Under the pieces are notes generated by a model. It did no database searches and was not told the origin of the DNA. It was given only the letters and a program-made list of their open reading frames with translations. The position numbers were made by a program, and so were the translations under genes. From a virus, in IMG/VR virus record IMGVR_UViG_3300044638_000616, positions 1 to 26,586 of that record: a DNA stretch of 26,586 bases, one strand, 5' to 3'. This document shows positions 1-26,586 of this stretch, in pieces; positions within the stretch are counted from its first letter, which is position 1; the number at the start of each line of letters is the position of its first letter.

Positions 1-692
1 GAGACATTTAGTAAGTCGGAGCTTCGTAATTTCATCGAACTTTGTAACGTCTCCTTTAGCGAGTCCATATATTGACTGATACCATCCCCATCGTTTGGCA
101 AATTGAGTTGTTTCACTAAAGTCGCTGACAGGTTCTTGTCCTTCTTCATCTGCTTCTCCAAATAGTTCAGGGTAGCCGTCAGTAACTCGTTTCCTAAATT
201 GTAAAAAAAAACCGATGCTGCAATGCAAACATCCAAAGGAGCGAACTGCATCAGCTCTTGATGGTCTTTACTTGGTTTGTACTCGTGTAATTCGTACTTG
301 TCTTTAACTCGTGTTTTGATAGGACGGTACATAACCGCCATTGCCTTGTTATAGGTCTCCCAACTCTGCAAATGGCTCTCCAAATCTACGTACTCACCGA
401 ATGTAATCTCTTCAAGGTTCGGAATAAAACCAAAGTCAATATCCCCAACTCTAAAGGTCTGCTGAAATTTAGGCTTCTGACTAAACAATTCAACAAAGTG
501 AGCTACCATTTCGTTGAGTGAGGTCATCTTAATCTTTGCTACGTCCGCTAAACGGATGCCGCAGAAAATCTCAATCATCTTTTGAGCTACAAATTCCTCA
601 TCATTTGAATTTTCCTGCACTTTTAGGAAATCTACATAGTGCTTTAATGGGATTTCGTTTAGTGACGTAGGTACTTTTACTTGGATTTCCAT
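1..692 (-). CDS. Conserved phage protein of unknown function, cut by the window edge
   Basis: An open frame runs from an ATG at 692 to the left edge without a stop, so the C-terminus is missing; about 230 residues are visible, beginning MEIQVKVPTSLNEIPL. It contains a stretch reading FIPNLEEITFGEYVDLE, then AMAVMYRPIK, then APLDVCIAASVFFYNLG, followed by a Lys-rich segment. From memory this pattern (GEY-DLE, VMYRPI, FFYNLG) recurs in phages of Bacteroidetes, usually near tail genes and without an assigned function. A tail-assembly chaperone role is possible but is inference only. The start is supported by AACGTTAT exactly 6 nt upstream of ATG, a leader shared with three structural genes in this window. 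It follows the 60-aa gene and terminase genes in the same direction. The gene is real with good confidence; the function is unknown. Confidence 0.8.
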   Translation of the reverse strand, partial: MEIQVKVPTSLNEIPLKHYVDFLKVQENSNDEEFVAQKMIEIFCGIRLADVAKIKMTSLNEMVAHFVELFSQKPKFQQTFRVGDIDFGFIPNLEEITFGEYVDLESHLQSWETYNKAMAVMYRPIKTRVKDKYELHEYKPSKDHQELMQFAPLDVCIAASVFFYNLGNELLTATLNYLEKQMKKDKNLSATLVKQLNLPNDGDGISQYMDSLKETLQSSMKLRSSDLLNV

Positions 693-707
693 AATAATAT
701 AACGTTA

Positions 708-890
708 TTAATCATTTTTGTATTCTTGAGCAAGGACATATGAGTACGCTTGAGCTAACATTTGAGCGTGTTTGCGCATTGAGAACACATCGTCAAAGAC
801 AATATGTACTTTCCTGCCAGTTCGTTTGTAGATATATTCCTCAACGATTGCCTTCATACGAGGCAGCTCATCGGATTGCGTATTGTCCAT
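708..890 (-). CDS. Small conserved phage protein, 60 aa
   Basis: A 60-residue protein directly after the large terminase gene, overlapping its end by 23 nt. The core KAIVEEYIYKRTGRKV looks like a short helical region followed by a strand. No catalytic motif is visible. An internal ATG at 857 would give a 49-residue product with no overlap; the 890 start was kept because its upstream sequence is A/T-rich, as is usual for Bacteroidetes starts, but either is possible. Its position between the terminase and a tail-like gene suggests a packaging or assembly accessory role, which is inference from context only. Confidence 0.6.
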   Translation of the reverse strand: MDNTQSDELPRMKAIVEEYIYKRTGRKVHIVFDDVFSMRKHAQMLAQAYSYVLAQEYKND

Positions 891-2028
891 AGTTTGAATT
901 TAAGCCGAGATTCTCCATCTCGTGGTATCGAAGGGCATCTATAGCGTGGTCATTGCCTCCTGCAGGCTTATTTAGCCTTACTCCGTTTTTATCTACATCC
1001 CAACAATAGGAGCGAAGTTCTTTGATTAGGTTTGTACTTTGCTTGGTAACCAAATACTCCTGTCGTTGCATTACATCAATTCCGTAGATGATTGAATCCT
1101 TGCCTTTGGTTACTCCTTTAATCGTCTTTCCAAACCTACGTATCTCCTCGATGGATTTAGGCTCACTTGAATCAGCGTAGATAGTAACGGCAGACGGAAG
1201 TATTCTTGCAATGTCGGAGTTCAACATCCCTGTGCGGTAAACAAGTTCGTTTACTATTCGTTTTCCGTTCCAATTATACACCTCAATTGCAGAGGTAGGA
1301 TCATTCGTGTATCCAAAGTCTAACCCTATGCCTATCAATCTTGCGTCATCAGGTAGCTTGTCTATCTCTTTCCAATTGCCAAAGACTACACCCTCAAGCA
1401 TTCCTACCTCACCGAGTCCGTAAACCCTCCACCAGTTAGCCCAATAGTTACTTGTGACTGCCTTATCACGGTTCTTCTCTATCTGCCTTACTATGCTCTC
1501 ATCAAGCGCCTCATTGTCTTTGTATGTAAGGATAATAAAGTCTGCGTCAGGTTCGTCTTTTAGTTCGGTGTGAACCCAAAACTCATTTGCAGGGTTGAAG
1601 TCAAGGTAGATCTCTTTCTTGGTACGGATGGAAAGCTCAAGGTAAGCATCAAAGGTTACGTTGTTGCACTCGTTGATGTACAAGATGTCACGTCTTGCTC
1701 CTCGAAGTTTAGATGCGTTATCAGCAGAGAAGAACTCCATCGTGCTTCCGTTGGCAAATTCGTATCTTAATAGGGTTGCGTTAAACCTGTCTTCTACAAA
1801 CCTACCAGTCCACCGCATAATCTTGAGAAAGTCTTTCAGCGCACCTCTGCGAAGGTGTGGGATAGTCTCGGCAACTACTGATACCTCTAATCCTTTTTCA
1901 CGAGCGCACTTATCTATCAGCACAGGCAAGATCCCAAACGTCTTACCTGCGGATGTGCCTCCCTGAATTATCTTAACTCTCTTTTCGAGTTCGTAGATTT
2001 TACGAATTGCCGTTGTTACCTGAAACAT
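868..2028 (-). CDS. terL: Terminase large subunit
   Basis: The ATP-driven DNA packaging motor and nuclease that loads the genome into the procapsid through the portal. The N-terminal ATPase is seen as a Walker A motif GGTSAGKT (residues 23-30) and Walker B DILYINE (114-120) with the catalytic Glu at 120. The C-terminal RNase H-like nuclease has acidic motifs DFGYTND (about 237-243), YADSSEP (284-290) and DHAIDALRY (360-368). At 386 residues it is compact, like the PBSX/XtmB-type terminases of siphophages. It overlaps the small-subunit gene by 28 nt, the usual pairing. All expected catalytic residues are present and there is no sign of truncation. The packaging strategy (cos or pac) cannot be read from this sequence. 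Confidence 0.95.
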   Translation of the reverse strand: MFQVTTAIRKIYELEKRVKIIQGGTSAGKTFGILPVLIDKCAREKGLEVSVVAETIPHLRRGALKDFLKIMRWTGRFVEDRFNATLLRYEFANGSTMEFFSADNASKLRGARRDILYINECNNVTFDAYLELSIRTKKEIYLDFNPANEFWVHTELKDEPDADFIILTYKDNEALDESIVRQIEKNRDKAVTSNYWANWWRVYGLGEVGMLEGVVFGNWKEIDKLPDDARLIGIGLDFGYTNDPTSAIEVYNWNGKRIVNELVYRTGMLNSDIARILPSAVTIYADSSEPKSIEEIRRFGKTIKGVTKGKDSIIYGIDVMQRQEYLVTKQSTNLIKELRSYCWDVDKNGVRLNKPAGGNDHAIDALRYHEMENLGLNSNYGQYAIR

Positions 2029-2437
2029 TAAAGTTAAATAGTGGTTGCTCGGTGACGATAGTGTTCTCGGTCTTCTCCGTGAGTCCGTTTAAACGTGCAG
2101 TTAAGTTAGCGTTGTACTGCCCTACCAAGCCTCCGTTGATTTGGTCTTGTCGGATTTCTCGCTTTATGTGTGTAGAGATAGCATAAAATTCGTCGTACGC
2201 TTTGTTTTGATTCTGAATGTAGTTCGATACGGTAAGGTCAAACTTATTGAAGCAGTAGACTTCGAAGCCTTCCATTGTAAGTGGACATTCGAGAGGTTCT
2301 GCAACCATATCACCAGTCCTTTGGTTTAGGTTGTATTTGTATCTTGGGTTTTCCTTTACCCATAGTTTGTAGCTTTTGAATAAATCTAAAAGATGTTCAG
2401 GGCTATCTATCTTTCTTGGTCTTCCTACTTTTGCCAT
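2000..2437 (-). CDS. terS: Terminase small subunit
   Basis: The DNA-recognition partner of the large terminase. The protein is 145 residues and starts MAKVGRPRKIDSPEHLLDLF, a common opening of small terminases in Bacteroidetes phages. Its middle part (residues about 50-115) reads as helical, with LTMEGFEVYCFNKFDLTVSN consistent with an N-terminal HTH that decides packaging-site binding. It lies immediately before the large subunit, overlapping it by 28 nt, which strongly supports the call. A copy of the strand-biased AAACACGAA motif ends a few bases upstream of the start codon. The DNA target of the protein is not identifiable here. Confidence 0.85.
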   Translation of the reverse strand: MAKVGRPRKIDSPEHLLDLFKSYKLWVKENPRYKYNLNQRTGDMVAEPLECPLTMEGFEVYCFNKFDLTVSNYIQNQNKAYDEFYAISTHIKREIRQDQINGGLVGQYNANLTARLNGLTEKTENTIVTEQPLFNFNVSGNNGNS

Positions 2438-2585
2438 TATTTATTTCGTGTTTTGTTAGTTGTATCATACATTGTGAGTGCCTTACTCCTAAATCAGGGA
2501 ACTCTTTCACCATTGAGTCATCTGCTATGCATCTTTGTAGAAACTCTATTGGTAATTCTTTAGGTAGTGGAGTTATTGTAGGCAT
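2403..2585 (-). CDS. Small phage protein upstream of the terminase, 60 aa
   Basis: A 60-residue protein beginning MPTITPLPKELPIEFLQRCI. It has a basic C-terminus (KSRKTKKDR) and the segment QLTKHEINNGK, encoded by one copy of the recurrent AAACACGAA sequence. It overlaps the upstream gene by 26 nt and terS by 35 nt. Overlaps of this size occur elsewhere in this compact operon, but make the exact ends less certain. No domain is recognised. The basic tail could suggest nucleic-acid contact, but this is weak inference. Confidence 0.55.
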   Translation of the reverse strand: MPTITPLPKELPIEFLQRCIADDSMVKEFPDLGVRHSQCMIQLTKHEINNGKSRKTKKDR

Positions 2586-2763
2586 CTTTTACTTTCTTGA
2601 AGTGGTCTAAAAATTCGTCTTCGCTTATCTCTTCTAAACACATCAGTCCATCTGCATCGGTAAAGTATTCGATGAGGTGGTGTCCGTCTTTTCGTATCCT
2701 CGCTGACATTTCGTGAGCATACTCAATCAGGTCTCTTCCGTAGTCTAAAAGAAAGAATCTCAT
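2560..2763 (-). CDS. Small acidic phage protein, 67 aa
   Basis: The ATG at 2763 overlaps the stop of the upstream gene as ATGA, so translation is probably coupled; a longer frame upstream (to 2823) is rejected for that reason. The product begins MRFFLLDYGRDLIEYAHE and is acidic in its second half (CLEEISEDEFLDHFKKV). It has no recognised catalytic motif or membrane segment. It belongs to the block of small genes between the sigma-like gene and the terminase. Function unknown. Confidence 0.6.
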   Translation of the reverse strand: MRFFLLDYGRDLIEYAHEMSARIRKDGHHLIEYFTDADGLMCLEEISEDEFLDHFKKVKDAYNNSTT

Positions 2764-3116
2764 TTGTATTCTGCGTAGACCTTTTTCATTTTGTCGATAA
2801 TCTCCATCCAACAAGTAGCACAAGAAGTAGGCTCTCTGCTGATTCCGAAGATACGGTTGTAAATCTTTAGGATTGCGTCTTGCTCACTTGGTTTTAAAGT
2901 GTCCTTGTACAATACATTAGTTTCAGTTAAATAGTTGTATTCGTCTTCGAGTAGGCACTTCGGATTGCGGTAAGGGAATAACTCATTGAGCTTCTTCTTA
3001 CGTTCTTCGCATCCGCAGTCCTCACCTGCTACAAACTCTACTAACTTTTTGATTCCTGTGGCTTCCGTGATTTGTTCGATTGTATCACCTAAACCTGTTG
3101 CTTTTCTTTTTGCCAT
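2760..3116 (-). CDS. Conserved Cys-containing phage protein, 118 aa
   Basis: This 118-residue protein opens with KATGLGDTIEQITEATGIKK and contains GEDCGCEERKKKLNELFPYR (about 31-50) and a later CATCW motif (about 100). The CGC and CxxC pairs could bind zinc or iron-sulphur, but no known fold is recognised. The pattern GLGDTIE...GIKKLV...DCGC-ERK-KLN is one I associate with Bacteroidetes phages and prophages, normally unannotated. It begins 2 nt after the sigma-like gene and is coupled to the next gene by an ATGA overlap, so it is part of the operon driven from the promoter at 3659-3688. Confidence 0.75.
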   Translation of the reverse strand: MAKRKATGLGDTIEQITEATGIKKLVEFVAGEDCGCEERKKKLNELFPYRNPKCLLEDEYNYLTETNVLYKDTLKPSEQDAILKIYNRIFGISREPTSCATCWMEIIDKMKKVYAEYK

Positions 3117-3118
3117 AA

Positions 3119-3643
3119 TTATATTAATTCAAATTCTTCGTTTAAAAAGTCGGTATAATCATCGCCTACCGATTGACGTATTTTTTCTTTACAAGATTTT
3201 ATAGTTAGGAAAATAGACTTTAAACTGATTCCTGTTTCATCTGCTATTTGACGCATTGGTTTTCTTTCGTCTTTGTATATCTTCCACAACTTTTGGTCGT
3301 ACCAATTCCAACCTTTAATCTCCCATTCTATTCTCTCATAGATTCTCTCCAATGATTCGTGTTTTGCTATGACTGGTTCTTCATAAGATAAATCATAAAC
3401 ATCGTTTAAATCTAACCTATCCATCTTCTGCTTTCGGATGTGGTCAATGTAAACACTTCGCAACGTCAACCACATATGCCCTCTATTAATATCATCCGTT
3501 ACTATCTTGTCTATATGATTTAAACGTAATATGCGGAGGTATGTTTCCTGTACGATGTCTTCAGCAAGGAACTCGTCACCAAATGTGCGGACTACTGATA
3601 GCCATTCTTTGTGGTGTTTTGCTAATGTAGTAATTTTGTCCAT
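3119..3643 (-). CDS. Phage-encoded sigma-70/ECF-like sigma factor
   Basis: Probably binds the host RNA polymerase core and redirects it to phage promoters. The 174-residue protein has an ECF-like layout. A region-2-like segment EFLAEDIVQETYLRILR (about 24-40) is followed by MWLTLRSVYIDHIRKQKMDR, which resembles regions 2.3-2.4. After a linker, a region-4-like HTH reads [28 protein letters not shown] (about 130-157). Its length fits ECF sigmas. It is the first gene after a strong terminator (3698-3723) and is preceded by a near-consensus Bacteroidetes promoter (TTG-N19-TATATTTG), so it seems to start its own transcript leading into the terminase and late genes. That supports a switch role, which remains inference. 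It could instead be a general phage HTH regulator. Confidence 0.75.
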   Translation of the reverse strand: MDKITTLAKHHKEWLSVVRTFGDEFLAEDIVQETYLRILRLNHIDKIVTDDINRGHMWLTLRSVYIDHIRKQKMDRLDLNDVYDLSYEEPVIAKHESLERIYERIEWEIKGWNWYDQKLWKIYKDERKPMRQIADETGISLKSIFLTIKSCKEKIRQSVGDDYTDFLNEEFELI

Positions 3644-3658
3644 TGGTTAAATTCTAAA

Positions 3659-3688
3659 CAAATATAAGACTATATTTTAATCAAACAA
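3659..3688 (-). promoter_or_regulatory. Promoter for the sigma-like gene (Bacteroidetes type)
   Basis: On the minus strand a -33-like TTG (3688-3686) is followed after 19 nt by TATATTTG (3666-3659), matching TAnnTTTG. The start codon of the sigma-like gene is at 3643. The -33 lies within a box TGCAACTTGTTTGAT (3694-3680), shared with one mismatch by the promoter of the ncRNA at 10695-10709. A terminator directly upstream (3698-3723) separates it from the early operon. Confidence 0.75.
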
Positions 3689-3697
3689 GTTGCACGC

Positions 3698-3723
3698 AAA
3701 AAAAGCCACCTGTTAAAGTGGCT
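3698..3723 (-). terminator. Intrinsic terminator ending the early operon
   Basis: The minus strand reads AGCCAC, an 8-nt loop, GTGGCT, then a run of seven T. The 6-bp perfect stem followed by a U-tract is a standard factor-independent terminator. The stop codon of the HTH gene (3713) lies inside the hairpin. Confidence 0.85.
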
Positions 3724-3934
3724 CTAATCCGTTTAAATATACCTCTCGGCTAACGTAGTTATCTAACTTGTGAAGTGTTGACAAGGTGACGTCTTTGCCT
3801 TTGAGGAAGTTGTTTACTTGGAAGTGATGCATCTTGTATCCTAATAACTTAATGTCCTCTACGATTTGGTTTCGTGTTCGGGTAAGTAGGAGTTTGTGTA
3901 TCTGCTTCCGTAGGTCTTCGTCATTGATGTACAT
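3713..3934 (-). CDS. Small HTH protein, probable transcription regulator
   Basis: The start at 3934 was chosen because it lies just after the stop of the SSB-like gene (TGATATG); a longer frame upstream overlaps that gene. The 73-residue product contains IKLLGYKMHHFQVNNFLKGK and DVTLSTLHKLDNYVS (about 28-65). This resembles the recognition helix and following turn of Cro/CI-type (XRE) HTH domains: short residue, NFLKGK, then LSTLHKL. It is the last gene before the early terminator. It could act as a Cro-like switch or a late activator; no operator could be assigned to it. Confidence 0.6.
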   Translation of the reverse strand: MYINDEDLRKQIHKLLLTRTRNQIVEDIKLLGYKMHHFQVNNFLKGKDVTLSTLHKLDNYVSREVYLNGLEPL

Positions 3935-3935
3935 A

Positions 3936-4169
3936 TCAGAACGGTAGATCATCGTCAATACTATCTCCAATTGGCGCACGTTCAACTGGTGCTACATACG
4001 GCTCGCTAAATGCAGCGGAGAAGAAACTTCCGTTTTTGCCTTGCTTAACCCATAGAGCTACTTCCATCTCTTTTCCGTTAACGTTTACCTTTCCTTTGTA
4101 GTCAGGTTGTTTGTCGCTCGTCTTTTTGTCGTTCTTAAAGATTGCTCCTGTGTTTGTTTTGTTTTCCAT
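3936..4169 (-). CDS. Probable single-stranded-DNA-binding-like protein
   Basis: A 77-residue protein beginning MENKTNTGAIFKNDKKT. Its central part (KGKVNVNGKEMEVALWVKQG, residues about 25-44) has alternating strands as in a small OB or beta-barrel fold. It ends in the acidic tail DSIDDDLPF. The DDDLPF end closely resembles the C-terminal peptide by which bacterial SSB proteins recruit replication and repair partners. Short proteins of this kind near ERF and exonuclease genes are common in Bacteroidetes phages. Position in the recombination block supports protection of single strands during annealing. The full OB fold is not certain at this length. Confidence 0.55.
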   Translation of the reverse strand: MENKTNTGAIFKNDKKTSDKQPDYKGKVNVNGKEMEVALWVKQGKNGSFFSAAFSEPYVAPVERAPIGDSIDDDLPF

Positions 4170-4267
4170 TATATACTAAAAATTAAATTGATTACTAAAA
4201 TAATTGCTACTGCCGTTACAAGTAGCATTGTGCAAATTGCTGCGAGGTATTCTTTTTCAGGGCTCAT
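4169..4267 (-). CDS. Tiny single-span membrane protein, 32 aa
   Basis: ATG at 4267 overlaps the previous stop (ATGA), and its own stop overlaps the next start (TAATG), so this 32-residue frame is locked into the operon. The sequence starts MSPEKEYLAAI, and residues about 10-32 (AICTMLLVTAVAIILVINLI) form one hydrophobic segment. Small membrane proteins of this sort occur among phage early genes and may affect host membrane functions; the role here is unknown. Confidence 0.6.
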   Translation of the reverse strand: MSPEKEYLAAICTMLLVTAVAIILVINLIFSI

Positions 4268-4485
4268 AAGTTTAAATTATCTTCGTTTATTAATTCACGG
4301 AGTTTATCTCTCCAATAGTCAGTTACTTCCATTTCTGCTTCAGTTGCCTCTCGGTTTTTAATATATCCGTGTTTAACTACCGAGCGCATTTCTTGGTCAA
4401 GCTCCCACATTGCGTTCTTCCATTTCCATCCATCGAGTGCATCTTGTAGTTCTTCGTGGTCGTCAAAGTGTAGTATTGCTTTCAT
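4264..4485 (-). CDS. Conserved small phage protein, 73 aa
   Basis: A 73-residue acidic, helical protein beginning MKAILHFDDHEELQDALDGW. It contains the segment MWELDQEMRSVVKHGYIKNREATEAE. I recognise the arrangement (MKAIL-F-...-W-LD-E-R...KHG) as a frequent unannotated early protein of Bacteroidetes phages. Both ends overlap neighbours as ATGA, indicating translational coupling. Function unknown; there is no catalytic motif. Confidence 0.7.
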   Translation of the reverse strand: MKAILHFDDHEELQDALDGWKWKNAMWELDQEMRSVVKHGYIKNREATEAEMEVTDYWRDKLRELINEDNLNL

Positions 4486-4640
4486 TGTTCTTCGTTTACT
4501 ATTTCTAATCTGCCATTAATTGAATAGCCAGTCAATCGAATCAACTGCTCGATGTGATAAATCAAATCTTCCATATCCACATCCTCGTGGTCAAATTCAT
4601 AGCTTGCTTTATTGCCGTAGTGGGTTATTTCTATTTTCAT
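4482..4640 (-). CDS. Small acidic protein, 52 aa
   Basis: ATG at 4640 opens a 52-residue frame starting MKIEITHYGNKASYEFDHED, ending at 4482 with an ATGA overlap onto the next gene. It is rich in Asp and Glu (HEDVDMEDLIYHIEQLIRL). A strand followed by a helix is likely from composition. No family is recognised. The overlap and lack of any competing frame support it as a gene. Confidence 0.6.
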   Translation of the reverse strand: MKIEITHYGNKASYEFDHEDVDMEDLIYHIEQLIRLTGYSINGRLEIVNEEQ

Positions 4641-4687
4641 TGTCTTGTTGTTTAGTTTACATTTCGTGTTTAGATATGTGGCAATTT

Positions 4688-4945
4688 TTACCCCTTATCC
4701 TTTTCCATATTGGTCAAGTGAATTAAAGCGGCTTTTTGGTTCTTTTTGTATTCGTGTTTTAAACGCTCGCAGTACAAAGCTGCATCTAACATCTCCTCCT
4801 GTAAGTGCGTAACCCAGTCAATGAAGTCTAAATCAGTTCGTGTTAACATAGTGCCGTACTTCTCTATTCCTCGTTGTGAGCGGTCATAAAACTTGCTCAT
4901 CACTTTGAGTACGATTGGGTCTTCTACTTGTAGTTTCAGGTTCAT
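4688..4945 (-). CDS. MazG-like all-alpha NTP pyrophosphohydrolase-like protein
   Basis: The start at 4945 gives an ATGA overlap with the exonuclease stop; a longer frame (to 4981) is rejected. The 85-residue product contains YDRSQRGIEKYGTMLTRTD (about 20-38) followed by DWVTHLQEEMLDAALYCERL. The EExxD spacing in the helix and the preceding R--GI-KYG are like the phage dATP/dGTP-diphosphohydrolase and MazG-like families, which hydrolyse nucleoside triphosphates with Mg2+ held by Glu and Asp. At this length it is a minimal domain, so activity is uncertain. A nucleotide-pool role would fit the replication and recombination neighbourhood. Confidence 0.5.
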   Translation of the reverse strand: MNLKLQVEDPIVLKVMSKFYDRSQRGIEKYGTMLTRTDLDFIDWVTHLQEEMLDAALYCERLKHEYKKNQKAALIHLTNMEKDKG

Positions 4946-5622
4946 AGGAATTTCATTAAGGTGTCGTAATACAATCTGCAATCTTCTATACGGTCTTTAA
5001 TTTGTTGGATGACTGCTTCGTCTTTTTGTACGTAGAATACTTTTACTCTGCGGTTCTTTGGGATTTGGCTAAATTCGTGTTTGCGCAGAATCTCCTCTCT
5101 CAAGTCGTAGTCCTCTTCAATCTTGTGCAGTTTCCAATGCGCACGTCTAATCTCATCCTCTACCATATCAATCGGAGTGTCAACAAGGCAGTAACAAAGC
5201 ATTGATTCTTGCTTACCAGTTAGCCACATATAGCCTTGCAGCTGATAGAAGTAGTCTTTGTTAGGGATTTCGGTATCAAAAAACGGAAACGTAGTAGCAT
5301 CCCAACTTGATTTAACGTCAAGCAATACATCCTCCGTGTTTACGTCAGGTGTTCCCTTAATCCAATCGTTCTCGAAGTAGTCTTCGTTCTTGTAGATAAA
5401 TTTGACGTCTAACACATCATTGACAAGTGAGATAGATAAATCCTCAACTGCGTTACCTTTGTCCGTGTAACGGCTTGAAAACTCCTTCCTGATGCCGTAT
5501 TTCTCTTGTAACACGAGTTCGTGGATGTATGTTTTGGCGGTTTGGGATAGTAGCTCCGTTTTAGAGCGAGGTGTTGCCATAATTTTACCTATGGCAGAAC
5601 ACCGAATTTTGAGAGCTTTCAT
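4942..5622 (-). CDS. YqaJ-type viral recombinase exonuclease (PD-(D/E)XK)
   Basis: A double-strand DNA exonuclease that would make the 3' single strands used by the neighbouring annealing protein. In 226 residues it shows the PD-(D/E)XK pattern: Glu in GNAVEDL (about 57-63), Asp in GTPDVNTED (about 90-98), the DVKSS core (about 102-106) and the QLQGYM helix (about 128-133) typical of YqaJ/lambda-exonuclease folds. The N-terminus reads KIRCSAIGKIM, also usual in this family. It begins inside the end of the ERF gene (ATGA overlap), giving the classic pair of exonuclease and annealase. Intact and full length as far as can be seen. Confidence 0.85.
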   Translation of the reverse strand: MKALKIRCSAIGKIMATPRSKTELLSQTAKTYIHELVLQEKYGIRKEFSSRYTDKGNAVEDLSISLVNDVLDVKFIYKNEDYFENDWIKGTPDVNTEDVLLDVKSSWDATTFPFFDTEIPNKDYFYQLQGYMWLTGKQESMLCYCLVDTPIDMVEDEIRRAHWKLHKIEEDYDLREEILRKHEFSQIPKNRRVKVFYVQKDEAVIQQIKDRIEDCRLYYDTLMKFL

Positions 5623-6146
5623 AGTGCGTTAAGCATATCAATTTGACCTTCAGTTAATGCAAAGGAGGATTCGAGTTTCTCTCGTGTAAATTCACCTTTG
5701 GCGATAGCTTGTACTGCTGCACTAAATCGCTTTTGATCAATAGCAGGCAGTTTCTTCTCCGTCTTTGAGTTGTCTTTTGAATCAGGGTCGGATTCAGTTT
5801 CGTCAATTAAGAATAAACCATTGAGAGCGTACTTACGAGCGTAGCTTGATGCCGTGCCAGTACATTGCTCCGATGACATTCCTTTGTGTTCTCCAAGCTC
5901 TGCAAAACCACAAACTGTTAGACTTTCACCTGAAGCATCTAAAATGATTGCAGTAGCCTTTAAAAATAGCTTACTACCTACCTCAACTATATTATCGGTA
6001 AGAATTAATTGTAGCTCGTGTTTTTGTAGCAATGGCTTAAGTGATTCGAGAATATGCTCTGCACTCCTGTACTTGTACTTTCCAAACGAGTTGAAAGAAC
6101 CTTTAGGGCATTTTAGTTCTGCCTGAACTTTTAGTAAACTTTTCAT
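5619..6146 (-). CDS. erf: ERF-family single-strand annealing protein
   Basis: Promotes annealing of complementary single strands in phage recombination and genome circularisation. The 175-residue protein has the ERF signature: CPKGSFNSFGKYKYRSAEHI (about 13-32) followed by LESLKPLLQKHELQL, then a beta-rich core ending GMSSEQCTGTASSYARKYAL (about 89-108), which is strongly conserved in the family. An acidic, Lys-rich linker leads to a short C-terminal helical region. It is coupled to the YqaJ exonuclease. Its 5' leader carries a GTGCG/CGCAC hairpin and AAACGCTATG start context shared with the gene at 12255, suggesting common post-transcriptional control. Confidence 0.88.
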   Translation of the reverse strand: MKSLLKVQAELKCPKGSFNSFGKYKYRSAEHILESLKPLLQKHELQLILTDNIVEVGSKLFLKATAIILDASGESLTVCGFAELGEHKGMSSEQCTGTASSYARKYALNGLFLIDETESDPDSKDNSKTEKKLPAIDQKRFSAAVQAIAKGEFTREKLESSFALTEGQIDMLNAL

Positions 6147-6190
6147 AGCGTTTATTATTTCGTGCGTTACGGATGCGCACCCCCCGTTAA
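6147..6190 (-). promoter_or_regulatory. Leader hairpin upstream of erf (copy 1 of a repeated 5' element)
   Basis: The minus strand has ACGGGGG then stem GTGCG (6180-6176), 9-nt loop ending GTAA, stem CGCAC (6166-6162), and 15 nt later the ATG at 6146 in the context AAACGCTATG. Nearly the same arrangement stands before the 58-aa gene at 12255. Conservation of stem, loop end, G-run and spacing suggests an RNA-level regulatory site. Confidence 0.55.
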
Positions 6191-6192
6191 AA

Positions 6193-6423
6193 TTAAATTA
6201 ATTCAGGGTCACTTTCCCAAAGCTGAACACCGTTCATAACTTTGCAGAAATCTTCAATAGTTGGCTCAATTATTGAATGTTGTTCGTTGCCATAGGCTTG
6301 ATAGCCTGCCTTTAACCAACCTTCCCAAACACATTCGTAAGGACACCACTCAATGCCATTCACTAAACGTGAATCCTTCATTAAGTCTGCTTTCGTATTA
6401 CATTTTTTAAACACATTTTTCAT
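6193..6423 (-). CDS. Hypothetical protein, 76 aa
   Basis: A 76-residue protein starting MKNVFKKCNTKADLMKDSRL, with aromatic-rich WCPYECVWEGWLKAGYQAYG in the middle and an acidic C-terminus. The Trp and Cys content suggests a compact globular protein, but no domain is recognised. It is the first gene after the promoter at 6446-6474 and leads into erf and the exonuclease. Start context CAACGCTATG matches the AACGCTATG pattern of several genes here. Confidence 0.6.
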   Translation of the reverse strand: MKNVFKKCNTKADLMKDSRLVNGIEWCPYECVWEGWLKAGYQAYGNEQHSIIEPTIEDFCKVMNGVQLWESDPELI

Positions 6424-6445
6424 AGCGTTGCGTTTTTGTTATATG

Positions 6446-6474
6446 CAAATATAATACTTATTTTAATTCTGCAA
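6446..6474 (-). promoter_or_regulatory. Promoter for the recombination operon (Bacteroidetes type)
   Basis: On the minus strand TTG (6474-6472), 18 nt, then TATATTTG (6453-6446), about 23 nt before the ATG at 6423. It overlaps the 3' end of the ninG gene. The -7 octamer is identical to those before the sigma-like gene and the ncRNA. Confidence 0.65.
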
Positions 6475-6973
6475 TCTTTTTTTTATATTTTTTTATCAAT
6501 TCTTTTAGTTCGTCAACTGACCATCTCTTTTGTAAATGCGCTATACCTTGTAATTCAATCAATTTTTCCGCCCCTATTCGTTTTTCTATACCAATTTGAT
6601 AGTTTAGTAGGTTTCCGCTTAAATAAGTGTTGCAATGCTCGCATTGTAAGTGGCAGTTGTCTTCGTCAAACCTAACATTTGAGTGACCTCCTTGAGAGTA
6701 GTAGTGTCCGCAGTTTTTTTTGAGAGGTGGCTTGTCGCAACTTATGCAGTTCAATCCTTTGTCACGCTCTCTTATATACTTATTGAAGACTACCTGTGCT
6801 TCTTTTAACCAATCTGATGTTGTCTTTAGGTTATCTTTCATTCGTGTTTTAGTCTGCTTCCATTGCTTCTCTTTGGCTTCGGATACAAAAGCACGGACAC
6901 ACTCGTCTTTCAAGCAGTATTTATGATTGAAGCGGATAGGTTCAAACTTATCCTTGCAGTTCTTGCATCTCAT
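6458..6973 (-). CDS. NinG/Rap-like recombination protein
   Basis: Resembles lambda NinG (Rap), a structure-specific DNA-binding recombination protein or endonuclease. The 171-residue protein has an N-terminal CxxC plus C--C cluster (C3, C6, C20, C25; MRCKNCKDKF). A central region RERDKGLNCISCDKPPLKKN is followed by CGHYYSQGGHSNVRFDEDNC and CEHCNTYLSG, which looks like a zinc-supported HNH-type core. The Lys-rich C-terminal helix (ELIKKYKKKIAEL) fits DNA binding. It overlaps the ABC/GNAT gene stop as ATGA and precedes the recombination operon. The gene is visibly A/T-richer than the tail genes. Confidence 0.8.
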   Translation of the reverse strand: MRCKNCKDKFEPIRFNHKYCLKDECVRAFVSEAKEKQWKQTKTRMKDNLKTTSDWLKEAQVVFNKYIRERDKGLNCISCDKPPLKKNCGHYYSQGGHSNVRFDEDNCHLQCEHCNTYLSGNLLNYQIGIEKRIGAEKLIELQGIAHLQKRWSVDELKELIKKYKKKIAELK

Positions 6974-8136
6974 ATAAATAATTTTAATTGATTTTCATTC
7001 ATTTTATTTTCACGCATTTTATCTATTGGAAACATCAAATCTTCATATCCAATTATTGTTTTTCCAACATACTTGTGGCAATATGAAAACCTTTCTAATC
7101 TTTTTTTATATCCTTTTTCTTTTGCATATTTAACATCAATTCGTTTTTTCATATTATGTGAAGTGCCAATCCAATTATCATTATTATTGAAGTATTCTCC
7201 TAAAGCAGGATTCACTGTTTTTATATATAAATCATTATTATTATTTAAAAAAATTCCACCTATAAAATTACATATTTTAGAGCCTAAACCTAAACCTTGA
7301 TAATCTGGAGAAACAACTATTCTTGATATTGATACGCCATTAGGGTTATTATTTCTTGGTGTATTTAATACACAACATATTGCAATTGGATGATTGTTAA
7401 ATTCAAACAAAAAACATTTTGCCGATTTATTTAAGTCTTCCGTTAAATAATGATGTTTTTTAAAGAAGTTCCAAGTTTTAGGTTCGACTCTACTAACTTG
7501 TAATTCGATTTTTGGTCTTCCGTGCCTTCGATAGTCACACCTTTCGAGTGCGCCTCCTTTTTGCGGTGAACAAGTCCAATCTGGCATTAACCACTCTAAT
7601 ATGTCATAATGACAAGATGCTAAAATAATTTTTTTGTTTACTCGTCTGATATATTTTTGTAATGCAAAACTCATTGATTTAGCCACATCTCTATCAACTA
7701 CAGATGTGTATTCATCAACTAAAATAACTTCTCCATCTTTAGATGATGCAACTAAATATGCTAATGTTGCCCTATACTTTTCTCCATTGCTTAAAGTATG
7801 AAAAGGTCTTAACCAAGTTGGAATAGATGATAAACCCATTGATGTTAATACCAATGATGCGTCTTTAGGTTCTAACCAATCAAAATTACTAATCAAAGGT
7901 TTATCTATATCAAATTTGACATTTTTAAACTGACCAAGTGATTTTAAAATTGTTGTTTTTCCACTTCCGCTACTACCTAAAACTACACCTATATTCCATT
8001 CAAAATAATTTATTTTACTTATGTCATATAATATACTTACTGATGTTTCATTTCTATTTTGAATTTCAAAAGTATCGTATACATATTCTGTGTATTTATC
8101 ATTGAGTATTTTTGATTTTAACAAAATTTTTTTCAT
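6970..8136 (-). CDS. ABC-type ATPase fused to a GNAT acetyltransferase-like domain
   Basis: A 388-residue two-domain protein. The N-terminal ABC ATPase has Walker A GSSGSGKT (54-61), signature LSNGE (115-119), Walker B VILVDE (137-142), the segment YTSVVDRDVAKS (143-154) and an H-loop in ASCHYD (His176). There is no membrane segment, so it is not a transporter by itself. The C-terminal part contains FFKKHHYLTEDL (224-235) and the GNAT acyl-CoA-binding motif RIVVSPDYQGLGLGS (272-286). The same domain pair with WLRPFH-LSNGE is known to me from mobile elements and phages of other phyla. The GNAT fold includes phage Mu Mom, a DNA-modifying enzyme, so a base-modification or anti-restriction role is a reasonable hypothesis, not a demonstration. 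It is much richer in A/T than its neighbours, suggesting recent acquisition. It overlaps ninG by ATGA. Confidence 0.82.
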   Translation of the reverse strand: MKKILLKSKILNDKYTEYVYDTFEIQNRNETSVSILYDISKINYFEWNIGVVLGSSGSGKTTILKSLGQFKNVKFDIDKPLISNFDWLEPKDASLVLTSMGLSSIPTWLRPFHTLSNGEKYRATLAYLVASSKDGEVILVDEYTSVVDRDVAKSMSFALQKYIRRVNKKIILASCHYDILEWLMPDWTCSPQKGGALERCDYRRHGRPKIELQVSRVEPKTWNFFKKHHYLTEDLNKSAKCFLFEFNNHPIAICCVLNTPRNNNPNGVSISRIVVSPDYQGLGLGSKICNFIGGIFLNNNNDLYIKTVNPALGEYFNNNDNWIGTSHNMKKRIDVKYAKEKGYKKRLERFSYCHKYVGKTIIGYEDLMFPIDKMRENKMNENQLKLFI

Positions 8137-8148
8137 AGCGTGTTTTTT

Positions 8149-8406
8149 TTAGTCTAATTCAATTACTTCTTCAATCCATTGGCGAAACAAAATCTGCAAC
8201 TGAATTTGCTCGTCAAATATCTTACCTGCGTTCTCTCCGTCTATTCGTAGGATTTCTCTATCTACTCGTTGGATTTCTTCTGCAAGCATATTTGCTTTGC
8301 GTTTTAGTCCTTGTTTAAAGACATACTGGTCGTTTAAATCTTCGATAAAGTCTGCCAACACAGGAAGGAAGGCAGTTAATGCGACCAATTTTTTTTCTAC
8401 TTTCAT
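8149..8406 (-). CDS. Small helical protein, 85 aa
   Basis: An 85-residue protein with an N-terminal hydrophobic stretch (KLVALTAFLPVLADFIEDL, about 6-24) followed by charged heptad-like sequence (KRKANMLAEEIQRVDREILR) that suggests a coiled coil. The N-terminal stretch is interrupted by Asp and Glu, so a membrane span is unlikely. No family recognised. Located between the tiny 33-aa gene and the ABC/GNAT fusion in the early operon. Confidence 0.6.
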   Translation of the reverse strand: MKVEKKLVALTAFLPVLADFIEDLNDQYVFKQGLKRKANMLAEEIQRVDREILRIDGENAGKIFDEQIQLQILFRQWIEEVIELD

Positions 8407-8409
8407 ATT

Positions 8410-8511
8410 TTATTTTTTAGGTTTATATACGTTTAATCTTAATGCTTTGTGTTCGTCTTTTGTTAGTGGTTTTACGATTGTTTCTTTGATTAATTTTTGA
8501 AGTTTAGTCAT
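8410..8511 (-). CDS. Tiny basic protein, 33 aa
   Basis: ATG at 8511 overlaps the stop of the coiled-coil gene (ATGA), giving a 33-residue product starting MTKLQKLIKETIVKPLTKDE and ending VYKPKK. It is highly basic (about ten Lys) and lies tightly between two genes in the same direction. Coupling and the absence of other coding in this stretch are the reasons to call it. Function unknown. Confidence 0.5.
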   Translation of the reverse strand: MTKLQKLIKETIVKPLTKDEHKALRLNVYKPKK

Positions 8512-8804
8512 AGCTCAACATTTTTGTATTTAATTTCTTCTTGTAATTCTTGGAAGGCTACTCGCAGTTGAGCGTTTCTTCTTGCCAGTTGGTTTAGCTC
8601 TCGGTTTAGATTCGTTATTTCGTCTTCAAGTAGGTTGATTACCTGAATCGTCTCAAGTAAATACTCCTCGCTTTCCTTACCTCCGTTGATGTAGTCTTTG
8701 GCATTAGGCTTGTCCTTTTCTAGTTTCTCTCTAACGTTCTTGATTCGTTCTTTAACAGTCCATACGGTTGTCTTTGCCCATAGTATTTTAAGTGATAAGT
8801 CCAT
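8508..8804 (-). CDS. Coiled-coil early protein, 98 aa
   Basis: A 98-residue, strongly helical protein. Residues about 45-95 (LEDEITNLNRELNQLARRNA onward to FQELQEEIKYK) show leucine and charged heptads of a coiled coil. It begins right after the helicase gene and is coupled to the following 33-aa gene. Proteins of this shape near phage helicases sometimes act as loaders or primase cofactors, but nothing here proves it. Confidence 0.6.
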   Translation of the reverse strand: MDLSLKILWAKTTVWTVKERIKNVREKLEKDKPNAKDYINGGKESEEYLLETIQVINLLEDEITNLNRELNQLARRNAQLRVAFQELQEEIKYKNVEL

Positions 8805-8805
8805 T

Positions 8806-9750
8806 TTAAAAAGGGTTTTGGTTTGCTAATCTACGGAGTTTATCCGATGTACTTTCTATTTGTCCGTCTTTTGGTATGACCATCTGCTTCTCGTTTGGTC
8901 GGAATGGCGCTAAAGGATCTACTCCGTTTATTTGGAATCCGATACCTGAATTGAAATCACATATCACAGGAAAATCCATCTCCGTATGTTTACCTCCAGT
9001 CTCCATATCCTTGACCTTTTCTACTTGAATCCAAGTTTTGTACTTATGTTCGGGATGTTTAATCAATCGGTGAATGACTAACATATCATCGCAGCGGTTA
9101 GTAAAGCTCTTACCGCCTTCAATATGGTCTTTTAAAGGTGCTTTTAAATGCCCTTTTAACTCTCCTTCTGCATACAAGTTACCTCCTCTACCTGATTCGG
9201 AGTTAGGGTGCGTGTTTATGTAGATTGTCATTCCGTTTTGATTCACAAACTGACGTGCCTTATTCATAAATTCGTAGTTACCTGAAAAGCTCATCTCACG
9301 GTCTAAACCTGTAAATGGGTCTATAAGTCCTACATTAGCACCGCTCTTCTTAAATAGCTCAAGTATCTCATCAGGTTTGTACAATTTCGAGTTGTCTATG
9401 AACGTAAAGAACTGCTCCAAGTACGCAAGATCACCGCTGATTTGATTGTGGCTTAATTTACTGAAGTGCTTGCCTCGGTACATTTGAATCATATCTCGCA
9501 GGATTTGACCTTTCTGATTCTCGCCTGACCAAATGCAGAACGTTAGTCCGTGTTTAAGTGCAAGCGTAATAAAGTACCAGTTAATCCAATACGTCTTACC
9601 AACGTTGTCGTGTCCTAAAATGATGTTTAGTTGTTTAGGCTTGAATTTTAAATGCTCATCCAAAAAGCAGTCAAGTCCGAGTCCTTGTTTGATTTTACCA
9701 TCTCTAACATCGAGTAGGTATTGTAGTGAGTCTCCTTGTTTTAGTAGCAT
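8806..9750 (-). CDS. RecA-fold replicative helicase (DnaB-like C-terminal domain)
   Basis: Probably the phage replicative helicase or a related ssDNA-translocating ATPase. The 314-residue protein consists of a RecA-like core: Walker A GHDNVGKT (46-53), a Walker B strand NVGLIDPFTGLD (139-150), and a conserved segment MTIYINTHPNSESGRGG with the sensor-like THP. A later region, VHIGG-like DHIEGGKSFTNRCDDMLVIH, matches the DnaB/gp4 helicase surface in which G-K-S is followed by D--L-I-R. There is no N-terminal primase or DnaB N-domain, so it is a minimal helicase. It directly follows a DnaD-like gene, a common helicase/loader pair. Confidence 0.75.
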   Translation of the reverse strand: MLLKQGDSLQYLLDVRDGKIKQGLGLDCFLDEHLKFKPKQLNIILGHDNVGKTYWINWYFITLALKHGLTFCIWSGENQKGQILRDMIQMYRGKHFSKLSHNQISGDLAYLEQFFTFIDNSKLYKPDEILELFKKSGANVGLIDPFTGLDREMSFSGNYEFMNKARQFVNQNGMTIYINTHPNSESGRGGNLYAEGELKGHLKAPLKDHIEGGKSFTNRCDDMLVIHRLIKHPEHKYKTWIQVEKVKDMETGGKHTEMDFPVICDFNSGIGFQINGVDPLAPFRPNEKQMVIPKDGQIESTSDKLRRLANQNPF

Positions 9751-10409
9751 CAGTTATTTTTTAGTGCGGTTAATAATCTATCGTTTTCCTTTTCAAGCCA
9801 ATTAGCGTTAAATCCTTTCCACGAACGCTCTACGCATTTTCTTAAAATATGGTTACGATCTCCTCCGTGTTTTTGTACTTGGCTCATAAATGAGTTGAAC
9901 GCAGTTTCAGTATTTACGGCTTTCAATTGTTTACGAACTTCCATCCATTCAAGAGACAACTTTTCGTCAAATCCGTTTTCAAGTAGCGAAGCTAAAAAGC
10001 TATATTTATTATTCTTTTCATTCTTTTCATTCTTGTTTGTTGTTAGTTGTTTGTTAGTCGCTTGTTGATTGTTTGTTAGTGGCTTGTTAGTCTCATCGTT
10101 TTCATCTTGGTAACATTCATATTTTGAGATAGTTACGATAGTAAATTGGCTTGTTGATTTTACTTCAATTTCGTTAGTCTTTTCCAACTTTTTTAAAATG
10201 GTTCTAATCGTCTGAATTGATATACCAGTAGCGTTAGAAATGTTACCTAAAGACGAAATGAACTGACCTCTTTTTACTTCAATGCCTTGCCATTTACCAT
10301 CCTTGTGGTTAGCTTTTAAAAGCATATAAATAAACAAGTGTACTGCCTCCGATTTATTGAACCATTCCCACTCTAAAAACTTGCGATGTATTTTAATCCA
10401 TCCGATCAT
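9750..10409 (-). CDS. DnaD-like replisome organiser / helicase loader
   Basis: A 219-residue protein with an N-terminal winged-helix region beginning MIGWIKIHRKFLEWEWFNKS, the typical opening of phage DnaD/DnaB-like initiation proteins. It continues through QFISSLGNISNATGISIQTI and IRTILKKLEKTNEIE (about 49-80). A low-complexity Asn/Thr/Lys linker (about 105-132; short TNN/TNK/KNEKNE repeats) connects to a C-terminal domain with AFNSFMSQVQKHGG and RSWKGFNANWLEKEN, like the DnaD C-terminal YxxxIxxxW-type motif. It lies immediately before the helicase gene. It would load that helicase at the origin. The linker is encoded by repeated tTTGTTAGT-like units, a likely site of slippage. Confidence 0.72.
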   Translation of the reverse strand: MIGWIKIHRKFLEWEWFNKSEAVHLFIYMLLKANHKDGKWQGIEVKRGQFISSLGNISNATGISIQTIRTILKKLEKTNEIEVKSTSQFTIVTISKYECYQDENDETNKPLTNNQQATNKQLTTNKNEKNEKNNKYSFLASLLENGFDEKLSLEWMEVRKQLKAVNTETAFNSFMSQVQKHGGDRNHILRKCVERSWKGFNANWLEKENDRLLTALKNN

Positions 10410-10563
10410 AAAAATATTTTAAAATTTTAATCAAGTCTGCAACCTCTTCTTTTTCAAATGTTAAATTTGAATTTGGTTTTACAATTAACTTACCAGTCAT
10501 TTCTCCAATGTAGATAGTAAATTCATCTTCATTTAATGTTACAAAAGAATCTTTTTCAGTCAT
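10393..10563 (-). CDS. Small acidic protein, 56 aa
   Basis: The ATG at 10563 gives a 56-residue product starting MTEKDSFVTLNEDEFTIYIG. A longer frame to 10602 would begin inside the terminator hairpin of the upstream RNA and is therefore rejected. Alternating hydrophobic residues (FTIYIGEMTGKLIVKPN) suggest beta strands, with a C-terminal helix VADLIKILKYFYDRM. No family recognised. As the first gene downstream of the structured RNA, it would be expressed only by read-through of that terminator or from another promoter. Confidence 0.6.
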   Translation of the reverse strand: MTEKDSFVTLNEDEFTIYIGEMTGKLIVKPNSNLTFEKEEVADLIKILKYFYDRMD

Positions 10564-10582
10564 AATATAATTTTTAGTCAAT

Positions 10583-10632
10583 AAAAAACCCCTGCATCTC
10601 ATCGCGGCTGGACTTGCGAATCAATACAAGGG
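10583..10632 (-). terminator. Long terminator hairpin of the ncRNA
   Basis: Stem of 14 pairs with a 3x3 internal loop (10632-10616 with 10605-10589), 10-nt loop, then six T on the minus strand (10588-10583). The stem is longer than usual for an intrinsic terminator, and the loop is complementary to an upstream loop, which could modulate termination. Confidence 0.8.
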
Positions 10633-10673
10633 TCAATAATACCTTAAGAGTTTATGGTGTCCAGCCAACTCGT
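10583..10673 (-). ncRNA. Candidate structured phage RNA with kissing loops and its own promoter and terminator
   Basis: Between two genes the minus strand holds a promoter -7 (10684-10677), a predicted 5' end near 10673, and a U6 tract at 10588-10583. Hairpin 1 is GAGUU (10671-10667) with AACUC (10652-10648). Its 14-nt loop carries GGCUGGAC (10666-10659). Hairpin 2 pairs 10632-10616 with 10589-10605: 10 bp, a 3x3 internal loop with tandem G.A/A.G opposition, then 4 bp, closed by a 10-nt loop AAGUCCAGCC (10615-10606). GUCCAGCC of this loop is perfectly complementary, 8 Watson-Crick pairs, to GGCUGGAC of loop 1. Hairpin 2 is followed by UUUUUU, so it doubles as the terminator. Such long-range complementarity is unlikely by chance. 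It could be an independent small RNA, an attenuator for the genes downstream, or an RNA that dimerises by loop-loop contacts. I do not recognise an Rfam family. Confidence 0.75.
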
Positions 10674-10676
10674 CTA

Positions 10677-10709
10677 CAAATATAACGTATAACTATCAAA
10701 AAAGTTGCA
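10677..10709 (-). promoter_or_regulatory. Promoter of the ncRNA
   Basis: The minus strand has TATATTTG (10684-10677), identical to the -7 octamer of the sigma-like gene and recombination operon promoters. Upstream is TGCAACTTTTTTGAT (10709-10695), matching the box at the sigma-gene promoter with one mismatch, though 3 nt closer to the -7. A clear TTG at 19 nt is missing, so an activator or the phage sigma factor may be needed. Confidence 0.6.
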
Positions 10710-10713
10710 TCAG

Positions 10714-11106
10714 CTATAAATTTTTTTCGTATTTACCTAATTTTATGTGTCGCTGAATCTTCTTAAACTGCGTGTACGTTTTTGCCTTTAGAACGTCTTT
10801 AACCAAGTCAGGTGAATCATCGTAGTAAGGAAGAGTTGCACCGTATAAGACCTCGTCTATTCGCCTTGTAGCTATCTTGTAGTCTTCGTATCCGAACCTG
10901 TGAAGGTCTTCGTGTTGACGTAGTCCGTGCAGGATGGTAGCGTGATGTTTACCACCAAACATATTTCCTATTTCGGTTAAGGTGTAGTCAATTTTGCGCA
11001 GTTCGTTGTAAAGGTAGTACCTGCGATATATGTAATCTCTACTTCGGTTCTTTGATTTTAAGCCGTATTCATTAATCAGGCTTTCTATAATTTCTACTTT
11101 CGTCAT
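10714..11106 (-). CDS. DnaA domain IV-like DNA-binding protein
   Basis: A 130-residue protein whose middle (about 28-63) matches the C-terminal DNA-binding domain of the initiator DnaA: NELRKIDYTLTEIGNMFGGK followed by HHATILHGLRQ (GGKHHATILHG at 51-61; DnaA signature is GG-DHTTVLHA). The AAA+ domain of DnaA is absent, so it binds DNA but cannot use ATP. The C-terminus is a separate basic region (FKKIQRHIKLGKYEKN). Phages are known to carry such isolated domains as origin-binding or replication-interfering proteins. Its place ahead of DnaD-like and helicase genes supports an origin-recognition role; interference with host initiation is an alternative. Confidence 0.75.
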   Translation of the reverse strand: MTKVEIIESLINEYGLKSKNRSRDYIYRRYYLYNELRKIDYTLTEIGNMFGGKHHATILHGLRQHEDLHRFGYEDYKIATRRIDEVLYGATLPYYDDSPDLVKDVLKAKTYTQFKKIQRHIKLGKYEKNL

Positions 11107-11258
11107 TTCGGTTCGATTGGTGTTACTATAAATTTTCCGTCATTGTATCTGCCTGTCACAAGTAAATCGTGTTTCTTCCAATAGGCTAAAGACTGTGATG
11201 TGAGTATCCATTCCTGAACTACTGCCAGTCCTATTTTGTATGTTAGTTTGTATCTCAT
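11103..11258 (-). CDS. Small basic protein, 51 aa
   Basis: The start at 11258 (MRYKLTYKIGLAVVQEWILT) overlaps the previous stop as ATGA; the longer frame to 11291 runs back into that gene and is rejected. The product is basic with a Tyr/Trp-rich core (SQSLAYWKKHDLLVTGRYND) that suggests a small beta-rich fold. Its stop overlaps the DnaA-like gene start. Function unknown. Confidence 0.6.
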   Translation of the reverse strand: MRYKLTYKIGLAVVQEWILTSQSLAYWKKHDLLVTGRYNDGKFIVTPIEPK

Positions 11259-11455
11259 AGCTTTTCTAATTCGTGTTTTACTTCTTTCCAAAAATCTATT
11301 ATTAATCTATTTTGCCAAGCATTCTCGTGTAAAGCCTCAATTAATTCATCAACAAATAAACCTGCACATTTAATTGAATCATCGTATAACTCATCGTGCA
11401 TCAACACGGATGAAAATTGCTCTACTAATTCTATTGCTTTTTCTCTCGGTGTCAT
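11255..11455 (-). CDS. Conserved small early phage protein, 66 aa
   Basis: A 66-residue helical protein beginning MTPREKAIELVEQFSSVLMH and ending FWKEVKHELEKL. The opening MTPREKAIELVE-F followed by a long helical region with C-GLFVDELIEAL is one I associate with small early proteins in many Bacteroidetes phages and prophages, with no known function. Coupled to the following gene by an ATGA overlap. Confidence 0.7.
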   Translation of the reverse strand: MTPREKAIELVEQFSSVLMHDELYDDSIKCAGLFVDELIEALHENAWQNRLIIDFWKEVKHELEKL

Positions 11456-11526
11456 ATCTCTTGCATTTTAATTTCACAAATTCGGTTGTATAAGTCGTGG
11501 TTAAATGATGTCCAAAATCGGTTCAC
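11452..11526 (-). CDS. Possible 24-aa GTG-start peptide
   Basis: The 80-bp gap between two genes holds a frame from GTG at 11526 (VNRFWTSFNHDLYNRICEIK) ending in an ATGA overlap with the next gene. Only the coupling and gap-filling support it; a true start may lie elsewhere or the gap may be untranslated. Confidence 0.25.
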   Translation of the reverse strand: MNRFWTSFNHDLYNRICEIKMQEI

Positions 11527-11536
11527 TTGGTAGTTA

Positions 11537-11845
11537 TTAAATGCCCCACATATAGCCCTCGTCGTTGTAGGCTTCAACGTAGGCATCTTCAAACGTGTTG
11601 GATTCGTAAAGTCTCTCAAGGCATTCATCGCATTCTCTTGTTTGTTTAATTGTAAGTTTTTCATCGTAGGTTTTTTTAGTGATTTTGTAATGAGCGTAAG
11701 CATCGTAGATTTTAATTTCATATTCAGCAAGGATCTCTCCGTTAGTATCCGTGTCTCCTTCGTCGTGTATCGTTACCATCAGGTAAACAAAATTAAGTCC
11801 GCTTGGTGAGTAAACATCAAAGTCTTTAAGTTCAGGTACAATCAT
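11537..11845 (-). CDS. Acidic protein, 102 aa, function unknown
   Basis: The ATG at 11845 follows the stop of the membrane-protein gene by 1 nt; the longer frame to 11950 overlaps that gene by 100 nt and is rejected. The 102-residue product begins MIVPELKDFDVYSPSGLNFV, is strongly acidic (GDTDTNGEILAEYEIKIYDA; YESNTFEDAYVEAYNDEGYM), and appears beta-rich. It could be a DNA mimic by charge, but that is speculation. No family recognised. Confidence 0.65.
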   Translation of the reverse strand: MIVPELKDFDVYSPSGLNFVYLMVTIHDEGDTDTNGEILAEYEIKIYDAYAHYKITKKTYDEKLTIKQTRECDECLERLYESNTFEDAYVEAYNDEGYMWGI

Positions 11846-11846
11846 T

Positions 11847-12092
11847 TTATTTGAATTTGTCGTTATAAACGTGGTTAACATATTTGTCAAATGACGGCTT
11901 GAGTTCGTAGGTCTTCTTTTGATACGTTTGGTTATCTCGTGTTTTTGCATCTAACACTGGGTAAGTGTTCGTTGAAGCTAACCAACATAAAAACGCAAAG
12001 CCTAAAACTGCCGTAACTGCACCGCCTAAAATTTGTCTCTCGTCCTGATTCAATCCTTTGAACCAAATTGTAAATTCTTTAATTGTTTTCAT
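11847..12092 (-). CDS. Single-span membrane protein, 81 aa
   Basis: Starts MKTIKEFTIWFKGLNQDERQ, followed by one hydrophobic segment (ILGGAVTAVLGFAFLCWLAS, about 21-40), and a polar, basic C-terminus (TYELKPSFDKYVNHVYNDKF). The N-terminal side carries net positive charge near the membrane segment, so topology is uncertain. It overlaps the upstream 58-aa gene by 14 nt. An alternative TTG start at 12101 adds three residues. Early-operon membrane proteins may alter host envelope or exclude other phages; this is not shown. Confidence 0.65.
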   Translation of the reverse strand: MKTIKEFTIWFKGLNQDERQILGGAVTAVLGFAFLCWLASTNTYPVLDAKTRDNQTYQKKTYELKPSFDKYVNHVYNDKFK

Positions 12093-12255
12093 TCTCTTCA
12101 ATTTTATCTAAAATGTTTACTAATGCACCCCATTGCGCTTGAGTGTGTAGCGTACCTCTGTCATCATAACCGAAGTATTTACGTTGTTCTTGAAGCTCTG
12201 CGTAAAGCTCTCTTTCTTCGTTGAAGATTAGTTCTAAAATTTCGTCTTTTGTCAT
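12079..12255 (-). CDS. Small helical early protein, 58 aa
   Basis: ATG at 12255 opens a 58-residue frame beginning MTKDEILELIFNEERELYAE and containing YFGYDDRGTLHTQAQWGALV. It is helical and acidic. Its leader contains the second copy of the GTGCG/CGCAC hairpin with the AAACGCTATG start context found before erf. Few other frames compete. Function unknown. Confidence 0.65.
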   Translation of the reverse strand: MTKDEILELIFNEERELYAELQEQRKYFGYDDRGTLHTQAQWGALVNILDKIEENENN

Positions 12256-12300
12256 AGCGTTTAAAATTAATGTGCGTTACCGAGTCGCACCCCTCGTTTT
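12256..12300 (-). promoter_or_regulatory. Leader hairpin upstream of the 58-aa gene (copy 2 of the 5' element)
   Basis: Minus strand: ACGAGGG, stem GTGCG (12290-12286), 9-nt loop ACTCGGTAA, stem CGCAC (12276-12272), then 16 nt to the ATG in AAACGCTATG. The layout matches the leader of erf at 6147-6190. Confidence 0.55.
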
Positions 12301-12304
12301 TAAA

Positions 12305-12391
12305 TTACTTTTCTGATTGTTCTTGCTCTTTCTCTTTGATTAAGTATTGAGCAAATTTTCGAGCTTCTTCTAATGTCCATTCAATTTCCAT
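12305..12391 (-). CDS. Tiny acidic helical protein, 28 aa
   Basis: ATG at 12391 in the context AACGCTATGG, shared with several genes here, opens a 28-residue frame starting MEIEWTLEEARKFAQYLIKE and ending in a Glu/Gln/Lys tail. It is the first frame after the non-coding region and the putative TAAGTTTG promoter. Amphipathic helix likely. Small size keeps confidence moderate. Confidence 0.5.
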   Translation of the reverse strand: MEIEWTLEEARKFAQYLIKEKEQEQSEK

Positions 12392-12446
12392 AGCGTTATT
12401 GTTAATTGGTTACGAGGGTAAAATTATATTCTTATATCGAGATACG

Positions 12447-12454
12447 CAAACTTA
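12447..12454 (-). promoter_or_regulatory. Possible early promoter -7 element
   Basis: TAAGTTTG on the minus strand matches TAnnTTTG and lies 56 nt upstream of the first early start codon (12391). Upstream A/T runs are present, but no TTG at the expected distance, so this is tentative. Confidence 0.4.
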
Positions 12455-12545
12455 TTAACATATTTTTTTAACATTTTTTTTCTTGAAGTTAAAATTTGTA
12501 GTGTTTACAAGTGTTTCAGACGCAAACTTTTTTTCACTTTTTAAT

Positions 12546-12651
12546 GTTTTACCCTTATTTTATGACAAAATTCGTCAGGTTTTACCCTTACTTTATGACA
12601 TAACGTACCCTATAAGGTACAATATATTGTGATTTCGTCCTTTTTATGACA
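12546..12651 (+). repeat. Iteron-like direct repeats
   Basis: GTTTTACCCTTA(T/C)TTTATGACA occurs at 12546-12567 and 12579-12600 (one mismatch, 33-bp period, about three helical turns). A shortened copy TTTTTATGACA is at 12641-12651. An inverted GGGTAAAA lies near 12415. Repeats with helical phasing suggest cooperative protein binding, as at origins or operators. Confidence 0.6.
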
Positions 12652-12757
12652 AATTATTACCTATCGGGTATAAATAATCACACTTTAAAGTGGGTTTTAT
12701 GTGTAATATAATATGCAGAAAGTCGGAATTTTGCCGTTTATGCAAGTTATAACTAAC

Positions 12758-12782
12758 AAAAAAGCCCCCAATTAAGGAGGCT
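12758..12782 (-). terminator. Terminator after the metallophosphoesterase gene
   Basis: Minus strand: AGCCTCC, loop TTAATT, GGGGGCT (seven positions, one mismatch), then six T. Separates the late block from the early control region. Confidence 0.85.
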
Positions 12783-12818
12783 CTTCGCTATGAATAAGTG
12801 GCAGGTGTCACAAATTTA

Positions 12819-13850
12819 CTAAAAGATGTGAGATAAACGTGCTATTTGTCCGTGTTTTTTATGATGCAGGAATCCTTCGATAGCTTTCGGAGCGTGTTGA
12901 TAGCCGTTTCGGTGATGCCATCCGTCAGTTCCTGATGCAGAACGCAAAGATTCTACGGTTACACCTTGATAGTCCTTACTTTCTTTATGGTGAATATGGT
13001 GCATATAAACGTACCTGTGTTTAGTCAAGCTCCAATCCATAGGAAACTCGGTAGCCAACAAAAGCGGTAAGTCCTGCTGCTTCGCTCCATCTCCGTGAGT
13101 AGTTCCGATTAAGTTCTCTCCGTATCGATAAGCCTTGCGATGTTGAAGAGAGCAGTCGAAAGTAATGTTTGCAGCTTGACGAAAATGTGTTTTGATACAA
13201 TCAGCAAGAAAGAATCCGTGAGTGTAATCGTGGTTAGAAGGATTGAACACAAAATGCACATCAGCCAAAGCAATGAGTTTTTCAAGTATTTCAACATATA
13301 ATTGTTTTGCGGTTAGAAAATTACGATACCACATCCCATCGGTGTCTTGTGGAGTGCCTGACGTGGTAGTTCGTCTTGGAGTATCTATGTGTAGAATATC
13401 GTTTCCACCAACGAATAAAATCTTATCTATATGAAAGCCTGCGGACTTGTCTAAAATGCCTTGTACACCCTCTAAAACGCGTTGTACTGCTATTTGAGAG
13501 TTGTAGTCTTCACCAGTTTCAAACGCATCGCATAGTTTTCCTATGTGGATGTCAGCAGGGTCTATGACTAACAAGTGTCCTTCAGTTCCTTGTGTTCGTG
13601 TTAATGTAGGGTAATGCGGAGAATGCTCGGTAATGGAGTTGATTAGCTCATCTTTAAACTTGTCAAAGTTGTCTTGTTGTCCGTTAAAGTTTGGATTTTT
13701 AAAGAATAGTGATGCTTCTTTGTTTTTTATCCATCCGTGTTTGACGTCCTTTTCGTCTAACCCTAAAGAGTTTGCTTCTTTTTTTATAGCTCGGTACTGA
13801 TGGACTATATCCGCTTCGTCTTGTTTTAACCTGTATCGGTATTGCTTCAT
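12819..13850 (-). CDS. Calcineurin-like metallophosphoesterase
   Basis: A 343-residue phosphoesterase with the full set of metal-binding motifs: DPADIHIGK (D97, D100, H102), GGNDILH (148-154), NPSNHDYTHG (203-212, the catalytic N-H-D), GTTHGDG (249-255) and MHHIHHK (283-289). The order and spacing fit two-metal phosphoesterases of the Mre11/calcineurin superfamily. The N-terminal 90 residues hold a short DNA-binding-like part (QDEADIVHQYRAIKKEANSL) and KDVKHGWIKNKEA. The likely substrate is nucleic acid or a nucleotide, but this is not shown. Similar proteins are frequent in Bacteroidetes phages. It overlaps the spanin-like gene as ATGA and is followed by a terminator, making it the last gene of the late transcript. 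Confidence 0.82.
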   Translation of the reverse strand: MKQYRYRLKQDEADIVHQYRAIKKEANSLGLDEKDVKHGWIKNKEASLFFKNPNFNGQQDNFDKFKDELINSITEHSPHYPTLTRTQGTEGHLLVIDPADIHIGKLCDAFETGEDYNSQIAVQRVLEGVQGILDKSAGFHIDKILFVGGNDILHIDTPRRTTTSGTPQDTDGMWYRNFLTAKQLYVEILEKLIALADVHFVFNPSNHDYTHGFFLADCIKTHFRQAANITFDCSLQHRKAYRYGENLIGTTHGDGAKQQDLPLLLATEFPMDWSLTKHRYVYMHHIHHKESKDYQGVTVESLRSASGTDGWHHRNGYQHAPKAIEGFLHHKKHGQIARLSHIF

Positions 13851-14287
13851 AAAGGGTTTTTAAAGTTCTTGAGCAGCCAGTTTGTTATCATTCCTACTAC
13901 AAATCCTAAAACTAACAATAATATGTTCGGTTTCGTGTTTTTACGTTTTTCGGTTTTGTACTTGACTACCTCTACTTTTTCAATCATTTTCAAGGTATCT
14001 CGCTTAAGTCTATATTCAATTCGTGTTTGTAGCCTCGGTTTAGGCACGTAAGAACGCTTGTAACGAACTATTGTATCTTTTTGGACTAATACCTTTTCCC
14101 AATAAATTGAGTCTCTTAAAACGTACGGAATTGAGTCTATCGAATTTATGACAAAAGTGTCGGATACCTCCTCGCAGCGGTAACCTTTTTTCATAGCCTT
14201 ACTCAAATGATAGTTAGCCGAGCAGCTTGTCACAATTATTGCAAGGATAAGTGCCTTATTTAGCAATCTCAAAGTGCATCCAATCAT
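13847..14287 (-). CDS. Probable one-piece (u-)spanin
   Basis: The start at 14287 ([20 protein letters not shown]) gives 146 residues. The N-terminus is a lipoprotein signal with hydrophobic core [14 protein letters not shown] and lipobox Cys at about residue 23 (VTSC-S). A long charged periplasmic-type region follows ([20 protein letters not shown] and further Lys/Glu). A C-terminal membrane span lies near residues 123-142 ([20 protein letters not shown]). An outer-membrane lipid anchor plus a C-terminal inner-membrane span is the plan of the unimolecular spanin of phage T1. It follows holin and endolysin, completing the lysis cassette of a Gram-negative host. The call rests on architecture and context, not on sequence identity. 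It overlaps the endolysin gene by 32 nt. Confidence 0.65.
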
Positions 14288-14720
14288 AGTTCTTTTCTTT
14301 ACCGAGTGAAATAAATCCGTGTTTGTAGAAGATGTCAATCATTGCCTTGTATTCAGGACGAGCGAACCTTGCCGTCTTGCTTGTTTCCTTGAGGGTGTTT
14401 CTCGCAGGGTCTAAATCAATAGCAATGCCGAAAGCGTGCTTACTCCAAGACGTGCCACCTCTCATCTTGCGATAGTTAAAACATCCTCCGTAAAGGTCTA
14501 TTCCTAACTCAACAATACGTTCATATCCGTAATGTGCTAAAAGTTCGTTAAACACGCTTAAAAACGCATCAGCAACCATCTTGTGGCAACGCATCTTTGT
14601 AACTTTCGTGTCTAAATCCCAAGCAATACGCATAGGATAAGGCAGTTTGATTGTAGTTAGATACGTACCTGATTCGTTAGGTAGTCCGTATTTCGCTATG
14701 GCTTGTGCGGTTGTCAGCAT
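14256..14720 (-). CDS. Endolysin, M15-family peptidase (D-Ala-D-Ala carboxypeptidase-like)
   Basis: Cleaves peptide cross-links of the cell wall during lysis. The start at 14720 ([20 protein letters not shown]) was chosen because the longer frame runs back through a terminator hairpin; this gives 154 residues. The M15 zinc site is seen in [15 protein letters not shown] (H and D ligands) and in DWMHFEIAK (the terminal DWxHFE-type motif). There is no signal peptide, so it needs the holin to reach the wall. It lies between holin and spanin-like genes. Confidence 0.85.
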
Positions 14721-14754
14721 TTGTCTTGTTTTTTCTATAATAAACTGGACTTTA

Positions 14755-14783
14755 ATAAACCCCTGCAACATTATCACAGGGGG
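14755..14783 (-). terminator. Terminator-like hairpin between holin and endolysin genes
   Basis: Minus strand: CCCCCTG, 11-nt loop, CAGGGG, then TTTATTAAA. The stem is strong (6 bp G/C-rich), but the T-run is interrupted, so it may be a partial terminator that lowers endolysin expression or an RNA-stability hairpin. Confidence 0.55.
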
Positions 14784-14821
14784 ATTCTCGGTGTTCACCT
14801 ATGGAGAGCAGTCGAGTGGAG

Positions 14822-15247
14822 TTACTTCAATTCTTCTACTTGCTCTTTGCTACGCTTAACAAATTGCATAAATTTTTCCCAAACATTGATACCAGTTACC
14901 GAGAAGTAGTTTTCGTTAATGCTTTTCATTTCCGTGAATACGCAAAAGGCAGTAAATGCTTTTGTGAGCAGAAGGTCTACCGAAATGAAGTAGGCTAATA
15001 AATCAGCAAGGATAAACTTTTCAAGTAAAAAGATAAATACTATCGCTCCACTATACAAAAGGCTTTTAGAAATCGTATTTGAAAGCCTGCGTGAGCTTAT
15101 TGAACACCATCCGTTTTTCTTTACGCTGCGCCATACTCCGAATCCCATATCTAAAATGATAGTAGCAACTGCCATTAGTACCATAGGCTTTACAGGTGCG
15201 AGTACGGCAAATAGTGAAAACACGAATAATAAGGATTTAGATTTCAT
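14822..15247 (-). CDS. Holin (phage holin 4 / toxin-secretion-lysis holin family)
   Basis: Forms membrane lesions that time lysis. The 141-residue protein has about three hydrophobic segments: LLFVFSLFAVLAPVKPMVLM (about 6-25) with following VATIILDMGFGVW, then SLLYSGAIVFIFLLEKFILA (about 62-81) and AYFISVDLLLTKAFTAFCVF (about 85-104). A highly charged C-terminus (KRSKEQVEELK) follows. The motif LDMGFGVWRSVKKNG between the first spans is typical of this holin family. It stands immediately ahead of the endolysin. Confidence 0.78.
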   Translation of the reverse strand: MKSKSLLFVFSLFAVLAPVKPMVLMAVATIILDMGFGVWRSVKKNGWCSISSRRLSNTISKSLLYSGAIVFIFLLEKFILADLLAYFISVDLLLTKAFTAFCVFTEMKSINENYFSVTGINVWEKFMQFVKRSKEQVEELK

Positions 15248-15444
15248 TATTCAGCAGGTGTATAGGTTATTTGTTCAAGCTCTAATAACTGCTCACGAAT
15301 CTCGATGAAGTTCGGGTCATTCAACACCTCGATGCCTACGATAAAGCGGTTGCTGCCATCCTTTACAAATAGCAGCTCGCTTGCGTTATTCTTGTAACCA
15401 TTCAATGCTTTGTATTGGTCTTCGTTGGGGTGTAGAACTATCAT
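15247..15444 (-). CDS. Small protein, 65 aa, ahead of the holin
   Basis: A 65-residue protein beginning MIVLHPNEDQYKALNGYKNN and containing RFIVGIEVLNDPNFIEIREQ. It overlaps the fibre-like gene at its start and the holin start at its end (TAATG), so it is tightly coupled. A small alpha/beta fold is likely. No function assigned; it might assist the fibre-like protein or the lysis module. Confidence 0.6.
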   Translation of the reverse strand: MIVLHPNEDQYKALNGYKNNASELLFVKDGSNRFIVGIEVLNDPNFIEIREQLLELEQITYTPAE

Positions 15445-16307
15445 AGTGAAGATTTATAAGTGTTCCAATCTGCGATAAATGCCGAGTGCTCTGCAATCAT
15501 TGAAGCTCCCATTCCATAAGCTGCGCAAGTGTGCGTGCTAGAATTTGCTCCTGAACGCAAAATCCATTGATTAGCTGAAGCAATGCTCGCTGACGTTTGA
15601 ACTACTACTTGTGCAGCTGTACTATTGTACGCAGTTACTGCTGTTGAGGATGTTCGGTGTATTGATTTGGTGTTTGCCGTTGAGTTAATGTCAATGGAAG
15701 GCACGGCAGGATTCGAACCTGCATTGATACGCTGTGAGACTAATGTGCCTAATGCTATCGAGTTGATTCCACTTGTTGTATTTCCGTCAAATCTACCCGT
15801 ACCAATTGCGTGAGTAAAGAAGTAGCGGGAAGCGTTGTTCTGCGTGTACTGCACCCCTTGAGTTGCGGGGTTGTAATTCGTGTCAATGTAGCTACTCGTT
15901 CCGTTGCCTTGTAATCCACCATTGCTTACAAAAGTAGGGGTATTAACGAGCGTTGACTGATTAGCGTTAGGGTTCTTCCAATTGAGCGTGCCAAAGTCTG
16001 CACCACCATCTTGAGCGAACACATAGAATACGTCAAGTTTTGCCCAAACACCTGTAGACTTTAAAGATGCAAGAAGCGTGTTTTGCTTGGTTCTTACTGA
16101 TTCACTCGGTAAAGAATAACCTAAAGCAGTTGCCCTATCTAAAACGGCAGTATATTCAGTTTCGTAAGCAAATCCTACTATATCAGTTAAACCTGCCCAA
16201 GATTTTTTATGGGAATCACCCCAAGAAATGGAGTTGTTGACTGCGCCTTGCCCCCAACCTATTGCGTTGTTGCCTGCGCCATCTCCCCATCCGTTGCTAT
16301 TTGCCAT
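15441..16307 (-). CDS. Fibre- or appendage-like structural protein with WG repeats
   Basis: A 288-residue protein whose N-terminus has repeats of the form NGWGDGAGNNAIGWGQGAVN followed by NSISWGDSHKKSWAGLTDIV, i.e. WGxGAxNNxIxWG units. A following segment reads DVFYVFAQDGGADFGTLNWK, and the rest (LQGNGTSSYIDTNYNPATQG onward) is Thr/Ser/Asn-rich and beta-rich, like a lectin/concanavalin-type jelly roll in phage appendages. The same N-terminal pattern is familiar from Bacteroidetes phages. A receptor-binding or decoration role is likely but not proven. It carries an embedded tRNA-like segment (15695-15750), described separately. It sits between the portal/connector genes and the lysis cassette. 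Confidence 0.65.
   Translation of the reverse strand: MANSNGWGDGAGNNAIGWGQGAVNNSISWGDSHKKSWAGLTDIVGFAYETEYTAVLDRATALGYSLPSESVRTKQNTLLASLKSTGVWAKLDVFYVFAQDGGADFGTLNWKNPNANQSTLVNTPTFVSNGGLQGNGTSSYIDTNYNPATQGVQYTQNNASRYFFTHAIGTGRFDGNTTSGINSIALGTLVSQRINAGSNPAVPSIDINSTANTKSIHRTSSTAVTAYNSTAAQVVVQTSASIASANQWILRSGANSSTHTCAAYGMGASMIAEHSAFIADWNTYKSSL
15695..15750 (-). other. tRNA-like T-arm/acceptor/CCA segment inside the fibre-like gene
   Basis: Minus strand: AGGCAC (15750-15745), 22 nt, a perfect T-arm GCAGG-TTCGAAT-CCTGC (15722-15706), CGTGCCT (15705-15699), a discriminator T, and CCA (15697-15695). Six pairs link AGGCAC and GTGCCT. The D and anticodon arms are missing. It is within codons of the gene and does not break the frame. 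Confidence 0.4.
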
Positions 16308-16395
16308 TTTCTTGTTTGCTTAAATAGATTCGTAATTTTTCTACATTCGTGTTTTTAGGGTTATACTTCAAACCCTTCGGTCTGTTCTTTTTCAT
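16297..16395 (-). CDS. Small basic protein, 32 aa
   Basis: ATG at 16395 overlaps the stop of the connector gene as ATGA and the frame ends just inside the start of the fibre-like gene, giving 32 residues: MKKNRPKGLKYNPKNTNVEK and on to a Lys/Gln-rich end. The overlaps on both sides fill what would otherwise be a gap. It is strongly basic and contains one copy of the AAACACGAA motif in a frame other than Lys-His-Glu. Function unknown. Confidence 0.55.
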   Translation of the reverse strand: MKKNRPKGLKYNPKNTNVEKLRIYLSKQENGK

Positions 16396-16892
16396 ATAAA
16401 CCAAGAGGTATAATTGTTGGTAGTGTCAGGGTACATATCTTGGTCAACGTTTTGATTGTATTCAGGGAATAAGTCTTGGTTGAAACTCATATAACTGATA
16501 AAACGCTCCGTGTAGTGTTGAGCAATTTGTCTCTCTTTCTCTAACAAGAAGTCTACTTCGTTTTTCTCTACGTTTTCAGCATTCTCGGACGAGTGCTTGT
16601 AAACTCCTTTGTTGGCAATTGTGTAAGCTGCGAAAGGAAGATACTCAACGAGACTCCAATGGATGAGCATTGGCTTAACGTATGTTTCTACAAGGCTCTC
16701 GTAGTTACCTGTAAGCGTACCTGCGATAATTAACGTTTGTAGCTTCTCAAGTAATTTCGTGCCTAAATAGGTTTGTATGTGGATGTCCTGCGCAATCTTA
16801 ACGAACTGAATAAACTTGTCAGTATCTACGTTGCCGTTGACTGCGGTAAAACGAACTATATCGTCTCTTGTTATAAGTAGTGCCGTTGCCAT
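16392..16892 (-). CDS. Head-tail connector/adaptor-like protein
   Basis: A 166-residue helical protein directly after the portal gene (2-nt gap). The opening MATALLITRDDIVRFTAVNG and the segment FVKIAQDIHIQTYLGTKLLE are like the small helical gp6/gp15-type adaptors that add to the portal ring; the pattern AQDIHIQ-YLGTKL I know from Bacteroidetes phages. The C-terminus is Asn/Asp/Tyr-rich (DQDMYPDTTNNYTSWFI). Assignment rests on position and the N-terminal pattern. Confidence 0.6.
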   Translation of the reverse strand: MATALLITRDDIVRFTAVNGNVDTDKFIQFVKIAQDIHIQTYLGTKLLEKLQTLIIAGTLTGNYESLVETYVKPMLIHWSLVEYLPFAAYTIANKGVYKHSSENAENVEKNEVDFLLEKERQIAQHYTERFISYMSFNQDLFPEYNQNVDQDMYPDTTNNYTSWFI

Positions 16893-16894
16893 TA

Positions 16895-18661
16895 TTAATC
16901 GTTTTTAGGTAAGTAGCCTCTATCAGGCATATCAAAAGGACGAGTAGAAACCAAAGCCTCATTCTTTACAATGTAGCCTAACTTCTCTGCCTTGCGAACT
17001 GCTACTTGCTTTAATTCTTTGCTACCTACGTTCAATGCCTTGCCTGAAAAAGTTGCATACACTTGTTTATTCCATCTATGGTGACAATTAGCACCACCTT
17101 TGTAAAGCCAAATGTCATAAGTTGCAGCACCACGAGGGCCGAATCCTGCGTTGACTTGTTGACCACTCATTTTTTGGATGTCCTCTTTGCGGTAGATTTT
17201 TTTAGCATCCATCATCTTGTTGCAGAAGTCTCTACCTTTTCCGCTTTTACCGCCAGTCTTACCTTCGTAAACATAGCGAGTAATAAACTTGATTCCGTCA
17301 ATAACCTTGTCTTGCTTCGATGTGATGTTAGGACGAGCGTCTCCTGTGCTTACAAAGTTCCATACCTTCGACATTAAGGTAGGTTCAAGCTCTTTAGAGA
17401 GCATTTCGTTCTCTAACTCATCGGAATCATAGTCCACAGGTGCTTCGTCTATTAGAAGCCAATTCTCGTTAGGTGTTTCACCAAGTGCGATAAGCTGCTC
17501 GGCTACTTCTTTTGGCATATGTGCGCTTAACTCCGTACCTGTTTCCTCTGCAACTTGCTCTTCGGTTACCGCATTTTCCAAGTCTACAAACTCAAGCGGC
17601 TTGAGAGTCTTGAAGAATAGGTTTAAAGAGATGTTGTTAAATGATAGAATCTTGTCAATGGCATCAATGATCTCCTCTTGGAAAGGCTTAATCACCATAT
17701 TGTTGAACAAGATAAACGAGTTCTCAAGCTCATCAGCGTTAGACGAGAATCCGTTAGACGATGCAACACCAAAAAGAAGCGGTGACGTGACGTTATGTCC
17801 GAGCATAATCTTACGCAAACACTCTTCAGATAAATACGTGTAGTGTTCAGGTGCGTCATTCAAAGGAATATCCTCAACCGTAGTACGAGTATCCATATTG
17901 TCGTTGAAAGCTACGATTACTTTCTGACCTTTACTACCAGTCAACTTACCGAGAACCTTTGCGGAGATGATTTCTTGCTGCTCTAATGTAGGCACTCCGT
18001 TGTTGAAGTTGACTACTTTAGTTCCGCTGAATCCGTTTTGTACTTCGTTGATAAGATAGTCGGATACTTCTTCTTCTAATAGTGTGTAAGGTACTGCTCC
18101 CTGATAGTCAGGATACGCATAATACTTCATTCCTACGGCATAAGGCTTTGAGAATAGTATTTCTACCTTCTCATTGGTAAATCCAAAGGCAGAGAAGCGT
18201 TTAGGCACGTATTTCTTTACGTCAGTCCAATCGTCCGAGTAGTAGTATCCTTCAATCTCTCCGTCTTTATTGCATTTTTCAGCACGTAGTAAGTTTACCG
18301 GAATGTGGTAAGCCTTTAGAATCTTGTCGTGCTTGTCGTTGTAGTGTACTTGAATAGCAAACTGACCGAATAACTTGCGATCAAAAACAATCTTACGCAA
18401 ACACTCCTTCGAAATCAATGTCATCATTTGAGCGTACTCGTTAGGCTTGCGGTTAGCGTCAGTAGCTGACAATCCTTTGCCGTAAATCAAACGAGCAATG
18501 TTATTGATAATTGCGTTGTTGGTTGTGGAGTTCGTGTATCGGTCAATTAAGAACTGATACGCGTTGTTATCCTCTCCGTAATCTACCCAAGCCTCACGCT
18601 TGCTCTCCTGAATAACGGGAGTAGTGTAAGCGGATAGATTTAAAACGTGTATGTTACTCAT
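16895..18661 (-). CDS. Portal protein with fused C-terminal head-morphogenesis-like domain
   Basis: Forms the ring through which DNA enters and leaves the capsid. The start at 18661 (MSNIHVLNLSAYTTPVIQES) overlaps the preceding gene by 8 nt; an upstream ATG at 18703 lies inside that gene. The 588-residue product begins with a portal-like N-terminal region (EAWVDYGEDNNAYQFLIDRY; IINNIARLIYGKGLSA), a central part (GSKGQKVIVAFNDNMDTRTT; LGHNVTSPLLFGVASSNGFS) typical of SPP1/HK97-type portals of Bacteroidetes phages, and a wing/helix region ending near 380. The last 130 residues contain GRDFCNKMMDAKKIYRKEDI and YKGGANCHHRWNKQVY, a Cys/His motif also seen in phage head-morphogenesis (MuF-like) and prohead proteins. 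This looks like a fusion. Confidence 0.85.
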   Translation of the reverse strand: MSNIHVLNLSAYTTPVIQESKREAWVDYGEDNNAYQFLIDRYTNSTTNNAIINNIARLIYGKGLSATDANRKPNEYAQMMTLISKECLRKIVFDRKLFGQFAIQVHYNDKHDKILKAYHIPVNLLRAEKCNKDGEIEGYYYSDDWTDVKKYVPKRFSAFGFTNEKVEILFSKPYAVGMKYYAYPDYQGAVPYTLLEEEVSDYLINEVQNGFSGTKVVNFNNGVPTLEQQEIISAKVLGKLTGSKGQKVIVAFNDNMDTRTTVEDIPLNDAPEHYTYLSEECLRKIMLGHNVTSPLLFGVASSNGFSSNADELENSFILFNNMVIKPFQEEIIDAIDKILSFNNISLNLFFKTLKPLEFVDLENAVTEEQVAEETGTELSAHMPKEVAEQLIALGETPNENWLLIDEAPVDYDSDELENEMLSKELEPTLMSKVWNFVSTGDARPNITSKQDKVIDGIKFITRYVYEGKTGGKSGKGRDFCNKMMDAKKIYRKEDIQKMSGQQVNAGFGPRGAATYDIWLYKGGANCHHRWNKQVYATFSGKALNVGSKELKQVAVRKAEKLGYIVKNEALVSTRPFDMPDRGYLPKND

Positions 18662-18983
18662 ATACGATGTATGTATTTGCGGTTGTGTTAGAAGTGTACT
18701 CACCTGAATTTACCGAGAAGTTCACGATGTTTTGGTCAGTACAAAAAATTCGGTCTTTGTAGACGATGTCAGTTCCTTGTTTTAGAACCAAGTCGTAGAA
18801 GTGTCCTTCTTTTAATGCGAAGGATGCAGTAATCGTGTTTACGTAGTCTCCTTGCGTTGAACTGGTGATTGTAATAGTTGCAGGTGTGTTTGTTTGGTCA
18901 TCCGTTAGAATCATTGTATTGAATGAACCTCTCGGAATGAATGAGAACGTCTGCGCTGATGTAGATGTAGTTAAAACTATCAT
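18654..18983 (-). CDS. Small beta-rich structural (neck-like) protein, 109 aa
   Basis: A 109-residue protein rich in Thr and Ser, starting MIVLTTSTSAQTFSFIPRGS. Its C-terminal half contains FYDLVLKQGTDIVYKDRIFC and TDQNIVNFSVNSGEYTSN, a pattern recurrent in Bacteroidetes phage structural modules. Position just before the portal suggests a neck, decoration or stopper role; this is inference. Start context AACGTTAT-N6-ATG is shared with three other genes. The first gene after the terminator at 19021-19044, so it may need read-through or its own weak promoter. Confidence 0.65.
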   Translation of the reverse strand: MIVLTTSTSAQTFSFIPRGSFNTMILTDDQTNTPATITITSSTQGDYVNTITASFALKEGHFYDLVLKQGTDIVYKDRIFCTDQNIVNFSVNSGEYTSNTTANTYIVYE

Positions 18984-19020
18984 ACTATAATAACGTTCAG
19001 AATTGGTTTTGTTTCCAAAT

Positions 19021-19044
19021 AAAAAAGGCAGACCGAAGCCTGCC
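19021..19044 (-). terminator. Strong intrinsic terminator (UUCG loop)
   Basis: Minus strand: GGCAGG-C(TTCG)G-TCTGCC then TTTTTT. The C(UUCG)G tetraloop is exceptionally stable. It ends the transcript of the gene at 19067-19636. Confidence 0.9.
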
Positions 19045-19066
19045 CTTTAACGCTATGAAAAAAAGA

Positions 19067-19636
19067 TTAAGAAGCAACGATGGTAGTAGTCGCACCAAAT
19101 ACTGCTGCTGCATCTCCTACAAGACCTGTAGCACCTGTTTCAGAAGTTGCATCAAGTAGATTAGCAAGGATTTTTTCAGTACCTACAAAAGTCAATGTAT
19201 AACCTACGAGGTCACCCATCGCAGTACCATTTGACACGTTAGCAGTAGTCAACTCCATTCCGTGTTCTAAACCTGCAAGGAAGAATTGGTTGTTACGTGT
19301 TTTGATTACTACGTTAGGACGTCCGTAAGACAATAACTTAACCGTCTTGTGTGTAGCAGCATCTTGTTTCTTTAATACAACTGACAAAGTTTGCTCTACA
19401 AATGAAGTTCCGTTCTCACGTGAAGTTGTGATTACTTGGTCAAAAGAGTTCGTACCTTTAAGTTGGTATTTGTAAAGTGATGTTACGTTTGCAATTGCTC
19501 CAATTGTATCCGTTGTAGAAACGTAAGTTACGTCAGTTGGGAAAGTATAGTCTCCGTAGTTAATGAAGTAGATAGCGTCAATACCGCCTACTACGTCTTT
19601 ACATACTTCGAGTCTACCTGTTGTTATTTCGCACAT
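19067..19636 (-). CDS. Probable major tail protein
   Basis: A 189-residue beta-rich protein starting MCEITTGRLEVCKDVVGGID and containing VLKKQDAATHKTVKLLSYGR and LEHGMELTTANVSNGTAMGD then LVGYTLTFVGTEK. The order and composition (strands separated by short loops, no catalytic motif) fit a siphophage tail-tube subunit. It stands alone between two strong terminators next to the capsid gene, as expected for a highly made structural protein. A head-decoration role is a possible alternative; identity is by pattern and context only. Confidence 0.5.
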   Translation of the reverse strand: MCEITTGRLEVCKDVVGGIDAIYFINYGDYTFPTDVTYVSTTDTIGAIANVTSLYKYQLKGTNSFDQVITTSRENGTSFVEQTLSVVLKKQDAATHKTVKLLSYGRPNVVIKTRNNQFFLAGLEHGMELTTANVSNGTAMGDLVGYTLTFVGTEKILANLLDATSETGATGLVGDAAAVFGATTTIVAS

Positions 19637-19659
19637 ATTTTTTAGATTTTAAATGTTAT

Positions 19660-19688
19660 AAAAAAGGGAGGAGCGAAAACCCCTCCCC
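19660..19688 (-). terminator. Terminator after the major capsid gene
   Basis: Minus strand: GGGAGG, 10-nt loop, CCTCCC followed by six T, with flanking G/C. It lies between the capsid gene and the tail-protein-like gene. Confidence 0.85.
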
Positions 19689-19710
19689 GATTATTTGAAA
19701 TCAGCTAATT

Positions 19711-20676
19711 TTAGTTAGCAGAGTTTGTGATTCCGTAAGTAACAACGTCAGAAGCAAAACCGTATTTAGCATCTGCAGTAAAACGCATAACTACACGTAC
19801 GTTTTGTGAGCCATCGATATCACCCATATCTAAAACCTTAACTTCGTTCATATCGTTCAACAAACCAGTTGCGAAGTACAAGTTAGATTTTTGTGCAAGC
19901 AATGCAGTGTTGTTAGCAAGACCGTTAGCCATAAAGATACGAACACCATCAAAATACAAGTCGTTCAATACTTGGTTTGTACCTTTGTTATCGTAACCAT
20001 TAGCACCTACACCTGAAGCAGCGAAACCACCCAATGCACGTACATAAGCACGATAGATGTTGTTAGATACATACAAAGTAAGGTCTTCTTTTCCGTAGAT
20101 AGCAGCAGGACAAGCATCAACGATAGAACCTAATTGAGCAATAACGTTAGAAGCATCTACTGTAGTACCTGCAATCTCTTGTGCAGCTGGCAAAGTAGCA
20201 TCAGTAGTCAATTGTGTCATAATACCTGCGAACTGACCTGCAGTTGCGTTAACACCTCTCCAAATTGAAGTCTCCATACCTGCGGCAACTTTCTCGGCAG
20301 CGTGTGCGATTAAGAAGTCAGCGAAAGATTTAGGAAGTGTGTCAAATGCAGAGTAACCCATTTGAATGGCATCCCAATCGGATCTAAAGTCTGACTTGCA
20401 TAATTGCAAATTTACTTGGAAGCTCTCGGGCTGTAACACTCTCTCTGTCAATGTAACTGAAGAGGTAGGGTCGAAATCGCAAGATGCGTTACGGATGATG
20501 TCATCTGTAGCCACACGCTTAATTACTTGCTTATATTTGACGTTAGGCATAATAGTGATACCGCCTTTGTCAAGGGTTGGAGCAGACAATAAAGCTGCTG
20601 CGATGTACTTACCTGCAAACTCACCAGCATATGTTGTGCTGATGCTTTGAGTAGTCGATAGATTAATTTTTTCCAT
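19711..20676 (-). CDS. Major capsid protein
   Basis: Forms the icosahedral shell. The 321-residue protein begins MEKINLSTTQSISTTYAGEF and includes ALLSAPTLDKGGITIMPNVK, FDPTSSVTLTERVLQPESFQ, a long helical segment (FADFLIAHAAEKVAAGMETS) like the HK97 spine helix, and a C-terminal beta region (NEVKVLDMGDIDGSQNVRVV; FTADAKYGFASDVVTYGI). Composition (Ala, Thr, Asn, Gly), length, and position after protease, scaffold-like and decoration-like genes fit an HK97-fold capsid protein; the pattern is one I associate with Bacteroidetes siphophages. Followed by a strong terminator, consistent with high, bounded expression. The N-terminus has no obvious long delta domain, so a separate scaffold is needed. 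Confidence 0.85.
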   Translation of the reverse strand: MEKINLSTTQSISTTYAGEFAGKYIAAALLSAPTLDKGGITIMPNVKYKQVIKRVATDDIIRNASCDFDPTSSVTLTERVLQPESFQVNLQLCKSDFRSDWDAIQMGYSAFDTLPKSFADFLIAHAAEKVAAGMETSIWRGVNATAGQFAGIMTQLTTDATLPAAQEIAGTTVDASNVIAQLGSIVDACPAAIYGKEDLTLYVSNNIYRAYVRALGGFAASGVGANGYDNKGTNQVLNDLYFDGVRIFMANGLANNTALLAQKSNLYFATGLLNDMNEVKVLDMGDIDGSQNVRVVMRFTADAKYGFASDVVTYGITNSAN

Positions 20677-20700
20677 TTTATTTAATTATTTAATTTCGTT

Positions 20701-21123
20701 TTATACTACAGTTAATGTGATTGCGCCTGCAGAAGTTCCCATACCTGATACATACCAGTTAGAACCATCACAATTCAATTCTACGAAGTCACCGATTGTG
20801 TCAGCAGAAGCAGAGAAAGTGATTGTGTTTTCGTCAGCAGCAGGAACAAGTGTGCTATTGACAATAACACCACCTTGAATTTTGCTTGTAGCTGCTTTGA
20901 TAGTCCAAGCAGTAGTTGCAAATAAAGCACCTACAACAAAACGGTATTGATGTCCTGAAGCGTCAGCAACGGCAGGAAGTGTAACTTGCGCACCTGCAGC
21001 AGCGTTAAGAATAAATACTTTACCGCTATCTTCAGCAGTTAAAGTTGTTGCACCTGTCAATGTTTCAATTACGCCTACTTGACGTAAAACATCGTTAGAT
21101 ACTGATGTAAATGTTGTACTCAT
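20701..21123 (-). CDS. Head decoration-like protein
   Basis: A 140-residue all-beta protein with AEDSGKVFILNAAAGAQVTL (about 29-48), then PAVADASGHQYRFVV and a final SADTIGDFVELNCDGSNWYV. The D-GK-FIL-A--GA-VTLP pattern is typical of capsid decoration or fibre-type beta domains in phages. Position right before the capsid gene favours a decoration role. No catalytic residues. Alternative: a small fibre. Confidence 0.6.
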   Translation of the reverse strand: MSTTFTSVSNDVLRQVGVIETLTGATTLTAEDSGKVFILNAAAGAQVTLPAVADASGHQYRFVVGALFATTAWTIKAATSKIQGGVIVNSTLVPAADENTITFSASADTIGDFVELNCDGSNWYVSGMGTSAGAITLTVV

Positions 21124-21143
21124 TTTTTTTGGTTTTTTAGTTA

Positions 21144-21746
21144 TTAAATATTATTGAATTTCTCAAGGATTGAATCCATTGTAGAACGACTGCGATTTTT
21201 AGCAAGGCGCATTACTTCTACTTTAGTTTCGTTTTCAGGGTTGAATGAAATAGGTTTAGGCTCTTCGCTCAATTCAACTGGTGCAACTTCTTCTGCAACT
21301 TCAGATGATAATACGAGTTTAGCTTTCAACTCTTCGTTTTCTTTTTTCAAGGCTTCGATTTCGCTAAAGAAAGATTCTTTAGTTACTGATTCGATGATTT
21401 TCTTTGCAGTAGGTGCAGCAGCCATTTCTTCTTCAGGCATCTTACCTGTTTCAACTTCAGCTTCAGGAGCTTCAACTTCTACCTCTACTTCTGCTTCAGC
21501 AGCTTCACGGATGTCAGCAATTACACCTTCTTCGATTACTACAAGGATACGCATATCCTCAAGTTCATACTCACCTACAGGAAGAGCAATGCGTTGTTCG
21601 TCTTCAGTTAGGATAAACACAGGTTGACCTGCTTCGAATACTTCTGCTTCAAGCATAGATACACCATCAGTAAGGCGCATAGTTTCCAACTTCACTTCCA
21701 TTCCAAGAAGTGTGCGGACTTTGTTTAAGAGTGATTTTTCGTTCAT
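21144..21746 (-). CDS. Scaffold-like assembly protein
   Basis: A 200-residue, highly acidic protein. After a short beta-like N-terminus (MNEKSLLNKVRTLLGMEVKL) there is a low-complexity Glu/Ala/Val stretch (VEVEVEAPEAEVETGKMPEE, about 85-105). A coiled coil follows (FFSEIEALKKENEELKAKLV, about 126-145), and a basic C-terminus (RLAKNRSRSTMDSILEKF). An acidic coiled coil with a basic C-terminal end is how internal scaffolds bind capsid subunits. Location between protease and capsid genes supports it. Not a homologue I can name. Confidence 0.62.
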   Translation of the reverse strand: MNEKSLLNKVRTLLGMEVKLETMRLTDGVSMLEAEVFEAGQPVFILTEDEQRIALPVGEYELEDMRILVVIEEGVIADIREAAEAEVEVEVEAPEAEVETGKMPEEEMAAAPTAKKIIESVTKESFFSEIEALKKENEELKAKLVLSSEVAEEVAPVELSEEPKPISFNPENETKVEVMRLAKNRSRSTMDSILEKFNNI

Positions 21747-21752
21747 TTGTTT

Positions 21753-22157
21753 TTATTTACCTATTGTTTTAACTGCATCAACAGCACCTTGAATAGCTGT
21801 ATTAATTTCTTCTGCAAAAGCATAACCATCCATAAGTTGTTTCCAAGCGGGTAATTGCTTTACATCAACTCCTAAATCATTAGCTTGTTTAGTAATTGTA
21901 GTTTCTAATTTTCCTAACATATTAGTTATGGTTTTTGGATAATCTTTACCAACTAAAATGTCTTTATATGCAATATTTAATGCAGTTGCATTTTTTTGAA
22001 CGGTTGCTCCAAGTCTTGAGTATTTAGGCACATTACTCGTTAGTGTCTTAACAATAGATGCAATCTCATCGGTTGTTGCTAATTCAACTTGATGTGAAGC
22101 AAGCTCCGTAGCCTCTTCTTTAAACAACTTGTTGTAGATAGATTTTTGTGTGTTCAT
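21753..22157 (-). CDS. Coiled-coil structural accessory protein A, 134 aa
   Basis: A 134-residue helical protein. Near the N-terminus it has TELASHQVELATTDEIASIV, then helices with KYSRLGATVQKNATALNIAY and TITKQANDLGVDVKQLPAWK. The layout resembles the gene product at 22400-22783 (Q/K-HxVxL then helices then A-LGV-), suggesting diverged paralogues. It is A/T-richer than the capsid genes. Start context AACGTTAT-N6-ATG. Function unknown; head assembly is suggested by position. Confidence 0.6.
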   Translation of the reverse strand: MNTQKSIYNKLFKEEATELASHQVELATTDEIASIVKTLTSNVPKYSRLGATVQKNATALNIAYKDILVGKDYPKTITNMLGKLETTITKQANDLGVDVKQLPAWKQLMDGYAFAEEINTAIQGAVDAVKTIGK

Positions 22158-22193
22158 ATGTATATAACGTTTTATAGATTACTTGTTGCGTTT

Positions 22194-22397
22194 TTATCCG
22201 TTTTGACGTACTGTAGTTCTCACTCCGCTTACTATAGTTGTAGTCACTACATCAGCAGTTCCTTCCGTCTTTCCAATGCCTTGTGCCTCTAAACTTCCGT
22301 CACAACATTTTGTAGAGTATTTTCCGTTTGAACATAGGCAGCCTCTTCTTGCTCCTGCTCTTGGACTTGCCGTACTTGGTGTTTTGAATTTGCTCAT
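22194..22397 (-). CDS. Cys-rich small phage protein, 67 aa
   Basis: A 67-residue protein with RRGCLCSNGKYSTKCCDGSL (about 18-37), four Cys in CLC...CC, followed by EAQGIGKTEGTADVV and Thr-rich end. The motif CLC-(S)NG-YS-KCCDG---AQGIG is one I recognise from Bacteroidetes phage structural modules, always without a function. Zinc or disulfide binding is possible. It lies between the two coiled-coil accessory genes. Confidence 0.65.
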   Translation of the reverse strand: MSKFKTPSTASPRAGARRGCLCSNGKYSTKCCDGSLEAQGIGKTEGTADVVTTTIVSGVRTTVRQNG

Positions 22398-22399
22398 AA

Positions 22400-22783
22400 T
22401 TAACCTTTTATTTTTTGAACGTATCTTAAAATTTCAGTAAGACGAACTCCGTTTTTTTCCATCTCTTGAACTTCTTTACTACTATTAATTTCTTGCAATC
22501 CAATGCCAAGTTCTTTTGCAGTTTCTACAACTTTATCGTATTGTTTTGCGGTAGTCAACGCACCTCTATCAGCTTCAGCTAATTTAGCTCCTAATTCACT
22601 TGCGGATTTTTTTATAGCTTCGACCATTTTTTCCAATTGAGCAATGTTCTTATTATCTACGTTTATATTTGTTTTAAACGTGTCAAACATACCTAATTGT
22701 ACTTCGTGTTTTGTTAATTGTACTTCTTGTAACTCTGCTGCGTTACGCTCCATTTGAGCAATTTTGTTTAGGATATTGTTCAT
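22400..22783 (-). CDS. Coiled-coil structural accessory protein B, 127 aa
   Basis: A 127-residue helical protein with LQEVQLTKHEVQLGMFDTFK near the N-terminus and long heptad-rich helices (KNIAQLEKMVEAIKKSASEL; YDKVVETAKELGIGLQEINS). It appears related in layout to the protein at 21753-22157. The LTKHEVQL segment is coded by a copy of the AAACACGAA sequence and resembles AKHEVEL in the protease. No catalytic motif. Position suggests a head or assembly accessory. Confidence 0.6.
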   Translation of the reverse strand: MNNILNKIAQMERNAAELQEVQLTKHEVQLGMFDTFKTNINVDNKNIAQLEKMVEAIKKSASELGAKLAEADRGALTTAKQYDKVVETAKELGIGLQEINSSKEVQEMEKNGVRLTEILRYVQKIKG

Positions 22784-22788
22784 CGTTT

Positions 22789-23364
22789 TTATTTTAGTAA
22801 GTTTTTAAGTTGTTCAATGATTGCGTGTTTCTCTTGCTCCTCACGAGGTGAATCAGGCATCTTGTCAGCAAAGTATCCCTCAATAGAGAATCCTTTTATC
22901 TTGCCTTCTTTTACGTCTTGCCACACCTCATCGTTGTCCACCTTCATAGAAATCATCCAAGTTCCTTTTGGTAGGTTGAATCCGTACAACTGGCTTTTGT
23001 CCATCTTTTCGTCTTCGATTAGCCACGATTCTACTACGCTCATTCCTTTGATAGCGTCCTTGTGTTCGTAGGTAGCGTTGTTCTGATTGCCTTTCTTAAA
23101 GAATAACTCCATAGCTTGACGCACGGTGTTCTCTGAAAAGTAAATGTAAAACTCCTCCTCTTTGTTTCTGCGGTAAATCTTCTTGTTAGGGATAAGAGCA
23201 GCACCCATTAGGATACGTTTCTCGGTGTCAATTTCTTTGAGTTCTACTTCGTGTTTTGCTAACGCGATGAAGTTCTCCTCTATGGCAGGTGCTTCTACCA
23301 CGGATACCGCATTGATGCCGCCTTGTAGGTCTTTTTCGTCAATGATTAGCTCTAATACATTCAT
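22789..23364 (-). CDS. Prohead maturation protease (XkdF-like, S78-type)
   Basis: Cleaves scaffold and capsid precursor during procapsid maturation. The 191-residue protein begins MNVLELIIDEKDLQGGINAV, followed by SVVEAPAIEENFIALAKHEV, the opening seen in PBSX XkdF-like proteins. Its core has the putative catalytic His in ATYEHKDAI (His101) and Ser in KGFSIEGYFADKM (Ser160), spaced as in herpesvirus-type assemblin proteases. The SVVEAPAI entry and GFSIEGYF signature are strong. Start context AACGTTAT-N6-ATG. It stands between the tape measure and scaffold-like genes. Confidence 0.82.
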   Translation of the reverse strand: MNVLELIIDEKDLQGGINAVSVVEAPAIEENFIALAKHEVELKEIDTEKRILMGAALIPNKKIYRRNKEEEFYIYFSENTVRQAMELFFKKGNQNNATYEHKDAIKGMSVVESWLIEDEKMDKSQLYGFNLPKGTWMISMKVDNDEVWQDVKEGKIKGFSIEGYFADKMPDSPREEQEKHAIIEQLKNLLK

Positions 23365-23384
23365 AATAAAATAACGTTTTTAGG

Positions 23385-25313
23385 TTACAATGTTGCGTTT
23401 TTAATTCTATTGCGGTCAAGTGCCTGTGCAGATGTGACCTCACCACTTACAACATACGCTTGAATTGGTTGTTGTTGTATTTGTGCAAGCTGATTCATTC
23501 CTGAATTGCCTACGACATTAAATGATGGAGACATCACACCACCACCGCTACCTGATGGAGAATTTAATGAAGATTCACCACCACCACTACCGCCAAATTT
23601 AGCAGCAGCAATTTTAGCAATACCTGCCGCACCGAAAGCAGCAGTTAAACTCGCCTGTATAGCAGGATAAGCAGGCATCACAGCGGTTATAGGTGATTTT
23701 TGTGCAGTCTTCCAAGCCTCAATTGTACCTTCAATTGTTGCGATAGTAGATGAAGCAATCTTTGCAGCCTTATCTATGTTGAAGGCAGCCTTTGCTTGAC
23801 GCTCATTACGCTGACCGAATAATTCAGTAATGCTTGAAATTAAAGCTAACGAATCTTGTGCCAATGCAACCTTCTGCTCATTTACCGCCTTGATATCTTC
23901 GAGGTCTTTTTTGAGCATTTCATCGTCTTTGCGCTCTTGCTCTTTACGTAATTGCTCCTCAAGTTGTGCTTGCTGAATGTCTAACGCTTGCTTCTGTTCG
24001 TTGTAAGCAATCTCTGCATCTAATCTTGCTTGAGTTCCTTCTTTATGGATGTCAATTTGCTCTTGTAATCTTGCCAGTTGCAACTCACGTTCTTGCTTTG
24101 AGATATCAATGAGCTTTTGAATTTTCCTATCTTCTTCTTTGATGAACTCTGCCTCTGCTTTTTGACGTTCTATGCTTAAAGTTACTTCGCTTTCAGTTCG
24201 TGCTTTGATAAGTTCATCTGCCTCTTTTTGCAATGCAAGGTCATTTGCTAACTGCTCTGAACGTAGTCCTTGAATCTGCGCTAAAACACCTTCACGATTT
24301 GCTTGTGCTTCAGTAAGTGCTACCTGATTCTCTACAGTCTTGCTCTTGTTGTATTCCATTTGAGCTGCCTGAATCTGCAAATCTGCTTGACGCAACATTG
24401 CTTTCTCTTGTTGGTCTAATACATCTTTTAACTTGTTGTTTGCAGCAATTCTTTCGGGTATAGAGTTACGCTCTTCATCACGAATTTGACGTAGAGTTTC
24501 TGCTTGTCTATCGTAAATCTCAACGAGTCTACCTTGTTGGGCAGCAGCCACCGCAGCGTTATTACGAGCGTCAACTAATGCAGATGCTTGTTCATAAGCA
24601 GCCGTAACCGAAATTTTGCTCAAATTTTGAACTGCCTTTCCTCCAAAATCTATTACTTCCGTTGCCGCCTCAATAAAGTTATCCGTGATATCTTTTCCTG
24701 ACTTAATGAAGTCTTTACCTACTTGGTCAATGTCCTTTTGAGTGGCTTTGATATTCTTACGCAGTTCTTTAATTGTCTTCGGGTCTTTGTCTCCCAAGAA
24801 TGATTTCTCCCAAGCTAACTGAAGTTCTTGAACACCTAATTTAATGCCATAAAAAGCAAGTTTTAGAGGAGTGAGTGCTATGTTTAATAATCCACCCATC
24901 ACTTTACCTAACGCATTGAAGCCACCAGTTGATTCATAAGCAGCCTTTGCAGCGTTTACCAATGCACCTACCGTTTGATTGAATAGGATAGATAGGGTTT
25001 CCATAATCTTTTGGAATCCACTTGCCGTTTCACCGCTTGATTCAAATGCAGATTTTAATCCTGCCAATGCTCCAATGATTAAACCGATACCTGCACCCTT
25101 GAGTGCCATACCTAAACCTTTGGCAGCAGAACTAATTTTCTTAAAGCCTTTAGATGCGCCATCAGCAGCATCGTCCGTCTTTTTGACTTCCTTATTTAAC
25201 CTCTTAACGCTATCGGTTGAGTCATCAATATTATCAGCAACTTTCTTAAAGTCTTTTGCTGCTTCGTCTGCGTTCGATTCAACGTCAATCTTAATTTTTC
25301 TTGTCTCTGCCAT
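23385..25313 (-). CDS. Tail tape measure protein
   Basis: Sets tail length and is ejected ahead of DNA. The 642-residue protein begins with a charged segment (ADEAAKDFKKVADNIDDSTD) and has a hydrophobic membrane-active-like region ALKGAGIGLIIGALAGLKSA (about 73-92). Repeating TMP-like segments (GGFNALGKVMGGLLNIALTP) are followed by a very long Gln/Glu/Lys-rich coiled coil (about 290-490) with R-A-E--A--E-Q repeats. The end is Gly/Ser-rich (FGGSGGGESSLNSPSGSGGG) then NQLAQIQQQPIQAYVVSGEV. If the usual 0.15 nm per residue holds, the tail would be about 95 nm. It is overlapped at its start by the 54-aa gene. Confidence 0.8.
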   Translation of the reverse strand: MAETRKIKIDVESNADEAAKDFKKVADNIDDSTDSVKRLNKEVKKTDDAADGASKGFKKISSAAKGLGMALKGAGIGLIIGALAGLKSAFESSGETASGFQKIMETLSILFNQTVGALVNAAKAAYESTGGFNALGKVMGGLLNIALTPLKLAFYGIKLGVQELQLAWEKSFLGDKDPKTIKELRKNIKATQKDIDQVGKDFIKSGKDITDNFIEAATEVIDFGGKAVQNLSKISVTAAYEQASALVDARNNAAVAAAQQGRLVEIYDRQAETLRQIRDEERNSIPERIAANNKLKDVLDQQEKAMLRQADLQIQAAQMEYNKSKTVENQVALTEAQANREGVLAQIQGLRSEQLANDLALQKEADELIKARTESEVTLSIERQKAEAEFIKEEDRKIQKLIDISKQERELQLARLQEQIDIHKEGTQARLDAEIAYNEQKQALDIQQAQLEEQLRKEQERKDDEMLKKDLEDIKAVNEQKVALAQDSLALISSITELFGQRNERQAKAAFNIDKAAKIASSTIATIEGTIEAWKTAQKSPITAVMPAYPAIQASLTAAFGAAGIAKIAAAKFGGSGGGESSLNSPSGSGGGVMSPSFNVVGNSGMNQLAQIQQQPIQAYVVSGEVTSAQALDRNRIKNATL

Positions 25314-25455
25314 TGTATAGTTTTTTTCTTAATTGTTGTTTCCACATTTTTTTTGTAGAGCTTGTCAGTTCGTGTTTCCCTTTGGCTATGTCAATCAACT
25401 CGGATTCTCCGTAGAAGTTGTCAAGTTGTAGCATTGCGATTATTTGCTTTATCAT
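25291..25455 (-). CDS. Small basic protein, 54 aa, upstream of the tape measure
   Basis: ATG at 25455 overlaps the stop of the preceding tail gene as ATGA and the frame ends inside the first codons of the tape measure gene. The 54-residue product begins MIKQIIAMLQLDNFYGESEL and ends with a basic run (MWKQQLRKKLYNGRDKKN); residues about 24-34 are IAKGKHELTSS. The position just before the tape measure and the small size recall the second part of a tail-assembly chaperone pair, but there is no slippery sequence to support a frameshift. Coupled on both sides. Confidence 0.6.
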   Translation of the reverse strand: MIKQIIAMLQLDNFYGESELIDIAKGKHELTSSTKKMWKQQLRKKLYNGRDKKN

Positions 25456-26586
25456 TGGATTATATAAAAAGATTCAGTTGTTGTGCTTCCGTCTAAATAC
25501 GTATATGTAACTACGATAGTATAAACCGTACCTGCTGCGCCACTCGGCAAACCTATTGTCAAAGAACCGCTCGCAGTCATCGGATTCGGTGAGAAAGTTA
25601 CGTCAGTATCAGAACACGAAAAAGATGCCTGTACTGCGTTGTTTGGTAGGTTGATTAGGTACTTTACGCTGCCGCCTTCAGTAGATACTTTCGGGTTTGG
25701 ATTCGTAGAGTTGACAATCGGTCTAAAATCCAAGATCAGTTGCAGATCTGCGTCTCCGGTAGTTAAGTTCGTTCTCATCTCGTTGATGATGTACCTCCTG
25801 TCTCTGATTACAAGTCTATCGTTTAGCTGCAATCCTGTTAGTAGGCTCACAGGTAGTCTTGCCTTTACGCTAACTAAACGCTGCTTTAGATTGTAAAGGT
25901 TGTACAGGTAGCTGAAATAGTAATTAGCAAAGAGTGTGTTTTGGATAGGGTAGTCAAGTAGCGTACTTGTTTCGGGCGCAAAGTTCAAAGTATAGTCCGT
26001 GTTATTGTAGAGCAAGTCCTGCCCAAATGGAGTATAGTCAACAACCGTGCTATGACCTCCGCCATCGTTAGCCCATTTGAAATCGCTCTCTTGATTTCGG
26101 TACTGATACAATAGAACTGGCTTTGGTATGTATGGAGCAAACTCCGAGTTCAAAGAGTAGCCAACTTGCAATACCTGCGTTCCGTTAAATTTCTGCTGAA
26201 GTAAATTCTCGAAAGGTACTTCAACTACAAACTCACCGCCGTCGTAGTTGTATTGATATGTCGTGTCTCCGTAAGACTTGCTAAATGTCTGCGAGAAATA
26301 CTTGTTGAGTATGCACTCGGAATCTTGGTACTTGAAAGAAATCTTTTTGTAGAGCGGCATCCTTGCGTGTTCAATTGTGTTGACATCAACGTACTCCGAT
26401 ACGTCTACAACTCCTCCTTTTGAATACCAGTCATCTAATGGCTCAACCCAATACTCTCCGTCCGTGATTGAGTAGACGGTCATATTAAACACCTTTAGAA
26501 TCCCTGCGAAGAAATCAGCTATCTTCATAACAGGTGCGTTTGCCGAAAGGTCTACTGTAGATGTATAAACAACATTTGATGCAGCA
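25452..26586 (-). CDS. Tail protein with C-terminal Ig-like part, cut by the window edge
   Basis: The frame stays open to the right edge, upstream of the first Met at 26528 (AASNVVYTSTVDLSANAPVM), so the N-terminus lies outside. About 378 residues are visible. The segment MKIADFFAGILKVFNMTVYS is like a motif common in Bacteroidetes phage tail proteins (MK--DF--G--K-FN). The body is beta-rich with Tyr and Asn (FSKSYGDTTYQYNYDGGEFV; NYYFSYLYNLYNLKQRLVSV). The last 85 residues (KVSTEGGSVKYLINLPNNAV; FSPNPMTASGSLTIGLPSG) read as an Ig/BIG-like fold that could be an adhesin. The precise role (distal tail, baseplate or host attachment) is not decidable here. Confidence 0.68.
   Translation of the reverse strand, partial: AASNVVYTSTVDLSANAPVMKIADFFAGILKVFNMTVYSITDGEYWVEPLDDWYSKGGVVDVSEYVDVNTIEHARMPLYKKISFKYQDSECILNKYFSQTFSKSYGDTTYQYNYDGGEFVVEVPFENLLQQKFNGTQVLQVGYSLNSEFAPYIPKPVLLYQYRNQESDFKWANDGGGHSTVVDYTPFGQDLLYNNTDYTLNFAPETSTLLDYPIQNTLFANYYFSYLYNLYNLKQRLVSVKARLPVSLLTGLQLNDRLVIRDRRYIINEMRTNLTTGDADLQLILDFRPIVNSTNPNPKVSTEGGSVKYLINLPNNAVQASFSCSDTDVTFSPNPMTASGSLTIGLPSGAAGTVYTIVVTYTYLDGSTTTESFYIIQ

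Follow-up and report, generated by a model that had tools for sequence, protein, structure and literature searches.

A compact RNA with two kissing hairpins, its own promoter and an intrinsic terminator that supplies one half of the kiss is predicted on the minus strand of the window (the whole stretch of viral DNA analysed here, 26,586 nucleotides), where it would span from 10672 to the U tract at 10588-10583. Judged by sequence, it is a member of an undescribed and widespread RNA family of uncultured phages. We lean towards reading it as a replication-control leader that limits the phage's own replication initiator, through pairing of the terminator loop (anti-S) with the sequence presented by the first hairpin (S). 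The parts of the RNA and of the region around it are as follows.

10704..10708, minus strand: conserved GCAAC at -36 to -32, in place of the usual -33 element TTTG (126 relatives)
10677..10684, minus strand: -7 box TATATTTG, a promoter of the sigma-ABfr type of Bacteroidota (TAHHTTTG), from the sequence and the consensus in PMC6847099
10672, minus strand: predicted transcription start, one base 5' of hairpin 1, by the G-at-minus-5 rule (PMC6847099)
10648..10671, minus strand: hairpin 1, with stem GAGUU/AACUC (10671-10667 paired with 10652-10648) and a loop of 14 nt
10659..10666, minus strand: loop-1 side of the kiss, GGCUGGAC, the target-like sequence S, which pairs with 10613-10606
10633..10647, minus strand: linker UUAAGGUAUUAUUGA between the hairpins, with UUAUU conserved in the alignment
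10589..10632, minus strand: hairpin 2, the intrinsic terminator hairpin (10632-10616 paired with 10605-10589)
10606..10613, minus strand: loop-2 side of the kiss, GUCCAGCC, the antisense side anti-S, exactly complementary to loop 1 over 8 nt
10583..10588, minus strand: terminator U6 tract
10564..10582, minus strand: A/T-rich leader of 19 nt that separates the U tract from the next start codon

Mapped promoters of Flavobacterium johnsoniae have the form TAHHTTTG with its G at -5 (PMC6847099), and because TATATTTG fits this form the start is predicted at 10672. The box at -12 to -5 is almost unchanged across 126 relatives, and position +2 is a G in 90% of them. Most copies carry GCAAC rather than the -33 TTTG (conservation G46 C56 A80 A69 C57 percent in the same 126 relatives), and the element at 10708-10704 could be an activator site. 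Hairpin 2 consists of an outer stem of 10 bp (one U.G), an internal loop of tandem G.A plus U.U (10622-10620/10601-10599) and an inner stem of 4 bp; its stem is stable and G+C-rich and is followed directly by the U tract, as in an intrinsic terminator, and the U tract is kept in relatives. No TAHHTTTG box lies within the leader at 10564..10582. Both hairpins form in a minimum-free-energy fold computed without pseudoknots (-28.3 kcal/mol, z -2.7), and a descriptor made up of the promoter, a 5-bp hairpin 1, an 8-nt loop-loop match and the terminator finds this site alone in the window and nothing in 60 dinucleotide shuffles. The octamer, the hairpins, the loops and the U6 tract all lie where the first-pass annotation of this DNA had placed them.

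Relatives were fetched from IMG/VR by way of the neighbouring proteins, then with a profile of the RNA, and then by pattern scans; the profile identifies 130 distinct copies in IMG/VR, and the scans added further ones. Among 21 aligned relatives 99.8% of the pair cells are kept and 19 of the 26 pairs change on both sides. The stem of hairpin 1 is 99% paired, with both sides changed in three of its five pairs, the helices of hairpin 2 are 100% paired (10 of the 13 pairs counted co-vary), and so is the kissing helix, in which six of the eight pairs co-vary. Covariation scores 0.765, compared with 0.25 in shuffled and at most about 0.1 in slid versions, and the kiss occurs in more than 20 different alleles, nearly all of them perfectly complementary. 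Co-variation is thus unusually clear, tertiary contact included. The first-pass annotation had held that such a layout would hardly arise by chance and had proposed a search of related phages, with a covariance model, for compensatory changes; both the shuffles and the retained pairs bear out the former, and the changes are present in both stems and in the kiss. Its description of a small RNA of the phage, or a leader, that has a promoter of its own and a terminator carrying one side of the kiss, likewise stands as a reading of the sequence.

Two subtypes can be distinguished. Type A, to which the window's RNA belongs, retains the tandem G.A in the internal loop of the terminator hairpin; in its sister subtype, type B, the kiss is 6-7 bp long and occupies the whole loop, and the internal loop is of the form AGUA/GAA, which we take to resemble the sarcin-ricin (loop E) motif. 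The linker is alike in type A and in most of type B. Rfam 15 gives no match at the gathering score for the window or for four relatives, in agreement with the earlier remark that no described family has this layout, and at E up to 5 it gives a single chance snoRNA match and nothing credible. A DNA search of GenBank phages and plasmids returns short chance matches at most and no isolated phage with the RNA; Nonlabens phage P12024L, the nearest capsid relative having a genome, is without it. A scan of GTDB genomes with the linker pattern yields 31 stretches, none convincing under the covariance model. A scan for GGCTGGAC...GTCCAGCC gives mostly chance hits, yet it caught true relatives such as L035. 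From the promoter type and the terminase and capsid relatives, the phages concerned appear to be small phages of Bacteroidota type. We note also a distant member (L106, 5129-5043, minus strand) with the kiss GGCUGGAC/GUCCAGCC, which lies inside the structural-gene region of another phage and precedes a zinc-ribbon/HNH-like gene.

The RNA of the window is situated among genes for replication functions:

10714..11106, minus strand: upstream gene, a stand-alone DnaA domain IV (DNA-binding) protein (PF08299, E 4e-9)
10393..10563, minus strand: first downstream gene, an open reading frame for a 56-aa protein
9750..10409, minus strand: DnaD-like helicase loader / replication initiation protein (phrog_2514, E 3e-31)
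8806..9750, minus strand: replicative helicase related to phage primase-helicases (phrog_18375, E 1e-18; phrog_239; weakly the DnaB-like phrog_19)

The RNA follows the gene for DnaA domain IV in 133 of the 133 distinct loci examined, that is, loci with this gene (125 recognised by profile and 8, of type B, by eye) and enough sequence, some of which came from RNA-pattern rather than protein fetches. This stand-alone protein might bind the RNA promoter or a phage origin. On the other side, the RNA of relatives precedes a DnaD-like loader and a helicase; the identity of the first gene 3' of the RNA varies widely and is often not the initiator, and the 56-aa protein of the window has no match in Pfam or PHROGs. 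In most of 132 relatives the first start codon follows the U tract at a distance of 15-23 nt, whatever the gene, and a promoter-like box lies between the two in 9 of the 132. This spacing leaves little room for another promoter, and expression of the replication operon would therefore largely have to cross the terminator.

Several loci depart from the common arrangement. In L398 the RNA lies 3' of ssb instead, with the DnaD-like and helicase genes still downstream. Likely homing endonucleases (HNH and GIY-YIG, judged by sequence) are encoded directly 3' of the RNA in L168, L156, L207 and others, and where such genes stand between RNA and initiator the usual terminator spacing is retained. Type A and type B RNAs occur about 2 kb apart in L377 (1928-2019 and about 4296-4382), and the same pair is found in L347; in L356 the two types are also about 2 kb apart (minus strand, about 1894-1983 and 23-106), the type-A copy preceding a ParB-like/DNA-methyltransferase gene. 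Elsewhere in the window, 6970-8136 (minus strand) encodes an ABC-type ATPase fused to a GNAT acetyltransferase (phrog_11143), and 3119-3643 (minus strand) has a weak match to sigma-70 region 2 and is a possible phage sigma factor.

The evidence for a target comes from type B, in which a second copy of the loop-1 sequence adjoins the start codon of the DnaD-like gene (for example GUUGCAG-AUG, GUGCAGUAAGAUG). An identical six-base copy is present at a downstream start for 48 of 55 distinct type-B RNAs. At the 46 type-B loci having a GCAG site at the initiator start, which are not a count of independent events because the loci are related, loop 2 complements both variable bases in 45, against a shuffle mean of 7.9 and a maximum of 19 in 20,000. 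One protein family occurs with several alleles, each of them matched, so that the match tracks the allele and not the protein family. At five loci (L144, L263, L264, L146 and L251) the initiator lies 1.8 kb from the RNA, with other genes in between, and the copy is still at the initiator start, with no second RNA just 5' of the distant initiator; a match this far away speaks for an RNA that acts in trans, or at least on a start site lying distally in a long mRNA. The sole type-B mismatch, in L529 (about 1036-1077), sets an AGGCAG allele of loop 2 against TTGCAG at the initiator start, and this locus is perhaps a recent recombinant. One type-A allele, CCUUCGAC, has ACUUCGACAAUG at its initiator start. 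In type B the copy of loop 1 at the initiator start changes together with loop 2, and for this reason loop 2 probably serves as antisense to the replication initiator. The bearing on the genes from 10563 onward that had been suggested at the outset is strengthened, both by the spacing from the U tract and by the match of the type-B terminator loop to the initiator start. As the type-B target can be named from sequence, namely the start site of the initiator, a direct test of control by the RNA is possible.

In the mechanism that we infer, transcription would begin at the phage promoter, with hairpin 1 at the start of the transcript, and most transcripts would stop at the U tract, yielding a stable product of about 88-90 nt, and the remainder would continue into the genes for the DnaD-like initiator and the helicase. 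Hairpin 1 would be a built-in copy of the target that keeps anti-S in the kiss. In type B and with one type-A allele, the anti-S loop would pair in trans with the second S touching the initiator start codon and most likely block the entry of ribosomes, the loop sequence serving as a specificity tag. As phage genomes multiply, the RNA would become more abundant and the initiator scarcer, so that replication would be held back by negative feedback. Repression is the presumed sign of the effect; by analogy with IsrK, the same complementarity could activate instead. The window's allele has no second S, and here the pairing of loop 2 with hairpin 1, whether in cis or with a nascent leader in trans, would most likely set the read-through into the operon. 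By a rough geometric estimate the kiss probably closes within one molecule, as stem 1, the kiss and hairpin 2 stacked on one another would make about 30 layers, roughly 84 angstrom, which the 15-nt linker could just span. A pairing of AAGG in the linker with CCUU in the terminator was rejected by inspection, as the linker stays the same when CCUU changes.

A different account, which we rate as possible but somewhat doubtful, makes the RNA a cis-only attenuator, in which kissing within the nascent leader determines how often the polymerase reads through the terminator, and a phage or host factor acting on the kiss or the linker would switch it. The rigid spacing of 15-23 nt irrespective of the gene, the promoter-like box in just 9 of 132 relatives, and the absence of other targets for most type-A alleles are all consistent with such control. 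It leaves unexplained, however, the three-way matching of both loops with the initiator start in type B, including that at 1.8 kb, and inspection of the linker disclosed no antiterminator pairing.

The type-A alleles were searched for targets in their own right. Within its 26.6 kb the window has no target of at least 7 nt for the full kiss of its allele, and neither this allele nor most other type-A alleles have a second S at the examined start codons, imperfect pairing included. Comparisons of own with other alleles, based on 6-mers, 7-mers and duplex energy, revealed no type-A target except xxUUCGAC. At downstream start sites the GGCUGGAC allele seemed to have a slight advantage over the others, a signal that vanished on double centring. 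In four relatives of 29-30 kb with the window's allele, GGCTGGAC is confined to the RNA. A type-A target elsewhere in the phage is possible, since the linear IMG/VR record may lack some kilobases (relatives are up to about 30 kb long). The role in trans first proposed for this RNA has sequence support in type B, and the window's own allele is without a second target. It is unlikely, in our estimation, that the RNA acts in trans on host mRNAs through loop 2 (or loop 1), its location beside replication genes being merely convenient; a promoter and terminator of its own and the lack of such a target in the window would agree with this, but conserved host targets would hardly be expected to go with upwards of 20 alleles at a single locus in closely related phages, and type B already has a phage target.

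We think it very improbable that the RNA, like the pRNA of phi29, dimerises or serves in packaging by loop pairing between molecules. Two complementary loops that co-vary would suit such a function, but the RNA sits in the replication module, away from the terminase, the packaging genes of the phage (a Terminase_3 large subunit, TerL, and a gp3-like small subunit) are ordinary, and by the rough geometric estimate a linker of 15-18 nt is about enough for self-closure; the phi29-like packaging role entertained in the first-pass annotation finds no support, given the locus and the ordinary terminase.

The RNA is exchanged between phages together with its neighbours. In the phages compared, the DnaA-domain protein is 96-100% identical to that of the window and the upstream DNA 87-95%, and in the same phages identity falls to 48-62% over the RNA and to about 40% over the first 700 nt downstream; the RNA and first genes are thus exchanged as a cassette. 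The helicase farther downstream is similar again among close relatives, and one locus holds type A, type A with a target, or type B among them. In L126, a close relative, the downstream sequence is kept (93%) and the kiss is the compensated GGCUCGAC. That the region is a promoter-terminator spacer at a recombination joint, its structure incidental, would suit this mosaic boundary but is almost certainly wrong, being refuted by compensatory changes in four helices, the kiss included.

The exchange of the RNA and first genes may be likened to that of immunity regions, and we suggest, tentatively, that the RNA may be a determinant of incompatibility or superinfection immunity, in which exchangeable kissing-loop alleles would decide which co-infecting genomes can express the initiator. 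If so, related phages would diversify their loops and swap RNA-initiator cassettes in the manner of plasmid antisense incompatibility loops, and loop alleles acting as specificity tags would be the phage counterpart of plasmid incompatibility. We know of no Bacteroidota phage in which phage-phage competition at such a level has been recognised.

In ColE1 RNAI, R1 CopA and the Inc RNA of IncI plasmids, pairing between loops governs a replication initiator or primer and is what defines incompatibility; these antisense copy-number RNAs come from the opposite strand, whereas here both sides are on one strand. The phi29 pRNA is a phage RNA with co-varying interlocking loops, and it differs in locus, size, fold and packaging machinery. 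According to PMC4825925, the leader of the replication operon of phage P4 encodes the CI RNA, whose antisense segment has matching target copies upstream (seqA) and downstream (seqC), and which represses P4's own replication genes. Our RNA likewise occupies the leader of a replication operon, ahead of the DnaD-like loader and helicase, and, in parallel with seqA and seqC on either side of the P4 antisense segment, type B has the order S, anti-S, S; both flanking copies are present in type B and with one type-A allele, and the window has the upstream copy only. As portrayed there, P4 CI is cut from a longer transcript, whereas here there are a dedicated promoter box (-12 to -5) and an intrinsic terminator; the upstream target copy here is presented by a hairpin, which forms a kiss with the antisense loop, unlike P4 CI as described; and P4 uses control by premature termination in a lysogen, whereas here no integrase was recognised among the scanned proteins. 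Phages P1 and P7 make a small RNA, c4, with loops that pair around the ribosome-binding site of one of the phage genes, and the sequence of c4 sets heteroimmunity (PMC12197685). It resembles our RNA in start-site pairing and in specificity of the heteroimmunity type, but its target is an antirepressor gene, its structure and origin differ, and our RNA has no Rfam match. IsrK of prophage Gifsy-1 is, as described in PMC4825925, a short RNA that ends at an intrinsic terminator, with read-through making the downstream mRNA, on whose translation start the short form acts in trans. A terminator so placed that read-through would enter the downstream genes is found here as well, and pairing at the start site is limited to type B; IsrK, however, is enterobacterial and activates an antirepressor operon, and kissing hairpins are not among the features given for it there. 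The RNA described here would work like P4 CI, P1 c4 and IsrK yet is a member of none of these families, because it shares no family model with them, has its own promoter and terminator, and is closed by a kiss between its two loops.
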